Assembly: GCF_004369205.1 (NCBI RefSeq)
Contig: NZ_QFGA01000003.1
Span: 62,001-126,000, forward strand
DNA length: 64,000 nucleotides
Origin: Pelotomaculum schinkii
Lineage (GTDB): Bacteria > Bacillota > Desulfotomaculia > Desulfotomaculales > Pelotomaculaceae
Direction of reading: 5' to 3'
Shown here piece after piece: positions 1-64,000 of the stretch. The position numbers were made by a program, and so were the translations under genes. Numbering within the stretch: position 1 is the first letter of the stretch; each line of letters opens with the position of its first letter. The notes beneath the pieces are model-generated. The model did not search any database and was not told where the DNA came from. It saw only the letters and a list, made by a program, of their open reading frames with translations.

Positions 1-24
1 TATTTTTAGCACGGGTAAATTTAT

Positions 25-819
25 ATGGTAAAGCTGCGTATAGGTTTTTTTCAGGGAATTTTCTGGCTGGTTTTTATTCTGATTACAATTTTTATGGTGG
101 TAATGGTAGGCGGCCTGTTGTTTTATGGGGAATGGGCCGCTTTTCTTTCCGTAATTCGGAATCCGGAATTTCATTTCGCAGTCGTGTTCACGCTGTGGAC
201 GTCGCTTCTCGCCACCGTGCTGGCTGCTGCTGTTGCTGTTCCCTGTGGTTTTATTCTTTCCCGCTATCATTTCCAGGGGAAAGCCTTAATCGATGCGCTG
301 ATGGATATTCCGATCGTGTTACCGCCGCTGGTCAGCGGGTTGGCGTTGCTGATCCTGTTTGGCCCCGTTTTAGGAAATACACTTGACCGCCTTGGTCTGG
401 ACGTTGTATTTTCCGCCCGTGGTGTTGTTGTTGCCCAGTGGTTTATTGCCACGCCTTTTGCCATTAAAACATTTAAGCAAGCTTTTGATGCCATTGATCC
501 CCGGTTGGAAAATGTGGCGCGCACACTTGGCTGTTCTCCAGCGGATGTATTCTTAAGGGTGACTATGCCTCTGGCAAAAGGCGGTGTCCTGGGTGGTTTG
601 ACGATGGCATGGGCCAGGGCTCTGGGCGAGTTCGGAGCAACTGCCATGCTGGCCGGCATAACCCGGATGAAAACAGAAACTTTGTCCGTGGCCATATTCT
701 TAAATATGACCATTGGCGACATGCAGTTTGCCATCGCAACTGCCGTCATAATGTTGCTCGTGGCGCTGATCTTGATGAGTGTATTCAAAGTCGTTACCGG
801 AACAGGAGTGCGATTATGA
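25..819 (+). CDS. Molybdate/tungstate-type ABC transporter permease
   Basis: Inner-membrane permease of 264 residues that would carry an oxyanion across the membrane for the ATPase encoded next. About six hydrophobic segments are visible (near residues 10-33, 52-78, 93-113, 133-150, 186-210 and 232-256). The cytoplasmic EAA-type coupling loop lies near residues 161-183 (ARTLGCSP...RVTMPL), followed by the GEFGAT motif at 201-206, typical of ModB, WtpB and CysT permeases. Its stop overlaps the ATPase start (ATGA). The binding protein, expected upstream, is outside the window; bases 1-24 hold only a possible end of it. The family does not by itself separate molybdate from tungstate, but the molybdenum-cofactor genes that follow support one of these. 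Confidence 0.88.
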   Translation: MVKLRIGFFQGIFWLVFILITIFMVVMVGGLLFYGEWAAFLSVIRNPEFHFAVVFTLWTSLLATVLAAAVAVPCGFILSRYHFQGKALIDALMDIPIVLPPLVSGLALLILFGPVLGNTLDRLGLDVVFSARGVVVAQWFIATPFAIKTFKQAFDAIDPRLENVARTLGCSPADVFLRVTMPLAKGGVLGGLTMAWARALGEFGATAMLAGITRMKTETLSVAIFLNMTIGDMQFAIATAVIMLLVALILMSVFKVVTGTGVRL

Positions 820-1913
820 GCCAGGACCTGCTTGAAGTTTATAACCTGACCGTCAATGTCGGCAAGTTCTCGCTAAAAGATATCAACTTTTCAATGGGAC
901 CAGGTGACTATGTCATTATTTTAGGGCCGACCGGATGCGGCAAGACTATTTTCCTCGAGTCCATCGCCGGACTTAGGGCGCTGAATAAGGGCGCTTTGTT
1001 TTTGAACGGCAAAGAAATCACTCATTTGCCGCCGGAGCATAGATACCTGGGGTTTGCTTATCAGGACAGCCTGCTATATCCGTTTATGTCTGTGAAGGAA
1101 AACATTTTATTCGGCGCAAAGGCCAGGAAGATGGCCGGTGGTCCTGAAATATTGCGCCGGATGGAGCAGTTGGCTGCAGCAATGAATATTACCCATCTCC
1201 TTGACCGTTATCCAAGGTTTTTAAGCGGGGGAGAAAGGCAGCGCGTTTCACTGGCCAGGGCCATTCTGACCCGGCCTCCGCTCTTGTTGCTGGATGAGCC
1301 GCTTTCCGCGCTTGACCAGCAGACTCGTCATGCCATGCAGGAACTGCTGAGAGAAATACATCACACGGAAGGCATCGGCATTATTCACGTGACGCACGAC
1401 TTTTCGGAAGCTTTGCAGCTTGGCAAGCGTATGCTCGTGCTGCATGACGGGCAGGTTGAACAGGAAGGAGAGCCGCTGGAAATCTTTTATCACCCGGCGA
1501 CTGAATTTGTAGCAAAGTTTTTGCACGGGGAAAATCTGATTCCCGGCAGAGTCCTCAGGCAGGGTGGTGAACAGTGGTTTGAATACGGCGACGGTGATTT
1601 TCTGCTGGGGCCATTGCCAAAAAACTGCCTGACGGAAGGCTTAAGCGAGTCCGGCAAGCTTTCAACTTTATTGATCAGGTCAGGCAGCATTCGACTTAGC
1701 CGGGCTGCTGAAGGACCTGCTGCTGCAAACTGCTGGACTGCGCGAATCAAAAGCGTTATGATTGGTTCGACCCATGTTGATGTTTACTGCAACGGGAATG
1801 GCCGCTGGCAGGCCAGCCTGTCCCTGGCCGAATGGCAGGGACTTGACTTGCGCAGGGGGGAACAGGTTAGTCTGTCGGTTAGTCCGGAACATCTTCATGT
1901 CATTGCCCAATAA
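816..1913 (+). CDS. Molybdate/tungstate-type ABC transporter ATP-binding protein
   Basis: ATPase subunit of 365 residues that powers the permease encoded just upstream. Visible motifs are Walker A GPTGCGKT at 37-44, a Q-loop near 82, the signature LSGGERQR from 136, Walker B LLLLDEP at 156-162 and the switch histidine near 194. The last 130 residues form a regulatory region like the TOBE/MOP part of ModC and WtpC. I chose the ATG at 816, not the longer open frame from 609: AGGAG at 803-807 sits before it, it overlaps the permease stop by 4 bases, and it gives a normal ABC N-terminus. Specificity is inferred from neighbours. Confidence 0.88.
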   Translation: MSQDLLEVYNLTVNVGKFSLKDINFSMGPGDYVIILGPTGCGKTIFLESIAGLRALNKGALFLNGKEITHLPPEHRYLGFAYQDSLLYPFMSVKENILFGAKARKMAGGPEILRRMEQLAAAMNITHLLDRYPRFLSGGERQRVSLARAILTRPPLLLLDEPLSALDQQTRHAMQELLREIHHTEGIGIIHVTHDFSEALQLGKRMLVLHDGQVEQEGEPLEIFYHPATEFVAKFLHGENLIPGRVLRQGGEQWFEYGDGDFLLGPLPKNCLTEGLSESGKLSTLLIRSGSIRLSRAAEGPAAANCWTARIKSVMIGSTHVDVYCNGNGRWQASLSLAEWQGLDLRRGEQVSLSVSPEHLHVIAQ

Positions 1914-1945
1914 CAAAGTTATTAAATAATTAGGGGGTTTTGGTG

Positions 1946-2710
1946 ATGGAAGAGGGTAGAACAGGTTCTTTTTTTAGCCGCTTACAAAGAGAGTTTGCTC
2001 GGATGGTTGATGAATCTCAGCTCAGGCAGGCGGAGGTCAAAGTCAAGGCAGCGTTGTTAAGCCCGGAAGATGCCCTCGGAGCCACCAAGCGCCAGGACTA
2101 CGTGCTGCTGAAAGGAAAAGAGCGATTGCTGCAGGCTACCGTTATGGGGTCGAAGGGACAAGCTTTTACCGGCGCACAGGGTGATTTCACCGGGACCCTG
2201 GAAGATGTGCTGGCGTTGCCGTTGACCGATGATTTTCAACGGGCCGTATATATCGCCACTCTTAACGCTGTTGCCTGCCATACCGGCAAGCTGGATAATA
2301 ATGTTCACTGCCGGAATGATGGGCCGGAGCTGTGCGCCCGTCAGGCGGTTGAATATTTTCAAAAAAACTACGGGTGGCCCCGGATTCTCATGATAGGCTA
2401 TCAGCCGGCGCTGGCGGAAGCATTGCATAACGCCTTCTCTGCTGTAACGGTGCTTGACCTGGACCCGGCAAATATAGGCCGGATCAAAAATGGTGTGCTG
2501 ATAAGGAGCGGCGCTGACGACTTGGGCGCGTCTATTGCAGCTAGTGATGTTATCTTCGCTACTGGCAGCACCATCTGCAATGCCACTATAGATACAATAT
2601 ATAATGCCGCCATACCGCTCGTCCTGTTCGGGACAACCGGCTCCGGGGCTGCCGCGTTGCTTGGTATCCCCCGGTTTTGTCCTGAAGCCACCTGCGGAAG
2701 ACTAACTTAA
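1946..2710 (+). CDS. DUF364-family protein (putative heavy-metal chelation, Rossmann-like)
   Basis: Cytoplasmic protein of about 254 residues with the hallmarks of the DUF364 family: a GPELCARQAVEYF helix, an ILMIGYQPAL Rossmann-type strand-loop, ATGSTICNATID and the C-terminal FGTTGSGAAALLGIPRFCP segment. Pfam describes the family as putative heavy-metal chelation; the biochemical role is unproved. It follows an oxyanion transporter by 32 bases and probably belongs to that operon, which suggests a role in molybdenum or tungsten handling (inference). TTG 1940 and GTG 1943 are alternative starts, but GGGGG at 1933-1937 best fits the ATG at 1946. A truncated relative, DUF4213, lies at 8098. Confidence 0.72.
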   Translation: MEEGRTGSFFSRLQREFARMVDESQLRQAEVKVKAALLSPEDALGATKRQDYVLLKGKERLLQATVMGSKGQAFTGAQGDFTGTLEDVLALPLTDDFQRAVYIATLNAVACHTGKLDNNVHCRNDGPELCARQAVEYFQKNYGWPRILMIGYQPALAEALHNAFSAVTVLDLDPANIGRIKNGVLIRSGADDLGASIAASDVIFATGSTICNATIDTIYNAAIPLVLFGTTGSGAAALLGIPRFCPEATCGRLT

Positions 2711-2759
2711 TGCGCTTGTAGTCTACTTAATATAAAGGCATTTTCAAGGAGTGACATAA

Positions 2760-3797
2760 ATGAAGTTGCAGACGATAAAGGTAGAGGAAGCGGTAGGAAA
2801 GGTGCTCAGCCACGATATCACCCAAATCGTGAAGGGAGAAGCCAAGGGAGCGCTTTTTAAAAAAGGGCACATCATAAGGCCGGAAGACGTACCCGAGCTT
2901 TTGCGGTTGGGCAAGGAAAATATCTATATCCTAGACCTTGACCATGGTGACGTCCATGAGGACGAAGCCGGTGTGCGCCTGGGCGAAGCTGTCACCGGCG
3001 AGTGGGTAACCTGGTCCGGCCCCAAGGAAAGCCGGGTGAACATGCACGCCGCCTGCGACGGGCTGCTGAAAATCAATATTCCCGCCCTGGAAGCGATCAA
3101 CGAGCTGCCGGACGTGATTTTATCGACCCTGCCCAACAATACGGTGGTCAAAGAAGGCGAACTGCTGGCAGGGACCAAGGTCATACCGCTGGTCGTACCC
3201 GAAACAACAGTCACAGCCGCTGAAGACATCTGCCGGCAGGCTGGCGGCTGGGTCATCAAGGTGCTTCCCTTTAAGGAATTAAAAGTGGGCGCGGTCATTA
3301 CCGGCAGCGAGGTATATAAAAAGCGTATCCGGGACGGTTTCGGACCGGTCATCACCGAGAAAGTGGAAGCGTTCGGTTCAGAGATACTGGGCATAGATTT
3401 CGCGCCTGACAACGCTGAAATCATTGCCGCCAAGATCAACAAAATGGCCTCGGAGGGAGCGGATATCATCTTTGTAACAGGAGGCATGTCCGTCGACCCC
3501 GACGACGTCACCCCCAACGCCATTCGCCTGGCGGGAGCCAGGGTGGAGAAATACGGCGCCGCCGCGCTGCCCGGCGCGATGTTTATGCTGGCCTACCTGG
3601 GGGACGTCCCGATCATGGGAGTGCCGGCCTGCGGGATGTTTTTCAAAATAACCGTCGTGGACTTAATCCTGCCGCGGTTGTTGGCGGGTGAGCGGGTAAC
3701 CCGCAGGGACATCGTGGCGCTGGCCTGCGGCGGGCTCTGCAGGGCTTGTCCCGAGTGCCGGTATCCCAACTGCACCTTCGGCAAAGGCTCGCACTAA
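2760..3797 (+). CDS. Molybdopterin-binding (MoCF-domain) protein with C-terminal cysteine cluster
   Basis: A 345-residue protein with a MoeA/MogA-type molybdopterin-binding fold in its second half: VGAVITGSEVYKKRI near 178, then IIFVTGGMSVDPDDVTPNAI near 240. The first half resembles proteins encoded beside xanthine-dehydrogenase-type maturation genes. It is not a full MoeA. The C-terminus carries five cysteines at 323, 327, 330, 333 and 338 (C-x3-C-x2-C-x2-C-x4-C), which could bind an iron-sulfur cluster or zinc. AAGGAG near 2746 precedes the ATG. It leads into xdhC and yqeB genes, so it probably acts in molybdenum-hydroxylase cofactor handling. Confidence 0.8.
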   Translation: MKLQTIKVEEAVGKVLSHDITQIVKGEAKGALFKKGHIIRPEDVPELLRLGKENIYILDLDHGDVHEDEAGVRLGEAVTGEWVTWSGPKESRVNMHAACDGLLKINIPALEAINELPDVILSTLPNNTVVKEGELLAGTKVIPLVVPETTVTAAEDICRQAGGWVIKVLPFKELKVGAVITGSEVYKKRIRDGFGPVITEKVEAFGSEILGIDFAPDNAEIIAAKINKMASEGADIIFVTGGMSVDPDDVTPNAIRLAGARVEKYGAAALPGAMFMLAYLGDVPIMGVPACGMFFKITVVDLILPRLLAGERVTRRDIVALACGGLCRACPECRYPNCTFGKGSH

Positions 3798-3875
3798 CCT
3801 GAAAATAACATTGCCAACGACTATTCAGCGAGGCATGTATGGCAAAATAACGCCAAAAATCCAGGGAGGAGGTTA

Positions 3876-5021
3876 TTGGAGTATATGGAAAGCAACCTGG
3901 AGCAAGGGATAACCATAGTGACCGTCATAGGCAAGCAAAACCTTCCCGACAGCCTCTTGGGGCAAAAAGCAATATTCAAAAATAACGGTGAAGGGAAAGC
4001 AGGGAACCTGGAGCTGGCCTGGCTGGCAGAGCAGGCGGCGGAAATGGTCCAAAGTAACCGGTCCAACGGGATGTTTGAGGTAGCGACCCTGTCCAACCCG
4101 GCCAAACCGGAGCAGAGCGCCACAGTTATGATCGCCCCCTACCAGCCGCCGCATGGACTGATCATTTTAGGCGGCGGCCATATAGCCGTGCCGCTGGCAG
4201 CTATCGGGAAAATACTGGGGTACCAGGTTACGGTAGTCGACGACCGGCCTGACTTTGCTCACAAAGAGCGTTTTCCCGGGGCCGACAGAGTCATCTGCTG
4301 CGACTTCAGCGACATGGAAAGCCACCTGGAGCTGGGGCCGTCAAGCAGTGTGGTAATAATCACCAGGGGCCACCAGCACGACCAGGAATGCCTGCGCCGG
4401 TTGATCAAATACCCCCTGGCTTACCTGGGCATGATCGGCAGCAGGCGAAAGATAAAAATAGTCAGGCAGCAGTTGCTCGAAGAAGGTATAGACGCCGGAA
4501 AACTGGAGCAGGTGCACATGCCGGTAGGTTTGGACGTAGGGGCGCAGACCCCCGGAGAGGTGGCCGTAAGTATAGCCGCGGAATTGCTCAGAGAGCGCCG
4601 CGGCGGGAGCGCCCGCTCCCTAAAAGACCACAGCCCGCAGAAGTCCGCCGGCGACGTTGAACTGCCTTCCGCGGCGGACAGAGAAGTATTGCAGAAAACG
4701 CTCACAGGAGATCAAACACCTGCGGCGCTGGCCACAATAGTAAAAACACGGGGCTCCACCCCCCGCAAAGCAGGCGCGCGGATGCTGGTTTACGGAGACG
4801 GCCGGATTTTGGGGACAATAGGGGGCGGTTGCGGTGAGTCGGAGGTCCGGCTGGCCGCCCTTGGTGTGATTGACGAAAACTTGCCGCGCATGTATAAAGT
4901 GTCGCTTAGCGCGGACACGGCGGCTGCGGAAGGGATGGTCTGCGGCGGCGCGATGGAAGTATTCATAGAACCGGCAGGCGGGTATCAAGAGGTTTTTAGC
5001 GGGGGTGAAAAAAATAAGTAA
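3876..5021 (+). CDS. XdhC/CoxI-family molybdenum hydroxylase maturation protein, permuted domain order
   Basis: About 381 residues. XdhC/CoxI proteins handle and sulfurate molybdenum cofactor before insertion into xanthine or CO dehydrogenase-type enzymes. Here the Rossmann domain comes first (GGGHIA at 99-104, TRGHQHDQECL near 171, GMIGSRR near 193). The CoxI domain follows (TRGSTPRKAGARM near 298, GTIGGGCGES near 320, GMVCGGAMEVF near 363). In many XdhC proteins the order is reversed. The start is uncertain: TTG at 3876 and ATG at 3885 both lie after the strong GGGAGGAGG at 3864-3872. The end overlaps the next gene by 17 bases, so the two are translationally coupled. Confidence 0.85.
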   Translation: MEYMESNLEQGITIVTVIGKQNLPDSLLGQKAIFKNNGEGKAGNLELAWLAEQAAEMVQSNRSNGMFEVATLSNPAKPEQSATVMIAPYQPPHGLIILGGGHIAVPLAAIGKILGYQVTVVDDRPDFAHKERFPGADRVICCDFSDMESHLELGPSSSVVIITRGHQHDQECLRRLIKYPLAYLGMIGSRRKIKIVRQQLLEEGIDAGKLEQVHMPVGLDVGAQTPGEVAVSIAAELLRERRGGSARSLKDHSPQKSAGDVELPSAADREVLQKTLTGDQTPAALATIVKTRGSTPRKAGARMLVYGDGRILGTIGGGCGESEVRLAALGVIDENLPRMYKVSLSADTAAAEGMVCGGAMEVFIEPAGGYQEVFSGGEKNK

Positions 5022-5817
5022 AAATAAAGCAGTGGTAGTGATAAGAGGAGCCGGCGACCTCGCCTCAGGGGTCGCTTACCGTCTTTACAAGAGCGGCCTG
5101 GACGTGATCATGACCGAAATAGAACGCCCGCTGGTGGTAAGAAGGACCGTGTCGTTTGCCGAGGCGGTATATGAAGGGAACGTCACCATAGAAGGGATAG
5201 AGGCCGGCCTGGCCGGTTCGGTGGAAGGGGCCCTGTCATTGCTTGAAAAAAAGGTCATCCCGGTGCTGGTGGACCCCGCGGCGGCCGTGGTAAAAGATGC
5301 GCGTCCCGCGGTGGTGGTGGACGCGAGGATGGCCAAACGCAACCTCGATACCACCATCGGGGACGCGCCGCTGGTAATCGGCCTGGGGCCGGGCTTCACC
5401 GCCGGCGTCGACGTCCACGCGGTAATTGAGACCTGCCGGGGACACCGGCTGGGCCGGGCCATTTACAGCGGCGGCGCCATTCCGGACACCGGCGCTCCGG
5501 GAGCGGTGGACGGCTATACCCTGGAGAGGCTGTTGAGGGCCCCTGTGGACGGAGTGATGGCGCCGCGCTGTTCTATCGGGGAGCAGGTAGAAAAAGGAGA
5601 TGTGGTGGCCTATGTCGAAACAACACCGGTATATGCGGAAATGACGGGAATGGTAAGAGGCATGCTCAAAGAGGGGCTGTGGGTTCCCAAAGGGACCAAG
5701 ATAGGTGACATCGACCCGCGCCAGGACGCCGAATATGACACCATCTCCGATAAAGCGCTGGCTGTCGGCGGAGGGGTTTTGGAGGCGGTATGTCATTTCC
5801 TTAACAGCAACCAGTGA
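5005..5817 (+). CDS. yqeB: YqeB/EF2563-family selenium-dependent molybdenum hydroxylase system protein
   Basis: A 270-residue protein starting with GTG inside the end of the XdhC gene. The N-terminal IRGAGDLASGVAYRL is a nucleotide-binding Rossmann motif. Central IGLGPGFTAGVDVHAVIETCRGH and YSGGAIPDTGAPG segments match the EF2563/YqeB family, which is linked by genome context to selenium-dependent molybdenum hydroxylases. No hydroxylase, SelD or YqeC gene is in the window, so the client enzyme must be elsewhere or upstream. The 2760, 3876 and 5005 genes probably form one maturation operon. It ends before paired hairpins and a strong terminator. Confidence 0.85.
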   Translation: MKKISKNKAVVVIRGAGDLASGVAYRLYKSGLDVIMTEIERPLVVRRTVSFAEAVYEGNVTIEGIEAGLAGSVEGALSLLEKKVIPVLVDPAAAVVKDARPAVVVDARMAKRNLDTTIGDAPLVIGLGPGFTAGVDVHAVIETCRGHRLGRAIYSGGAIPDTGAPGAVDGYTLERLLRAPVDGVMAPRCSIGEQVEKGDVVAYVETTPVYAEMTGMVRGMLKEGLWVPKGTKIGDIDPRQDAEYDTISDKALAVGGGVLEAVCHFLNSNQ

Positions 5818-5921
5818 ACACATTGAATTACGCAAAGGAACATGATTTGTAATGAAGATTATCAATCCTGAACGGGTTCCTAAGGTCAGGATTGGGTGCA
5901 GCCATTGGCTCCGTCTAGTTT

Positions 5922-5968
5922 AAAAAAATTAGTTGCCAGGGATTATTTCCGGCGCAACTAATTTTTTT
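5922..5968 (+). terminator. Intrinsic terminator after yqeB
   Basis: A perfect 15-bp stem pairs A7TT-AGTTGC (5922-5936) with GCAACT-AAT7 (5954-5968). It ends in a run of T residues. It closes the molybdenum-hydroxylase maturation operon. Confidence 0.88.
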
Positions 5969-6000
5969 GCTCAAGGATTAGTTATACTTCTTGAAAAATG

Positions 6001-6043
6001 TTGACATATGCCCAAAACCAATTTAAGATAATAATGGGCATAT
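6001..6043 (+). promoter_or_regulatory. Promoter flanked by a 9-bp inverted operator (ATATGCCCA/TGGGCATAT)
   Basis: TTGACA at 6001-6006 and TAAGAT at 6024-6029 are separated by 17 bases. Perfect inverted 9-mers, ATATGCCCA at 6006-6014 and TGGGCATAT at 6035-6043, lie at the edge of the -35 box and at the predicted start site. This placement is typical of a repressor operator. Related GCCCAT sites occur near the next two promoters in the cluster. Confidence 0.7.
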
Positions 6044-6123
6044 ACCTATTTTAGTAAGGCTAGGAATAGTCTTTATGATTTCGCGTAACCGCGATTATTC
6101 TAATAAAACGGAGGTGGACAATT

Positions 6124-6465
6124 ATGCCGGGAGGAGACAGGACTGGCCCGCTGGGATTAGGAGCTCGTACAGGTAGAGCAGGCGGGTATTGCGCAGGCTT
6201 TGGAGCGCCGGGTTATATGAATCAGGTACCTGGCTTTGAATATGGCCCTGGATGCGGACAGGGGGCAGGTTTCGGTCCGGCCGGCGGCCGGGGAGCCTTC
6301 CGGGGACGCCGTTTGGGGCGTTCTTTTAGTGGCGGTTATCAGTATAGCGCTCCAGCATACATTCCTATTCTTTCAAAATTTTTGCTTCATTTGTCAGATA
6401 AGCAACTTTCCCTGATGGAAAAAAGGCTCGCAGAACTGGAAGTATTAAAGAAAAGTAAGGATTAG
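6124..6465 (+). CDS. DUF5320-family glycine-rich protein
   Basis: Small 113-residue protein. The N-terminus, MPGGDRTGPLGLGARTGRAGG, is the signature of DUF5320 proteins, usually written MPxGDGTGPxGxGPxTGR. A Gly/Arg-rich middle follows, then a helical C-terminus rich in Leu/Lys (residues 78-113) that may form a coiled coil. Function is unknown. Such genes are found next to NifX/NifB-like iron-molybdenum cofactor proteins and DUF134 proteins in anaerobes, as here. GGAGG at 6111-6115 fits the ATG. Transcription is probably from the promoter at 6001 and is likely regulated through the inverted ATGCCCA sites. Confidence 0.8.
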   Translation: MPGGDRTGPLGLGARTGRAGGYCAGFGAPGYMNQVPGFEYGPGCGQGAGFGPAGGRGAFRGRRLGRSFSGGYQYSAPAYIPILSKFLLHLSDKQLSLMEKRLAELEVLKKSKD

Positions 6466-6679
6466 TAACTATCAACACAAAAACATAAATGGCATACACA
6501 AAAGGTGGCTCTGCAGTAAGAAATCTTTAACATTAAGATGGCGGGGGCACCTCTTCTTTATGGTTGTAACTGTGGCGCCTTGCGTTTTTTTCCATAATTC
6601 CTAATAGGATGACGGCAAAATGATATTTCATTCATAAACTGCTATTGCTCATGCTTGTACCTTTGGATTGAATTAATAA

Positions 6680-6728
6680 TTGACATATGCTCTAAATAAT
6701 TTATACTTAATATATGAAGAACGCCCAT
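6680..6728 (+). promoter_or_regulatory. Promoter with downstream GCCCAT half-site
   Basis: TTGACA at 6680-6685 and TATACT at 6702-6707 with a 16-base spacer make a strong sigma-A promoter. A GCCCAT half-site at 6723-6728 falls just downstream of the predicted start. It probably drives the remnant and the DUF134 gene. Confidence 0.6.
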
Positions 6729-6751
6729 TGTGTCTTAATGAGTAACATATT

Positions 6752-6810
6752 ATGCCATAAGAGATGATATGGGTTCTATGACAGGAAGGAGCAGGTTCAT
6801 GTGCAGGTAA
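6752..6810 (+). pseudogene. Remnant of a DUF5320 gene
   Basis: The stretch begins ATGCC and, after a frame change, reads RDDMGSMTGRSRFMCR then stop. This matches the first 20 or so residues of DUF5320 proteins (MP..DGTGPMG.MTGR...). It lies 290 bases downstream of the intact DUF5320 gene and has its own promoter, so it is probably a decayed second copy. The evidence is a short motif only. Confidence 0.5.
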
Positions 6811-6927
6811 GTATTACCCGGTTTTTGCCAATCATGGAGGAGTTGAGGATGAAAAATATAGTCCCGGTAAATAAGTGAAATATGGTAGAATAAATATAAA
6901 TAAGAATATAGAAAGGGGAATGCCAAG

Positions 6928-7401
6928 TTGGCAAGACCGCCTAAATTGAGAAGGGTTGAATTCATTCCAAATATACAGCACTTTGTGCCTTTAAGCATAC
7001 AAACAAATACTATCGGAGAAAACGTTTTACTGATTGAGGAAATTGAAGCTATACGTTTAAAGGATCTAGAAAAACTGGAGCAGGAAGAGTGTGCCGAAAA
7101 AATGGAAGTATCTAGGCAAACCTTCCAGCGGATCCTCAATAATGCAAGGGAAAAAATTGCCGACAGCATTATAAAAGGAAAAGCTATACGTATAGAAGGC
7201 GGGAATTTTACCCGCAATATTTGTCCGGTGCGGTGTCTTGATTGTGGTAAAGAGTGGAAGGAAAGCTATGAAAACTTTGAAAAAGTAATTAATGGCGAAT
7301 ACTCATGTGCGAATTGCCGATCAAAAAAAATAATCTGCCTGCATACCAATGGTCAAAAATTTTGCCGGCGCAATTGCTGGAGAAGGGGAAGGATTGATTA
7401 A
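6928..7401 (+). CDS. DUF134-family putative DNA-binding protein with zinc-ribbon-like tail
   Basis: 157 residues. The opening MARPPKLRRVEFIP and the helix-turn-helix-like stretch around 40-80 (EIEAIRLKDLEKLEQEECAEKM...SRQTFQRILNNAREKIA) are typical of DUF134, which has a sigma-70 region-4-like HTH. The C-terminus adds CLDCGKEW, CANC and two more cysteines (CLHTNG, CRRNC), a probable metal-binding ribbon. The start is TTG, set by AAAGGGG at 6912-6918; the nearby ATG at 6920 is out of frame. The gene lies among three promoters with GCCCAT sites and is the best candidate for the regulator that binds them (inference). Confidence 0.82.
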   Translation: MARPPKLRRVEFIPNIQHFVPLSIQTNTIGENVLLIEEIEAIRLKDLEKLEQEECAEKMEVSRQTFQRILNNAREKIADSIIKGKAIRIEGGNFTRNICPVRCLDCGKEWKESYENFEKVINGEYSCANCRSKKIICLHTNGQKFCRRNCWRRGRID

Positions 7402-7413
7402 TAAACTATATTT

Positions 7414-7437
7414 AAAAGAGTCTTGTAAGGCTCTTTT
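7414..7437 (+). terminator. Intrinsic terminator after the DUF134 gene
   Basis: AAAAGAG (7414-7420) pairs with CTCTTTT (7431-7437), ending in a T-rich run. It separates the DUF134 gene from the NifU-like gene. Confidence 0.65.
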
Positions 7438-7517
7438 TATTTTTATTGAGTAACAGTGGATATTTCTGGTTTTTGCTGTTTAGAAATATTATCACTGGTT
7501 ACACTGCTTTGTAATTA

Positions 7518-7575
7518 TTGACAGATTGGTGAAAGAGTGCTATTATTCTTTATAGCCAAATGGGCAAAAGCCCAT
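7518..7575 (+). promoter_or_regulatory. Promoter and ATGGGC-N4-GCCCAT operator of the NifU-like gene
   Basis: TTGACA at 7518-7523 and TATTAT at 7541-7546 have an ideal 17-base spacer. A perfect palindrome, ATGGGCAAAAGCCCAT, covers 7560-7575, just after the predicted start site. It shares its half-site with the operator at 6006-6043. Confidence 0.72.
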
Positions 7576-7659
7576 AATACCCATTGGTCAGCAGCGGAGA
7601 TGCAGTTGAATTCTTGGCAATTGAATTCTTATCTTAAATTCTATTAAGGACGTGACTGT

Positions 7660-8052
7660 ATGTACGATGAGGTCTATAATGATACGGTATTTGACCATTT
7701 CATGAACCCTAGAAATGCTGGAGTGATAAACGATGCAGATGGATTTGGGGTTTGTGGTGATCCTGGTTGCGGTGATTTTTTGACCATATATATCAAAGTT
7801 GCAAACGACACCATCGCGGATATAAGCTTTCTTGTTTTCGGATGCGCTGCTGCAATAGCAACAAGCAGTATGACGACCGAACTGGCCAAAGGTAAGGCGT
7901 TAGAGGAAGCAATAAAAATAACTGAAGATGATATTATAGAGGCATTGGGCGGGCTGCCGGAGCATAAGCAGCATTGTTCAAACCTTGGGGTAAAAGCTTT
8001 AAGAAGCGCTATTGAGAATTACTATAATAAAACCATTGAGAAATACCAATAG
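7660..8052 (+). CDS. NifU/IscU-like iron-sulfur cluster scaffold protein
   Basis: A 130-residue scaffold on which Fe-S clusters are built before transfer. The three cluster cysteines are in place: GDPGCGDFL near 34-42, FGCAAAIATSS near 64-74 and KQHCSNLGVKAL near 104-115. The aspartate after the first cysteine, typical of the family, is kept. The N-terminus YNDTVFDHFMNPRNAG is also characteristic. It is an N-terminal NifU-type domain only. No IscS/NifS desulfurase is next to it, and its context (DUF5320, DUF134, GCCCAT operator) suggests a specialised or metal-regulated scaffold rather than the housekeeping SUF system. Confidence 0.85.
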   Translation: MYDEVYNDTVFDHFMNPRNAGVINDADGFGVCGDPGCGDFLTIYIKVANDTIADISFLVFGCAAAIATSSMTTELAKGKALEEAIKITEDDIIEALGGLPEHKQHCSNLGVKALRSAIENYYNKTIEKYQ

Positions 8053-8097
8053 AGTAATTAACTATTTATCATTTATTAAGTTGTGGAGGCTCCCGGC

Positions 8098-8331
8098 ATG
8101 ATTTTAGAACGTGTTTATGATTCAGCCCTGTCAAGGCTTGCGGGGAAAAAAATAAAAGAGGTCAGGATAGGCCTGGAATTGATGGCTGTTGAACTGGATG
8201 ACGGGGCAATTGGCGTTACCTATGTATTAAGAAAGGAAATAGGTCATGCCTGTGCAGCGCTTCCCAAGGCCGGAAGCCTTTTGGGAATGCCTGCCTGTCC
8301 TTTCAGGAACAAGATGGCAATCGTCACATAG
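8098..8331 (+). CDS. Short DUF4213-like protein, probably truncated
   Basis: 77 residues starting at ATG 8098, 8 bases after TGGAGG (8084-8089). It matches the N-terminal DUF4213 half of the DUF4213-DUF364 proteins (SALSRLAGKKIKEVRIGLELMAVELDDG...TYVLRKEIGHACAALPKAG). It then ends abruptly after GMPACPFRNKMAIVT. The C-terminal heavy-metal-chelation half is missing, so this is either a stand-alone domain or a truncated gene. No convincing remainder of DUF364 was seen in the next 200 bases. A fuller relative lies at 1946. Confidence 0.6.
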   Translation: MILERVYDSALSRLAGKKIKEVRIGLELMAVELDDGAIGVTYVLRKEIGHACAALPKAGSLLGMPACPFRNKMAIVT

Positions 8332-8518
8332 AGACGCTATTCACCTTGGTATAAGCCAGTGCGCCGGAATGAAGCAATTAATCAAGTACGGGCAGAAGAT
8401 GTCAGTAAAAGTTAAGTAATAAAAAAAACCTGCAAGAGTTAATTTTTATACCATTAATGGTTACTATGTTGCATAATGGATGTATGGTTATTCATCAATT
8501 TAAAAAAATTGCCGAGGA

Positions 8519-8547
8519 TTGTCCCATTTTAGTATATATGATATAAT
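8519..8547 (+). promoter_or_regulatory. Promoter of the MoaD-moaA operon
   Basis: TTGTCC at 8519-8524 and TATAAT at 8542-8547 with a 17-base spacer lie 58 bases before the MoaD-like gene. The -10 box is consensus. No Moco-riboswitch-like leader was recognised between the promoter and the genes. Confidence 0.6.
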
Positions 8548-8605
8548 TTAATAGCTTCTGCGGAAGTTTTATTTGGCGTTCCTTGCAAGAGGAGGCTTAA
8601 ACTCC

Positions 8606-8845
8606 ATGCATTTAGAAGTAAGAGTGTTTAGTGGGTTGGAAAAACATATTCCGGGCGCCCGCTTCGGACAGCCTATAAAGGTAAATATCACGGAGCATTT
8701 TACCTGCAGGATGCTTTTGGACAAGCTCAATATTCCGGAAAAAGAGGTATTTATTGTACTTGTAAACGGTGTGAACACGGCGCTTGATGACGCGCTTGCT
8801 GATGGTGACCGCATATCTCTTTTCCCGCCGGTTGGTGGAGGTTGA
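8606..8845 (+). CDS. MoaD/ThiS-family sulfur carrier protein
   Basis: 79-residue beta-grasp sulfur carrier. It ends in PPVGGG, and the C-terminal Gly-Gly is the residue pair adenylated by MoeB-type enzymes and then thiocarboxylated. ITEHFTCRMLLDKLNIP, FIVLVNGV and LADGDRISLFPPV are typical of MoaD-like proteins. The ATG at 8606 is preferred over the longer frame from 8573 because GAGGAGG at 8589-8595 precedes it. It stands directly upstream of moaA. A MoeB-like partner is encoded at 11183. Supply of sulfur for molybdopterin is the likely role; tungsten-cofactor use is possible. Confidence 0.82.
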   Translation: MHLEVRVFSGLEKHIPGARFGQPIKVNITEHFTCRMLLDKLNIPEKEVFIVLVNGVNTALDDALADGDRISLFPPVGGG

Positions 8846-8979
8846 TATTATGCTGACCAGGATAGGAACGGGGCAACATTCGTAGACGCCCTTTTAATTT
8901 TTACCGGCATTTATTTAGACTAATTTTCTTAGTAATTGACTTGTCAAATAATTGGACAACATTTGGGAAGGTGATAAGA

Positions 8980-9960
8980 ATGCGGGATACCTATCAGCGG
9001 GATATTAACTATCTAAGGGTTTCTGTTACTGATCGCTGCAATCTGCGCTGTGTTTACTGTATGCCGGCTGAAGGCGTTAAGGCTCTTCCCCACGACGAGA
9101 TTTTACGTCTGGAGGAAATAGAAACCATCGTTAGAGCTGCCAGTCTTATAGGTGTCAAAAAGATACGCCTGACCGGTGGTGAGCCGCTGGTGCGTTTAGG
9201 GCTGGAAAGCCTGATCCAGCGTATTTCGAACATCCCGGGCATAGACGACCTTACCCTGACCACCAACGCCCTGCTTCTACCAGGCCATGCGTCTTCTTTA
9301 AAGGAAGCAGGTGTTAAAAGGGTGAACATAAGTCTGGATACCCTGCGGACGGAACGCTACCGTGAAATAACCAGAGGCGGCGATCTTGCTACAGCGTGGG
9401 AAGGCATCAATGCTGCATTGGACGCCGGAATGCACCCGGTCAAGATCAATACGGTGGTGATGCGCGGCTTCAACGACGACGAAGTGGTGGCAATGGCCCG
9501 GCTCACTTTAAACAGGCCGATCCATGTGCGTTTTATCGAGGTGATGCCGATCGGCTCTTCAAATTCCTGGACCAACGGGCGCTTTGTGCCGACTGAGGAA
9601 ATTATAGCGCAGATAAGCTCCAAACTAGGCCCGCTCCTTCCGGCCAAGATGTCTTCCGGCAGCGGTCCCGCCAAGTATTATCAACTGAAAGGCGCGGAAG
9701 GCACGATTGGCTTTATTGCCTCAATGAGCGAACATTTCTGCCAGAGCTGCAACCGGCTGCGTCTTACAGCGAACGGCGCTTTGCGGCCGTGTCTTTACGA
9801 CAGCCGCGAGGTAGACCTTAAGACACCCCTGCGTGCTGGAGCCGATCTCAAAGAACTCGCGGATTTATTTATGGATGCGGTAGCTCTCAAACCGGATCGC
9901 CACCATATGCTGGAGGGCTGGCGTGACAAAAGCAGGGTTATGTCCCAAATCGGCGGCTGA
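8980..9960 (+). CDS. moaA: GTP 3',8-cyclase MoaA
   Basis: Radical-SAM enzyme of 326 residues that starts molybdenum-cofactor synthesis by cyclising GTP. The N-terminal SAM-binding cluster motif CNLRCVYC lies near residues 20-27. The C-terminal cluster comes from HFCQSCNRLRLTANGALRPCL, and the protein ends in Gly-Gly as MoaA requires. LTGGEPLVR and TLTTNALLL are also typical. The ATG at 8980 follows GGGAAGGTG and is preferred to the TTG at 8941. It works with MoaC, encoded at 18490. The MoaD-like gene is immediately upstream. Confidence 0.95.
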   Translation: MRDTYQRDINYLRVSVTDRCNLRCVYCMPAEGVKALPHDEILRLEEIETIVRAASLIGVKKIRLTGGEPLVRLGLESLIQRISNIPGIDDLTLTTNALLLPGHASSLKEAGVKRVNISLDTLRTERYREITRGGDLATAWEGINAALDAGMHPVKINTVVMRGFNDDEVVAMARLTLNRPIHVRFIEVMPIGSSNSWTNGRFVPTEEIIAQISSKLGPLLPAKMSSGSGPAKYYQLKGAEGTIGFIASMSEHFCQSCNRLRLTANGALRPCLYDSREVDLKTPLRAGADLKELADLFMDAVALKPDRHHMLEGWRDKSRVMSQIGG

Positions 9961-9999
9961 TCACATCACAACACCGTTTACGGAAAGGGAGTACTATGA

Positions 10000-10434
10000 A
10001 TGGGTATAATAAAAGCGGTATGCGCCAGTGCCGAAAAAGGAATGCGTAAAAAGGATGTTGGGGAAGGATTGCTGGTGCAGGAGCATGGCCTGCAGGACGA
10101 TGCCCACGCCGGTCCCTGGCGCCGCCAGGTCAGCCTGTTGGCCATGGAAAGCATTGACAAAATGAAAGCGCTGGGTCTTGATGTGGGACCCGGTGATTTT
10201 GCCGAAAATTTGACCACCGAAGGAATTGACCTGGTCCACCTGCCTATCGGTACCCGGTTGAGAATCGGAGCTGAGGCAATAGGGGAGGTCACACAGATCG
10301 GTAAGGAATGCCACAACAGGTGCGCTATTTATTACCAGGCGGGTGATTGTGTGATGCCGAAAGAAGGCATTTTCATCCGGGTTCTGAACGGTGGTACAGT
10401 CAAAAACGGCGACACCATAGAAGTGATTTCTTAA
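10000..10434 (+). CDS. MOSC-domain protein
   Basis: 144 residues forming a stand-alone MOSC domain, a beta-barrel related to the C-terminus of Moco sulfurase and thought to carry sulfur or cofactor. Family features visible are LQDDAHAGPWRRQVSLL (near 28-44), GPGDFAENLTTEGIDL (near 63-78), TQIGKECHNRC and the conserved cysteine context CVMPKEGIFIRVL. Such proteins are often encoded with moaA, mogA and moaC in anaerobes. AAAGGGA at 9984-9990 supports this ATG; the ATG four bases upstream is out of frame and soon stops. Confidence 0.85.
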   Translation: MGIIKAVCASAEKGMRKKDVGEGLLVQEHGLQDDAHAGPWRRQVSLLAMESIDKMKALGLDVGPGDFAENLTTEGIDLVHLPIGTRLRIGAEAIGEVTQIGKECHNRCAIYYQAGDCVMPKEGIFIRVLNGGTVKNGDTIEVIS

Positions 10435-10469
10435 CTCTGTTTTACAGCAGCTTATACGTTCCGATGCGG

Positions 10470-10558
10470 GTGCGAATTCATTCGCACATGACCCACAAGG
10501 AATGCAGTAGAAATCCCCAAATCTGCTTCGCTGCACAAGTATGATTTCAATCGCGCTC
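10470..10558. repeat. Dispersed palindromic repeat, copy 1 (with degenerate partner)
   Basis: GTGCGAATTCATTCGCAC at 10470-10487 is a near-perfect palindrome with 8-base arms. A degenerate GCGATTGAAATC-type element lies in reverse orientation near 10541-10558. The same 18-mer recurs at 23826 and, with changes, at 33068 and 33904. All copies are intergenic. Confidence 0.8.
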
Positions 10559-10634
10559 CCATTATGAACCAGCTCAGGTATACAATGCGGGCGCATCGCA
10601 ATAACACTTCGCTTTTTAAGGCCGGGAGGTCAAG

Positions 10635-11144
10635 ATGGAAAGGACGGTACCCGTGATCGGTCTGGCCGGTTACTCCGGCTCCGGCAAAACAACATTTCTT
10701 GAGAAGCTGATAGCTGCATTGAAGGGCCGGGGCTACCGGGTGGGCGTGATCAAACATACGAGCCACCCGGTTGAATTTGACCGGCCCGGCAAGGACACCT
10801 GGCGGCACGCCCGGGCCGGCGCCGATGTGGTAGCCCTTGCTTCCCCGGACAACGTGGCTGTGGTCAGGAAGTTTCAAGCCGCTCCCGGTCCGGAAGATGT
10901 CCTTCCGTTGGTGGATGGAGTGGACCTGATCATCATCGAGGGTTTTAAAAAGGGCAGCTGGCCCAAAATAGAAATTATACGCGATGGAGTACCGGAGCGC
11001 CCGGTTATACCGGCGGAGGAACTGCTGGCTGTGGTAGGCGGGCCTGCTCCGGTAGAGGGCGTTCCTTTTTATGGGTTGGAAGACGCGGCGGCGGTGGCGG
11101 ACCTGATCGAAAGGCAATATCTCAAGAAAAGCTGTCATGTATAG
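10635..11144 (+). CDS. mobB: Molybdopterin-guanine dinucleotide biosynthesis protein MobB
   Basis: 169-residue P-loop GTPase that assists MobA in attaching GMP to molybdopterin for formate-dehydrogenase-type enzymes. The Walker A motif GYSGSGKT is at 12-19. VGVIKHTSHPVEFDRPGKDTWRHARAGAD (36-64) and DLIIIEGFKKGSWPKIEIIR (98-117) are signature segments. GGGAGG at 10622-10627 precedes the ATG. No mobA nucleotidyltransferase is seen in the window, so that partner must lie elsewhere. Confidence 0.92.
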   Translation: MERTVPVIGLAGYSGSGKTTFLEKLIAALKGRGYRVGVIKHTSHPVEFDRPGKDTWRHARAGADVVALASPDNVAVVRKFQAAPGPEDVLPLVDGVDLIIIEGFKKGSWPKIEIIRDGVPERPVIPAEELLAVVGGPAPVEGVPFYGLEDAAAVADLIERQYLKKSCHV

Positions 11145-11182
11145 ACCTTTAGACTTCATGATGATCAAAGGAGCGTAACAAG

Positions 11183-11950
11183 GTGCAAACAAGAAGTCTC
11201 ACAGCGGAGCAGCATGAGCTGTACAAAAGGAATATATTACTGACCGGCGTTGGCGTGGCAGGGCAGGAAAAACTGCTGAACTCCGGCGTGCTGTTGGTAG
11301 GAGCCGGCGGTCTGGGTTCGCCGGTTGCTTTTTACCTTGCGGCCGCAGGAGTAGGACGGATGGGATTGATTGATGCGGATACCGTGGGGCTTTCCAACCT
11401 GCAGCGGCAAATTTTACATGCCGTACCAGACCTGGGCCGTCCTAAGGTTGTTTCGGCAGGTGAGAAGCTGCACGCGCTCAACCCCGATTTGATTTTGGAC
11501 CTTCACCAGGAACTCTTTGACGTTAGGACCGCTGCCGATTTGGTTCCGAACTACGATATTGTCATTGACTGTACCGATAATTTCCACGCGAGGTATGTCA
11601 TCAATGAAGCCTGTCTCAAGGCGAACAAGCCTTTTGTTTATGGCGGGGTGCTGGCCTGGGCCGGCCAGATGTTTACGGTTTTACCCGGCCGGGGGCCCTG
11701 CTTCAGGTGCATCTTCCGCGACGACCCGCCTGCCGACGCTCCCTCCACTTCGGAGTTGGGCATTCTCGGTGCGGTCCCAGGGGTAATCGGGGTATTGCAG
11801 GCTTCCGAAGCCATTCGCTACATCCTCGGGATTGGGGAACTGCTGGTGGGAAGGATGCTGATCTATGACGCGCTTTCAGCTTCGTTCTGTGAAGTTGCTC
11901 TGGAACGGGACAGTGAATGCCCGTCCTGCGGCAGCATGAACTGTGATTAA
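11183..11950 (+). CDS. MoeB/HesA/ThiF-family adenylyltransferase
   Basis: 255-residue E1-like enzyme that adenylates the C-terminal glycine of a MoaD/ThiS-type carrier. The nucleotide-binding GAGGLGSPV is near 41-49, followed by LIDADTVGLSNLQRQILH and VIDCTDNFHARYVIN. Zinc-binding cysteines are present as CFRC and the C-terminal CPSCGSMNC. No rhodanese domain is attached. The start is GTG, with AAAGGAG at 11167-11173 nine bases away. The likely partner is the MoaD-like protein encoded at 8606. MoeB and ThiF cannot be told apart from sequence alone, but context favours MoeB. Confidence 0.85.
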   Translation: MQTRSLTAEQHELYKRNILLTGVGVAGQEKLLNSGVLLVGAGGLGSPVAFYLAAAGVGRMGLIDADTVGLSNLQRQILHAVPDLGRPKVVSAGEKLHALNPDLILDLHQELFDVRTAADLVPNYDIVIDCTDNFHARYVINEACLKANKPFVYGGVLAWAGQMFTVLPGRGPCFRCIFRDDPPADAPSTSELGILGAVPGVIGVLQASEAIRYILGIGELLVGRMLIYDALSASFCEVALERDSECPSCGSMNCD

Positions 11951-11986
11951 TTTTTATTTAGAATCGAAAAAGAAAGGGTGGGCAAA

Positions 11987-12166
11987 ATGTCAGAAATAGC
12001 GTCTGAAGTTTTGGAAGCAGTGCAAAGAGCGGCCAAGGATGGCCGGATGAGCTGTACGGAAGCCAGAAAATTGGCGGAAGAGCTTAAAGTTCCGGTGGGG
12101 TCCGTGGGTGAGGCAGCCGACGAGCTTAAAGTAAAAATAACGTCCTGTGAGCTTGGTTGTTTCTAA
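11987..12166 (+). CDS. Small conserved protein, possible winged-helix fold, C-terminal CELGCF
   Basis: 59-residue protein starting at ATG 11987 (an upstream GTG at 11978 is less likely; AGAAAGGG lies between 11971 and 11978). It is mostly helical: MSCTEARKLAEELKVPVGSVGEAADELKVKI reads like a small helix-turn-helix or winged-helix domain. It ends SCELGCF, with cysteines spaced C-x3-C. I do not recognise a defined family. It sits between moeB-like and moeA genes in the same direction and may belong to their operon. Confidence 0.65.
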   Translation: MSEIASEVLEAVQRAAKDGRMSCTEARKLAEELKVPVGSVGEAADELKVKITSCELGCF

Positions 12167-12241
12167 TTACGCTGGTTTTTCATTGTAAACAAAAAAGTTA
12201 GCAAACATGCAATTGCAATTAAAAGAGTATGTTGGATGTTG

Positions 12242-12357
12242 GTCGTAGGGCGTAAGACGTAAAGAATATTTATTTAGAGTTTTAGGTGATTGGTATCTTA
12301 AGAGACCCAAAAGGAAGGCAGTATATACCTGCGCCCTGCGCCCTACGCCTTGCGACT
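12242..12357. repeat. Inverted GTAGGGCG/CGCCCTAC repeat upstream of moeA
   Basis: GTCGTAGGGCGTAAGACG near 12242-12259 and CGCCCTGCGCCCTACGCC near 12332-12349 form an imperfect long inverted pair around an AT-rich centre. Such GTAGGGCG/CGCCCTAC arrays resemble dispersed repeats found in gaps of clostridial genomes. It lies directly before moeA and could form a leader hairpin. Confidence 0.55.
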
Positions 12358-12379
12358 TTTCACTTTTTCGAGGTGTTAC

Positions 12380-13621
12380 ATGGCCGAACTATTTAATGCT
12401 TTAACGGTGCACAAGGCACGGGCGGCCTTAGCCCTGCACCTGCCGCCGGCCAAGCCGGGTGTTAAACTGGCTCTGCTGGAAAGTCTGGATCGCCGGCTTG
12501 CTCAGGAAGTACGGGCGTCGGAAGATGTACCCGGCTTTGACCGTTCAACGGTAGACGGCTATGCCGTGCGGGCAAGGGATACTTACGGGGCCACCGAGGG
12601 TATGCCTTCATATGTCGATATCGCCGGTGAGGTGACGATGGGCCGCGAGCCGAAGGGTGGGGTCAGGACCGGTCAAGCCTGGCGGATAGCCACCGGCGGC
12701 ATGCTGCCGGCGGGGGCCGATGCCGTAGTCATGGTTGAATATACTGAAGAACTTGACGCGCGCACCATCGGCGTCACCAGGCCGGTGGCCCCCGGTGAAA
12801 ATGTGGTGCGGCGGGGTGAGGATATCGGCGCGGGAGAGATCGCGTTACCGGCCGGTCACCGGATCAGGCCCCAGGACCTCGGCATGCTGGCGGCAGTCGG
12901 TATCACCCAGGTTGAGGTGGTCCCGCCCCTAAAGGTCGGCATCATATCGACGGGGGATGAGCTGGTTGGTCCGGCAGACACTCCCGGACCCGGCCAGGTC
13001 AGGGATATTAATTCTTATGCCCTTTACGGCGCGGTACATAATTGCGGGGGGGAACCCCGGCTTTACGGGATGGTCAGGGACATATATGAAGAGCTAAAGA
13101 TAACTCTTGAGCAGGCCTTGCAGGAAAACGACCTGGTGCTCCTGTCGGGGGGAAGTTCAGTGGGCGCCCGGGACGTGGCGGCCAGAGTAATCGACGCGAT
13201 GGGAGAACCCGGGGTGCTGTTCCACGGTATTTCGGTTAAACCGGGCAAGCCTACCGTTGGGGCGGTTGTGAACGGCAAGCCGGTCTTCGGCCTGCCGGGT
13301 CACCCGGCTTCCGCCATGGTTATTTTTGAATTGATGGTGGCGCCTTTGTTGCGTACAGGAGGCTATCATTTTGATGGAGAGGACCACCCGCTGGATTTCC
13401 CCCTGCGGGCTGTTATTACCCGCAATCTTCACTCGGCTGCCGGCCGCGAGGATTACATCAGGGTCAAGTTGTCCAGCCGTGATGGACAGTTTTATGCCGA
13501 CCCGATTCTGGGTAAGTCCGGCCTGATCGGGACTATGGTCAAGGCCGATGGTCTGGCCCGCATCCCGTTCGGTAAAGAAGGTGTTGAGGCCGGAGAACTG
13601 GTCGAAGTGAAATTATTTTAA
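12380..13621 (+). CDS. moeA: Molybdopterin molybdenumtransferase MoeA
   Basis: 413 residues; MoeA inserts molybdate (or tungstate) into adenylylated molybdopterin. VPGFDRSTVDGYAVRA (near 53-68), IATGGMLPAGADAVVMVEY (near 102-120), KVGIISTGDELV (near 180), VLLSGGSSVGARDV (near 253) and GLPGHPASAMVIFELMV (near 304-320) are all conserved MoeA segments. The ATG at 12380 is chosen over the frame from 12350 because the family N-terminus begins here. A MoeA paralogue with an extra domain follows 23 bases downstream. Two MoeA proteins in one operon can reflect separate use of molybdenum and tungsten (known from other anaerobes; not shown here). Confidence 0.93.
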   Translation: MAELFNALTVHKARAALALHLPPAKPGVKLALLESLDRRLAQEVRASEDVPGFDRSTVDGYAVRARDTYGATEGMPSYVDIAGEVTMGREPKGGVRTGQAWRIATGGMLPAGADAVVMVEYTEELDARTIGVTRPVAPGENVVRRGEDIGAGEIALPAGHRIRPQDLGMLAAVGITQVEVVPPLKVGIISTGDELVGPADTPGPGQVRDINSYALYGAVHNCGGEPRLYGMVRDIYEELKITLEQALQENDLVLLSGGSSVGARDVAARVIDAMGEPGVLFHGISVKPGKPTVGAVVNGKPVFGLPGHPASAMVIFELMVAPLLRTGGYHFDGEDHPLDFPLRAVITRNLHSAAGREDYIRVKLSSRDGQFYADPILGKSGLIGTMVKADGLARIPFGKEGVEAGELVEVKLF

Positions 13622-13644
13622 AAGATAATAGGGGTTGAATCAGT

Positions 13645-15582
13645 ATGAAGCGCAAGGTGTATCTGGACGACTTGCCCTGGGAAGAAGCCCTGGAAAACTA
13701 TTTGACTTATCTTGAGAGGATCGGAGCGCTGCATCCCGGCCGGCCGGAGTCCATCGATGTGGAAGAAGCCCTTGGGCGGGTCACCGCCGCTCCTGTCTAT
13801 GCCCGTATTTCTTCACCCCATTACCATGCCTCGGCCGTGGACGGCATGGCTGTTCAGTCGGCTGACACCTACGGGGCCTCCGAAACCACTCCGAAGCATT
13901 TGAAAGTCGGGGCAGAGGCCGTTCTTGTTGATACCGGAGATCCCCTCCCGGCAGGTTGCGACGCGGTAATAATGATCGAAGACGTGCATTACGTGCAGCC
14001 CGACGTGATAGAAATCATCCAGGCCGCCCATCCCTGGCAGCATGTCCGTATGGTGGGGGAGGACGTTGTGGCCACAGAAATGATCCTGCCCGCCAACCAA
14101 CTGATCAGGCCTGTAGATATCGGCGCGGCCCTGGCGGGCGGCATCCTCAAGATATACGTCCACCCGAAGCCGAAAGTTGCCATATTACCTACCGGCACGG
14201 AATTGGTACAGCCCGGTACGGAGTTGAAGCCGGGAGATATCATCGAATATAATTCCCGCCTGCTGGGCGCTATGGTGAAACAGTGGGGGGCTGTCCCCAT
14301 GCGCCGGGAGATTACCGTTGATAATTTTAAAAGTCTGCAGGAAGTAGTTGCCTCTGCTGTCGACGGGGCCGATATTGTTTTGATCAATGCCGGGTCATCA
14401 GCCGGAAGCGAGGATTTTACCGCCGATGTGATCAGCTCCCTGGGCAAGGTCCTGGTGCATGGGGTTGCCACCAGGCCGGGCAAGCCCGTGATCCTGGGCG
14501 AGGCGCATGGAACACCGGTAGTCGGTGTGCCGGGTTATCCGGTTTCGGCTTACCTGGGTCTCGACCTTTTCGTTAAGCCGCTAATTTGCAGGAAACTGGG
14601 CGTCGTGCCGGCCCAGCGCAGTACAATCGAAGCCATCATCTCCAAGAAAATGGTATCCCCCCTGGGGGTTGAGGAATTTGTCAGGGTCAAACTGGGTCAG
14701 GTTGGCGAGCGAGTCATCGCTACCCCCATCTCGCGTGGCGCAGGTGTGTTGATGTCCCTGGTGCGGGCCGACGGGATGATCCGGTTGCCCCGCTTGTCGG
14801 AAGGCTATAAAGCCGGTGAAAAGGTCCCCGTGGAATTATTCCGGACACCGGAGGAAATCAGGGAAACCAGCGTGATCATCGGCAGCCACGACATAGCTCT
14901 GGATGTACTGGCCAACTACCTGCGGCAAAAGTATCCTGCCGCCACCCTTTCATCCGCCCACGTGGGCAGCCTGGGCGGACTGACTGCCTTGAAGCGCGGT
15001 GAGGCGCATTGTGCAGGTACGCACCTTTTGGATGAGGAAACCGGTACGTATAACGTGCCTTATATTGAGAGGCTTCTGCCGGGGCGGGAAGTAGTCCTGG
15101 TAAACCTGGCGCACCGGGAGCAGGGTCTGATCGTGGCCGCCGGCAACCCCAAGGGTATTCAGGGACTGGCAGACCTCACCCGGCCGGATATAACCTATGT
15201 CAACCGCCAGCGTGGCGCCGGCACCAGGGTCCTGTTGGATTACCTGTTAAGGAAAGCCGGTATCGAGCCTGACCTTATCCAGGGTTACGAACTTGAGGAG
15301 TACACGCATATGAGTGTTGCCGCCGCCGTTAAGTCCGGGTCGGTAGACGCCGGGTTGGGCATCAGGGCTGCGGCCCAGGCTCTGGAATTAGATTTTATAG
15401 CTATTGAGGAAGAGCGCTATGATCTCTGCATCCCGGCGGAATTCTGGGAAACCCCCCATATCCAAAGGATGCTGGCCGTCATGGCCGAGCCCTCCTTCCA
15501 GGAAGAGGTAAGAAACCTGGGCGGCTATGACCTGCGTGACTGCGGGCGGGTAATGTGGAGGAGTAAAGCAATCCAGGGTTAA
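13645..15582 (+). CDS. MoeA fused to a periplasmic-binding-protein-like domain
   Basis: 645 residues. Residues 1-405 form a second MoeA (YHASAVDGMAVQ near 57, PLPAGCDAVIMIEDV, KVAILPTGTELVQPGTELKPGDIIEYNS near 178-205, GYPVSAYLGLDLFVKPL). Residues about 410-640 form a PBP-like domain (VIIGSHDIALDVLANYL, HVGSLGGLTALKRGEAHCAGTH, YVNRQRGAGTRVLLDYLL, AVKSGSVDAGLG). This resembles ModE/LysR-type or ModA-like oxyanion sensors and is known in Firmicute and archaeal MoeA fusions. The extra domain may bind substrate metal oxyanion or sense it (inference). It has no signal peptide, so it acts in the cytoplasm. A strong terminator follows. Confidence 0.92.
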   Translation: MKRKVYLDDLPWEEALENYLTYLERIGALHPGRPESIDVEEALGRVTAAPVYARISSPHYHASAVDGMAVQSADTYGASETTPKHLKVGAEAVLVDTGDPLPAGCDAVIMIEDVHYVQPDVIEIIQAAHPWQHVRMVGEDVVATEMILPANQLIRPVDIGAALAGGILKIYVHPKPKVAILPTGTELVQPGTELKPGDIIEYNSRLLGAMVKQWGAVPMRREITVDNFKSLQEVVASAVDGADIVLINAGSSAGSEDFTADVISSLGKVLVHGVATRPGKPVILGEAHGTPVVGVPGYPVSAYLGLDLFVKPLICRKLGVVPAQRSTIEAIISKKMVSPLGVEEFVRVKLGQVGERVIATPISRGAGVLMSLVRADGMIRLPRLSEGYKAGEKVPVELFRTPEEIRETSVIIGSHDIALDVLANYLRQKYPAATLSSAHVGSLGGLTALKRGEAHCAGTHLLDEETGTYNVPYIERLLPGREVVLVNLAHREQGLIVAAGNPKGIQGLADLTRPDITYVNRQRGAGTRVLLDYLLRKAGIEPDLIQGYELEEYTHMSVAAAVKSGSVDAGLGIRAAAQALELDFIAIEEERYDLCIPAEFWETPHIQRMLAVMAEPSFQEEVRNLGGYDLRDCGRVMWRSKAIQG

Positions 15583-15600
15583 GACTGTTTGCTGCATAGA

Positions 15601-15644
15601 AAAATCCGCTTTCAGAGGAAAAAAATTCTGTGGCGGATTTTTTT
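15601..15644 (+). terminator. Intrinsic terminator after moeA-PBP
   Basis: AAAAATCCGC (15601-15610) pairs with GCGGATTTTTT (15634-15644). A small internal CAGA/TCTG stem adds stability. It closes the moaA-to-moeA gene run before the S-layer-homology gene. Confidence 0.88.
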
Positions 15645-15844
15645 GTTTTAATGTCAGGGATGAAGCAGGAAATTTTAGCAGGTAAAGATAATTATTAGCT
15701 CTAAAGGGTGGCAATTGTTGTTTTATGGTCTGTCCTGCAGCACGTCGGGCGCCGGTATTTATGCAGCTTTTTTCCTAAAGGGCTCTGATGGTAGAACCTT
15801 TTTCTGCTGTCAGGCGTCTATTTTGGTAAGGGGGGTATGGTATT

Positions 15845-18274
15845 ATGCCGAAAAAAATGCATTTAATCCTTTTTATTGCAGCTTTCGCTGCAGTAATGAT
15901 TTTTAGCGGCGCTTTAAGCTCGGAGGCCGGGGGTGGTCAGCTGCTGGATATAGGTGAGGCCTCATGGGCTGAGCAGGAAATTACGGAAATGAGTGCGCTG
16001 GAGATCTTGGAGGGATACCCGGACGGGAGATTTTTGCCCTACCAGAGTGTCACCAGGCTGGAGGCCGTGGCCATGCTGATCAGGACGCTTGGTTTGGACG
16101 ATCAGGCCAGGGCTATGGAAGAGGCGGATGTTGCCTACCAGGTGCCATATTTACCCTGGGGAAGAGGTTACCTGATTATGGGTGTCGAGCGGGGGATGCT
16201 CGATAAGAACTACCTCAACCAGCTTGAGCCCACCGGCGCGGCAACGAGGGCGCAGGTCGCCGCCCTGGTCTGCCTGGCTTTTGACCTGAGCGCCACTGGC
16301 TCGTCCCTTGACTTTGCCGACGCCGATCAGATACCGTACGGATATCAGGAATATGTGGCCGCACTGGTGGATAATGGACTCATGCAGGGGCTGCCGGGCA
16401 ACGTCTTTGAGCCTAACAGCGTGATCAACCGGGCCCAGATGGCAGTTTTATTGTCCAACTTGTTGAATAAGGAATTAGCCGATCCCTACCCGGATCGCCG
16501 CATAACCGGGACGGTCTCGAATATTGAACCGATCTCAGGACTGATCGACCTGCAGGAAGGCGCCAGTAAGTTCCTGACCGCCGAATGCCGGTACTATCTT
16601 GACGGGAAAAAGGTGGAGGCTGCCGGTATTAAGAACGGTGACGCGGTCAAGCTGACATTAGATGACGGCGGGCAGGTGGTTCTTGTACAAGCTGCAAGGT
16701 CCAGTGAAGGACCGGGGGCCAATCAGGGACAGGTATACCAGGGACTGGTAGATAACGTCTTTTTTATAGGTGGTGAATGCTGGGTGGCAATTACCTGCCT
16801 TGACGGCACTAAAATAACCCGCTCGGCTCCCAGCAGCGTCATGGTTAATGACCCCAGCGGCCAGATGTCTTTGGCCGGCTTAAGCGCTGGAAAATATATT
16901 GAAATGATGCTGGAAGATAACCAGATTACGTCAATAAATGTACTCAGTACCAGTACCGTAAAAGGTAAGGTCACAGATGTTGAGTCGTCCATTCTGACAA
17001 TCACCAGCGGTGGGTCCAGGATGGAACTGGAGGTGCCGGGCGGAGTTGCCGTACTAAAAGATAACAGCGCTGTTAGCTACGACACAATTGCGGTTAACAA
17101 CGAGGTCGAGGTTGCCGTATATGGCCAGAAAGCAATTAAAATTGTAATCCTTCGGGATACCTCACCCGAAGGCACGATCGAGGAGTTGGACGGCGGTGAG
17201 ATAACCATCAGGGACGTGTACGGTTACATCAATACCTATACCCTTGACGAAGACGTAGAAGTGATCATCGACGGTGATAGCGAGGGTTTGGGTGATTTAA
17301 ACGAAGGAGACAAGGTCCGTCTGGAACTTAACAGCCGGAATTACGTGACGGACATTGAGGTCCTTGATTCCAGCGAGAGTGACCTTGAGGGTGAAATCAG
17401 GGATTTGGATACTACAGGCGCCTACGGGATAACCATACGCAACAGCGATGGAGACAAGTTTACCTATAAGGTGGTCGAAGATGTCGATGTGTACAAGGGA
17501 AGCAGGCAGCTTGACTTTGATGAACTTGAAACAGGGGACGAGGTCAGATTGGAGTTGGATAGTGACGGCTGGGTGGATGAGATCGAGGTCCTTGATTACG
17601 GCGAGAGTGACCTTGAGGGTGAAATCAGGGATTTGGATACTACAGGCGCCTACGGGATAACCATACGCAACAGCGATGGAGACAAGTTTACCTATAAGGT
17701 GGTCGAAGATGTCGATGTGTACAAGGGAAGCAGGCAGCTTGACTTTGATGAACTTGAAATCGGGGACGAGGTCAGATTGGAGTTGGATAGTGACGACTGG
17801 GTGGATGAAATCGAGGTCTTAGACAGTGACCAGTCGACTGAGGAAGGTGTAATATCCGGACTCAGGACCGGGAGCAGCCCGCGCTTATGGCTTACAAACA
17901 GTGACGGCGACGAGGAGCGCTACGACATCTCCGATGATGTCGATTGCGACAGAGATGGCGATTCAATCGACCTGGAGGAGATTGTCATCGGCAGCGAAGC
18001 GGAGATAGAAATAGAAGATGATGAGGTCGTAACCATTGAAATCACCGATGACGAAGATATTACCATTGAGGGAGAAATCATCGACGTGCGGGTTAGCAGC
18101 GAAAGGATTCAAATTGAACAAAGCAGCGGAAATCAATTCACGTATTACCTGGAAGACGGAGCCATACTGAGAGACAGCGACGGTGACAGAATTGATCTTG
18201 AAGATGTAGAAGAAGGCTGGGATGTGGAACTGCGTCTGAGAGACGGCCAGATCTATAGGCTGACCGAACTTTGA
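15845..18274 (+). CDS. S-layer-homology protein with repeated beta-rich domains
   Basis: 809-residue exported protein. A signal peptide covers roughly residues 1-28 (MPKKMHLILFIAAFAAVMIF...SSEA). Three SLH modules follow at about 38-90, 93-150 and 155-210 (EGYPDGRFLPYQSVTRLEAVAML; LEPTGAATRAQVAALVCLAF; FEPNSVINRAQMAVLLSNLL); they would anchor it to cell-wall polymer. The rest is built of acidic beta-rich repeats, including two 76-residue copies that are nearly identical. AAGGGGGG at 15830-15835 precedes the ATG. It interrupts the molybdenum-cofactor genes and has no evident link to them. It is probably a surface-layer or envelope-structuring protein. Confidence 0.9.
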   Translation: MPKKMHLILFIAAFAAVMIFSGALSSEAGGGQLLDIGEASWAEQEITEMSALEILEGYPDGRFLPYQSVTRLEAVAMLIRTLGLDDQARAMEEADVAYQVPYLPWGRGYLIMGVERGMLDKNYLNQLEPTGAATRAQVAALVCLAFDLSATGSSLDFADADQIPYGYQEYVAALVDNGLMQGLPGNVFEPNSVINRAQMAVLLSNLLNKELADPYPDRRITGTVSNIEPISGLIDLQEGASKFLTAECRYYLDGKKVEAAGIKNGDAVKLTLDDGGQVVLVQAARSSEGPGANQGQVYQGLVDNVFFIGGECWVAITCLDGTKITRSAPSSVMVNDPSGQMSLAGLSAGKYIEMMLEDNQITSINVLSTSTVKGKVTDVESSILTITSGGSRMELEVPGGVAVLKDNSAVSYDTIAVNNEVEVAVYGQKAIKIVILRDTSPEGTIEELDGGEITIRDVYGYINTYTLDEDVEVIIDGDSEGLGDLNEGDKVRLELNSRNYVTDIEVLDSSESDLEGEIRDLDTTGAYGITIRNSDGDKFTYKVVEDVDVYKGSRQLDFDELETGDEVRLELDSDGWVDEIEVLDYGESDLEGEIRDLDTTGAYGITIRNSDGDKFTYKVVEDVDVYKGSRQLDFDELEIGDEVRLELDSDDWVDEIEVLDSDQSTEEGVISGLRTGSSPRLWLTNSDGDEERYDISDDVDCDRDGDSIDLEEIVIGSEAEIEIEDDEVVTIEITDDEDITIEGEIIDVRVSSERIQIEQSSGNQFTYYLEDGAILRDSDGDRIDLEDVEEGWDVELRLRDGQIYRLTEL
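17363..17818 (+). repeat. Tandem 228-bp duplication inside the SLH gene
   Basis: Two adjacent 228-bp units (17363-17590 and 17591-17818) encode 76-residue domains that differ at only four residues (SS to YG, T to I, G to D). More diverged copies flank them. The near identity points to a recent in-frame duplication. Confidence 0.92.
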
Positions 18275-18489
18275 GTTGTTACCTGCATCAATCAAAATGT
18301 TAAACCGGTTAGTCAAGCGGCAGGTCACTCCTGGGAGCGGTCTGCTGCTATTTTTTAAGATGTATTTCCGACATTTTTCGGAGGATATTTTGCTTTACGG
18401 GAGAAATACTACTGGGTGGCAAATTATACCCAAAATGGGCTGCGGGTCTGACAGTGCCGGTAAGCCTGTGGAGACGGAGGAGTAATAGT

Positions 18490-18984
18490 ATGAGCGAATT
18501 AACGCACCTGGATGAGCAGGGTCAGGCCAGGATGGTGGAGGTGGGAGGCAAGGCTGTCACCCACAGGGAAGCCGTTGCCCGCGGCGAGGTCGCCATGCGT
18601 AAAGAGACACTCGAATTAATTGTGGAGGGGAAGGCGCCAAAGGGAGAGGTCTTTGGGGTGGCCCGAATTGCCGGGATTATGGCTGCCAAAAAGACATCTG
18701 CCCTGATCCCCCTCTGTCATCCCCTGATGATAAGCGGGGTTGACGTTTATTTTCGACCCAATTATGACCGCAACACCGTTGAAATCGAAGCCAGGGTGCG
18801 GGTAACCGGACAGACCGGGGTGGAGATGGAGGCGCTGACTGCGGTGAGCGTGGCGGCGCTGGCTATATACGACATGTGTAAGGCTGCCGACCGTGAGATG
18901 GTCATCGGGGCGGTCAGGCTGGTCCATAAAAGCGGCGGTAAAAGCGGCGCCTTTGAGCGTAAGGGTGAGGCTGCATGGAGCTAG
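18490..18984 (+). CDS. moaC: Cyclic pyranopterin monophosphate synthase MoaC
   Basis: 164 residues; MoaC turns the MoaA product into cyclic pyranopterin monophosphate. Diagnostic segments are [47 protein letters not shown] (near 60-85) and [34 protein letters not shown] (near 115-148), with the catalytic lysine in MCKA. The ATG at 18490 is set by GGAGGAG at 18476-18482; the open frame extends to 18454 without a better start. It is separated from moaA by the SLH gene and others but belongs to the same pathway. mogA follows after 174 bases. Confidence 0.95.
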
Positions 18985-19158
18985 AACATTTACTCGCGGG
19001 CGGCAGCAGGTATCATCTACCGTGCCCCGCTTTAGGGGCTGTTCCGCGGTGAGTACGGTTGAAATCGACCGCCATATTGCCAAGGCTTCTAGAAATGTTG
19101 CCCTTCGATAGCGGCATTTGCAGCTATCCTGATATGATAACGATTGGGAGGGTGAAAG

Positions 19159-19647
19159 ATGTACAAAATTGGGATTATTACGGTTAGTGATAAAGGCTCC
19201 CGCGGCGAGCGGACGGATGAGAGCGGCCCGGCCATCCGTGAAATGGTTGGAATACTGGGCCATGTCGTCAGTTATAAAATACTGCCGGACGACATTGACG
19301 CCCTAAAAGAGGCGATGGTCAACATGTCCGACCGGGAGAAGGTAGAACTGATCCTGACTACCGGCGGCACGGGGTTAAGCCAGCGGGACAATACGCCTGA
19401 GGCCACTCTGGCCGTGATCGAGCGCGAGGTGCCGGGTTTACCCGAAGCCATGCGGGCGGAGAGCATGAAGAAGACCAACCGCGCCATGCTGACCAGGGCA
19501 GTGGCAGGGGTACGCAAAAACACCCTGATTATCAACCTGCCCGGCAGCGTCAAAGGAGTGCGCGAATGTCTGGAGGTCATCCTGCCGGCGCTGCCCCATG
19601 CCCTGGAAATCTTGACCGGCCGCGGCGGTGAGTGCGGTGTAGGTTAG
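19159..19647 (+). CDS. mogA: Molybdopterin adenylyltransferase MogA/MoaB
   Basis: 162 residues; adenylates molybdopterin ahead of MoeA. The fold is shown by IGIITVSDKGSRGERTDESGPAI (4-26), LILTTGGTGLSQRDNTPEAT (near 64-83) and LIINLPGSVKGVRECLEVILPALPHALEIL (near 124-153). GGGAGGGTG at 19145-19153 precedes the ATG. A small GCCCC/GGGGC hairpin lies in the gap after moaC (19024-19039), which may lower readthrough. It completes the window's set of cofactor enzymes. moaE and mobA are not present. Confidence 0.93.
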   Translation: MYKIGIITVSDKGSRGERTDESGPAIREMVGILGHVVSYKILPDDIDALKEAMVNMSDREKVELILTTGGTGLSQRDNTPEATLAVIEREVPGLPEAMRAESMKKTNRAMLTRAVAGVRKNTLIINLPGSVKGVRECLEVILPALPHALEILTGRGGECGVG

Positions 19648-19876
19648 TACTACTGGTAAGAAAATTTTGGGTTGCCCTGTATAGAATGGTTATTGCCGTG
19701 GAAAAATATTTCTAGACAGGTAAAAATATTAGTTAAATTGGGATAATAATGAGATAGGAGTAGGAAATGAAAGCTATTATCCGCTAAATGCCTTTTTTTG
19801 CTCTAAAAGAGGAAAATTATGCGGTGATTTTATTTGCTTTTGATTTTCTTATTCTATATTATATTTACTGTAGATA

Positions 19877-19903
19877 TTAGCACTCGTCTAGATCGAGTGC
19901 TAA
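19877..19903. promoter_or_regulatory. CIRCE operator (HrcA site)
   Basis: TTAGCACTC-N9-GAGTGCTAA is a perfect CIRCE inverted repeat. It is the binding site for the HrcA heat-shock repressor and lies 32 bases before groES. An AT-rich region just upstream (19834-19868) holds the promoter, though the boxes are weak. Confidence 0.97.
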
Positions 19904-19934
19904 CAATACAGGAAGCAACCATAAGGAGGGGTAT

Positions 19935-20222
19935 ATGTTGATCAGACCATTAGGCGAACGGGTAGTTGTAAAAGCAACGCCCACCGAGGAAAGGACCAAA
20001 AGCGGCATCGTCCTTCCGGACACCGCAAAAGAAAAGCCCCAGGAAGGTGAAGTCATAGCGGTAGGCAGCGGCAGGCTTTTAGAAACTGGCCAGAGGGTGC
20101 CCATCGACCTGAAGGTCGGGGATAAGATCCTTTTCTCCAAGTACGCCGGCAACGAAGTGAAAATCGATGACGTTGAATATCTGATCATGCGTGAAGCCGA
20201 CATCCTCGGCGTAATAGAGTAA
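19935..20222 (+). CDS. groES: Co-chaperonin GroES
   Basis: 95-residue lid of the chaperonin. It starts [29 protein letters not shown], a textbook GroES N-terminus, and contains the mobile-loop region near 20-33. The C-terminal [31 protein letters not shown] is also conserved. AAGGAGG at 19923-19929 precedes the ATG. It is co-transcribed with groEL 24 bases downstream and controlled by the CIRCE site. Confidence 0.97.
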
Positions 20223-21887
<1,665 letters not shown>

Positions 21888-21913
21888 CTAAGGGCCTTAA
21901 GCCGTTATAAATA

Positions 21914-21937
21914 AAGGGGCCGAATGCTCGGCCCCTT
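21914..21937 (+). terminator. Intrinsic terminator after groEL
   Basis: AAGGGGCCGA (21914-21923) pairs with TCGGCCCCTT (21928-21937) around a 4-base loop. Confidence 0.85.
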
Positions 21938-21944
21938 GCTATGA

Positions 21945-22230
21945 TCACGAAATGATCACGGCGTGCAAAATTGATACGCAGAGGTTTCTCATTAGCTCAC
22001 TGAACTCTTGGGAAGCCTCTTTCTTTTTAGTTTTGGTCGCGTGTAGATAAACATTTTTTTTGGCGGCATCATCCGTATGCCCAAGACGTTCCATTATGTC
22101 TGGGGGCCCAACCCGGCTTCTGCAAAAAGGGGAGGGGTGTGGTTAACGAATGGAACCAGAGGCATCCCTCGGTCTTGTGAGCGGGAGTTGCTTCATAGCA
22201 GCCTTTTTCAAGGCGTTTTCAGTTTTCTTT
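21945..22230 (-). pseudogene. Decayed C-terminus of a tyrosine recombinase (phage-type integrase)
   Basis: On the minus strand one frame reads DIMERLGHTDDAAKKNVYLHA followed by TKTKKKEASQEFSELMRNL and a stop at 21945. This is the box-II/tyrosine end of phage-type integrases (ERLGH...T..Y.H). The tyrosine is in NVYLHA. Upstream, after a one-base frameshift, VNHTPPLFAEAG matches the usual HTHASLLLEAG, and KAAMKQLPLT matches further upstream. The N-terminal catalytic half is missing. No intact partner or attachment repeat was recognised nearby. It marks a lost integrative element next to groEL. Confidence 0.75.
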
Positions 22231-22351
22231 AAGGTTTTTGGAGACGTTCAGGGTATTAAGATTTAAATACTTTGCGCCGAGTAAATAATTGATTAAACAT
22301 AGCGTTAGCTAGTTCTATCTTATGGAACACAGTAAGGGGGGTGATATTTAT

Positions 22352-22651
22352 ATGATATTATCAGTTTCGTCATCATCATCAAGTAGCGATTATTCGGCTG
22401 TGGATAATACTGATCAAGTAGCAAGGCTTCAGCAACAAAAGGAAAGACTTGAGCAGCAATTGCAGGAAGTCAGCCAAAGTAAAGAGGACGAAAAAATAAA
22501 ACAGCAAAAAATACAACTGCTACAAATGAGAATACAGCAGATTGAGGCACAGATTCAGCAAGTAAAAGAAGCAAAAAACAACAAATGCAATAATTCAATG
22601 TCGGTAACCGCTTCGGCAAATACAAGCTCTATTGTTGATACTCTGGTTTAA
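22352..22651 (+). CDS. FlxA-like coiled-coil protein
   Basis: 99 residues. A Ser-rich start (MILSVSSSSSSSDYS) is followed by a long Gln/Lys/Glu-rich coiled coil (residues about 22-75: ARLQQQKERLEQQLQEVSQ..., LLQMRIQQIEAQIQQV). This is the pattern of FlxA-like proteins, whose function is not known. AAGGGGGGTG at 22334-22343 supports the ATG at 22352 over the one at 22322. It has its own terminator and stands alone. Confidence 0.75.
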   Translation: MILSVSSSSSSSDYSAVDNTDQVARLQQQKERLEQQLQEVSQSKEDEKIKQQKIQLLQMRIQQIEAQIQQVKEAKNNKCNNSMSVTASANTSSIVDTLV

Positions 22652-22658
22652 CGGCCAG

Positions 22659-22685
22659 GCCCCGCTCTTTGGAGCGGGGCTTTTT
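22659..22685 (+). terminator. Intrinsic terminator after the FlxA-like gene
   Basis: GCCCCGCTC (22659-22667) pairs with GAGCGGGGC (22672-22680), followed by TTTTT. Confidence 0.95.
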
Positions 22686-22811
22686 GGTTCTTCAAAGATA
22701 CATTTTAGTCCTTACGTAAACTTACATTATCGGAAAGTATTTTTTTAGAATGGGTATGCGGTATCAACTCAAGGCATGTTTATTCATTAACTAAAATTTG
22801 TTATGATAGGA

Positions 22812-23183
22812 TCATGCAGGGATATCCACACCCCGCTGGATTTTTCGCCAGTGATAGAGGTAGAACGGGAGTGAAACCACCACCAGCGCCAGGCTGTTGA
22901 TGAACCTCCTGATTCGTTGATAACGCCAGGCGGCTTCCTGGTTTTGTTTTTCCTCCTGGAGCTGCTTTTCAAATTCCTCTTGAGTTAGGTTGGGATATTT
23001 CTGCTGCATGTCACTGAGACGAATCTTGGTATCATAGTATCCCATACCTTTTGTCGGGTCGGGATAGACGAGATCTACCACCCCCATAATAAGCTGCACC
23101 GAACCCACGATCAGCATCATCAGGGTGGCGAAGCTGACCAGATAGAGATAAACCTGGCGGATGTTCCAGCGGCTTTCAGTCAT
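22812..23183 (-). CDS. Hypothetical two-helix membrane protein
   Basis: 123 residues on the minus strand. Two hydrophobic helices are visible: about 10-38 (VYLYLVSFATLMMLIVGSVQLIMGVVDLVY) and about 90-108 (FINSLALVVVSLPFYLYHW). Between them lies a charged region of about 45 residues, predicted outside or inside as one loop (MQQKYPNLTQEEFEKQLQEEKQNQEAAW). It ends with basic residues. GGGGGG lies just upstream on this strand (near 23192-23198). I do not recognise a family. It is divergent from the methyltransferase gene at 23283. Confidence 0.72.
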   Translation of the reverse strand: MTESRWNIRQVYLYLVSFATLMMLIVGSVQLIMGVVDLVYPDPTKGMGYYDTKIRLSDMQQKYPNLTQEEFEKQLQEEKQNQEAAWRYQRIRRFINSLALVVVSLPFYLYHWRKIQRGVDIPA

Positions 23184-23282
23184 TTTAAATCCCCCCTTTT
23201 GTTAATATTATACGGCTTGGGAGGAGGTGGACAAGGGGCCTTTTAAGAGTGTTTTATCATGCTCAATGGAGGTGTGAGCTTC

Positions 23283-23816
23283 TTGCGTATTTCACTATTT
23301 TCAACACCCCCTGGCTGGATCGCGACGGCCTGGTCCAGGATCGGGCTGCAAGCGTTGGCGCTGCCGCAGCCGGGCCCCGGGGAAGCTATGGCAGCGCTGG
23401 CCCGTGAGCTGAACAAGTGCCTGTCCAACCTGCCTGAGCCCTCTTTCCCGCAATCTCCGGCGGCAGCCCTGGAAGAGGAAGTGCTCCGGTATTTTGCGGG
23501 TGAAAAAGTCGCATTCAGCACGATCATAGACTTTTCCGGGTACACTCCTTTTCAAAAGCGAGTCCTTGAGCTGGTAAGGTCTATCCCTGCCGGTGAGGTG
23601 CGTACCTACGGGCAGGTCGCACTGCAGGCCGGTTTGCCCAAGGGCGCCAGGGCGGTCGGTGGAGTGATGCGCGCCAACCGTACTCCCCTGGTAATCCCCT
23701 GCCACCGGGTACTGGCCGCAGGAGGGAAATTGGGTGGGTTCGGCGGGGGACTCGACATGAAAAGATATCTGTTGAAACTTGAGGGATACAACCCTGAAAA
23801 CACACAGAACGCTTAA
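23283..23816 (+). CDS. ogt: Methylated-DNA--protein-cysteine methyltransferase
   Basis: About 177 residues; suicide repair enzyme that moves alkyl groups from O6-alkylguanine in DNA to its own cysteine. The active site PCHRVLAAGG is intact, preceded by the helix-turn-helix region VRSIPAGEVRTYGQVALQAGLPKGARAVGGVMRANRTP. TTG 23283 is chosen because GGAGGTG lies at 23270-23276; ATG 23259 is an alternative that adds eight residues and lacks such a site. It stands alone, followed by a palindromic repeat. Confidence 0.9.
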   Translation: MRISLFSTPPGWIATAWSRIGLQALALPQPGPGEAMAALARELNKCLSNLPEPSFPQSPAAALEEEVLRYFAGEKVAFSTIIDFSGYTPFQKRVLELVRSIPAGEVRTYGQVALQAGLPKGARAVGGVMRANRTPLVIPCHRVLAAGGKLGGFGGGLDMKRYLLKLEGYNPENTQNA

Positions 23817-23825
23817 AAAATGCAG

Positions 23826-23843
23826 GTGCGAATTCATTCGCAC
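23826..23843. repeat. Dispersed palindromic repeat, copy 2
   Basis: GTGCGAATTCATTCGCAC, identical to the copy at 10470. It is preceded by TGCAG as at 33061. It lies just after the ogt gene. Confidence 0.85.
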
Positions 23844-24074
23844 AAAGGCTGCCTAGTGCGGCGCTGACGCGCCGTTATGCGATAAAATAGCGCCTGCATA
23901 CCCTGAAAAGGCCTGCGCTACATAGTAAGATATTTTATCATACTAATTCATTCATACCTCGCTATGTTTTCATTTTCTGCATGATGTCGCTTGCGGTACA
24001 CTTGTCGAAATTTCTCTGCCTTGCTAATATATAAGCAGGGTTTGCAGTAATCCTTAATTTAGGACATATAGCCT

Positions 24075-24100
24075 AACCCACAAGTGAATGCTTGTGGGTT
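24075..24100 (+). promoter_or_regulatory. Leader hairpin before the cation efflux gene
   Basis: AACCCACAAG (24075-24084) pairs perfectly with CTTGTGGGTT (24091-24100), followed by TTA. The 10-bp stem lies about 10 bases before the ribosome site of the next gene. It may be a terminator for upstream transcription or an attenuator. Confidence 0.6.
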
Positions 24101-24118
24101 TTACGGCAAGGGGGATAT

Positions 24119-25072
24119 ATTACGGGACACAACAGTGAATCGGCAGTCCGGGCGGCCCTGATTGCCAACGGGGTTATCGCGGCGATGAAGCTGGTAGCGG
24201 CTGTTTTAAGCGGCAGCGCCTCTATGATGGCCGAGTTTAAACATTCGCTGGGAGACTGGGCCAACGGCTTTTTCTTGTTAATCGGGGTTAAACAGGCCAA
24301 GCGCCCGGGCAATGAACGGTACCAGTTCGGCCACGGCAAGAGGGTCTTCTTCTGGGGCTTTATCGCCAGCTTAGGTATGCTCTTTATCGGTGGGGCGCTC
24401 TCGATTTACGGCGGCATAGTGAAGATTATCCATCCGGAGCCCTTGGAACGTCTCAGTGTAAGCCTTGTAGTTATAGGACTGAGCATTCTCTTTGAGTGCT
24501 ACTCCTGCTTCATGGCCATTAAGGCCATTCTCGCTGAGACGGGAGAACAAACGCAAGGCTTGAGGATGCTGGCCAGGGTAATCCCGTCACTTAAAAAAGC
24601 CACTCCTTCGACCCGCTTTATTTTCCTGGAGGACACAGCGGCGCTATTGGGGCTTTTCATCGCCGGGACCGCAATCCTGCTGGCCCACTATACCGGAGAC
24701 ATCGTTTTTGACGGGGCTGCTTCCATTTTGATCGGTATGTTATTATTCTTTATCGGTATTGGAACAGCCAGGGAGAATGCTGCCGCTATTTTAGGCGAGT
24801 CGGCAGATCCCGGTTTGATCAATGACATAGGCAACCTGGTCATGAGCATCCCGGGTGTGGTTGACGTCCACAATGTCAGGTCCATGTGTGTGGGTCCGAA
24901 CAGCTACCTTCTGGAAATGGTGGTTGAGGCCTATGAACAAACCATGCTTAACGAATGTGACAGCATCGGCTCATCTGTAAATAAGGCGATCAAGGACAAG
25001 TACAGGGAGATCGCCTACACCCATATTGCAGTTATCTCCGACGATAAAAAACGGCAGTGGCGCCGGGAATAG
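24119..25072 (+). CDS. Cation diffusion facilitator (CDF) family transporter
   Basis: About 317 residues; CDF proteins export Zn, Co, Fe or other divalent ions by proton exchange. Six membrane segments are visible, with AEFKHSLGDWANGFFLL (helix 2) and VFDGAASILIGMLLFF (helix 5) holding the metal-site positions. Residues AEFKHS...D and DGAAS differ from the common HxxxD/DxxxD, so specificity is unclear. A cytoplasmic C-terminal domain follows (IPGVVDVHNVRSMCVGP). The start is doubtful: the only standard codon is TTG 24092 inside the hairpin and without a ribosome site; AAGGGGG at 24108-24114 instead points to ATT at 24119. The 3' end overlaps the convergent gene by 41 bases. Confidence 0.85.
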   Translation: MTGHNSESAVRAALIANGVIAAMKLVAAVLSGSASMMAEFKHSLGDWANGFFLLIGVKQAKRPGNERYQFGHGKRVFFWGFIASLGMLFIGGALSIYGGIVKIIHPEPLERLSVSLVVIGLSILFECYSCFMAIKAILAETGEQTQGLRMLARVIPSLKKATPSTRFIFLEDTAALLGLFIAGTAILLAHYTGDIVFDGAASILIGMLLFFIGIGTARENAAAILGESADPGLINDIGNLVMSIPGVVDVHNVRSMCVGPNSYLLEMVVEAYEQTMLNECDSIGSSVNKAIKDKYREIAYTHIAVISDDKKRQWRRE

Positions 25073-26375
25073 TCCAGGCTGCGGCCGGAATCGGCCTTGA
25101 ACCAGTGGGCCTGAAAAAAGATGTCGGAGCTGTGATAGTGGAGATATTGAGCACGCGCGAGCTGTCATTTACTTCCGTAATAAAGCCGAAGATATCAGAA
25201 AGAAATCTCAAACTAATGTATGCAGTGCCACGAACAATCTGGATTCCACTTGGTTCGTGAGCGATGGCTCCATTAACCAGGGCCGGGGAACCGTTTTCAG
25301 GGATTTGCACGCGTTTATCCCGCATCATGACATCCACGGTACGGGCCGGGTCGTTCCACTTGACGATGCCCCCGGCGGCAGTACAGACCGGACGTACAGG
25401 GACCAGCAGGTTCTTCCCGTCGCTCAAGGTGGGTTGGGACTCGGGCAAATGTATAGCTCTACCGTCTATAGTTACCGTCATTTGGCGCCTGGTTAGCCGG
25501 CCAGCCCAGGGGCCGGCCGGGGACTGCAGCGACAGGACGCCATTTTCAGCGTCTTGAAGAAGTTCGACTCCCAGAAAGAGCTTAAAAAAATAATCCGGGA
25601 CAAAAGTTGTGTCTTCTAACAAGAAGGGCGCATCCTCTGTTGCGTACACGCTGTTGTTCACGCTAACCTGCCGGCTGCCGAGGGCGAGTGATACTTCCCG
25701 GTCAATATTTGCCAGCTCCAAGGTATTGCAGGATTCGTCCCAAAACATGCGGTAGCCAAGGGCCTGGGCAGCCGGCCGTACCGGCAGCCAGGTTTTGCTT
25801 CCGTCCCATATCGGTCCGAGGTGCGGCGCGAAATCAGGCTCCTCGCCGTTTATCAGCACCTTGCTGAATACCTTCCAACTGTTCAGGTCTTCGTTGCTAT
25901 TAATTATTTCTACATCAGATCCGACGGGAACCCTATCGTACAGCCAGAGGATATCCTTGTTGTACATCCTGATACAGCCGGCAGATGCGTAGGTCCCAAT
26001 GGAATAGGGATTGTTGGTGCCGTGTACCCCATAACTTGAGCCCCCGGTACCGAGCGCATTCAACCCCAGCCAGCGGGGCCCCAGCGGGTTTTCGGGAATA
26101 CCGCCCGGAATAGTGGGACCTCCATCGGGGCTTCGCCAGGAAGGGTAGATTAGTTTGACAACGACCTGCCAATCCCCTTCCGGGGTATATTGGGGCAGAC
26201 GACCTGTAGCCACAGGAAACACATCCACCAGGCAGCCATTTTCGTAAAGAGCCAGCTGGTTGGTTCCCTTGTTTATAACCAACCGGCAGTCCGCCTGAGC
26301 TGACTGCTGGAACAGCAGCAATATAGACAACATGAAAAATATCGACCTTGCAGCTGCCCTGAGCATGAACAACAC
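25032..26375 (-). CDS. Exported L,D-transpeptidase with copper-amine-oxidase-like domains
   Basis: 447 residues on the minus strand with a signal peptide (about 1-28). The YkuD L,D-transpeptidase domain covers about 30-165, with the catalytic HGTNNPYSIGTYASAGCIRMY motif (His, Ser and Cys all present). It would cross-link peptidoglycan or attach proteins, as in spore or stationary-phase walls. The rest holds two copper-amine-oxidase N-terminal-like (stalk) modules: near 205-270 (WLPVRPAAQALGYRMFWDE) and near 335-420 (NLLVPVRPVCTAAGGIVKWND, GTAYISLRFLSDIFGF). GGGGGGTG lies just before the ATG. Its 3' end overlaps the cation efflux gene on the other strand. Confidence 0.9.
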   Translation of the reverse strand: MLFMLRAAARSIFFMLSILLLFQQSAQADCRLVINKGTNQLALYENGCLVDVFPVATGRLPQYTPEGDWQVVVKLIYPSWRSPDGGPTIPGGIPENPLGPRWLGLNALGTGGSSYGVHGTNNPYSIGTYASAGCIRMYNKDILWLYDRVPVGSDVEIINSNEDLNSWKVFSKVLINGEEPDFAPHLGPIWDGSKTWLPVRPAAQALGYRMFWDESCNTLELANIDREVSLALGSRQVSVNNSVYATEDAPFLLEDTTFVPDYFFKLFLGVELLQDAENGVLSLQSPAGPWAGRLTRRQMTVTIDGRAIHLPESQPTLSDGKNLLVPVRPVCTAAGGIVKWNDPARTVDVMMRDKRVQIPENGSPALVNGAIAHEPSGIQIVRGTAYISLRFLSDIFGFITEVNDSSRVLNISTITAPTSFFRPTGSRPIPAAAWTIPGATAVFYRRR

Positions 26376-26509
26376 CCCCCGACTGATCTGGCTAAAAAAT
26401 ACCTATGACCTAACGGGGGCTTCCAGAATAGAAATTATCATGTAACTTTTTGCCACAAAATGATTATGAGTTGATAATCCGGCTTATGTCAGGGAGGATA
26501 AGGCCCGGA

Positions 26510-26538
26510 TTGACTTTTTAGTCCTGTTGAGGTACAAT
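26510..26538 (+). promoter_or_regulatory. Promoter of tRNA-Thr
   Basis: TTGACT at 26510-26515 and TACAAT at 26533-26538, 17 bases apart, end 24 bases before the tRNA. Confidence 0.75.
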
Positions 26539-26562
26539 AAATTCTGCTTGTAATTGAATTGT

Positions 26563-26637
26563 GCCGATGTGGCTCAGGGGTAGAGCAGCTCACTCGTAAT
26601 GAGCAGGTCGTCGGTTCGAATCCGACCATCGGCTCCA
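26563..26637 (+). tRNA. tRNA-Thr (anticodon CGT)
   Basis: Cloverleaf: acceptor GCCGATG/CATCGGC, D stem GCTC/GAGC, anticodon stem GCTCA/TGAGC with loop CTCGTAA (anticodon CGT, reading ACG), T stem GTCGG/CCGAC with TTCGAAT, then T and an encoded CCA. Confidence 0.96.
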
Positions 26638-26647
26638 AGAAAATCAG

Positions 26648-26686
26648 TAATGGCAAGGGTTCCAGGGATGGAATCGCTTGCCATTA
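26648..26686 (+). repeat. 39-base hairpin repeat, copy A (after tRNA-Thr)
   Basis: TAATGGCAAGGGTTCCAG then GGATGGAATCGCTTGCCATTA; the ends pair over 10-12 bases and the inner TTCCA/TGGAA continues the stem. It matches 36 of 39 bases with 29356-29394. It can act as a terminator for the tRNA, though the T tract is weak. Confidence 0.82.
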
Positions 26687-26775
26687 CTCTTTACGGGGTA
26701 GTTCTGGGGATAATTTGAGGATAGTCAGTAAAACGATACCCAAAAAAGCAAAAACACAACCAACAAAAACGAAAA

Positions 26776-26794
26776 GACAGGTCCTAAACCTGTC
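26776..26794 (-). terminator. Intrinsic terminator for the minus-strand coiled-coil gene
   Basis: GACAGGT (26776-26782) pairs with ACCTGTC (26788-26794); on the minus strand this is followed by TTTTCGTTTTTG. Confidence 0.7.
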
Positions 26795-26847
26795 CTTCTT
26801 CTATTTTATATGTGCTGGCATATGGAGGTCTGGGAAGCCGGGTGCTT

Positions 26848-27165
26848 TTATCGGATACTCCTCTCCTCCTGAACAGAAAGGCGACTGTCCAAACGTTTAA
26901 TGTCGTCCCAAATGGCGCTAACTTCCTTCTTGATGGTGGTAACGTCCTTCTGGAGTTTCTTCTGGCCTTGTTCTAATCTTTGCTGGCCCTGCTTTAATTC
27001 TAGCTGGCCTTGCTTTAATTCTTGCTGGCTCTGCTTTAATTCTTGCTGGCTCTGCTTTAATTCTAGCTGGCCTTGCTCCAGGGTTACCAATCTTTCATTA
27101 ACAGACTTTAGCTCTTCCTGAATAACAGCACGAAGTAGGTTTACCAATTCATTATTCTCCGGCAT
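26848..27165 (-). CDS. Coiled-coil protein with heptad tandem repeats
   Basis: 105 residues starting MPENNELVNLLRAVIQEELKSV. From about residue 25 to 68 it is made of seven-residue units (QGQLELK, QSQQELK, QSQQELK, QGQLELK, QGQQRLE, QGQKKLQ) that form a continuous coiled coil. The C-terminus is charged (IWDDIKRLDSRLSVQEE). AGGAGGG on the minus strand near 27175-27181 selects this ATG rather than the longer frame from 27273. No enzymatic domain. The 21-bp repeats may vary in number. It follows no obvious operon. Confidence 0.7.
   Translation of the reverse strand: MPENNELVNLLRAVIQEELKSVNERLVTLEQGQLELKQSQQELKQSQQELKQGQLELKQGQQRLEQGQKKLQKDVTTIKKEVSAIWDDIKRLDSRLSVQEERSIR
26982..27077 (-). repeat. 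21-bp tandem repeats coding for heptads
   Basis: Units of the form GCTTTAATTCTAGCTGGCCTT or near variants recur about every 21 bases. They encode the QGQLELK/QSQQELK heptads of the coiled-coil gene. Confidence 0.82.
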
Positions 27166-27358
27166 TGGTAGAGCCCTCCTCTGATCTGATATAAGGATTA
27201 TTAAACACCGCGGTTGGGTTTTCCTGCAAGTAAAAATAAGTTCTCTGGACAATACCGGTGTCCGTAGTGACAATACGTTCTCGGAAGTCTATATTTTGGG
27301 CGGGAAAGGGTATTCGTCCAACGGATTAACACTTCCTTTCCCATTTAGCAGACCTGTA

Positions 27359-28108
27359 TCAGTCCTGTTCAGTCAAAACCAGCGGACCGTTCTTGGTGAT
27401 AGCAATGGTATGCTCATACTGAGCCGACAGGCTGCCGTCCGCCGTCCTGGCCGTCCATTCGTTCCGGTCAATGGTCAGGCCGTAGGAACCCATATTGATC
27501 ATCGGTTCGATGGTAAAAACCATCCCTTCAAAGAGCCTAACACCCTTGTTGGGGTGCCCATAGTGGAGCACTTGCGGAGCTTCATGCATGTTATGACCTA
27601 TACCATGTCCAGTAAAATCACGTACTTCGGAAAACCCATGGGATTCAGCATGAATTTGAATTGCATGTGAAATATCACCAAGTCGATTGCCGAGAACAGC
27701 TTTGTTAATACCGAAGTAAAGGCACCCTTTAGTCACTTTGAGAAGTTTTTCAGCTTTTTCAGATATTTCACCCACCGGGTAAGACCAAGCGGAATCGGCT
27801 AGCCATCCATTGAGATTGACAACCATATCAATGGTGACGATATTGCCTTCCCGGAGAGGGGTTTGAGTCGGGAATCCGTGGCAGATTTCATCATTGACTG
27901 AAGCACATGTTGCAAAAGGATAGCCCTGGTAACCCTTTTGTTCGGCTTTGGCCCCGTGGGAGCGAATGAAGTGCTCTGCGAAGTGATCGATTTGCAAAGT
28001 TGTTATACCCGGACGGATGATCTCGCGGAGTTCCCGGTGGCAGGCAGCTAATATTTTACCCGCTTCAGCCATCAGCTCAATTTGTTGCGCGGTTTTAATT
28101 GTAATCAA
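27359..28108 (-). CDS. map: Methionine aminopeptidase, type I
   Basis: 249 residues; removes the N-terminal methionine from new proteins. Metal ligands are visible: TIDMVV (Asp near 95), LADSAWSY (Asp near 106), GHGIGHNMHE (His near 170), FTIEPM (Glu near 203) and YEHTIAI (Glu near 234). The substrate-gating histidine is in ICHGFP. It starts with TTG, with GAGGAG near 28116-28121. It is not next to the ribosomal-protein/secY operon where the main map usually lies. It lacks an N-terminal extension, so it may be a second or horizontally acquired copy; that remains open. Confidence 0.93.
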   Translation of the reverse strand: MITIKTAQQIELMAEAGKILAACHRELREIIRPGITTLQIDHFAEHFIRSHGAKAEQKGYQGYPFATCASVNDEICHGFPTQTPLREGNIVTIDMVVNLNGWLADSAWSYPVGEISEKAEKLLKVTKGCLYFGINKAVLGNRLGDISHAIQIHAESHGFSEVRDFTGHGIGHNMHEAPQVLHYGHPNKGVRLFEGMVFTIEPMINMGSYGLTIDRNEWTARTADGSLSAQYEHTIAITKNGPLVLTEQD

Positions 28109-28676
28109 TCTTTATTTCTCCTCGAAATTAACTTTAACGGAAACATGTTATGGCTCTGTTGGCGACTTGTTTTCTGCCATCCCCAAAGTTAAGCAGGTTG
28201 TCTATATCTTAACAGCTACATTAATAAATTATAATACGTTCTCAGAATTGTGACTACCATTCGACCTTCGGGAATATCAATCCCATATGCGCTGCCGGCT
28301 CCGGTTCAACATGGATTTGCCCTTATTGCGGGTTGGAATTAACTAAAGAGCCATTAAAAAATACGAATGGCTCACCCGTCAAATTTAATAATCCGGACAA
28401 GGAGGAGTAGAATACCTCATCGTAACGGCATTAAAACCGCTCTTATAACCGCCGCGCTCTGATATCCTGAAATATACAGACATGTTGCCTCACTCTTAGA
28501 AGTGGGGCTTTTCGTGTCTTATGGGGTCAGTATCGAAAGCCTGTCTATGTAGACACGCCCTCATATATAGCGTTGGTAACGTTCTACTTGCGACATCAAA
28601 ATGAAAAATAAAATCAATATTGACATACGTGTTAATACGCGTTACATTAATACTGTCAAAAGGTGGGGGATACGGC
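28109..28676. other. Intergenic region with possible zinc-ribbon remnant
   Basis: A plus-strand frame ending at the stop 28408-28410 reads NPICAAGSGSTWICPYCGLEL then TKEPLKNTNGSPVKF..., with a CPYC knuckle, but has no start or ribosome site. It may be a gene fragment. A Met-rich minus-strand frame at 28496-28720 is a shadow of the hicA leader. The 3' part holds the hicAB promoter. Confidence 0.35.
28620..28653 (+). promoter_or_regulatory. hicAB promoter with TTAATAC direct repeats
   Basis: TTGACA at 28620-28625 and TACATT at 28643-28648 with 17 bases between. TTAATAC occurs twice (28632-28638 and 28647-28653), 15 bases apart, over the -10 box. This is a plausible HicB or HicAB autoregulation site. 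Confidence 0.6.
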
Positions 28677-28859
28677 ATGAAAAGAAGTGAGTTGCTTAAA
28701 CTATTCAGAGAAAATGGCATTACATTGAAACGCTCTGGTAAAAAACATGATATGTATTATAGTCCGATAACAGGCAAAACCTTTCCTGTGCCCAGACATA
28801 AGACAGAAATAGCTACCGGGACCCTTAATAGTATGCTAACCGACGCAGGGCTAAAATAA
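28677..28859 (+). CDS. hicA: HicA toxin (mRNA interferase)
   Basis: 60 residues, a dsRBD-like fold. MKRSELLKLFRENGITLKRSGKKHDMYYSP and GKTFPVPRHKTEIATGTLNSMLTDAGL match HicA, including the catalytic histidine in GKKHDMY. HicA cuts mRNA when not bound by HicB. GGTGGGGG at 28662-28669 selects ATG 28677 (the longer frame from 28620 begins inside the promoter). HicB follows 33 bases later. Confidence 0.93.
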   Translation: MKRSELLKLFRENGITLKRSGKKHDMYYSPITGKTFPVPRHKTEIATGTLNSMLTDAGLK

Positions 28860-28892
28860 GCCGCTGCAATAACTGAGGAAAGGGGTAATAAC

Positions 28893-29288
28893 ATGGCAAA
28901 ATATTTGTATCCGGCAATTTTTGAACCGGAAGAAAAAGGCGGTTATTCCGTGAACTTCCCGGATATTGAAAGCTGCTATACACAAGGGGATGACTTGCAA
29001 GACGCTTATGATATGGCAGCCGATGTATTATGCTTAATGCTGTATAATTTTGAAGAAAACAAGGCGGCTATTCCACCGGCATCCGACCCTAAAGATATAA
29101 AGGTTCAAGATGGTTGTTTTGTTTCTTTGGTAGGTGCTGACACTATGGAGTATAGACGCTTCTATGACAACAAAGCAGTCAAAAAGACGCTTACACTCCC
29201 GCAGTGGCTTAATACTATGGCAGAGCGTGAGAATATTAATTTTTCGCAGGTCTTACAGGATGCATTAAAGAAACGCTTGAAAGTGTAA
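28893..29288 (+). CDS. hicB: HicB antitoxin
   Basis: 131 residues. The N-terminal HicB-like RNase H fold is seen in YPAIFEPEEKGGYSVNFPDIESCYTQGDDLQDAYDMAADVL. The C-terminal QWLNTMAERENINFSQVLQDALKKRL is a ribbon-helix-helix DNA-binding tail. It neutralises HicA and probably represses its own promoter. GAGGAAAGGGG precedes the ATG. The gene pair is followed by hairpin repeat copy B. Confidence 0.93.
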   Translation: MAKYLYPAIFEPEEKGGYSVNFPDIESCYTQGDDLQDAYDMAADVLCLMLYNFEENKAAIPPASDPKDIKVQDGCFVSLVGADTMEYRRFYDNKAVKKTLTLPQWLNTMAERENINFSQVLQDALKKRLKV

Positions 29289-29355
29289 TCTATCTATCAT
29301 TGTCACCATGCCGGCAGCCATGCCGAAAAAAGAGTTGCTTTATTTTGTTTTGAAT

Positions 29356-29401
29356 TAATGGCAAGGGTTCCAGTAATGGAATTGCTTGCCATTAGTTTTT
29401 T
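29356..29401 (+). terminator. Terminator after hicB; 39-base hairpin repeat, copy B
   Basis: TAATGGCAAG (29356-29365) pairs with CTTGCCATTA (29385-29394), followed by TTTTTT at 29396-29401. Nearly identical to the element at 26648-26686. Confidence 0.85.
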
Positions 29402-29477
29402 GGGTCCATTAGTAAATCTGACAGGAAAAGTCTTTCCTTCTGCCGTTCTGTACACGTTAAAGAGCTTTGAAATAGTT

Positions 29478-29501
29478 GGGACCCGGCTGCCGCCGGGTCC
29501 C
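29478..29501 (-). terminator. Hairpin at the end of the DUF1540 gene
   Basis: GGGACCCGGC (29478-29487) pairs with GCCGGGTCCC (29492-29501). It lies 9 bases past the minus-strand stop codon. The T tract is weak, so termination is likely but not certain. Confidence 0.65.
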
Positions 29502-29509
29502 CGCTTCCG

Positions 29510-29758
29510 CTAGTACATCTTCTTGATACCATCCACGCCGGCTTTATTGGAACCCTTGGTTACGTAAGATTTGCAGCAGGTAGCCATACAAGAACCGGCA
29601 TTGGAAGGGGTGAGCTGTGTGGCCATGGTGGCGTCGATCTGGTCTGGCTGGCTGTCGCCAAATTGATCTGTCGCTACCAGGATCTCGTTGGCTTTGCAAC
29701 TATTCCCCTGGGTCCAGTAATGACAGTCGTTGACAATGCAGTGGATGTGCTGATTAAT
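29510..29758 (-). CDS. DUF1540-family protein with apparent ATT start
   Basis: 82 residues on the minus strand. NQHIHCIVNDCHYWTQGNSC (2-21) is the first DUF1540 cysteine module (C-x4-C-x9-C); the second is NAGSCMATCCKSYV (53-66). The family is small, cysteine-rich and common in spore-formers, function unknown. The usual family start is MNQ.IHC. Here the codon at that position is ATT, preceded by AAAGGGTGAT about six bases upstream. An in-frame TAA lies only two codons before it. No ATG, GTG or TTG could give the first module. Either ATT is used (as in infC) or a mutation has silenced the gene. Confidence 0.78.
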   Translation of the reverse strand: MNQHIHCIVNDCHYWTQGNSCKANEILVATDQFGDSQPDQIDATMATQLTPSNAGSCMATCCKSYVTKGSNKAGVDGIKKMY

Positions 29759-29884
29759 TTTTTATCACCCTTTCGTAAAATTATAATCCGACTATATTCT
29801 TTACCTTATAGGGGATTTTATGATGTCAAACTTAGGAATGCAGTCAGGTTGTCACGGCCATAATATTGTCAGGAGGGATGCGGG

Positions 29885-30064
29885 ATGGGCATGTCGCCGC
29901 GAGAAATTGAAGAAAAAGAGATTGCCCGCAGGCGCAAAATCAGGAAAAGGTACTATTGGAGCGGCATGGAACTGCGGCCGAAGAAATTTATTGGGGCGGT
30001 GACTGCCGGCAAGATCAGGGATCTGCTTCGCAGGTTGCCGGAGACTATGAGGAGCCGGTATTAG
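29885..30064 (+). CDS. Small basic protein, unknown
   Basis: 59 residues, starting MGMSPREIEEKEIARRRKIRK and ending LRRLPETMRSRY; about a third are Lys or Arg. AGGAGG at 29871-29876, eight bases upstream, supports ATG 29885. An overlapping frame (29820-30002) lacks any ribosome site and is not favoured. No family recognised. It could be a nucleic-acid-binding peptide. The coding nature rests on the ribosome site and the charged, helix-friendly composition. Confidence 0.5.
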   Translation: MGMSPREIEEKEIARRRKIRKRYYWSGMELRPKKFIGAVTAGKIRDLLRRLPETMRSRY

Positions 30065-30223
30065 TACGGGGTCGGAAAATTTTAATTGGGGGTTACAAAA
30101 TCCCAGGCCGCTTAGTAATTAATTACAATTTATTTAAAATATTTCAATGTTTTTTCTTGGTTATGCAGGATTCTACAATGACTGTCGCGAAGTTACCAGT
30201 AATAAGTCAAAGGGGTGGGGATC

Positions 30224-30373
30224 ATGCACTGTTCAGAATTGCTTGAGGAAATTGAAGAACTGCGATCGGAGATGTACAGCTTGTTCAGTTCCGATGCTGT
30301 CTGCGCCAGCTTGTTGGATATCAGCCAACAGCTTGATGATTTAATTGTCCGGTACTATCGCCGCGTTGCATGA
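30224..30373 (+). CDS. Spo0E-like aspartyl-phosphate phosphatase
   Basis: 49 residues: MHCSELLEEIEELRSEMYSLF then LLDISQQLDDLIVRYYRRVA. The SQxLDxLIxxYY motif is the signature of Spo0E-type phosphatases, which remove phosphate from Spo0A and delay sporulation. AAGGGGTGGG at 30210-30219 gives a good ribosome site. It is too short for common gene-length cut-offs. This supports a spore-forming host. Confidence 0.88.
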   Translation: MHCSELLEEIEELRSEMYSLFSSDAVCASLLDISQQLDDLIVRYYRRVA

Positions 30374-30646
30374 ACTTAGCGAGGCGTCTCCATTTATAGC
30401 TGCGTCTCTTTTTGCCGCCGCAATTTGAGCATCAATATTACAGGCTCAATCCTTTCACCTGGCTAAAATTAACAATAGACCGAGCCTTCCTTTTCCATCC
30501 CTTGCTTTTTAAGCCTCCGTTGGTATAATATAATTATCTTGCTTGGGCTTTTTAAAGTTCTGCTCTTCTTCCCGATACAGGTATGAGGGTTAGGATTTTG
30601 TAATGTTCCGACAGGCAAGAGAAACCGGGAAGGGAGTGTTTTTTTG

Positions 30647-30973
30647 ATGTTGGAAGATAAATTGCTTACCTGTAAGGAATGTGGTAGGAATTTTATTTTT
30701 TCAGTATCCGAGCAGGAGTTTTATGCCGAGAAAGGCTTTGAACATGCCCCCTCGCGCTGCCAGGAGTGTCGCCTGGCCAGAAAAAATAAAAAAAGCGAAG
30801 CCGGTTTCAACAAGGGGGGGTACAGCCAGTTTTCAGCGAACAGGTCCATCCGCGAAACTTACGAGACCGTCTGTGCGGAATGCGGTTGCGTCACCGAGGT
30901 TCCCTTTAAACCAAAAGAAGACCGTCCCGTATACTGCCGGCAGTGCTATATTCAGAAAAAGCAGAAGTACTAA
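30647..30973 (+). CDS. Zinc-ribbon protein with two CxxC pairs (zf-trcl type)
   Basis: 108 residues. The first ribbon is CKECGRNFIFSVSEQEFYAEKGF...PSRCQECR (near 9-43), the probable zinc-ribbon family often called zf-trcl. The second is CAECGCVTEVPFKPKEDRPVYCRQC (near 77-101), a C-x2-C-x17-C-x2-C knuckle. Such proteins are common in Firmicutes and Chloroflexi with unknown role. TTG 30644 is in frame but ATG 30647 with GGGAAGGG upstream is better. It is followed closely by the RNase H gene. Confidence 0.82.
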   Translation: MLEDKLLTCKECGRNFIFSVSEQEFYAEKGFEHAPSRCQECRLARKNKKSEAGFNKGGYSQFSANRSIRETYETVCAECGCVTEVPFKPKEDRPVYCRQCYIQKKQKY

Positions 30974-31012
30974 TAGATCGATAAGGAATCTCCCAGCGGG
31001 GTGTTGTGCCAG

Positions 31013-31459
31013 TTGAAAGTATTTGTAAATATTGACGGGGGCAGCCGCGGCAATCCCGGGCCCGCTGCAGCCGGTATGGTTATCACGGATGGGGAAGGCG
31101 GGCTGATTGCCACCAAAAGCAAGTTTCTGGGCCCTAAGGTCACCAATAACTTTGCTGAATGGAGCGCCCTGGAGGGGGCGGTCACGGCCTTGATTCACCT
31201 TGCCGGGCGGCAGGATGGTTTGGAAGCGGAAATCCGGGCCGACAGCCAACTGGTAGTGCGCCAGTTTAACCGGCAGTACCGGATTAAGGAACCTGCCCTG
31301 AGGGAAATTGCCGAGAGAGTGTGGAAGAGCCTGGCGGCGGCGCCGGGGTTGAAGATAATATTAAAGCACGTGCCCAGGGAAGAAAACACCGCAGCCGATG
31401 CAGCGGTTAACAGAGAACTGGATAATTACGAGAAGTGGTTGGAAAAAAACAATAAATAG
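31013..31459 (+). CDS. Ribonuclease H-like protein
   Basis: About 148 residues with an RNase HI fold (cf. RnhA/YpeP): VNIDGGSRGNPGPAAAGMVI gives the first catalytic Asp, TNNFAEWSALEGAV the Glu, EIRADSQLVVRQF the second Asp, and HVPREENTAADAAVNREL the last Asp. All four are present, so it should cut RNA in RNA-DNA hybrids. GGGGTG at 30998-31003 best fits TTG 31013; GTG 31001 would add four residues. It follows the zinc-ribbon gene by 39 bases. Confidence 0.9.
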   Translation: MKVFVNIDGGSRGNPGPAAAGMVITDGEGGLIATKSKFLGPKVTNNFAEWSALEGAVTALIHLAGRQDGLEAEIRADSQLVVRQFNRQYRIKEPALREIAERVWKSLAAAPGLKIILKHVPREENTAADAAVNRELDNYEKWLEKNNK

Positions 31460-31541
31460 TTCGAGATTTGCTGCGTCCAAAAAGGAATTGCAAAGCCTTT
31501 ATTGAATAGTTCCTGAAAAATAAAATAAAGGAGGGTGTCTT

Positions 31542-31928
31542 GTGGAAATTTTAAAAAAGGTCAGCGAAGGCGCCAAGTCGATCAGCGAAGGCGCGAAATC
31601 CATTGGCAAAAAGTCCAGCGATCTGGTCGAAACAGCCAGATTGAAGATGGAAATTTCAAAGCTGGAAAAAGAAATGGAAAACAACATCACCGCGCTGGGG
31701 AACCTGGTCTACCTGCAGTATAAGGGCGATGAAGGTCTTGCAGAGGAAATAGACCGTCTCCTGCTAAGCACCAGATCTTTGGAGTCTGATATCGCCGACA
31801 TTACCGAACAAATCGTAAAAATAAACCCCAAGCCGCCCGTCTGTGCCAGCTGCCATGAAGAGCTGCCGCAAAATGCAAAATTCTGCTGCAACTGCGGAGC
31901 GAAGGTCCCAGAAGCTCCTGCTGAATAA
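31542..31928 (+). CDS. Coiled-coil protein with C-terminal zinc ribbon
   Basis: 128 residues, GTG start after AAGGAGGGTG (31528-31537). Residues 1-90 are helical, with two KSISEGAKSIG-like repeats and a leucine-rich coiled coil (KLEKEMENNITALGNLVYLQ). The C-terminus is a zinc ribbon: CASCHEELPQNAKFCCNCGAKV (C-x2-C-x12-C-x2-C). Similar proteins occur widely in Firmicutes; function unknown. A terminator follows nine bases after the stop. Confidence 0.8.
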   Translation: MEILKKVSEGAKSISEGAKSIGKKSSDLVETARLKMEISKLEKEMENNITALGNLVYLQYKGDEGLAEEIDRLLLSTRSLESDIADITEQIVKINPKPPVCASCHEELPQNAKFCCNCGAKVPEAPAE

Positions 31929-31934
31929 AAATCC

Positions 31935-31958
31935 AACCCCCTTAATGGGGGTTTTTTT
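31935..31958 (+). terminator. Intrinsic terminator
   Basis: AACCCCC (31935-31941) and GGGGGTT pair around TTAAT, with seven T residues at 31952-31958. Confidence 0.92.
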
Positions 31959-32002
31959 GGGAATGTGGTTGGAGCTGTGGGCAAATTGCTAAATTTTGTT
32001 CA

Positions 32003-32032
32003 TGGTCAAGCAGGTGTGATGGCGGGTATAAT
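32003..32032 (+). promoter_or_regulatory. Promoter of the c-di-AMP riboswitch leader
   Basis: TGGTCA at 32003-32008 and consensus TATAAT at 32027-32032 with an 18-base spacer, just before the riboswitch. Confidence 0.6.
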
Positions 32033-32033
32033 T

Positions 32034-32250
32034 GAAAAAACGCCGAATCCCCGTATAGCGGGGTACGGGGGACTTATTTAAATGGGTGAATCCATAAAGG
32101 TAGTTAGCAGCCGGTAGTCAAAAAGTCAATATTTGAAGGAATTCGCTTTAGCAAATTCCACAAGCGATCCGGCTTCCGACCTCCGACTGCCGACGACCGA
32201 ATTGGTAGGGTATCCTCTAAACCCGAACCCGTAAACTAACCCCGGAGGCT
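32034..32250 (+). ncRNA. ydaO-yuaA (cyclic di-AMP) riboswitch
   Basis: The 5' core holds CGCCGAATCC, GTACGGGGGAC and AATGGGTGAATCC (32041-32092). The 3' core holds CCCGAACCCGTAAACTAACC and CCGGAGGC (32221-32249). These are the conserved blocks of the ydaO-yuaA aptamer, which binds c-di-AMP and turns off wall-hydrolase genes. The gene it controls is a LysM/SleB hydrolase, a usual target. The variable arm (about 32110-32205) is large; CGGTAGTC pairs with GACTGCCG and encloses about 65 bases with GTCGG/CCGAC repeat-like sequence. A ribosome site (TAAGGAGGG) follows directly. Confidence 0.9.
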
Positions 32251-32265
32251 TAAGGAGGGACACAT

Positions 32266-33039
32266 ATGTCAAATGTTACCCGTGCGCTCATGGGCTTTTT
32301 TATTTTAATCGGAGCCCTCATTCTTCCCACCGCAGCTTTTGCCGCCAGCCATACCGTTACCAAGGGGGAAAGTCTCTACATTATCAGCCGCAACTACGGA
32401 GTCTCTGTTGATGCCCTGGCTCAAGCCAATGGAATTACGGGTACGTTAATTGAAGTAGGCCAGAAACTCGATATTCCAGAGAGCGGCCAGTCATACATAG
32501 TCCGGTCGGGTGACACTCTTTACCAGATTGGCTCAAAGTTTGGCGTGAATTACCAGGAAATCATGTCGGCCAACGGGCTGGAAAGCGACTATCTCTACCA
32601 GGGTATGGACTTGTATATACCCTCTTCCTACGGGGGAAGCAGTGAAGTCAGCAGGGGCGGTCTGACTACGAGGGCTTCGGCCTGGGAAGTTGACCTGCTG
32701 GCACGGTTGATTACCGCGGAGGCTGACGCTGAGCCTTATGTCGGTAAGCTGGCAGTTGGAGCGGTTGTCTTGAACCGTACCAGGGACGCCAATTTTCCCA
32801 AATCAATATATGATGTAATTTATCAGTACGATTCCGGTACCTACCAGTTCGAGCCGGTGATGAACGGCTGGATCGAAAGGCCGGCTACTCCCGATTCAGT
32901 TCGGGCGGCCAAAGCCGCCCTCAACGGTTGGGATCCTACCAACGGAGCAGTTTATTTCTTCGCGACCTATGTAACGAATCCGTGGCTGTGGTCCAGGCCT
33001 TTGAGCGGTATCATCGGGACCGTCGCGTTTACTTACTGA
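32266..33039 (+). CDS. LysM-domain cell-wall hydrolase, SleB-type
   Basis: 257 residues with a signal peptide (about 1-27). Two LysM modules (HTVTKGESLYIISRNYGVSV..., about 29-72; YIVRSGDTLYQIGSKFGVNY..., about 76-118) bind peptidoglycan. The catalytic Hydrolase_2/SleB domain spans about 140-257 (LLARLITAEADAEPYVGKLAVGAVVLNR, with the active Glu in AEADAEP; NPWLWSRP near the end). SleB-type enzymes degrade spore cortex during germination. It lies behind a c-di-AMP riboswitch, so expression should fall when c-di-AMP is high. The ATG follows TAAGGAGGG. Confidence 0.93.
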   Translation: MSNVTRALMGFFILIGALILPTAAFAASHTVTKGESLYIISRNYGVSVDALAQANGITGTLIEVGQKLDIPESGQSYIVRSGDTLYQIGSKFGVNYQEIMSANGLESDYLYQGMDLYIPSSYGGSSEVSRGGLTTRASAWEVDLLARLITAEADAEPYVGKLAVGAVVLNRTRDANFPKSIYDVIYQYDSGTYQFEPVMNGWIERPATPDSVRAAKAALNGWDPTNGAVYFFATYVTNPWLWSRPLSGIIGTVAFTY

Positions 33040-33067
33040 TTAGCTGTCGACTATCCAGCCAATGCAG

Positions 33068-33142
33068 GCGCGAATTCATTCGCACAAAAGTTTAGATGCC
33101 GGAAGTTTGGCGTTGGCGCGCCGGGTGCGATTGAAATCGCAC
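33068..33142. repeat. Dispersed palindromic repeat, copy 3, with GATTGAAATC-type partner
   Basis: GCGCGAATTCATTCGCAC at 33068-33085 (one change from copies 1 and 2) and GTGCGATTGAAATCGCAC at 33125-33142, a related palindrome. GCGCGCC-like sequence lies between them. Confidence 0.82.
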
Positions 33143-33301
33143 CCACATCGCTAAGCTTTGATCCTCTGCCTGTGCCCGCAATAGCGGCATGGAGAACTAC
33201 TCTGTGTTTATCTGGATGCCTGTTGAACAAAGGCAGGAAATCTCAGCGGGGCAGGAGAATATACTGATGAAAGAAATTTTGTCGGCAGGTGGGGGGACCA
33301 G

Positions 33302-33895
33302 ATGAGGGTTGGCGTTGATATAGACGGGGTCCTGGCAGACAGTCTGCCCCTATGGGTTAAAGAGCTTAACGATTATTTTAAACAGAATAAGAGCCTGCAA
33401 CAAATACAATTGCAGGACGTATGCCGGACCTACGGGATTACCGGGGAAGAGCTGCTCGGCTTTCTACATGACCGGGGCAGGTTTTTAATGACTTCGCCCC
33501 CGCCGCTTCCCGGGGCGTCGTATTACCTCAACCAGATCAAGAAAAGCCACGATATTTTTATTGTTTCCGCCAGGGATGAAAAATACGGCAGGGAAACCAG
33601 AGATTGGTTGCATAAGAACAGCCTGCCCTTCGATGAGATCCTGCTCCTGGGCAGCCATGATAAAAGAGAGGCCTGCCTTACCAACGACCTGAACGTACTG
33701 ATTGAGGACACGCTCAAAATCAGCGTAGAAGTAAGCGCGGCTGGAGTTCCTGTGCTGCTGATGGATGCCCCTTACAATCAGGGCGTCCTGCCGGGGCTGG
33801 TTTATCGTACCTATTCCTGGCAAGAGATCTACCGGACCATTGCTGACGAGCCACATTGGTTTGACCGGGTTTTCTCAAAAGAGGTCAGCTTCTAA
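33302..33895 (+). CDS. HAD-family 5'(3')-deoxyribonucleotidase-like protein
   Basis: 197 residues of the NT5C type of HAD phosphatase. MRVGVDIDGVLADSLPLWV has the nucleophile Asp and the second Asp of motif I (DxDGVLAD). FIVSARDEKYGRETRDWL is motif II, and LGSHDKREACLTNDLNVLIEDTLK holds the motif III/IV Lys and Asp. Substrate cannot be told; nucleoside monophosphates are usual for the family. GGTGGGGGGACCAG overlaps the start region. It stands alone. Confidence 0.85.
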   Translation: MRVGVDIDGVLADSLPLWVKELNDYFKQNKSLQQIQLQDVCRTYGITGEELLGFLHDRGRFLMTSPPPLPGASYYLNQIKKSHDIFIVSARDEKYGRETRDWLHKNSLPFDEILLLGSHDKREACLTNDLNVLIEDTLKISVEVSAAGVPVLLMDAPYNQGVLPGLVYRTYSWQEIYRTIADEPHWFDRVFSKEVSF

Positions 33896-33903
33896 AATTG
33901 CAG

Positions 33904-33921
33904 GTACAAATTCATTTGCAA
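33904..33921. repeat. Degenerate palindromic repeat, copy 4
   Basis: GTACAAATTCATTTGCAA. Compared with copy 2, a G-to-A change in the left arm is matched by C-to-T in the right arm (CGAAT/ATTCG to CAAAT/ATTTG), so pairing is kept. Confidence 0.65.
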
Positions 33922-33951
33922 ATTTAACTTGAAAAAATTGGTTATTTTACA

Positions 33952-33981
33952 CGTATAGGGGACAAATATGTCCCCTATACG
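33952..33981 (+). terminator. Perfect 13-bp hairpin after the nucleotidase gene
   Basis: CGTATAGGGGACA (33952-33964) pairs with TGTCCCCTATACG (33969-33981) around AATA, followed by CCATTTTTC. Probably a terminator. Confidence 0.75.
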
Positions 33982-34215
33982 CCATTTTTCTCCGGCTCCC
34001 TGCTTGCCTGGTTTTTTATCTCTTTGCGCATTTTAATAGTTTGTTAATCTTTTTGTAAGGGCCAATTAATTTTCTTGGTATATTTTAAACAGAAGGTTAT
34101 AGACATGCATTTTTTAACCAGGAGAAATTGTTAATGTCCCAGGGAAGCCTGTGACTCAACGTTAACGGCGGGAAACATTAAGGTAGGGCAAGATACTTTA
34201 CAGCAGGAGGTCATC

Positions 34216-35388
34216 ATGAAATCGGTTGAATTAAAAAACGGAATCTACTGGGTTGGCGCGATAGACTGGGACTTGCGCTATTTTCACGGCTATATCACGC
34301 CACGGGGGTCAACCTACAACGCCTACCTCATTGAAGATGAGAAGACTGTGCTGGTCGATATGGTCAAGCATTACAAGGCTGAGGAACTGCTCGCCCGGAT
34401 TAAGGATGTTGCAGACCCTTCCCGAATAGATTATCTTGTGGTGAACCACATTGAACCGGATCACTCCGGAAGTTTTCTAAAAGTGTTGGAGGCGATGCCC
34501 CGGCTTAAAATTGTGACCTCACCCAGGGCCAAAAAAGGGCTTGAGCGCTATTACAAAAAGGAGTTCGATTGTATCCTGGTCGACTCCGGCGACGAACTAA
34601 CAATCGGGAAGCGCACCTTGAAGTTCGTGCATACGCCAATGGTGCACTGGCCTGACAACATGGTCACCTATATCCCTGAAGAGAAGGTTTTGTTGCCGAA
34701 CGACGCCTTTGGTCAGCACATCGCCAGCGCCGCGCGTTTTGACGATGAAATCGGTTGGGACATTGCTATTGAAGAAGCCGGCAGTTATTACGCCAATATT
34801 GTCTATCCCTACGGCGACCAGGTGAACAAGGCCCTGGACATCGTGGGCCAGCTGCCGCTGGAGATGATCGCTCCCAGCCACGGGGTGATCTGGCGCAGCT
34901 ACATCCCGCAGCTGCTCCCCGTTTATCGCCGGTGGGCCAACAACGAAGCGCCGCGCAGGGCCCTGATTGTGTATGACACCATGTGGGGTTCCACGCAGAA
35001 AATGGCGCTTGCGCTGCAGGACGGCCTGGAGAGCGCCGGGGTGCCTGTCTCAGTGCGCTGCCTGCAGACCAACCACATCTCCCAGATTGTCCCCGACGTG
35101 CTGCATTCCCGTGCTGTGTTCATCGGCTCACCCACGTTGAATAACGGCATGCTGCCTTCAGTCGGCGCTTTTATGACCTACCTGAAAGGCTTGAGACCCA
35201 GGAGAAAACTGGGCTTTGCCTTTGGCTCCTACGGCTGGGGCGGTCAGGGAGCCAAGGAAGTAGCGGCGGTAATCAAAGAAATGGGCTGGGAAACGCCTGA
35301 AGAGCTTATTAATATTGTGTACAACCCGGATGAAAGCGAACTCGAAGCAGTCCGGGAAGCAGGCAGAAAGCTCGGTGCAATGCTGTAA
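34216..35388 (+). CDS. fprA: Flavodiiron protein (A-type flavoprotein, FprA)
   Basis: 390 residues. The metallo-beta-lactamase-like domain (about 1-250) carries the diiron ligands HIEPDH (near 79-84), the later His in [12 protein letters not shown], the Asp in PNDAFGQH and the final His in PSHGVIW. The flavodoxin domain follows ([16 protein letters not shown] near 254-269, [14 protein letters not shown] near 303). It reduces NO or O2 with electrons from rubredoxin. In acetogens such as Moorella it works with a high-molecular-weight rubredoxin, here encoded 44 bases downstream. GGAGG precedes the ATG. Confidence 0.95.
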
Positions 35389-35432
35389 TTGCTGTAATTA
35401 AAGAAAAATTTATTGCAAAGGAGTTATGTCGA

Positions 35433-36113
35433 ATGAATGAAAAAGCTCTATTTAAATTAACCTACGGCGTGCATGTGATCACCTCGAAAAAAGGTGACCG
35501 GATCAATGGTCAGATTGCTAATACAGCCATTCAGATAGCCTATGATCCGATCACCGTTACCGTCAGTATCAACAAAAATAACCTGACCCATGCGTATATC
35601 AAGGACAGCAGGACATTTGCAGTCTCAGTCGTCGGGCAGGACGCGCCTTTGTCCCTGATCGGCCAGTTTGGCTTTAAATCCGGACGGGATGTGGACAAGT
35701 TTGAAGGGATCAATTACAAACTGACTCCAAACGGTGTCCCCTATGTGACGGATTACACCTTGTCCTACATGGAAGCGGAAGTGCTGCAGGAAGTTGACGC
35801 CGGAACCCACACCATCTTTATCGGCAAGGTGATCGGTGCGGAGGTCTTACAAGAAGGTACCCCGATGACCTATGCCTACTACCATGAAATCAAAAGAGGG
35901 AGCGTCCCCAAAACCGCCCCTACTTATAGTGCGCTAAAGGAACCAAAGCCTGTATCGGAGAAATACGTCTGTTCCGTCTGCGGCTACACCTACGACCCGG
36001 AACTTGGCGATCCGGACGGCGGCATAGCGCCGGGAACGGCCTTTGCCGACCTGCCGGAGGACTGGGTCTGTCCGGTCTGCGGAGCGGGCAAGGGGGATTT
36101 TGAGAAGGCCTAA
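35433..36113 (+). CDS. hrb: High-molecular-weight rubredoxin (flavin reductase-rubredoxin fusion)
   Basis: 226 residues. Residues 1-160 are an FMN-binding flavin-reductase-like domain ([30 protein letters not shown]). The last 50 are a rubredoxin: [12 protein letters not shown] ... [17 protein letters not shown], with both CxxC pairs for one iron. The fusion passes electrons from NADH to FprA for NO/O2 removal, as shown for the Moorella Hrb-FprA pair. AAAGGAG at 35418-35424 precedes the ATG. A terminator follows. Confidence 0.94.
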
Positions 36114-36740
36114 AAGGCAAAGTCCTAATAGGGAAAGACAGAGAACCCGCTGTTTAATTGTTTAAGATAAGAAACAGTTTATGTAGAGTAATAAAGAAAA
36201 GCCTCTTGGGCTTTTCTTTATTGGTGGAGACGGTAAAGAATTCCTCCGTAGGTTTGATATTAGACCAAGTCGTCAATAGACTGAAATAAGTATTTTAAAT
36301 TTATTAAACTGGTGTGAGTTTAGGTAGAAATAAGTACTCGAAAACCTGTATTTTTTAATAACAGAAATGTTAGGGGATTACTTATGCGTTAAAAGCTGTT
36401 ATAATACAAAATATGAAGTCCTGACAAAATAATATATGGTAATATATGGTTTTAACAATGCTGTTGATGTCAAGAGAGCTTCCACAATGACTACATGCTT
36501 AGTATCCAGCTCTGGCAACAACTAGTCAGTTATAACCGACACCTCTCCCCATAGTGAGAATAGGGTGGCCGATGCAACTCATAATATCACCTGGACTATA
36601 TGTTATTGCCAGGTTAGAACTTTATAGGGTGGGGCGTATAGCACCACCTTTTACTTTTTTCAATGTAAATTTATTAGTTAAATGGGATGGTGTTAGGGCT
36701 TTACTAACCAATTTGCGAATTTAATTAAGGGGGAGTAATA
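36114..36740. other. Long intergenic region with no recognised gene
   Basis: 627 bases, AT-rich. It has the hrb terminator, direct copies of AATATATGGT near 36430-36450, a CCTGG/CCAGG hairpin near 36592-36616 and a GGTGG...CCACC hairpin followed by TTTTACTTTTTT near 36630-36660. The last looks like a terminator or attenuator before the small membrane gene. A structured leader RNA is possible; no known riboswitch was identified. Confidence 0.45.
36190..36222 (+). terminator. Intrinsic terminator after hrb
   Basis: AATAAAGAAAAGCC (36190-36203) pairs with GGCTTTTCTTTATT (36209-36222). The stem is 14 bp and symmetrical, so it could also serve the other strand. Confidence 0.88.
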
Positions 36741-36938
36741 ATGGGGAAAAAATATTTAAAGTTGATTGTAATGGGTGCTATTTTAGCAGTTTCTATTCCT
36801 CAAGCTGCTTATGCTTATATTGATCCCAGTACCGGCAGTTACGTTATGCAGGTTTTGTTAGCAGCAGTGCTCGGGGTTTCTTTTGTTGTAAAATCATATT
36901 GGAATAAGATTAAAACTTTTTTTCGAAAAGGCCATTAG
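36741..36938 (+). CDS. Small membrane protein found with surface-polysaccharide genes
   Basis: 65 residues: a first hydrophobic helix (about 6-26), then YIDPSTGSYVMQVLLAAVLGVSFVVKSYW with a second helix, and a basic end (KTFFRKGH). The AYIDPSTGSYVMQ stretch recurs in short proteins encoded beside glycosyltransferases and alkaline-phosphatase-like genes (recalled pattern). Function unknown. AAGGGGGAG at 36728-36736 fits the ATG. It heads the polysaccharide locus. Confidence 0.7.
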   Translation: MGKKYLKLIVMGAILAVSIPQAAYAYIDPSTGSYVMQVLLAAVLGVSFVVKSYWNKIKTFFRKGH

Positions 36939-36954
36939 ATGTTAAAAATTTTGA

Positions 36955-38358
36955 ATGGGGGCTATAAAGATAAAGGAAATTAACAAAATCCCATCTTCAT
37001 TTAGGGATCCCAGTGGTTTTCTTTTTTTGCAAGATGGAATGATTTTTCGTCAAGTAAATAAGAATTATCAGGAACATTATGAGCTATTGATGACTTCAAA
37101 TCTCTATCAAACCCTTGTAGAGGCCGAATTAATTGTTCCTCATATTGAAACAAACATTCAAGCCCCAATGCCCGATATAGCATATAAGATAATTAAGCCG
37201 GAAGCTATACCATTTATATCCTATCCTTACGAATGGTGTTTTAGCCAGCTAAAAAATGCAGCACTGGCTACTTTGCAAATTCAAAAAACAGCATTGAATT
37301 TTGGTATGTCTTTAAAAGACAGCAGTGCCTATAATATTCAATTTAAGAATGGAAAACCAGTTTTGATCGATACGCTGTCGTTTGAAAAGTATCAAGATGG
37401 AAGACCTTGGATAGCCTATAAACAATTTTGTCAACACTTTTTGGCACCACTTGCCCTGATGAGCTATTGTGACATCAGGTTAAATCAGTTGCTGCGAATT
37501 TACATGGACGGCATTCCTTTGGATTTGGCCTGTAATGTGCTTCCATTTAAATCCTGGTTTAATTTTTCCTTGTTATCCAATATATATTTACATGCTTCCA
37601 CCCAAAAGAAATATGAAGACAAACCAATTAATGTTGAAAATAAAAATATAAGCCGAATAGGTTTATTAGCGATACTTGATAATTTGGAGTCGGCTGTTAA
37701 AAAGTTAAAATGGGAACCGTACGGTACGGAATGGGCTGAATACTATGATGACAATAACTACTCTTCAGCAGGCATTAATCATAAGAAGAAGCTTGTGTCT
37801 GAATTTTTGGAACTGATTAATCCAACGTCGGTTTGGGATTTTGGCGCTAATACCGGGTTATTTAGTCGCATTGCTTCAAATAAAAGAATACCGACGTTGT
37901 CATTTGACATTGATCCGGCGGCAGTTGAAAAGAATTATCTAGAATGCATAAATAAAAATGAAACTAACATTCTTCCGCTTCTGCTTGATTTAACGAATCC
38001 AACCCCCGGTATTGGATGGGAAAACACGGAAAGAGCATCATTATTACATAGAGGACCAGCACACACAATTTTTGCTCTTGCACTGGTTCACCATCTGGCA
38101 ATTTCAAATAATCTGCCGCTGCCTAAAATTGCTCACTTTTTTAGCAGAATGTGCGAATACCTAATTATCGAGTTTGTTCCCAAAAGTGATTCCCAGGTGC
38201 AAAGGCTTTTAGCAACAAGGGAAGATATATTCCCGGATTATAACCAAGAAGCTTTTGAAAAAGAATTTAGTGAATTCTTTAGAATAAAACAAACTGATAA
38301 AATCATAGAATCCGAGAGAACATTATACCTAATGCGAAATATTACTAGCAATGATTAG
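36955..38358 (+). CDS. SAM-dependent methyltransferase, NoeA-like
   Basis: 467 residues. The N-terminal FRDPSGFLFLQDGMIFRQVN and HYELLMTSNLYQTLV match the nodulation NoeA-like methyltransferases. The SAM site is VWDFGANTGLFSRIAS (near 290-305), followed by SFDIDPAAVEKNY and ALALVHHLA. It is likely to methylate a sugar or lipid-linked glycan. The start is uncertain: ATG 36955 has no ribosome site, while GGGGG at 36957-36961 lies eight bases before an in-frame ATA at 36970. The gene is AT-rich and starts only 16 bases after the small membrane gene. Confidence 0.83.
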   Translation: MGAIKIKEINKIPSSFRDPSGFLFLQDGMIFRQVNKNYQEHYELLMTSNLYQTLVEAELIVPHIETNIQAPMPDIAYKIIKPEAIPFISYPYEWCFSQLKNAALATLQIQKTALNFGMSLKDSSAYNIQFKNGKPVLIDTLSFEKYQDGRPWIAYKQFCQHFLAPLALMSYCDIRLNQLLRIYMDGIPLDLACNVLPFKSWFNFSLLSNIYLHASTQKKYEDKPINVENKNISRIGLLAILDNLESAVKKLKWEPYGTEWAEYYDDNNYSSAGINHKKKLVSEFLELINPTSVWDFGANTGLFSRIASNKRIPTLSFDIDPAAVEKNYLECINKNETNILPLLLDLTNPTPGIGWENTERASLLHRGPAHTIFALALVHHLAISNNLPLPKIAHFFSRMCEYLIIEFVPKSDSQVQRLLATREDIFPDYNQEAFEKEFSEFFRIKQTDKIIESERTLYLMRNITSND

Positions 38359-38681
38359 GGTTTTGAAAAATGTACTGGAATGTATTGTTCAAACATTAAT
38401 TCCTGAAAATATATAGAGGTATATATTGAAGATGGATTTCGAATTGGTTTGCGGTTTAACTAATAGAATTAAATATCACAAAGATTTTGTATCCTGAGAT
38501 TGCTGTGCAAACATGGGCGTTACAGCTTGTAATAGCAGTCTTTTTTTGTCAGTCCTCTAACAGATAAAAATGGTATATATATATAAGACAAATGAGCAGG
38601 AGCCATGTGGATTTGTGTAGAATAATCAATATTAAGAATCACCTGGGAAATGTTATGTAATTACTATGACTGGCAGGTGCC
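38359..38681. other. Intergenic region without recognised feature
   Basis: AT-rich, with short TATATA runs. CACCTG near 38641 and CAGGTG near 38673 could pair ahead of the glycosyltransferase start. No gene seen. Confidence 0.4.
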
Positions 38682-39830
38682 ATGTTGTTATATAAGGGAA
38701 TTGTCTGTTTATCTCAAATAGACTGGAATTACCTTAAGCAAAGGGTTCATCATTTGATGACGGGTCTTGCAGGGAAAGGTTTGCAAGTACTGTTTATTGA
38801 AAATACAGGTGTGCGCAGCCCGAGACTCAGTGATTTGTCAAGGGTGATGCACCGTATAAAGTGTAGTACTGGTCAAATAATCCAAGATATCCCACCCGGC
38901 GTTAAAATATTCTCACCCCTTGCTGTGCCTTTACCTTACAACTCCATAGCAATTAGGTATAATCAGTCTTACATTTCCAAACACATAAAGAAGTTCTTAC
39001 ATGCAAATAATCTTCAACCCTCAGAGGTTATATTTTGGTCCTGTTTGTCCACCCCTGTTGCTCTGTCATTAATGAAAAGGTGCGCTTGGGGTGCGACCGT
39101 TTACGATGTAGTTAGTGATCCCAAATATATAGAACCCAGGCTTGGGCCTTCTGAACAGATAATGTTAAAACTAACAGACTACACTTTTTTTGCTTCAGCC
39201 ACCTTATTGGATCAGTATCATAGTGCAACAAAAAACCCGTTATTATTTGAGGATGGGTTCAACTTAGAATTAAGAAATAGCACGGCTCTAATTACCGAAA
39301 TTGAGCAACTACCTCAACCCAGGCTGCTCTATATTGGAGGCATAAATAAAAAATTACAGGTTGAGGCTATAACAAAACTTGCTCAACATTTCAAAGGTGG
39401 TTCCATTATTCTCGTGGGGCCACTTTCTGATGGTGTAGAAATACCAACGTCGAAGAATATTCATATTTACCCACCATGCAATAGTTACAATGATCTTGCA
39501 GGATTTTTACGAGCTGCCGATATTGGGCTTATACCCTACGTTCAAGACCGGTATGCCGGGGCTATGCACCCGGCGAAAATCAATGAATACTTGGTATTTG
39601 GTCTTCCGATAGTGGCTACATCAACACCTGAACTTGAAAGGCTCGCAAATTTATGGGGGGATGGTTTTTTTTATTTATATAACGACCCCCTTGAGGTTTT
39701 GAAGGCTACAGAGAAAGCACTGATTTGTGATAATGAAGCGTCTCGAATAAAAAGGAAATCCTGGGCTTTAAGTAATGACTGGGATGGGCGAATATCCAGG
39801 CTTATGGAAATACTTGAACAGAAAATATAG
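38682..39830 (+). CDS. Glycosyltransferase (GT1/GT4-like)
   Basis: 382 residues with the two-Rossmann GT-B layout. N-terminal half: CLSQIDWNYLKQRVHHLMTGLAGKG. C-terminal nucleotide-sugar half: RLLYIGGINKKLQVEAI, GGSIILVGPLSDGV, FLRAADIGLIPYVQDRYAGAMHPAKINEYLVFGLPIVAT (residues about 280-312). The last resembles TuaH- and WsaF-type enzymes. Acceptor and donor unknown. The ATG has only a weak AGGTG upstream. The insertion sequence lies 24 bases after its stop. Confidence 0.85.
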   Translation: MLLYKGIVCLSQIDWNYLKQRVHHLMTGLAGKGLQVLFIENTGVRSPRLSDLSRVMHRIKCSTGQIIQDIPPGVKIFSPLAVPLPYNSIAIRYNQSYISKHIKKFLHANNLQPSEVIFWSCLSTPVALSLMKRCAWGATVYDVVSDPKYIEPRLGPSEQIMLKLTDYTFFASATLLDQYHSATKNPLLFEDGFNLELRNSTALITEIEQLPQPRLLYIGGINKKLQVEAITKLAQHFKGGSIILVGPLSDGVEIPTSKNIHIYPPCNSYNDLAGFLRAADIGLIPYVQDRYAGAMHPAKINEYLVFGLPIVATSTPELERLANLWGDGFFYLYNDPLEVLKATEKALICDNEASRIKRKSWALSNDWDGRISRLMEILEQKI

Positions 39831-39854
39831 TTCCCGTGCATTCTTTTTATTTCC

Positions 39855-41926
39855 CTAGCCTCGATTTCCACGCACTGGATTTCGATGGTTGATTTGGCTG
39901 TTTCAGCTATTCAGTGTTCATGATTTTCAGCATTTTTTCACCAAAGGTGTTAGCAATATCGATTACTTAAAATGCCACAGCTATCATGCTAAAAATATTG
40001 CGCCCAAGTGTCGGTGATGTATTAAACCTTTATCTATAAGAAATTACGGAATCACCCTTTTGCTCCTTGACAATTTGGCATTTTTATAGCATATTAAAAT
40101 TGCTATGATAAGTAATGGAAATTGGCTAACGCCTGAACAGCAATTTTTTCTTTCGCCGGAAAAGCCTTTGCATCGTCAATACGAGGCACTGCGCGCATAT
40201 TTCGTGGAGAAATTGCCATCGGATCAGGTGGCTGAGCGCTTCGGATACTCACCTGGCGCCTTCCGCGTACTTTGCAGCGAATTCCGCCACAACCAGGAAC
40301 GGCAAGACCGCTTCTTCAAAGATGTACAACGTGGCCCTCACGCAGCCCCTAAGCGAGACCCGATCAGGGAACTGGTAATCAGCCTGCGCAAGCAAAACCT
40401 CTCCATATATGACATCCAGCGGGAACTGGCTGAAAGGGGCACAGAGATAAGCGTCAATGCCTTAAGCATCCTTCTGCGTGAAGAAGGATTTGCGCGGCTC
40501 CCCCGCCGGCGGGATGATGAGCGACCGGATGCGAAAAGAACCGATGATGCACCGGTGGCTGATGTGCGAAAATTGGATCTTTCCCCCCGCAAATTCCGGA
40601 CGGCTTTTGCTGGTCTGTTTCTGTTCATCCCACTGTTGTGCGAGATAGATCTCCAGGGAGTGGTAGAATCCGCTTCGCTGCCGGGAAGTGGAATGATCCC
40701 CGCCGCACACGCTGTTCGCGCACTATTGGCCTTAAAGCTTTTAGGCAAGGAACGGACCAGCCATATGATGGAAATGGTCTTCGACCCCGGAATTGCCTTG
40801 TTTGCGGGCCTCAATGTCGTGCCCAAGCGTTCCTTCCTTTCCACGTACAGCGCCAGGGTGGATCCCAGAACCAACTTCCTCTTAATGAGTAAATGGAGCG
40901 AGGCAATACAGGCAGCCGGCTTTCGGCACGGATCCTCTTTCGATTTGGATTTCCATAGCATCCCGGCCAATAGTCAGGCCGAGCCCTTGGACAAACACTA
41001 TGTGTCAAGCCGTAGTCGTTCTCAGAAAGGAATTCTTACCTTCCTGGCCAGGGACGTTCAGGAGAATGTCATCTGCTATGGCAACGCTGGTGTTCCCAAG
41101 CCTGAAAGGGACGATGAAATTCTACGTTTCGCCGAGTATTGGAAAAGCAGGACTGGTCATTACCCGAGAGAACTGGTTTTTGATTCCCAACTTACTACTT
41201 ACAGCAACCTGCAAAAGCTGAGTGAATGCGGCATTTCTTTTATTACCCTGCGCCGACGCACCAAGAAAATGATAGCTGACATTTATGCTGCCCCGCCCTC
41301 GCAATGGAAACAGGTTAATTTACCGGCGTTGACCCGCCAGTACCGAAACCCGCGAGTTTTGGAAAGCAGGGTGCAGCTTAAGGATTATAATGGTAGCTTG
41401 CGACAATTGGCAATCACAGATCTGGGGCACGAAGAGCCTACACTATTATTGACAAACCAACTTAACGCTTCTATCGTTCAGTTGATCACCCGTTACGCCC
41501 AAAGGATGCTGATTGAAAACGGCATCGCCGATGCAATAAACTTCTTCCATATAGATTCTCTCTCATCAATGGTTGGACTAAAAGTCGATTTCGATCTCCA
41601 ACTTACGCTCATGGCCGCCTCTCTTTATCGCATTATGGCTCAAAGAATCGGGCGAGAATACAGGCGGGCCACGGCGAAAACCTTATTCAGAAAGCTGTTT
41701 GACGTATCGGGCCAAGTCATCCTTACGGACTCGGGGATTACCGTAGAACTCACAAGGCGGGCACACAACCCTTTGCTGGTTGACGCTGGCCTTACCGACA
41801 GGACTGTAATTGTTCCCTGGTTGCATGGCAGACCACTTCAAATAAGTCTGGATTAAATACGCGTAAATTAGCTGTAATTTAATGGCAATGTTAGCCCAAT
41901 TAAGGTACCGTGGAAATCGAGGCTAG
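39855..41926 (+). mobile_element. Complete insertion sequence, about 2.07 kb, 18-bp perfect inverted repeats
   Basis: The ends are CTAGCCTCGATTTCCACG (39855-39872) and its exact complement (41909-41926). One intact transposase gene fills most of the element. The outermost CTAG is itself palindromic, so part of it may be target duplication. The element sits in the polysaccharide locus between a glycosyltransferase and the exporter genes. Confidence 0.9.
40105..41856 (+). CDS. IS transposase, DDE type
   Basis: 583 residues, intact. The N-terminus has two helix-turn-helix-like stretches (near 30-60 and 90-125: LPSDQVAERFGYSPGAFRVL; LSIYDIQRELAERGTEISVNAL). The catalytic candidates are the Asp in FDLDFHSI (near 280), the Asp in ELVFDSQLTTYSNLQKL (near 360) and the Glu in RMLIENGIADAINFF (near 471). 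IS4/IS1634-like DDE transposases have this layout; I cannot name the family. Codon usage matches its neighbours fairly well. No frameshift seen, so the element may still be active. Confidence 0.9.
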   Translation: MISNGNWLTPEQQFFLSPEKPLHRQYEALRAYFVEKLPSDQVAERFGYSPGAFRVLCSEFRHNQERQDRFFKDVQRGPHAAPKRDPIRELVISLRKQNLSIYDIQRELAERGTEISVNALSILLREEGFARLPRRRDDERPDAKRTDDAPVADVRKLDLSPRKFRTAFAGLFLFIPLLCEIDLQGVVESASLPGSGMIPAAHAVRALLALKLLGKERTSHMMEMVFDPGIALFAGLNVVPKRSFLSTYSARVDPRTNFLLMSKWSEAIQAAGFRHGSSFDLDFHSIPANSQAEPLDKHYVSSRSRSQKGILTFLARDVQENVICYGNAGVPKPERDDEILRFAEYWKSRTGHYPRELVFDSQLTTYSNLQKLSECGISFITLRRRTKKMIADIYAAPPSQWKQVNLPALTRQYRNPRVLESRVQLKDYNGSLRQLAITDLGHEEPTLLLTNQLNASIVQLITRYAQRMLIENGIADAINFFHIDSLSSMVGLKVDFDLQLTLMAASLYRIMAQRIGREYRRATAKTLFRKLFDVSGQVILTDSGITVELTRRAHNPLLVDAGLTDRTVIVPWLHGRPLQISLD

Positions 41927-42076
41927 CCACGGAATTAAACTGGAGAATATGATGGTGAAATTACTATAGTCATTGGATGCCCTGAAAATGTAACTGGTGA
42001 CTCTTTGAAGTAACGTGGATTTTTTATGCCTGATGATCAGGCGGGCTTTCAAATTCGTACATACGGAGGCGTTCGT

Positions 42077-42907
42077 ATGAACCCCCATCAAACTCATTCC
42101 GCTACACCTGTTGCAATGTTCGTGAGCCTCTTTCGCAACCGCCGGCTTGTCTGGCAGATGACCAGGCGCGATGTTGTGGGACGTTACCGCGGCTCGGTCA
42201 TGGGTTTGGCCTGGTCTTTTTTTAACCCGGTGCTGATGCTTTTCGTCTATACCTTTGTCTTCTCCGTTGTGTTCAAGGCCCGCTGGGGTTTAAGCGGGGA
42301 AGAAAGTAAGGCTGATTTTGCAATCATACTTTTTGTGGGTATGATCGTACACGGGCTACTTGCCGAATGTATCAACAGGGCGCCGGGGATAATCGTTTCT
42401 AATGTCAATTATGTTAAAAAGGTAGTTTTTCCATTAGAAATCCTGCCCTGGGTAGTCATGGGGTCGGCGCTCTTTTACGGCCTGGTGAGTACGGTTGTAT
42501 TGCTGCTGGCACAGCTTATTATCAACCAGTCCTTACCCTGGACTGGTGTACTATTCCCACTAGTACTGCTACCCCTTGTCTTTGCCGGCATGGGCTTAAC
42601 ATGGTTTATAGCTGCGTTGGGTGTTTTTGTGCGTGATATAGGGCAAATTACCGGTATTTTTACCATGGTGCTCATGTTTATGTCGCCCGTATTCTATCCG
42701 GTATCACTGTTACCGAAGGAATATCAGGGCTGGTTGCAGCTCAACCCACTCACGCTCATCATTGAAGAAAGCCGCAAGGTGTTGATCTTCGGTAGCCTTC
42801 CCAATTGGCATTCTCTATGTATTGCATTGTTGGGGGGCCTCTTCATTGCTGCCGTCGGCTTCTGGTGGTTTCAGAAAACTCGAAAGGGGTTTGCGGATGT
42901 CCTCTGA
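42077..42907 (+). CDS. ABC-2 polysaccharide/teichoic acid exporter permease (Wzm/TagG-like)
   Basis: 276 residues, six hydrophobic segments. LFRNRRLVWQMTRRDVVGRYRGSVMGLAWSFFNPVLMLFVYTFVF is the conserved N-terminus of O-antigen/teichoic acid ABC permeases. Later MSPVFYPVSLLPKEYQGWLQLNPLTLIIEESRKVLI is the family C-terminus. GGAGG at 42065-42069 selects ATG 42077; the longer frame from 42026 lacks a site. It overlaps the ATPase start by 11 bases. Together they move a complete lipid-linked glycan across the membrane. Confidence 0.93.
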   Translation: MNPHQTHSATPVAMFVSLFRNRRLVWQMTRRDVVGRYRGSVMGLAWSFFNPVLMLFVYTFVFSVVFKARWGLSGEESKADFAIILFVGMIVHGLLAECINRAPGIIVSNVNYVKKVVFPLEILPWVVMGSALFYGLVSTVVLLLAQLIINQSLPWTGVLFPLVLLPLVFAGMGLTWFIAALGVFVRDIGQITGIFTMVLMFMSPVFYPVSLLPKEYQGWLQLNPLTLIIEESRKVLIFGSLPNWHSLCIALLGGLFIAAVGFWWFQKTRKGFADVL

Positions 42908-44240
42908 CGATATAGCAATCAGGATCAGCAATCTTTCCAAGTGTTACTTTATTTATGACCGTTCACAGGATCGACTCAAGCAGTATCTCTACCCGCGCTT
43001 GCAAAAACTTATGGGCAGGCAGCCAAAGAACTACTTTCGAGAGTTCTGGGCTTTGCGGGATATCTCATTGGAGGTAAAGAAAGGTGAAATTGTTGGTATC
43101 ATTGGCCGCAATGGTTCAGGTAAATCCACACTTCTTCAGATCATTTGCGGTATCCTTACGCAGACCAGCGGCACTTTTGAGACTAAAGGACGGGTTGCGG
43201 CGCTTCTAGAACTCGGATCAGGCTTTAACCCGGAATTCACAGGACGCGAGAATGTATATATGAACGGGGCAATAATCGGTCTAAGCAAAGAAGAAATCGA
43301 CGCCCGCTTTGATGACATCACCGCGTTTGCAGATATTGGTGAATTTATTGAGCAGCCTATAAAAATGTATTCAAGTGGGATGGTTGTGCGGTTGGCTTTT
43401 GCAGTTTCAGCCTGTGTGGAACCGGATATTCTTATTGTAGACGAAGCATTAGCTGTAGGAGATGCCAAATTTCAAGCGAAATGTTTCCGACGCTTCGAGG
43501 AACTTGTCTCACGGGGAGCGACTATTTTATTTGTGACACACTCTACAGAGCAGGTAGTTCGACATTGTGACTGGGCCCTTCTTCTCGATAAGGGACAGAT
43601 CGTTATGCGTGGTCATTCACGAGATATCGTGAATGCCTACTTGGATATGTTGTTTGGCGTAGAACGTGTAAAACGTCCCGATTCAGACCTGAAGACGAAA
43701 AACTTACAAATAGCTGGAAATGCACAAAACATCTCCAGGTTTGAAACGGATAAATTTGAAAACAGGGCCGGATATAACACTTATGAATTCCGATGGGGTA
43801 ACCATGATGCGGAAATTTTTGATTTCTGCATAAGTTCTGGTGGTAACTTAAATGTCACTCGCATTGAAACAGGTCAACCGGTGATTATGACCATTTGGGT
43901 CAAGTTCCACCGCAGGGTTGAATTACCGATTTATGGACTCACAATCAAAACCCCTGATGGTGTCACAGTCTTTGGTTCGAACTCCCGAGATTTTGATAAC
44001 GGACCGCTTTTTTTAGCAGGCGAAAGAGGTATATGTAAAGTCAGTTTTACACTTCGTAATCAACATCTAGGTGCTGGCGAGTACCTGTTATCTTTTGGTG
44101 TGGCCGAAGAACAAGCTGGAGAAATTGTCCCACTGGATCGACGCTATGACGCAGTGTGTCTTCAAGTGCTAAATCATTCATCCAGGGCATTTGGTCTAGT
44201 GGATTGTTCTATGAATGTTGAGGTGACGGCGGTGTCATGA
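42897..44240 (+). CDS. Polysaccharide exporter ATPase with Wzt C-terminal glycan-binding domain
   Basis: 447 residues. Walker A GRNGSGKS at 70-77, signature YSSGMVVRLAFAVSA near 162, Walker B VEPDILIVDEAL. Residues about 290-445 are the Wzt_C domain (FRWGNHDAEIFDF..., VELPIYGLTIKTPDGVTVFGSN). In O9a/O8-type systems this domain recognises the capped end of the finished polymer, so export waits for chain termination. The ATG at 42897 overlaps the permease gene. The next gene overlaps its stop (ATGA). This strongly links export to that protein. Confidence 0.94.
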   Translation: MSSDDIAIRISNLSKCYFIYDRSQDRLKQYLYPRLQKLMGRQPKNYFREFWALRDISLEVKKGEIVGIIGRNGSGKSTLLQIICGILTQTSGTFETKGRVAALLELGSGFNPEFTGRENVYMNGAIIGLSKEEIDARFDDITAFADIGEFIEQPIKMYSSGMVVRLAFAVSACVEPDILIVDEALAVGDAKFQAKCFRRFEELVSRGATILFVTHSTEQVVRHCDWALLLDKGQIVMRGHSRDIVNAYLDMLFGVERVKRPDSDLKTKNLQIAGNAQNISRFETDKFENRAGYNTYEFRWGNHDAEIFDFCISSGGNLNVTRIETGQPVIMTIWVKFHRRVELPIYGLTIKTPDGVTVFGSNSRDFDNGPLFLAGERGICKVSFTLRNQHLGAGEYLLSFGVAEEQAGEIVPLDRRYDAVCLQVLNHSSRAFGLVDCSMNVEVTAVS

Positions 44241-47200
44241 AATATATATGGGATGAAGAAAACAATCTTTTTAGACGTGCACACGTAGAAGCATTTGCTT
44301 ATTCTGATGGCGCCGATGTTGAGCAGCGTCTTTTTCAAATCATCCATAACGCCAACGACCGAAGCACTTTCTCATCTGAACTAATTGAGGGGATTACGGA
44401 TTGGCCTTCGGAATACCACCTTAGTCGCACGCGCCACTGTCTGATCCGGCCGCTTGGAATGAAGCCGGGCGAAAAAGTTCTAGAATTGGGTTGTGGCTGT
44501 GGAGCGATTACAAGATATCTGGGTGAAATCGGCGTAGAAGTTGTTGCAGTTGAAGGTAGTATATCACGTGCACGTATTGCAGCAGAACGATGCCGTGACC
44601 TTTCAAACGTTAGAATATTTGTGGATGATTTGCTCCGTTTTGAAACGGATGAGCGTTTTGATTGGATATTATTAGTTGGTGTTCTTGAATATGCACCTGT
44701 TTTTACGGATGAGAAAGAACCAGCGCAATATTATCTACGCACCATTACACATTTCTTGGCCACTGAAGGTAAACTTGTAATTGCGATTGAGAATAAGCTT
44801 GGTTTGAAATATTTCAATAATTGTAGTGAAGACCATCTGGGAGTCCCATTTGTAGGTGTACAGGATCTATATCGCTCTAAGACGCCGCGTACCTTCGGGC
44901 GAAAAGAGTTGATTCAACAGCTTTCAGATGCCGGTTTTCCTAACTGTTACTTTTATTACCCTTTCCCAGATTACAAATTGCCGTCTGTTATTCTGTCTGA
45001 TGATGCACTAAAGGATCCGCAATTCGATGAAGTAGACTTGATTATCAGATCACATGCTCGAGATTATTCAGGATCGCAGTATCGTTTATTTGATGAAGCT
45101 CTTGTATTCTCTACACTTAGTGCTAACCAACTATTTGCCGAGTTTTCCAACTCATTTCTGGTGGTAGCGACTCTTCCGAATACGGTTCCTTATAAGTCTG
45201 ATAAGTTAGCGATGACCTTTGCCGTTAATCGTATTCCGGAATTTTCAAATATAACGAACTTTTATTGGTTCGATAATATCATCCACGTAGAAAAAGAACC
45301 AGTTATTCCTGACTTGCAACGGATCCGCCAATCGCAAGACGGGTTTAATATCTCAAACATACCTAGTAAGGCTATATATTGTCATGGTCGACAACTGCTT
45401 TGGCGTTTACTGGCTGTCCGTGCAAACAAAGGTAACCTTGACCAGGTCGTAGCTGAATTGCGTCCGTGGATCATCTACTTGTTACAATTTGCAGCAACTG
45501 ATTGTTCATACGAGCCATCTATGGTCGGTGCAGGTGAAAGGCAATATTTGAGAAATTGGTTTATTCCAGGAGCTTATTTAGACTGCATAACTTTTAATTT
45601 AATCGAAGCTAGTCATGGTCTTGTATTTATCGATAATGAATGGCAGGCAGATCGTAATATTCCTCTTGGATGGGTTATTACACGAGGGGTCCTGCATTCT
45701 CTAACAATTGGACTTGCACCAGGAAATACCATTAAAAGTGTCGCTGATGTAGTGCAGGGACTTTGTAAATCTGTACAAATGTTTACTACAGAAGCCGAAA
45801 TTACCGGTTGGATTGATATGGAGGCAAATTTTCTATCGCTAGTACACGGTCAAGCATTATCTGATATATCAATTTCAATATACAATTCAGTTTCTGGTTT
45901 TATTTGTCTCAACCAGGCCGTTACTGAGCGCGATATACAGATTATCAGCCTAAATCAGGCCGTTGCCGGGCGTGATGCACAGATTATCAGCTTAAACAAG
46001 GATGTTGCCGAGTGTAATGCAAAGATCATCAACCTAAACCAGGCTGTTGCCGGGCGTGATACAGAGATCATCAACCTAAACCAGGCCGTTGCCGGGCGTG
46101 ACACACAGATCGTAAGCTTAAACCAGGTAATAGCTGAACGCGACGCCCAGATCGTTAGCCTTAATCAGGCAATTGCCGAGTACAATTCACAGATAACGAG
46201 TCTAAACCAGGCCGTGGCTGAGCATGAAAGGCATATTGTTGCCATATATAGTACAAAATCCTGGCGCCTGACGCGACCACTTCGTGCTTTGCGGAGTGTG
46301 ACGGATTGGCTGCACCGGGGGAAATTGCCGCAATGTTTTTTTCGAAACATTTTTATTGCAATAAGAGGAGAAATTAGACGCTATAGCCTAAGAGGGTTTA
46401 CAGCACGGGTACCTTACTACTTACGAAACTACCGCAAATACTTTGCCTTAATCGCTAGCCAGCCACCTGTAGCCTGTGGTGATTTGTTTAGTGCGTGGCC
46501 GCAGTTACCATGCGACATTAGTTTGCCCCCGGAACTAGCTGGGGTTAGTGAACATATAAATGCTAGCGTTTCGATTATAATCCCAACACTCAATGCAGGA
46601 GCTGAATTCGGTTTATTACTTCGTAAGCTTAATATGCAGCGTGGTATCCACGAGATCGAGATCGTAATTGTCGATTCCGGTTCAAACGATGGAACTGTTG
46701 AACTCGCCCGCGCTAATGGATGTACTGTAGTTGAAATTGCACCCGAAGATTTTACGCACAGTTATGCCCGTAATATTGGTGCAGACTCAGCTCGTAGCGA
46801 TTATCTTCTCTTTATGGTACAGGATGCTTATCCGATCGGAGACTACTGGGTGTATGGTATGCTGCGCTACTTGCTGGACCATGCTGAAGATAAATTAGTT
46901 GCAGTGTCATGTTCTGAGTATAGCCGCAGCGACAGTGACATGATGTATGACTCGATGATTAACACTCACTACCGCTTCCTCGGGTGTCTCGAATATGATC
47001 GCATAGGTGAATATATCAATAATGACCACATGTCTCTGCGCGCTAATGGTCAGTTAAGTGACGTATCCTGTTTAATATCAAGTAAAATCTTTTACGGCTA
47101 CCGCTATCGCGGGGATTATGCCGAAGATCTTGATCTCGGTATCCGTCTGATCAAAGATGGCTATCGAGTTGCTATGTTGGCATCAGTCAAGGTTATCCAC

Positions 47201-47800
47201 TCGCACAACCGCCCACCGTACTACTACCTAAAGCGTTCTTTCGTTGATGTAGTATTCCTCGTGGGAATGTTTGATGACTTTGTTTACCCATGCATAGAAT
47301 CTACATCTGGGCTAATTGCTGGAATTGTCTCGACTGCGGCCCACCTTTCTAGTTGGTTAGTGGGCTTCGATGAGTCTGGCTCTAATCGTGTTTTGCATGA
47401 GGAGTTGGGTGAGTTGATCCGCGAGTGGCGGCACAGTTTTATTGAAATGCATCTTGATAAACGCTCACATTTGGGCGATAAACAATTGGATAATTATATT
47501 GACAGCCTGGCCGAACGTTATTTAGTACCTGATAAACTTAACAAAGAAGCGATAAATGAGTCACGGCGTTTCCTTGACAATTTTCTAGCTCGCCTTGAAC
47601 ATTTCAATGCTTTTGCAGAGGGTGTTTACGGTGCCCAGGATTTCATTCTGCGTCGTATGTTGCGTGAAGCGGTGGTCAAAACTTTTGCGGCTACAGCCGG
47701 TTCATTGCTAGGGTTCATGTACATGGATTTTAACCAAGTAATAGGGGTTGAGCGAGATATGGCTGAGACGATTAAAAGCGAACTCAAGAGAGGTATCTAA
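44237..47800 (+). CDS. Giant fusion: SAM methyltransferase, repeat coiled coil, GT2 glycosyltransferase
   Basis: 1187 residues. Residues about 50-230: class I methyltransferase (KVLELGCGCGAITRYLGEIGVEVVAVEG, near 79-106). About 330-540: unassigned region with LVFIDNEWQADRNIPLGW, reminiscent of a metal-binding kinase-like segment (weak). About 558-669: eight 14-residue repeats LNQAVAGRDxQIIS, a coiled coil. About 780-1000: GT2 glycosyltransferase (SVSIIIPTLNAGAEF, VIVDSGSNDGTVELA, ARNIGADSARSDYLLFMVQDAYP). The order resembles WbdD-type terminators, in which a capping enzyme and a coiled-coil ruler set chain length. It overlaps wzt (ATGA) and the next gene (TAATG). Confidence 0.88.
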   Translation: MKYIWDEENNLFRRAHVEAFAYSDGADVEQRLFQIIHNANDRSTFSSELIEGITDWPSEYHLSRTRHCLIRPLGMKPGEKVLELGCGCGAITRYLGEIGVEVVAVEGSISRARIAAERCRDLSNVRIFVDDLLRFETDERFDWILLVGVLEYAPVFTDEKEPAQYYLRTITHFLATEGKLVIAIENKLGLKYFNNCSEDHLGVPFVGVQDLYRSKTPRTFGRKELIQQLSDAGFPNCYFYYPFPDYKLPSVILSDDALKDPQFDEVDLIIRSHARDYSGSQYRLFDEALVFSTLSANQLFAEFSNSFLVVATLPNTVPYKSDKLAMTFAVNRIPEFSNITNFYWFDNIIHVEKEPVIPDLQRIRQSQDGFNISNIPSKAIYCHGRQLLWRLLAVRANKGNLDQVVAELRPWIIYLLQFAATDCSYEPSMVGAGERQYLRNWFIPGAYLDCITFNLIEASHGLVFIDNEWQADRNIPLGWVITRGVLHSLTIGLAPGNTIKSVADVVQGLCKSVQMFTTEAEITGWIDMEANFLSLVHGQALSDISISIYNSVSGFICLNQAVTERDIQIISLNQAVAGRDAQIISLNKDVAECNAKIINLNQAVAGRDTEIINLNQAVAGRDTQIVSLNQVIAERDAQIVSLNQAIAEYNSQITSLNQAVAEHERHIVAIYSTKSWRLTRPLRALRSVTDWLHRGKLPQCFFRNIFIAIRGEIRRYSLRGFTARVPYYLRNYRKYFALIASQPPVACGDLFSAWPQLPCDISLPPELAGVSEHINASVSIIIPTLNAGAEFGLLLRKLNMQRGIHEIEIVIVDSGSNDGTVELARANGCTVVEIAPEDFTHSYARNIGADSARSDYLLFMVQDAYPIGDYWVYGMLRYLLDHAEDKLVAVSCSEYSRSDSDMMYDSMINTHYRFLGCLEYDRIGEYINNDHMSLRANGQLSDVSCLISSKIFYGYRYRGDYAEDLDLGIRLIKDGYRVAMLASVKVIHSHNRPPYYYLKRSFVDVVFLVGMFDDFVYPCIESTSGLIAGIVSTAAHLSSWLVGFDESGSNRVLHEELGELIREWRHSFIEMHLDKRSHLGDKQLDNYIDSLAERYLVPDKLNKEAINESRRFLDNFLARLEHFNAFAEGVYGAQDFILRRMLREAVVKTFAATAGSLLGFMYMDFNQVIGVERDMAETIKSELKRGI
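45908..46243 (+). repeat. Eight 42-bp tandem repeats coding for a 14-residue coiled-coil unit
   Basis: Consensus LNQAVAxRDxQIxS, two heptads per unit. Copies 2, 4 and 5 are close at DNA level (for example AACCAGGCCGTTGCCGGGCG). No spacer-like variation, so it is not a CRISPR array. Confidence 0.93.
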
Positions 47801-49056
47801 TGCGCATCCTATTTATATTACATCAATTTTATCCCGAATTTTCAGGTGGAACCGAACATGTCGCGCTTAACTTGGCGAACTGCGCTCAACGGGCAGGTCA
47901 TTACGTGCGGGTGCTAGCCAGTACAGTCGATCCCGTTGCCTGTGGCGGTCGACAAAGTGTTGGATTTGATGGGGCGTTTGAAATTGTCTATCATGGTGTG
48001 CCTGTCATGCTCCTACCACACGAAATTTTACCAAAGACAACGGATTACAGCTTTGAGCCAGATCTGGATTTGGCAGAACGTCTCGTTGCCTGGATGCGGC
48101 TTGAACGCTTTGACGTTGCACATGTGTTACACCCAATGCGTATGGGCACGGCTTTGCTAGCAGTGCAGCGTTGTGGTTTACCATACATCATAACACTGAC
48201 CGATTTTTTTTCAGCCTGCTTCCGGATTAACCTTATTAACGTACTTAATGAACCTTGCCCAGGGCCAAATGGGGGTGTACGCTGTGCGAAGGATTGTCTT
48301 GTTGCACCCTGGACACCGGATAGTTTAATAGGCCGCCAGAGACAGGCATTGAGCCTGCTTACTGCTGCGGGTGCGCGTATTTGCCCATCCAATTATGTTG
48401 CTGAATGCTACCGCAGTTTTTTCCCGGAATTAGATTTTATTGTCATTCCGCATGGTATTGAACTAATGACGCATACGGTCAATACTTTACCATCTGCCAG
48501 TGCTGAGGTTGACGATATCAATTTGACGTTTGGCTTTATTGGCTCGATAATTCCGCAAAAGGGGCTAGATACACTCCTGCGTGCTTTTGCAAGTGTGCAA
48601 TGTAACCGTTTGAAGCTGCGTGTGGTTGGAGGCTTTTACGGTGAGCCTTCATATCAAAGTGAAGTGTTGAAACTTGCAGAAGCTGACTCTCGCGTAGAGT
48701 TGTTGGGACATGTAACACAACAGAAGGTATTTGAGTTTATCCGGGAGATAGACGTGTTGTGCTTGCCCTCGCGTGTACCGGAAACCTTTTCTATGGTGCT
48801 GCATGAGGCTATTGCTCTTGGTGTGCCAGCTCTCGTATCCAACCTCGGTGCACCCGCCGAACACATTGCCAAACACGGTGACGGTTGTATCTTACCTGTC
48901 GATGATGTTGCTGCTTGGAGTGGAGTAATCACCGAATTAGCAGAAAATCCCGAGGTACTGTTGGCATGGCGATCTAAATTGCCAATGATACTACGTATTG
49001 AAGAGGAGGCTTTTTTTTACGAGTCCCTGTATCGTCTTCTGCTTCAGCCCAACTAA
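47800..49056 (+). CDS. Glycosyltransferase family 4
   Basis: 418 residues. MRILFILHQFYPEFSGGTEHVALNLANCAQRAGH is a GT4 N-terminus with the glycine-rich donor loop. The C-terminal half has FGFIGSIIPQKGLDTLLRAF, VELLGHVTQQKVFEFIREIDVLCLPSRVPETFSMVLHEAIALGVPALVS, which holds the E-x7-E-type motif. A CPGPNGGVRCAKDCL cysteine-rich insert occurs near 150, typical of a subgroup with a metal site. It overlaps the previous gene by one base, so it is part of the exporter operon. Confidence 0.9.
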   Translation: MRILFILHQFYPEFSGGTEHVALNLANCAQRAGHYVRVLASTVDPVACGGRQSVGFDGAFEIVYHGVPVMLLPHEILPKTTDYSFEPDLDLAERLVAWMRLERFDVAHVLHPMRMGTALLAVQRCGLPYIITLTDFFSACFRINLINVLNEPCPGPNGGVRCAKDCLVAPWTPDSLIGRQRQALSLLTAAGARICPSNYVAECYRSFFPELDFIVIPHGIELMTHTVNTLPSASAEVDDINLTFGFIGSIIPQKGLDTLLRAFASVQCNRLKLRVVGGFYGEPSYQSEVLKLAEADSRVELLGHVTQQKVFEFIREIDVLCLPSRVPETFSMVLHEAIALGVPALVSNLGAPAEHIAKHGDGCILPVDDVAAWSGVITELAENPEVLLAWRSKLPMILRIEEEAFFYESLYRLLLQPN

Positions 49057-49140
49057 GCCGACTATGTTAATTAATGTGCTGTCACAAAAAACCTGCGCAA
49101 AGTTTTGTTAAAAACATTTTCCGATAGGGGTAGTAATTTG

Positions 49141-50103
49141 ATGACCACAACGGTTATCATCGTTAATTGGAATAGTGGGGCACTCCTAATGGAATGCCTG
49201 AGGCACCTTGAATGTCAAACTAGGAAACCTGATCGGGTACTTTTAGTGGATAACGCAAGTTCAGACAACTCCGTCACTGGCGCTGAAGCATTTACCAATA
49301 TTACCATACGTAGATTGAATGTGAATCTTGGTTTCGCTGGCGGCAATAATCAGGCTTTGGCTGAATGTGATACTGATTTTGTTGCATTACTTAACCCGGA
49401 CGCTTTTCCTGATCCGGATTGGTTAGAGCATCTTCTTGCAGCCGCTGATAAGTACCCGGAGGCCGCGGCGTTTGGCTCTCGTCAGTCGTGTTTTAACAAT
49501 ATCGAGAATTTGGATGGTACAGGTGATATTTACCATATGAGCGGACTAGTTTGGCGTAATCGATATGGGAAGCAGCAGCAAGCGGAAGATTTAGTCCCGC
49601 GAGAGATATTTTCACCTTGTGCTGCTGCGGCCCTTTACCGGCGTCAGGCTTTGGTGGATATTGGTGGATTTGACGAGGACTTTTTTTGCTATCTAGAGGA
49701 TGTTGACTTGGGCTTTCGCTTACGGTTAGCAGGACACAAAGCCATATATGTACCGGAAGCAGTGGTCCATCATGTAGGATCATCTGCCTCGGGTGAGCAG
49801 CGCAGTGTTTTTTCGGCCTATCAAGGGCACCGCAATCTGGTTTGGACCTTTGTCAAGAATATGCCCGGGATATTGTTTTGGTTACTGTTGCCCCTTCATC
49901 TGCTTTTGAACCTAGCCACGATTGGTAGCTATATAACCCATGGGAAAGCTGATATAATTCTCCGTGCTAAGAAAGATGCCGTTAAAGGCTTGCCCCGGGC
50001 GTGGTTGAAGCGTAAACAGATTCAGACTAACCGGAGAACTACAATACGGGAGATTTGGCGGATTTTAGATAAACGATTAATTCCCAGTAAATTTATTCGC
50101 TAA
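49141..50103 (+). CDS. Glycosyltransferase family 2 (rhamnosyltransferase-like)
   Basis: 320 residues. TTVIIVNWNSGALLMECLRHLECQ (3-26), DRVLLVDNASSDNS (near 32-45), LNPDAFPDPDWLEHLLA with the DxD-type site (near 84-100) and GGFDEDFFCYLEDVDLGFRLRLAGHKAIYVPEAVVHHVGS (near 178-217). This pattern is common in rhamnosyl- and galactofuranosyl-transferases. A C-terminal hydrophobic segment (NMPGILFWLLLPLHLLLNLATIGSY) ties it to the membrane. ATG 49141 is favoured over 49105. dTDP-rhamnose is made by the rfb genes nearby. Confidence 0.9.
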   Translation: MTTTVIIVNWNSGALLMECLRHLECQTRKPDRVLLVDNASSDNSVTGAEAFTNITIRRLNVNLGFAGGNNQALAECDTDFVALLNPDAFPDPDWLEHLLAAADKYPEAAAFGSRQSCFNNIENLDGTGDIYHMSGLVWRNRYGKQQQAEDLVPREIFSPCAAAALYRRQALVDIGGFDEDFFCYLEDVDLGFRLRLAGHKAIYVPEAVVHHVGSSASGEQRSVFSAYQGHRNLVWTFVKNMPGILFWLLLPLHLLLNLATIGSYITHGKADIILRAKKDAVKGLPRAWLKRKQIQTNRRTTIREIWRILDKRLIPSKFIR

Positions 50104-50208
50104 GCATTATGGAGATTGGCCTATACTCAATTTTTCGGATACACAGGTTAGATAAATAACATGATTCTAAGATAGTATAATATTTAAAAAAAAGAAGGTA
50201 TTAAAGTT

Positions 50209-51669
50209 TTGTTAAAAAAAGTTTGCTTTATACACCCTTTCTTATTTTCAATATTTCCTGCGCTTTTTCTTTATTCGCATAATATTAAAGAAGCATCTAT
50301 TAACCAAATTTTCTTACCAATCATATTTTCGTTTACGTTCACCTTTTTTTTGTTTATAATACTTTACTTAGGCATAAAGGATATTACGAAGGCTTCTTTA
50401 ATAACTAGTGTTTTTGTGGTTATGTTTTTTACTTATGGGCATCTTTTTGATTTATTAAAGACAGGGGATATTTTTATTCAGCATAGATACCTTCTACCTA
50501 GTACTTTGTTATTATGGGGATATATAACATATTTTATTATTATCGTTAAGAAACATATTTTTTTAGAAAATCTTTCTAATATATTGGTACTGATTTCCTT
50601 ATCTCTGGTTGCTGTAAATATTTTTACTATAGTACCTTATGAATTTAAGAAGTCGATGTTTGTAACATTAGATACTGATACAGGAAAAGTAGACAATTCC
50701 TCAACAACATTACCTGATGTTTATTATGTTATACTGGATGAGTATGCTAGTTTAAATACCATTAAAAATTATTATATGTATGATAATAGCCAGTTTGCCG
50801 AATATTTGGTTGATAATGGTTTCTATGTTGCTGAAGAAAGTAGATCAAAATATACGCAAACATATAAATCAATAGACAGTTCTTTGAATATGAAGTATTT
50901 GGATAATGAAGGCGATTTAATTACTTATCAGGAAATTAGCAATAATAAAGTATTTGAATATTTCAAGAAAAAAGGTTATAAAAATATATATATTGGTAAT
51001 TGGTATGATCTCACCAGGTATAAAATTAATGCTGATTACCAGTATAATTATTATATAGACAGTAATTCTAATTATTTAGATGAATTTTCCGTAATACTGA
51101 TTAATAGCACAATATTAAAACCATTTAATTACCTTTTTAACAATAGTTATGATAGTAGTAATATGCGCAGAAATGCAATAACATTTGCTTTCAATAAGCT
51201 TAAATATTTACCTGAAACTAACAGTCCAAAGTTTGTTTTTGCACATATCTTATGCCCACATACACCTTTTGTTTTTGATCAAAATGGTGGTGAAGTAAAT
51301 GAAATTAATAGTAATAATTGGGTGGATAAGCAATATTATTTAAATCAATATATATATACAACTAAGCAAGTTGAAATATTAGTTAATGAATTGTTAACTA
51401 AATCTGTGAAGCCACCTATAATTATAATTCAGTCTGATCATGGCCCCAGACCTAATGACTCTCTACAGGAACAGGGCGTTGATATTACCAAGGGTATTCC
51501 TGAGGGCGAAATGCATAGGATTTTTAATGCATATTACTGCCCTGGTATTGATAAAAAAATATTTTATAGTACTATCTCTCCTGTAAACTCATTCCGGTTA
51601 ATTCTTAAATATTATTTTGGCGAGGACATTGGGTTGTTAGAAGATTATCATAATGAGGGGATCAAATGA
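50209..51669 (+). CDS. Membrane sulfatase/phosphoglycerol-transferase-like protein
   Basis: 486 residues, TTG start after AGAAGG (50193-50198). Five hydrophobic helices lie in residues 1-150. The extracellular domain is of the alkaline-phosphatase/sulfatase fold: PDVYYVILDEYASLNTI (near 168-184) with the first metal Asp, KFVFAHILCPHTPFVF (near 344) and IIIQSDHGPR (near 403) with the Asp-His pair. LtaS/OpgB-like enzymes of this kind transfer phosphoglycerol or other phospho-groups to glycans. GC content is far lower than in the neighbours, which suggests recent transfer. It overlaps the next gene by four bases. Confidence 0.8.
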   Translation: MLKKVCFIHPFLFSIFPALFLYSHNIKEASINQIFLPIIFSFTFTFFLFIILYLGIKDITKASLITSVFVVMFFTYGHLFDLLKTGDIFIQHRYLLPSTLLLWGYITYFIIIVKKHIFLENLSNILVLISLSLVAVNIFTIVPYEFKKSMFVTLDTDTGKVDNSSTTLPDVYYVILDEYASLNTIKNYYMYDNSQFAEYLVDNGFYVAEESRSKYTQTYKSIDSSLNMKYLDNEGDLITYQEISNNKVFEYFKKKGYKNIYIGNWYDLTRYKINADYQYNYYIDSNSNYLDEFSVILINSTILKPFNYLFNNSYDSSNMRRNAITFAFNKLKYLPETNSPKFVFAHILCPHTPFVFDQNGGEVNEINSNNWVDKQYYLNQYIYTTKQVEILVNELLTKSVKPPIIIIQSDHGPRPNDSLQEQGVDITKGIPEGEMHRIFNAYYCPGIDKKIFYSTISPVNSFRLILKYYFGEDIGLLEDYHNEGIK

Positions 51670-52586
51670 AGATGAGTATTAAATTAACAAAAGCTAACAA
51701 GATTCACATTGCAGTAATATTTGTTTTTATTGCATATTTATCGCTAGCCAATTTTATTTTTGACAAATTATTGTTGGTAGAAGGTGAATCAAAGCAACAA
51801 AAGGTTGAACTGAAAAAAGCAACAAATGATGATATAGTATATTGTGTAGATAATATTGTTGAATCTCAAATAAAATGGAAGGACTGCATTCAAATAGAAG
51901 GATGGGGATTCATTAGGGAAAAAGACAATGTAAATACAAAAACTTATGTCGTGCTTCGTTCAGAAGACAATGCCTATGCTTTTGATGTGGTATCAAGATA
52001 TAGACCGGACGTGAGGAGGCAGTTTGCTAGTATATTGAATCAAGATGCCATCGGCTTTGGGGCGTCAATATCAAAAAATATAATTAAAGATGGGCGATAC
52101 GATGTTGGTCTTTATATTGATAATGGTGATGATAAGGCACTTGCTTTTAACGATGCCGTTTACCTTACAAAGAAGGATGATAATATATTTCTAAGGTTTG
52201 TTTCTAATGTAAAAAACATTAAATTACCCGAAGAAAACAAACACATAATATATGCATTAGATAAAATACAAGATGTATCTGAGAAAGGCGAAATATTTAC
52301 AGAAATAGTTGGATGGGCATTTAATGACATTCAAAGCTCGGAAGATGAAAGGGCTTATTTGGTTTTAAAATCAGATAAAAAAACTTATATCTTTGATACG
52401 ATGCCGCAAAAAAGGCCAGATGTTGCAACTGCTTACGCAAATTATCTTTTCAAATTAGACAAACCTGGTTTTGCGGCGTCAATACCAAAAGAAGGTATCG
52501 AGAATGGGAAATATGAAATTGGTATTTATATAGAGAGTAATGGCTCTAGCTATCTGGAATATACCGGCCAAGAATTAGCAATATAA
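51666..52586 (+). CDS. Membrane-anchored protein with two ~100-residue repeats, unknown
   Basis: 306 residues. One N-terminal membrane helix (about 13-36). Then two homologous modules, about 55-153 and 194-292. Pairs include IVYCVDNIVE/IIYALDKIQD, IEGWGFI/IVGWAFN, YVVLRSEDNAYAFD/YLVLKSDKKTYIFD, YRPDVRRQ/KRPDVATA and GRYDVGLYID/GKYEIGIYIE. They look like beta-sandwiches outside the membrane. No family I can name with confidence. It overlaps the sulfatase-like gene (ATGA) and shares its AT-rich composition, so the two probably function together on a surface glycan. Confidence 0.75.
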   Translation: MKMSIKLTKANKIHIAVIFVFIAYLSLANFIFDKLLLVEGESKQQKVELKKATNDDIVYCVDNIVESQIKWKDCIQIEGWGFIREKDNVNTKTYVVLRSEDNAYAFDVVSRYRPDVRRQFASILNQDAIGFGASISKNIIKDGRYDVGLYIDNGDDKALAFNDAVYLTKKDDNIFLRFVSNVKNIKLPEENKHIIYALDKIQDVSEKGEIFTEIVGWAFNDIQSSEDERAYLVLKSDKKTYIFDTMPQKRPDVATAYANYLFKLDKPGFAASIPKEGIENGKYEIGIYIESNGSSYLEYTGQELAI

Positions 52587-52627
52587 TATATACTGTAATA
52601 GTTCTCGCTTTAGAGAAATATTGCATA

Positions 52628-53641
52628 CTAAACGACACTGCCATACCAACGGCTGTAATATTCCTGGTATTCTCCTGATTTAACCCTAACCCACCAGGGT
52701 TTATTGCTTATATACCAGTTAACTGTTTGAGCTATAGCATCATCAAAATCAAAAGACAGCTTCCAACCAAGTTCTTCGCTTATTTTATCTGGATTAATGG
52801 CATAACGCTTGTCGTGTCCCGGGCGGTCTTTAACATAGGTTATTAGTGACTCGGGACGGCCAACCAGGTAGAGGATTTTTTTGATCAGTTCAAGGTTGGA
52901 TACTTGCGTTCCACCACCGATATTATATACTTCTCCAGGTACACCTTTTTCAAGGGCTAATTTTAAACCGTAACAGTGATCGAGAACGTGGATCCAGTCC
53001 CGTACGTTCATCCCGTCACCGTACACAGGGACTTGCTTATTGTCCAATGCATTGGTTATGACTAGTGGAATCAGTTTTTCGGGGAACTGATAGGGTCCGA
53101 AATTATTAGAGCAACGGGTGACAACCACCGGAAGCTGATATGTTTTATAGTATGCGCGGCAAAGTAGATCGGCAGAGGCCTTACTAGCTGAGTAAGGACT
53201 GTTGGGAGCGAGGGGGGTATCTTCTGTGAAAAATCCGTTTACCTCGTCCAAGCTGCCGTAGACTTCGTCAGTGGATACCTGAACGTACTTTTCCACCCCG
53301 TATCGGCGTGAAGCTTCCAGCAATACTTGCGTGCCTGCGATATTGGTTGTGATGAAGGGTGAGGCGTTTTCGATACTCCTGTCAACATGGGATTCAGCAG
53401 CAAAATTAATAACAATTTCAGGCTTGTACTGTGAAAAGATATCATCAACCAGCTTATTATCAGTAATATCCCCACGGATAAATCGGTACCCTGGATGCTT
53501 TTCAATATCTGATAGGTTCTCCAGGTTTCCGGCGTAAGTAAGCTTGTCGAGATTAATTACTTCCCAGTCCCTTTGGGCTAGTATATAATGGATGAAATTG
53601 GAGCCGATAAAGCCGGCCCCGCCTGTTACCAATAGTTTCAT
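52628..53641 (-). CDS. rfbB: dTDP-glucose 4,6-dehydratase
   Basis: 337 residues; second step of dTDP-L-rhamnose synthesis. MKLLVTGGAGFIGSNFIHYIL holds the NAD site; YVQVSTDEVYGSLDE and YSASKASADLL hold the Thr/Asp/Glu and Tyr-x3-Lys catalytic groups. GGAGGCGG just upstream on this strand selects ATG 53641; the frame to 53659 adds six residues without a site. It is the last gene of the minus-strand rfbACDB operon and converges with the AT-rich pair. Confidence 0.95.
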   Translation of the reverse strand: MKLLVTGGAGFIGSNFIHYILAQRDWEVINLDKLTYAGNLENLSDIEKHPGYRFIRGDITDNKLVDDIFSQYKPEIVINFAAESHVDRSIENASPFITTNIAGTQVLLEASRRYGVEKYVQVSTDEVYGSLDEVNGFFTEDTPLAPNSPYSASKASADLLCRAYYKTYQLPVVVTRCSNNFGPYQFPEKLIPLVITNALDNKQVPVYGDGMNVRDWIHVLDHCYGLKLALEKGVPGEVYNIGGGTQVSNLELIKKILYLVGRPESLITYVKDRPGHDKRYAINPDKISEELGWKLSFDFDDAIAQTVNWYISNKPWWVRVKSGEYQEYYSRWYGSVV

Positions 53642-53655
53642 TAAAACCGCCTCCG

Positions 53656-54498
53656 TCAAACCGTTCCTTGTAGGTGTCTCTCTACCGCATTATCCCAATC
53701 TGGCAGGGTGTACCCAATCACTTTCTCTATAGGAAAAGGGTTCAAAACTGAGTTGTGGGGTCTTGCGGCGGGGCGTGGAAAATCCTTTGTTGCGCAAGGA
53801 TTGACTAACGTCTTAAACCCTGCCACCTTAAGAATTTTTTTGGCAAATCCGTACCAAGTTGTATAACCGGTATTAGTGATATGATATGTCCCGTATACAT
53901 GGCTAGCATTGAGGTCAACTAGAGCTTTAGCCAGGTCGACAGTGTAGGTGGGTGCTCCCTGCTGGTCATTTACCACCTTTAGTTCATCCTTTTGTTGAGC
54001 CATGCTATAAATAGTATCTACAAAATTCTTTCCTTCCGGACCGAAAAGCCAGCTTGTACGAACAACAAAAAATTTACCACCTATTTCCCGGACAGCAGCC
54101 TCTCCGAACAGTTTGCTGGCGCCATAAATATTGATTGGACAGGGCGTATCATATATTTGGTATGGTTGCTTGGCTTCGCCATTAAATATATAATCTGTGC
54201 TGATGTGTATTAATGTTGACTCGCAGTGGCGGCAGGCCAGAGCTAAAAAGCGGGGACCCAGTCCATTTACAAGAAAAGCCTTTTCCTGCTCCTGTTCTGC
54301 ACCGTCAACATCGGTATAAGCCGCGCAGTTAACCACGGTATCGGGCCCAATATTTTTTAATATACTTAATACCTGGTTATAGTTTGTAATATCCAGCTCT
54401 TTGTGAGAAGGCAGGTAAACATCAGCGCCCTGTTCCTTATACAAACGGGCTACCTGCTTGCCCAACATACCTGTTGCGCCGGTCACAATTACTTTCAA
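53656..54498 (-). CDS. rfbD: dTDP-4-dehydrorhamnose reductase
   Basis: 280 residues; final step of dTDP-L-rhamnose synthesis. MKVIVTGATGMLGKQVARLY gives the nucleotide site, VNCAAYTDVDGAEQEQEKAFLVN and HISTDYIFNGE are family motifs, and YGASKLFGEAAV has the catalytic Tyr-x3-Lys. The start codon is TTG, overlapping the rfbC stop (TTGA), so the genes are coupled. Confidence 0.95.
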   Translation of the reverse strand: MKVIVTGATGMLGKQVARLYKEQGADVYLPSHKELDITNYNQVLSILKNIGPDTVVNCAAYTDVDGAEQEQEKAFLVNGLGPRFLALACRHCESTLIHISTDYIFNGEAKQPYQIYDTPCPINIYGASKLFGEAAVREIGGKFFVVRTSWLFGPEGKNFVDTIYSMAQQKDELKVVNDQQGAPTYTVDLAKALVDLNASHVYGTYHITNTGYTTWYGFAKKILKVAGFKTLVNPCATKDFPRPAARPHNSVLNPFPIEKVIGYTLPDWDNAVERHLQGTV

Positions 54499-54956
54499 CC
54501 GTGTTTAACCTCCCAGTCATAGGGTATAGAGGGATCGTTGTAAGGCAGGCGGTATTCGTCCGGCTCCTGGTAGTTGTAAAGTTCTGTGGGATAATTGACG
54601 ATTAATGCCGGTTGTCCGGCTTCGGCTGTAAACCCGTGGTAAACCAGGGGTGGAATACGTAAAAGAGTAGGGTTCAACTGGCCTATGTGAAAAACATTCA
54701 CCTTGCCTTTTGTTGGGCTGTCCGGTCTGGGGTCAAAAAGCACTACTTTGGCCATGCCCCAGGGGCAGACGAAGTTGTCAAACTGTTTTTTGTGGTAATG
54801 CCAGGCCTTGTAGACACTTGGGTAGCAGGCTGTCATGTAGGATTGGGCGAAACCCATAAACTCGGGCCAGTCCTTCCTCATCATTTCCATCAGGTAACCG
54901 CGGTCGTCGGGAATGATCTTAAGCTGCTTAATTAATACATCCTTAATTAATTCCAT
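54495..54956 (-). CDS. rfbC: dTDP-4-dehydrorhamnose 3,5-epimerase-like protein
   Basis: 153 residues, shorter than the usual 180-200. IIPDDRGYLMEMMRKDW and AWHYHKKQFDNFVCPWGMAKVVLFDPR show the cupin fold with the His-x-His region. PPLVYHGFTAEAGQPALIVNYPTELYNYQEPDE is the conserved C-terminal half. Many Firmicutes carry such short forms in rhamnose operons. The order rfbA, C, D, B is complete here, so the operon supplies dTDP-L-rhamnose to the glycosyltransferases nearby. Confidence 0.88.
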   Translation of the reverse strand: MELIKDVLIKQLKIIPDDRGYLMEMMRKDWPEFMGFAQSYMTACYPSVYKAWHYHKKQFDNFVCPWGMAKVVLFDPRPDSPTKGKVNVFHIGQLNPTLLRIPPLVYHGFTAEAGQPALIVNYPTELYNYQEPDEYRLPYNDPSIPYDWEVKHG

Positions 54957-54971
54957 GGATATACACCATCC

Positions 54972-56039
54972 TTATAAAGTTACTTCGGCATCGTCCCCTA
55001 AAAAGAGGCGCAGCGCATGATGGTTGGAGTTGCGGCGAAGTACGGAAGCCCCCGTACCGATAAGGCTGTCCTCAATTCGTGGGATTCCGCGCAAAATGCA
55101 CTTTTCCAGTATTACCGAGTGTTCTATATTTACATCTGCAAGATTTGTCTCTGAACCGACGGCGGTAAATGGGCCGATAAAGGAATTGGCAATCAGACAT
55201 TGTTCACCGATGACCACCGGACCACGGATGATACTGTTTATAATTTGAGTGCCGGCCCCAATCTGTACTCTGCCTACAATCTGGCTTAGGTTATCTACTT
55301 TGCCTAACACCTGTGCAGTCGCATATTCATCAAGCACCACACGGTTTGCTTCCAGGATATCATCCTTTTTGCCGGTATCCAGCCACCATCCGTTGAGTTG
55401 CCTGGCGCTTACCATCTTATCCATATTAAGAAGCTCCTGAATAGCATCGGTTATTTCCAGCTCTCCGCGCCAAGATGGTTTGATCCTTTCTATCGCCTTG
55501 TGAATTAAGGGGCTGAACAGGTAAATTCCTACCAGCGCCAGATTGCTGGGGGGATTAGTTGGTTTTTCAATGAGCTGCCGGACATGTTGCTGACTATCTA
55601 CTACCGCAACGCCAAACGCTTTTGGATTGGGTACTTCCTTTAATAAAATCAAGGCGTCGGAGGGGTCCTGGTTAAATTGGGTGACCAACTCGCTTACGCC
55701 GCCCTGGATCAGGTTGTCCCCTAAAAACATTAGAAAGGGTTCATCCTCCAAAAAACCATGGGCTGTTTTGACTGCGTGAGCCAACCCCGCTGGATAATCC
55801 TGCATTATGTAGGTTGCTGTAACCCCCCAGTTTTCACCGTTGCCGAGGGAAGCCTGAATCTTATCTCCGGTCTCAGGTGATATGATGACGCCAACTTCCT
55901 TGATCCCTGCTGCTGCTACCTGTTCCATGACAAAGTGCAGTACGGGCTTGTTTGCAACGGGGACCAGCTGCTTGGCCATGGTATGGGTTAGAGGCCTCAA
56001 TCTGGTTCCTTTCCCGCCTGCCAGTATTAGTGCTTTCAT
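54972..56039 (-). CDS. rfbA: Glucose-1-phosphate thymidylyltransferase, long form
   Basis: 355 residues; first step of dTDP-sugar synthesis. [32 protein letters not shown] is the nucleotidyltransferase signature. [10 protein letters not shown] holds the metal Asp. Residues about 245-350 form a left-handed beta-helix ([36 protein letters not shown]). This is the longer RmlA type found in actinobacteria, archaea and some Firmicutes, unlike the 290-residue enteric enzyme. ATG 56039 with GGAGAG upstream is chosen over 56045. It is the first gene of the rfb operon, divergent from the sugar transferase. Confidence 0.93.
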
Positions 56040-56315
56040 AAGCAACTCTCCAAATCGTGATTATGCGTGAACAATGTAAGGTCTAATACATTGTAAGATC
56101 TAGTACATTTGTAATACATTCGTGAAGAGTCCAAAATCCCCTTTTTTTTTTGTCAGTTAGTAATGCATAGAGTCATTCCTTAAATTGTAATTAGGGCATT
56201 AGCAAATACTAGACTTTTGCTTTAACGTTGAATCAGCTATGACCCTAAAGGAAATGCAGCAATTTTGACGAAATAAAGAAATTACATAGTTCAAGAAAAT
56301 ACCGGGGAGATTACA

Positions 56316-57734
56316 ATGCAAATCCTTAATCGCAAAACCTTATTATTTAAGCTGCTGTTTGTCCTAGTCGACATCTTTCTGATTCATCTCGGATACCTGC
56401 TGGCCTTTTTTATGAAGTTCGGCTGGACTATACCCGATGAAAACCTTACGCCTTACCTCAACACCTGGCCCGGGCTCACACTCTCCGCCCTATCGCTGTT
56501 TTATTTTTACAAACTGTATGGCGGTTACCGCTGGCGCTGGGGTGAAGTATTTGCTTCTTTAGTCTGTGTTATCCTCTTCCAGGCTATGGCCGCCATGGCC
56601 CTGTCCTTTTTATTCCGTGGTTTTGCTTTTCCCCGCACCGTGCTACTGACGGCTCCGCTCATTCAACTTGTTCTATTGTCTCTATGGCGCAGGGCGGCCT
56701 GGCATCTGGAAAGAAGGCTCCAAGAGGCTGTAAGAGTTATTGTTGTCGGACAACCCCACGAGGCGGCGGCGCTGGCTGAAAAGCTAGAGGCTGCTACAGA
56801 CGGGGCTATTAGAGTTGCCGGCCTTGTAGTTGGCGCCGATCTCCAAACAGGTCTTTCGGAATATCATGATAAGGCTGATAATTATGATAAGCATTGTAGC
56901 ACTTTGGCTGGTTGGCCGGTGCTGGGGGATGTCTCCGGATTCAACGGCTGTCTCGATACCGTTAACCCGGATAAAATTTTTGTCTGTTCATCTCTCTCCC
57001 AGGAACAAAAAGTCGAGGTGGTTTATGCCTGCGTTGACAGGGATAAAAAGGTTCTCCTGGTACCTGACCTATACGGGATTATGCTGGCCCAGGCCAGGCT
57101 TGATCAGGTTGACGATGTGCCGGTCTTTACGATTGGCCGTTTAAATATACCGGAGGAATCTCTAATTATAAAAAGGTTGATGGATATTGTACTTTCCATG
57201 ATTGCCGTGATAATAACCGCGCCCTTGAATATTCTTGTTGCAGTTGCTATTAAGCTTGAAACCCCGGGGCCGGTTTTTTATCTGCAAAAACGCCTGACTT
57301 TGCAAGGTAAGCCTTTTTATCTGTATAAGTTCAGAACTATGGTGGTAAATGCCGAACAGGAAAGCGGCCCTGTACTTGCTACGGAAAAGGATCCTCGAAT
57401 TACCAGGGTGGGACGCTTTTTGAGGGGAACGAGGATTGATGAAATTCCTCAGTTGTTAAACGTTTTAAAAGGTGATATGAGCATCGTCGGACCCCGCCCG
57501 GAAAGACCTTTTTTTGTTAACGAACTAATTAAGGATACACCCGAATACGCCTACCGGATGAATGTCAAGTCCGGTATAACGGGCTTGGCCCAAATTGCCG
57601 GAAGATACAGCACCAGCCCGGAGAATAAACTGAAGTACGACCTCCTCTATACCAAGTCGTACTCTCTCTCGAGAGACTTAGCTATACTGTTGCAGACTGT
57701 CAAAGTGATTTTAATGAAGGACAGAGCTTCTTAA
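56316..57734 (+). CDS. Undecaprenyl-phosphate sugar phosphotransferase (exopolysaccharide initiating)
   Basis: 472 residues. Four N-terminal membrane helices (about 10-130), a CoA-binding-like middle (RVIVVGQPHEAAALAEKLEA near 140) and a fifth helix at about 292-312. The catalytic C-terminus has the bacterial sugar transferase pattern: KRLMDIVLSMIAVIITAPLNI, FYLYKFRTMVVNAE, GRFLRGTRIDEIPQLLNVLKGDMSIVGPRPERP and KSGITGLAQIAGR. It attaches the first sugar-phosphate to undecaprenyl phosphate and so starts polymer synthesis. CGGGGAG precedes the ATG. Confidence 0.94.
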   Translation: MQILNRKTLLFKLLFVLVDIFLIHLGYLLAFFMKFGWTIPDENLTPYLNTWPGLTLSALSLFYFYKLYGGYRWRWGEVFASLVCVILFQAMAAMALSFLFRGFAFPRTVLLTAPLIQLVLLSLWRRAAWHLERRLQEAVRVIVVGQPHEAAALAEKLEAATDGAIRVAGLVVGADLQTGLSEYHDKADNYDKHCSTLAGWPVLGDVSGFNGCLDTVNPDKIFVCSSLSQEQKVEVVYACVDRDKKVLLVPDLYGIMLAQARLDQVDDVPVFTIGRLNIPEESLIIKRLMDIVLSMIAVIITAPLNILVAVAIKLETPGPVFYLQKRLTLQGKPFYLYKFRTMVVNAEQESGPVLATEKDPRITRVGRFLRGTRIDEIPQLLNVLKGDMSIVGPRPERPFFVNELIKDTPEYAYRMNVKSGITGLAQIAGRYSTSPENKLKYDLLYTKSYSLSRDLAILLQTVKVILMKDRAS

Positions 57735-57741
57735 ATTCTGT

Positions 57742-57785
57742 AAAAACTAACCGCTCCTGGATTACTGATGTCGGTTAGTTTTTTT
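57742..57785 (+). terminator. Intrinsic terminator after the sugar transferase
   Basis: AAAAACTAACCG (57742-57753) pairs with CGGTTAGTTTTT (57772-57783), ending in a T run. It lies between convergent genes and can serve the plus strand. Confidence 0.88.
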
Positions 57786-57816
57786 ATGTTGCTCATGATT
57801 TTGAGCTTTGTTCTAC

Positions 57817-60210
57817 CTATTCCAGGATCTCAAGATTTTTGAGACTTTCGTAACTATTAGCAATCTGTGGCGACAATTCCTTGGCTTGTTCCAATAAGTC
57901 TCTTGCTTCCTGGGCCTTGCCCTGCTTGTCTTTCAATAAACTGAGCCAGACTGCCGCTTCTCCCTTGTTATTCTCGTCCTGCATGGCGGTCTGCAAATAG
58001 GTTTCGGCTTCCGGCCACATCCCCAGTAAATACAGGGAGGAACCTGCGTTTAAGCTGACCGCTGGTGTTGCGGACAACATAGGGGCGTCCTTCCAGAGCC
58101 GTTTTTCCTGGTCACTTAAGCTGTTCACCCGGCTCTTAATCAACTCTGGCACCCCAATCGCCTTGACAAAGTTATCTTTGGCCAGGTCCTTCTTGCCGTC
58201 GATTAATTCCATATAGCCACCTAGAAAGTAAATTCGAGACAGAACCTCGTACCACTGAATTTGAAATGGGGCCAGGGTTAAAGAACGCTCAGCGTTTAGG
58301 ACTGCTTCATCGTAATTTTTACTATTGAAATAAAGGTTGGCCAGATCAGTATAAAGGGCAGGATTGTACCGGTTCAGATTAATGGCTTGTTCTAACTGGG
58401 CGATAGCTTCATCAGTTTTTCCCTGCTGCTGGTAGATGCGGGATAGATTGCTGTAATACAAGTAGTTGACCGGGTTGTAGGCGATTGCTTCCTCCATATA
58501 GGCAACCGCCTTGTTGCCGTCTTGTTTTTGAAGGGATTTGCCCGCCTCTGCAGCTTTATAATTGCTCCAGGCCAGACAACCTGCAAAAACCATGATTACC
58601 AGGGCTGCGACTGAGGCTCCGGCTAAAACCGTGTTATTGGCAGGTACATATTTTTTACCCTTTCTTGCATCTTGCTTTTTGCCGGACAGTGCGGGGGAGA
58701 CAGTCAGTCCGAACATCATCCACAGCACCAGGGTAATGGCCGAGAGAGAAAGGTCAAAGTCAATGACAGCATGGAGTCCGAGCATGACGGCGGCAGACGT
58801 GATGGTTAGGACCAGGGCCTGCCGGGGGGCATTGCTTTTGGCCCCGTGGTAAAGCCGGTGGGTCAGGTAGAGGAAACTGCCCCAAATACCGAGCACCACC
58901 AGGATGCCAAGAACCCCGGTTTCTACCATTACCTGGAAGTAATAACCGTGCACCTGGTTGGAGTTATACAGGTAGCTCTGGTAGGAGCGGTAGGCTGCCT
59001 CCCAACCACCGCCGCCCCAGCCGAGGATTGGGCGCTCTTTAAACATTTTCATAGCGTCCTGGAAAAAGTAAAAGCGTTCGGAAGCATTGCGCAACCTGAG
59101 GTCCTCAATAATATTTTTTGCAGTGTCGCTGTGGGTGTTGATATAAAATCCGCTGAAAATACAACCTGCTGTAACCACCAGAAGCAGGGCTGCCAGGAGC
59201 ACTGTTTTATGGGCGGCTATCCAGGTCAGCAACCCTTTTCTTTCCGCCAGGTGGTAAAGAGCCTGGCCGGCCCACGCCAGGGCGAGTCCAACCGCTATCC
59301 ACAGCCAGGCGATGCCTTGGTGTCCACCAGTGGCGGCATTTAAGAACATGATGGTGGCCAGGAGAGAGGGCGGACTAAACAGTGTAAAATGGATGATCAC
59401 CGGGATTCTGCTGCCCCTGGGCAGGCCAATAATAAAAATTAACAGGACTATTCCGAAAACCAGCAGGCCACCGTTGGACCTGGTACCAAGCAGCACCGTA
59501 AACAGCAGGAAATTACCTGTCGCGTAAAGATACTGGATCCAATTTCCTTTCGACCAGGCTGCTCCCATTTTGTTCCCGGACGCGGCCGGTATTTCAAGTC
59601 CCGGTTTCCTCCAGAGGTAAAGTCCAATGAATAGCACCGCCGCCAGGTAGCTGGCTAACGCGTTGGGGTACTGCAGGGTTGAGTAGATGCGGCCATCCAG
59701 AAAGCCATCTTTTATAGATATTATCCCTGTGGCCGTGGCCAGTCCGGCCAGGGCCACCCCTATAGCGCTAAAGTATACGACATGGAGGATGGAGGTGACG
59801 TCTTTAGCGTTGTTGACCAGTCTTGAGACAAGCCAGAAGGTAATAAAATATAAGGTGGTCTTGACAATTTCGTTCACTGCGACCCCGTAAGCAACCGCCT
59901 GAAAAGCCGACACCAGGTAAACAACCGGTAGCGCCAGAGCAAAGTAGTCCAGGGGATGTGAGAGAAAGTTGTTGTCACGTTTGGACCATTTCCAGAGCCA
60001 GGCCAACCAGAAAACAACCCCGGCAAAAATTAGAGCCCGTTCCTGTTCGGGCTGAAAGAAGAGACCCCTAAAATAAGGTGGCAGGAACAGTAAGATAGCT
60101 AAGCCCCAAAAAGCTAATTGGTGGGTCCACTCCACTGGGCTTTCCTGCGTCTTTTTAGGAACAGTGGGTGTCTTTTTTGTTATATTTGACTTGGTTACAG
60201 TTTTGGCCAT
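57817..60210 (-). CDS. O-antigen ligase/polymerase-like membrane protein with TPR domain
   Basis: 797 residues. Residues about 30-520 hold a dozen or so membrane helices. The Wzy_C/O-antigen-ligase signature is near 395-450 (FKERPILGWGGGGWEAAYRSYQSYLYNSNQVHGYYFQVMVETGVLGIL). After a last helix (near 535) the C-terminus is a tetratricopeptide array (MEEAIAYNPVNYLYYSNLSRIYQQQGKTDEAIAQLEQAINLNRYNPALYTDLANLYFNSKNYDEAVLNAE). Gram-positive members with TPRs probably ligate or polymerise surface glycans onto proteins or lipid. It converges with the sugar transferase gene. Confidence 0.9.
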   Translation of the reverse strand: MAKTVTKSNITKKTPTVPKKTQESPVEWTHQLAFWGLAILLFLPPYFRGLFFQPEQERALIFAGVVFWLAWLWKWSKRDNNFLSHPLDYFALALPVVYLVSAFQAVAYGVAVNEIVKTTLYFITFWLVSRLVNNAKDVTSILHVVYFSAIGVALAGLATATGIISIKDGFLDGRIYSTLQYPNALASYLAAVLFIGLYLWRKPGLEIPAASGNKMGAAWSKGNWIQYLYATGNFLLFTVLLGTRSNGGLLVFGIVLLIFIIGLPRGSRIPVIIHFTLFSPPSLLATIMFLNAATGGHQGIAWLWIAVGLALAWAGQALYHLAERKGLLTWIAAHKTVLLAALLLVVTAGCIFSGFYINTHSDTAKNIIEDLRLRNASERFYFFQDAMKMFKERPILGWGGGGWEAAYRSYQSYLYNSNQVHGYYFQVMVETGVLGILVVLGIWGSFLYLTHRLYHGAKSNAPRQALVLTITSAAVMLGLHAVIDFDLSLSAITLVLWMMFGLTVSPALSGKKQDARKGKKYVPANNTVLAGASVAALVIMVFAGCLAWSNYKAAEAGKSLQKQDGNKAVAYMEEAIAYNPVNYLYYSNLSRIYQQQGKTDEAIAQLEQAINLNRYNPALYTDLANLYFNSKNYDEAVLNAERSLTLAPFQIQWYEVLSRIYFLGGYMELIDGKKDLAKDNFVKAIGVPELIKSRVNSLSDQEKRLWKDAPMLSATPAVSLNAGSSLYLLGMWPEAETYLQTAMQDENNKGEAAVWLSLLKDKQGKAQEARDLLEQAKELSPQIANSYESLKNLEILE

Positions 60211-60380
60211 TGGATATCTCCTCTAATAGTAGTATATTATCTACAAGTATCTACAAGGTAAGGCTGCGAAAAATTGAAATTTATCTGGGCAATAGTTCTA
60301 CGCATTATCGCAATTTACCTGCCGTTTGGGTTTAATTATACTACCCGGAAATGACTTTTTGTGGAAGATTGGTGAATAAT

Positions 60381-61109
60381 ATGAGAATTGATTTAATTCC
60401 AACAGCCGACGAGATCAAAAAAGAAACTCTGTCAGGTCAAACCGCCATCGCCCTGGATATACTAAGGGCCACCAGCACCATTGTTACAGCAATGGCCTGT
60501 GGTTGCCGGGAGATGGTGCCGGTAGAAACTGTGGTGGAGGCATTATCCACTGTACAAAAACGGCCGGATGTTATTCTGGGAGGTGAAAGGGAAAGCCTCC
60601 TGATCCCTGGATTTCATCTTGGGAACTCCCCTCTTGAATACACCCGTGAAAAAGTGGGAGGCAAGGTAGTGGTTCTTACCACCACTAACGGGACCAGGGC
60701 CATCCGCAGGGCTGCTGTGGGAAGCGGGGAAGTTTTAATCGGCAGTGTGTTGAATGCCGGAGCCGTGGCTAGAGAAGCTCTAAATACAGGACGGGACATA
60801 GTGTTTATTTGCGCGGGCACCAGAGGAGAGTTTTCACTGGAAGACACGGTGGCAGCGGGGTTGATTATGATGGAATTATACAACCTGAGCGGCGGAAACA
60901 CTGTTTTACCAGGCTCCGATCTTGCTGTGGCCGCCTGGCGTCTGGGAGAATTCTATGCGCACAATCCCCTGCAAGCTTTGTACGACTCCCTACACGGCCA
61001 AAAACTGGCTGGTATGGGTTTAGCTGCCGATATGGAATGGTGTGCCCGATTGAATTGCTATGACTTAGTACCTGCCTACCAGAGAGACACTATTATCGTC
61101 AAATCATAG
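60381..61109 (+). CDS. comB: 2-phosphosulfolactate phosphatase-like protein ComB
   Basis: 242 residues. MRIDLIPTADEIKKETLSGQTAIALDILRATSTIVTAMACG is the family N-terminus, and VVLTTTNGTRAI and ICAGTRGEFSLEDTVAAGLI are further conserved stretches. ComB makes sulfolactate on the coenzyme M route in methanogens; in bacteria it may serve sulfolactate or spore-related metabolism. ATG 60381 is preferred over the frame from 60351. It is isolated from other sulfonate genes in the window. Confidence 0.88.
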   Translation: MRIDLIPTADEIKKETLSGQTAIALDILRATSTIVTAMACGCREMVPVETVVEALSTVQKRPDVILGGERESLLIPGFHLGNSPLEYTREKVGGKVVVLTTTNGTRAIRRAAVGSGEVLIGSVLNAGAVAREALNTGRDIVFICAGTRGEFSLEDTVAAGLIMMELYNLSGGNTVLPGSDLAVAAWRLGEFYAHNPLQALYDSLHGQKLAGMGLAADMEWCARLNCYDLVPAYQRDTIIVKS

Positions 61110-61169
61110 CCCTGGCAAGCCCTTATTTTGAGACGGCTTGGGAATGTACTCGGGTCATATCTTAATACC

Positions 61170-61198
61170 TTGCCATCGTCGATTCTATATGATAAAAT
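61170..61198 (+). promoter_or_regulatory. Promoter of tRNA-Val
   Basis: TTGCCA at 61170-61175 and TAAAAT at 61193-61198 with 17 bases between, 32 bases before the tRNA. Confidence 0.7.
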
Positions 61199-61230
61199 AG
61201 TAATCACTCCAAATGAGATTAATTAAATAT

Positions 61231-61305
61231 GGGGGTGTAGCTCAGCGGGAGAGCGCTTGACTCACATTCAAGAGGCCACTGGTTCGAAACCAGTCATCCC
61301 CACCA
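61231..61305 (+). tRNA. tRNA-Val (anticodon CAC)
   Basis: Acceptor GGGGGTG/CATCCCC (one G-U), D stem GCTC/GAGC, anticodon stem CTTGA/TCAAG with loop CTCACAT (anticodon CAC, reading GTG), T stem ACTGG/CCAGT with TTCGAAA, then A and an encoded CCA. Confidence 0.96.
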
Positions 61306-61312
61306 TGAAAAC

Positions 61313-61334
61313 AAAAGCCCCTTGTGGGCTTTTT
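61313..61334 (+). terminator. Intrinsic terminator after tRNA-Val
   Basis: AAAAGCCC (61313-61320) pairs with GGGCTTTT (61326-61333), followed by T residues. Confidence 0.88.
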
Positions 61335-61452
61335 GCTTTTATAGTTCAGGTTTAAAGTATTACACAACCATCACCTTCCCGTGTAATGTGGATATGGTAT
61401 TCCCTCTTGAGGCGGAATGTGATAAAGTTGGAAAAAAACCGAGGGTGTTTAT

Positions 61453-62616
61453 GTGAAACCGGTCAGAATTTTATATATCATAACCTTATCGGAAATTGGC
61501 GGGGCGCAAAAGGTAGTATATCATCTTGCCGCCGGGTTGGAACCCGGTCTTTTTGATATAGCTGTGGCTTGCGCGCCTGGTGGTGAATTAGTCGGCTGGT
61601 TGCGCGGCTTGCCGGAAACAATAGAGGTTTTTGAGCTTCCGGAACTAAAAAGAGACATCTCGCCTCTGGACGATTTCAAAGCCTTGTGGAAGCTCTATTC
61701 CATAATCAGAAAAGGAAATTTTGATATTGTTCACTGCCACAGCTCCAAGGCTGGTATACTGGGGAGGTTAGCCGCCAGGCTGGCTGGAGTCCCTGCTATT
61801 TACTTCACCGCCCACGGCTGGGGACTTCATGCATATCAGAACTGGGTTGCCAGGCTGTTTTTCATCTGGGCGGAAAGGTTGGCCGGGACGGTTAGCACAA
61901 AAGTGATCTGCGTTTCGGAAGCAGATTTAATAAAGGGGAAAGCATTAAAGCTTGCTCCCGCCGAAAAGTTTACCTTGATTCATAACGGTCTACCCGAGCC
62001 TGATCAAAATGATGGCTTGCTGCGAGGGGAATTTGGATTTAGCAAGGAAGACATGGTTATAGGAACGGTGGCTCGCCTGGCCCCTCAGAAAGACCCGATA
62101 TTTTTGTTGCAGGTGGCAGAGAGGATATTGAGTCGGCAAAACAGCTATGCGGGCCAACGACAGCCTTTTTTTGTGATGATCGGTGACGGACCGCTCAGGT
62201 CAAGCTGCAAGGCATATCTTACGGCAAAGGGGATTGACAAGAGTGTCTTTCTGCTGGGTTCGCGTGAGGAAGCGGCATGTCTGATGCGGGACTTCGATGT
62301 CTTCGTCCTCTTTTCACGTTGGGAGGGACTGCCGCTGACCATCATTGAGGCGATGCTGGGGGGGTGCCCGGTTGCAGCCACCAAGGTCGGGGGTGTCAGT
62401 GAGCTGGTGGAGGATGGGAAGACGGGTCTTTTAATCGACGAATCCGACCTGGCTGCGGCTGAAGCTGCTCTCATGGACTTGATTGCCAATCCTCCCAGGC
62501 GCCGGGCTATGGGTAAAGCTGGTAGGGAGCGTGCTCTGCGACTGTTCAGCATAGATAAAATGATTCAAAAGTACAGGGATCTGTACCTTGAGCGTCTCCC
62601 GGGTTGCAGGCAATAG
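61453..62616 (+). CDS. Glycosyltransferase family 4
   Basis: 387 residues, GTG start after GAGGGTG (61441-61447); the ATG at 61451 stops at once. VRILYIITLSEIGGAQKVVYHLAAGL is the acceptor-side N-terminus. IGTVARLAPQKDPIFLLQVAERI, FFVMIGDGPLRSSCKAYL and FDVFVLFSRWEGLPLTIIEAMLGGCPVAATKVGGVSELVEDGKTGLL form the donor site with the E-x7-E motif (near 286-294). It may belong to the same glycan pathway though it is separated by comB and tRNA-Val. Confidence 0.92.
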   Translation: MKPVRILYIITLSEIGGAQKVVYHLAAGLEPGLFDIAVACAPGGELVGWLRGLPETIEVFELPELKRDISPLDDFKALWKLYSIIRKGNFDIVHCHSSKAGILGRLAARLAGVPAIYFTAHGWGLHAYQNWVARLFFIWAERLAGTVSTKVICVSEADLIKGKALKLAPAEKFTLIHNGLPEPDQNDGLLRGEFGFSKEDMVIGTVARLAPQKDPIFLLQVAERILSRQNSYAGQRQPFFVMIGDGPLRSSCKAYLTAKGIDKSVFLLGSREEAACLMRDFDVFVLFSRWEGLPLTIIEAMLGGCPVAATKVGGVSELVEDGKTGLLIDESDLAAAEAALMDLIANPPRRRAMGKAGRERALRLFSIDKMIQKYRDLYLERLPGCRQ

Positions 62617-62685
62617 AATAGTACTGAAATGCGATGGCGAATGCATGAAAGAATGTGCGAATGATCTGTCGATAATGCGGCGCCG

Positions 62686-62707
62686 CCGCCCGGTGTAAGC
62701 CGGGCGG
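62686..62707 (+). terminator. Hairpin between convergent genes
   Basis: CCGCCCGG (62686-62693) pairs with CCGGGCGG (62700-62707), then TTGATTTTT. Terminates the glycosyltransferase gene; it lies 10 bases past the stop of the DUF1015 gene on the other strand. Confidence 0.85.
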
Positions 62708-62716
62708 TTGATTTTT

Positions 62717-64000
62717 CTAGAGCGGATTAATAACCAGCCCTGTAATAAATTTCGGGTAAAAGTAGGTACTTTTCTGCGGCATCTTTTCCCCTTGGGCGGC
62801 GACCTCGGTAACTTCTTCAACCAGGGTCGGGTTCAGGAAAAAGGCCAACTGGTATTCACCCCGGTCAACCGCCGCCAGCGCTCCTTCTTCTTCCTGGGTG
62901 TAGGTAATATGTTCAGCTCTGGCCCGCAGTTTACCGCAGATGCCTAAATATTTTTCTATTATCAGCGTGTGCAGCACTGCGACGTCCAGCCTTTGCCAGA
63001 CGGGGGGCTTGTCCTGCGGCATTATACCCGCCAGGTCCCTCTCATTAATCAAGGAAAGTAAATAAAGCTTGTTGTCCCCGGTATAGAGACCAAAGACGTT
63101 TTTCTTAATATCGCCTGGGTGCGGCTTCCCACGCTCGCCCATGACACCTAAAAAATCCTGGAGGTCGCTCCTGTCCGCCGCCAGGGGATACTCTTCAACC
63201 GAGAAGTTCTCTTTTAACTGTTCAATCAACTTGCTTCTGTCAAAGCCGGTAACGTTTTTGACCAGCCGGTGCGTTGGCAAAATGACCAGACCCGGGTCGT
63301 ACAGGTTGACCAGGGTCATCATGACGTAATTGTAGGCCGGGTCGGCGCTGGACGAACAGTAGGAAACACCTTGCTGGGCGGTGGAGCAGGAACTGGCCGC
63401 GCTTACCAATCTGTCTGCAGGGCTTTGGCCTGAAAGCTCACGCTCCCTTTTATAATTCAAGGCAGTTTCGTAACGGTGGTGGCCGTCGGCAATAAAAATA
63501 CGCCTGCCGGCCATAGCTTCCTGGACCTTGCCGATGGCGCCGGCATCCTGGACAACCCACATCCGGTGCGTCTCACCGTTGCTGCCGGTGAAATGAATAT
63601 CCGGCTCGCGGTCTCCTGCGGCCTGCTTTAAGATACGGTCCACCATTTTTTCCTGGTCGGCGTACAAGCTGAAAACAGGGCTGAAATTGGCCATACAGGC
63701 CCTCATCAGCTCCAGCCGGTCGGCCTTATGTTTGGTCATGGTCTCTTCATGCGGCAGTACTATGCCTTTTTCGTACGGTTCCAGTCTCACTCCGCAGATA
63801 CAGCAGCTGCGTACGACCCTTTCGCCGGCCAGACTGAACTCCTGCTCGTAATAGTAAAGGGCCGGGGCCGTTTCGGAGACCAGCACCTCCTCTTTCAGCC
63901 AGGCGCTGAGATCGGCGGAGGCCCGGGTGTAGCGGTTGTTGGTTTCGTCGTCCCCCGGCAAGATCCTGCCGTATTCCAGACGGATGATGTTATAAGGGTG
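62717..64000 (-). CDS. DUF1015-family protein, 5' end beyond the window
   Basis: The minus-strand frame stays open to the window edge: HPYNIIRLEYGRILPGDDE is encoded at 63944-64000 and belongs to the same protein, so the ATG-like start near 63961 is internal. FIADGHHRYETALNYKREREL (near the middle) is the diagnostic DUF1015 motif. Other parts: CICGVRLEPYEKGIVLPHEETMTKHKADRLELMRACMANFSPVFSLY and MMTLVNLYDPGLVILPTHRLVKN. About 428 residues are visible. Function unknown; often encoded with D-3-phosphoglycerate dehydrogenase. Confidence 0.9.
   Translation of the reverse strand, partial: HPYNIIRLEYGRILPGDDETNNRYTRASADLSAWLKEEVLVSETAPALYYYEQEFSLAGERVVRSCCICGVRLEPYEKGIVLPHEETMTKHKADRLELMRACMANFSPVFSLYADQEKMVDRILKQAAGDREPDIHFTGSNGETHRMWVVQDAGAIGKVQEAMAGRRIFIADGHHRYETALNYKRERELSGQSPADRLVSAASSCSTAQQGVSYCSSSADPAYNYVMMTLVNLYDPGLVILPTHRLVKNVTGFDRSKLIEQLKENFSVEEYPLAADRSDLQDFLGVMGERGKPHPGDIKKNVFGLYTGDNKLYLLSLINERDLAGIMPQDKPPVWQRLDVAVLHTLIIEKYLGICGKLRARAEHITYTQEEEGALAAVDRGEYQLAFFLNPTLVEEVTEVAAQGEKMPQKSTYFYPKFITGLVINPL

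Follow-up and report, generated by a model that had tools for sequence, protein, structure and literature searches.

A palindrome fused to the -35 hexamer recurs across Bacillota at DUF134, DUF5320 and NifX/NifU-type genes, with DUF134 as its candidate repressor

The gene run and its operator sites

The window, by which we mean the whole 64-kb stretch that was analysed (contig C3:62001-126000 of a 4.4-Mb genome), holds a run of genes for DUF5320, DUF134, a NifU_N-type protein and DUF4213. Three sigma-70-type promoters serve the run: P1 in front of DUF5320 (TTGACA-17-TAAGAT), P2 in front of DUF134 (TTGACA-16-TATACT) and P3 in front of the NifU gene (TTGACA-17-TATTAT). The features are as follows, with scores and ranks from the matrix described below.

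5997-6018, plus strand: operator site 1 of P1, AATGTTGACATATGCCCAAAAC, an exact TTGACATATGCYC match fused to the -35 TTGACA at 6001-6006; score 21.6, rank 2
6024-6029, plus strand: -10 hexamer of P1, TAAGAT, 17 bp after TTGACA, with 4/6 letters of TATAAT
6031-6052, plus strand: operator site 2 of P1, ATAATGGGCATATACCTATTTT, near the start site; score 18.9, rank 3
6124-6465, plus strand: DUF5320 gene, 113 aa, regulon member; PF17253 at 55.6 bits (cut-off 27)
6676-6697, plus strand: operator of P2, ATAATTGACATATGCTCTAAAT, fused to the -35 at 6680-6685, with the -10 TATACT at 6702-6707; score 22.9, rank 1
6928-7401, plus strand: DUF134 gene, 157 aa, TTG start, candidate regulator; PF02001 at 80.6 bits (cut-off 27)
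7518-7546, plus strand: core promoter P3, TTGACA at 7518-7523 and TATTAT at 7541-7546, 17-bp spacer
7557-7578, plus strand: operator of P3, CAAATGGGCAAAAGCCCATAAT, with its palindrome at 7560-7575, downstream of the NifU-like promoter start; score 15.7, rank 4
7660-8052, plus strand: NifU_N-type Fe-S scaffold gene, 130 aa; PF01592 at 146.2 bits (cut-off 22)
8083-8331, plus strand: short DUF4213 ORF (putative heavy-metal chelation); PF13938 at 41.3 bits over profile positions 1-49 of 75

By the profile search the gene after DUF134 belongs to NifU_N and is not NifX-like; the protein falls below the cut-off of the NifU_clost equivalog TIGR03419 (165.7 vs 187.9). The cluster is flanked by genes that read as MoeA-like, XdhC-like, MoaD-like and MoaA-like (window 2760-10434; molybdenum cofactor), with only the MoaD-like one matched to families and the others read by eye.

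The earlier note had proposed GCCCAT inverted sites as the feature that the three promoters share. Its letters are present at every position that it gave for P1, P2 and P3, including the P1 half-sites ATATGCCCA (6006-6014) and TGGGCATAT (6035-6043) that flank the -35 and the start region. As a shared motif GCCCAT does not hold up, since it is not enriched: the window has 35 copies with 49.4 expected. In the 4.4-Mb genome there are 5 places with the spaced form ATGGGC-N0-30-GCCCAT and 9 with its reversed control. Worded in this way the motif would be chance. The finding is real, but the motif had been drawn at the wrong place.

What the promoters have in common is a palindrome of about 22 bp with the consensus GTTATTGACATATGCYCATAAC (site 1), fused to the -35 hexamer. 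A second copy, ATGRGCATATGNYCATAAC, often lies about 34 bp downstream of it, near +1, with ATAATGAGCATATGCCCATAAC as the consensus of this site 2 in majority letters. P1 and P2 share TTGACATATGCYC, in which the -35 hexamer runs into TATGCYC. Framed correctly, the element is not chance because TTGACATATGCYC occurs four times in the genome and its reversed control not at all. A looser genome pattern gave 39 matches against 25 in its control and was too loose to count. We also built a 22-bp matrix solely from the second sites of other genomes, and the four places that it ranks highest in the 64-kb window are the four sites of the cluster (22.9, 21.6, 18.9 and 15.7, with the fifth place at 9.3). 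At P2, the GCCCAT half-site that had been noted at 6723-6728 (plus strand) is outside the 15 best matrix places of the window and so is unsupported; the real site is TTGACATATGCTC at 6680-6692, on the -35.

The fusion of site 1 with a -35 is genuine: of the 123 distinct sites, 110 are followed at 16-18 bp by a -10 (at least 4/6 letters, with A at the second and T at the last place) where 20.9 would be expected. The spacing to the second copy is just as regular. Downstream of 67 sites, an exact second CATATG was found within 12-109 bp in 32 cases, with 31 of these at 32-40 bp, among them 22 at 34 or 35. For a second CATAWG in the named set (see below), 25/31 lie at 31-36 bp and 3 at 45-47. The two sites of P1 are 34 bp apart centre to centre, the same spacing class as in relatives.

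Recurrence in the genome, in relatives and across the phylum

All four TTGACATATGCYC matches in the host genome (4/4) are at DUF134, DUF5320 or NifX-type operons. The two outside the window also lie in promoters: one belongs to another DUF134 gene, which has a NifX-type gene behind it, the other to a NifX-DUF5320-MinD/Fer4 operon. A ferredoxin-like ORF that adjoins this operon on contig C3 (locus L120, 1705-2076 and about 2296) has a near-copy operator pair of its own, TTGACATACGTTCA followed by TTATGCTCATAA.

Sixty relatives gave 24 matches in 15 genomes (control 1). Across 299 Bacillota genomes, TTGACATATGCYCA had 72 matches in 53 genomes, with 6 for the reversed control and 10 for a scramble that kept the -35. 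These matches mostly precede genes for DUF5320, NifX-like, MinD/Mrp-like, NifU-like and DUF134 proteins and other metal-related genes. We took flanks of about 6 kb, contigs permitting, around the matches in the phylum and the relatives, and 1.5-kb flanks around the scramble loci. An ORF for DUF5320, NifX, DUF134, MinD/Mrp or NifU starts within 1 kb downstream on the same strand at 67 of 94 TTGACATATGCYC sites (the match loci plus seven earlier loci, some sites being counted twice) and at 0/10 scramble sites. The other 27 sites have no cluster gene downstream, and several of them look like chance (no -10, no cluster).

An independent set was made of 80 named loci, relatives of the window DUF134. 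These hold 39 exact sites in 31 loci, where three scrambles and the reversed pattern gave 0. With up to one mismatch there are 65 sites in 42 loci (three scrambles 0, reversed pattern 1), and 38 of the 65 precede the five core families, 16 precede site-seeded families and 11 neither. The site-seeded families (flavin reductase, MBL, ZnuA, deformylase, radical SAM, thioesterase, Fur) give circular counts, and only DUF5320, NifX, MRP, DUF134 and NifU count as independent. Twenty of the 80 loci have no site that scores at least 14. A phylum scan with TTGACATATACCCA is weak taken alone (13 matches in 12 genomes against 7 for the reversed control), and DUF134 lies beside the site at 5/13 of its loci. 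By the earlier note's own refuting condition, the motif would be missing upstream of orthologous clusters or just as frequent across the genome; once reframed, the motif was not refuted by this search.

Fe-S and metal proteins make up the targets, namely NifU, proteins with a dinitrogenase-cofactor domain and ATPases of the ferredoxin-bearing MinD type and the NUBPL/Mrp type, and the named set adds genes for flavin reductase, metallo-beta-lactamase-fold proteins, ZnuA and deformylase. The operator, its placement on promoters with 17-bp spacers, the spacing and the content of the regulon can all be read directly from the sequences.

Some loci deserve mention on their own. At L285, L294 and L321, one-mismatch sites upstream of ZnuA-type zinc-uptake genes run into a second, GCAAATGCGTTTCATTCGCA-like palindrome, which we take to resemble a Zur box. 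Sites at L284 and L311 precede peptide deformylase genes. L148/L152 (G001:C148:10720-10923) has two near-identical TTGACATATGCCC promoters in tandem, and about 0.8-1 kb further on begins an ORF that reads by eye like the FAD subunit of a molybdenum hydroxylase. L307, from a record labelled as a Desulfobulbaceae MAG (non-Bacillota), has operators with DUF134, DUF5320 and NifU, by transfer or mis-binning.

DUF134 is itself part of the regulon, as had been suggested from its place inside the cluster, and its own promoter P2 has an operator, which is what is looked for in an autoregulated repressor. Within 350 bp upstream of DUF134, TTGACATATGYYCA with up to one mismatch is found at 19 of 83 genes in relatives (0.0 expected), and at 25 of these regions with up to two mismatches (0.4 expected). 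Most of the 80 named loci have no operator directly upstream of DUF134; in that subfamily the operator's usual place is the promoter that follows DUF134, or a position further upstream.

The candidate regulator and its mode of action

We read the four sites as operators of one regulon that recurs across Bacillota, in which DUF134 probably binds and represses its own gene and metallocluster genes (probability about 0.68). The binder, the repression, the dimers and the signal are what we infer.

The window DUF134 matches only PF02001 and PF08281 in Pfam, and no Rrf2 or FUR domain. PF08281 (Sigma70_r4_2) is below its cut-off (22.5 vs 25.7). A predicted model with a mean pLDDT of 78.6 has helices at 36-47, 52-58 and 63-83, the last being the predicted recognition helix, which is opened by Arg63 (codon 7114-7116). 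Sigma region 4 is the domain by which RNA polymerase reads the -35. The predicted fold of residues 31-84 is like sigma-70 region 4 and a DeoR-type HTH: the best Z against sigma region 4 is 7.2, which is under 8 and so not firm, and the DeoR-type HTH has a fold match and a profile match (E 5e-4). The fold search with the model gave no PDB match at E <=0.001, and local Foldseek matches were at E 0.16 or weaker. DUF134 differs from sigma factors in that it has no other sigma region and carries a Cys-rich tail. This tail has a weak likeness to zinc-finger and similar chains, and Cys103, Cys106, Cys127 and Cys130 are invariant in 26 aligned DUF134s.

The most likely protein on the sites is DUF134, or else the paralogue that the same genome has at C1:1967960, and on the sequence comparisons we consider DUF134 quite probable in this role. 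It is the recurring DNA-binding family of the motif clusters, and among the families that recur in 76 motif loci no other DNA-binding family comes near it in frequency. This also speaks against a rival explanation, which keeps the operator and the regulon but has a different regulator (Fur-type, DtxR/MntR-type or unnamed) as the binder and DUF134 only as a regulated gene. Fur-family and DtxR/MntR-like ORFs do lie behind some sites, and co-occurrence across genomes cannot separate DUF134 from its targets. Against this, Fur-type ORFs are the nearest target family for just 3/76 sites, and the operator variant tracks the DUF134 subfamily. We regard another binder as unlikely.

The tracking was seen by comparing helix and operator over 210 distinct DUF134 proteins. 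Where the case is unambiguous, Arg at helix residue 2 has CATATG nearby in 80 of 86 and Gln has TATATA in 5 of 5 (Fisher p 1e-5), a pattern that fits the preference of Arg for G and Gln for A in DNA reading. For six proteins with an Arg helix the nearest site is of the TATATA form; three of these belong to one ARSS clade, which breaks the simple rule. In this genus (L388-L390; G189, G242 and G266), the DUF134 helix reads ARSS, and the sites at DUF5320 are TATATA-type despite the Arg at helix residue 2. Fifteen of the 20 Gln-helix proteins have no unambiguous site, and the Gln helix arose once on the DUF134 tree. After correction for descent, one pair is for the covariation, none against and four are uninformative; since this is not significant, we use the covariation as a hint only.

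DUF134 matches are found in 198/299 of the sampled Bacillota genomes. The motif is present in 46/193 genomes with DUF134 and 7/106 without (p 1e-4), where five genomes with only weak DUF134 matches under the cut-off are counted as without. Inside DUF5320-positive genomes the two are not associated (42/143 with DUF134 vs 4/11 without), so with DUF5320 kept constant, genome-wide co-occurrence says nothing about which protein is the regulator. Among the four exceptions with motif and no DUF134, the site in G167 has no cluster context, G204 has it at a contig end, G305 has DUF134 fragments nearby and G104 is unexplained.

P3 needs its own argument. Site 1 has been lost from its -35, and the score taken alone is weak, as 15.67 was reached somewhere in 20/200 shuffled windows. 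Its palindrome ATGGGC-AAAA-GCCCAT, which the earlier note had singled out and which is supported here, has no CATATG and differs from ATGGGC-ATAT-GCCCAT solely in the centre. These points would fit a reading in which P1 and P2 carry operators and the P3 palindrome is unrelated, such as a chance hairpin. We find this quite unlikely: the site is fourth in the window and inside the cluster, and a relative's locus (L273) has the same AAAA-centred palindrome, TTATGGGCAAAAGCCCAAAAAA, at the same place. The interval is also the commonest place for an operator in the named loci, where 27/78 have a site in the +500 to +750 bin after the DUF134 start and every other bin has 0-6. We accept P3 as an operator because of its position and because relatives carry it, the score being insufficient alone. 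In the close relatives L270 and L271, the promoter after DUF134 carries site 1, and a hand count puts another site 46-47 bp beyond it; the pattern search gives 47 for L270. P3 is therefore most likely what is left of an ancestral pair, namely its second site.

As for the mode of action, DUF134 could bind and activate, its sigma-4-like domain helping to recruit polymerase to the -35. The overlap of the site with the -35 and the resemblance of the domain to sigma region 4 would suit this, but the promoters already have good -35 and -10 hexamers with 17-bp spacers, and the second site near +1 would block polymerase, which makes activation very unlikely. That the resemblance among the sites is due to chance or base composition, as the lack of enrichment of GCCCAT itself might suggest, has virtually no probability left, since all enrichment controls are contrary and refute it for the reframed motif.

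Repression by DUF134 would work as follows. One dimer would sit on the -35 palindrome and another on the copy near +1, some three turns of the helix further along, so that the promoter is closed; paired sites over the -35 and +1 point to polymerase occlusion, that is, to repression. Besides its own gene, DUF134 would thereby repress DUF5320, genes of the NifU/NifX/MinD-Mrp type and further metal genes. Its Cys-rich tail may bind a metal or an Fe-S cluster and so set the occupancy of the operator. Our guess for the signal is iron or Fe-S status first, with molybdenum or another metal second; molybdenum is considered because of the molybdenum-cofactor neighbours seen by eye in the window. The proposal of one repressor at three promoters stands as far as the shared operator goes, which is placed as a repressor site across the phylum, with repression itself as its inferred part.

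More tentatively, and at somewhat less than even odds, DUF134 (UPF0251, which we take to be its UniProt name) may be an unrecognised metalloregulator family for anaerobic metallocluster handling across Bacillota, in which a sigma-4-like domain would bind the -35 palindrome and the Cys4 tail would sense Fe-S or metal for a defined regulon. The regulon, with NifX/orange-protein-like proteins, MinD-Mrp-like ATPases, NifU, DUF5320, flavin reductase, the metallo-beta-lactamase fold and some zinc-uptake and deformylase genes, would then be a metallocluster response.

Comparison with known systems

Among the literature matches listed (titles and abstract starts, with subscription papers largely outside) there is no work on the function of DUF134 and none on DUF5320 function; the name UPF0251 occurs in a table row. 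None of the matches listed has the 14-mers, and their titles are not about this regulon. The statement that no operator had been described for the DUF134 family agrees with this, as none was seen among the matches listed. Two families that are blank in function, DUF134 and DUF5320, would thus gain a defined operator, a candidate regulator and an Fe-S/NifX-type regulon that can be tested. The operator, regulator and regulon would also open a way into the control of metallocluster genes of the 'orange protein' type in anaerobes, beyond the Desulfovibrio sigma-54 system.

The Desulfovibrio orp system is similar in its NifX-like (dinitrogenase-cofactor) proteins, its MinD/Mrp-type ATPases with ferredoxin domains and its occurrence in anaerobes (PMC6345978). 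Transcription from the orp promoters depends on sigma-54 and requires IHF (PMC3897727). In contrast, the sites here belong to promoters of the sigma-70 type whose spacers are 17 bp long, and the regulon includes DUF134. The 110/123 sites with a sigma-70-type -10 at 16-18 bp do not fit sigma-54-dependent promoters.

IscR is autoregulated. In its way of working, DUF134 would resemble such IscR/Rrf2-type regulators, of which IscR is a repressor of Fe-S assembly genes (PMC4618611). The window protein differs from them as it matches DUF134 and, weakly, Sigma70_r4_2, and has no Rrf2 domain.

Tfx of Methanothermobacter resembles a sigma-4-type HTH. This DNA-binding protein is encoded beside a molybdenum-enzyme operon and binds downstream of its promoter, and transcription of the operon is molybdate/tungstate-dependent (PMC3087415). 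Tfx differs from DUF134 in being archaeal and in being described for one operon.
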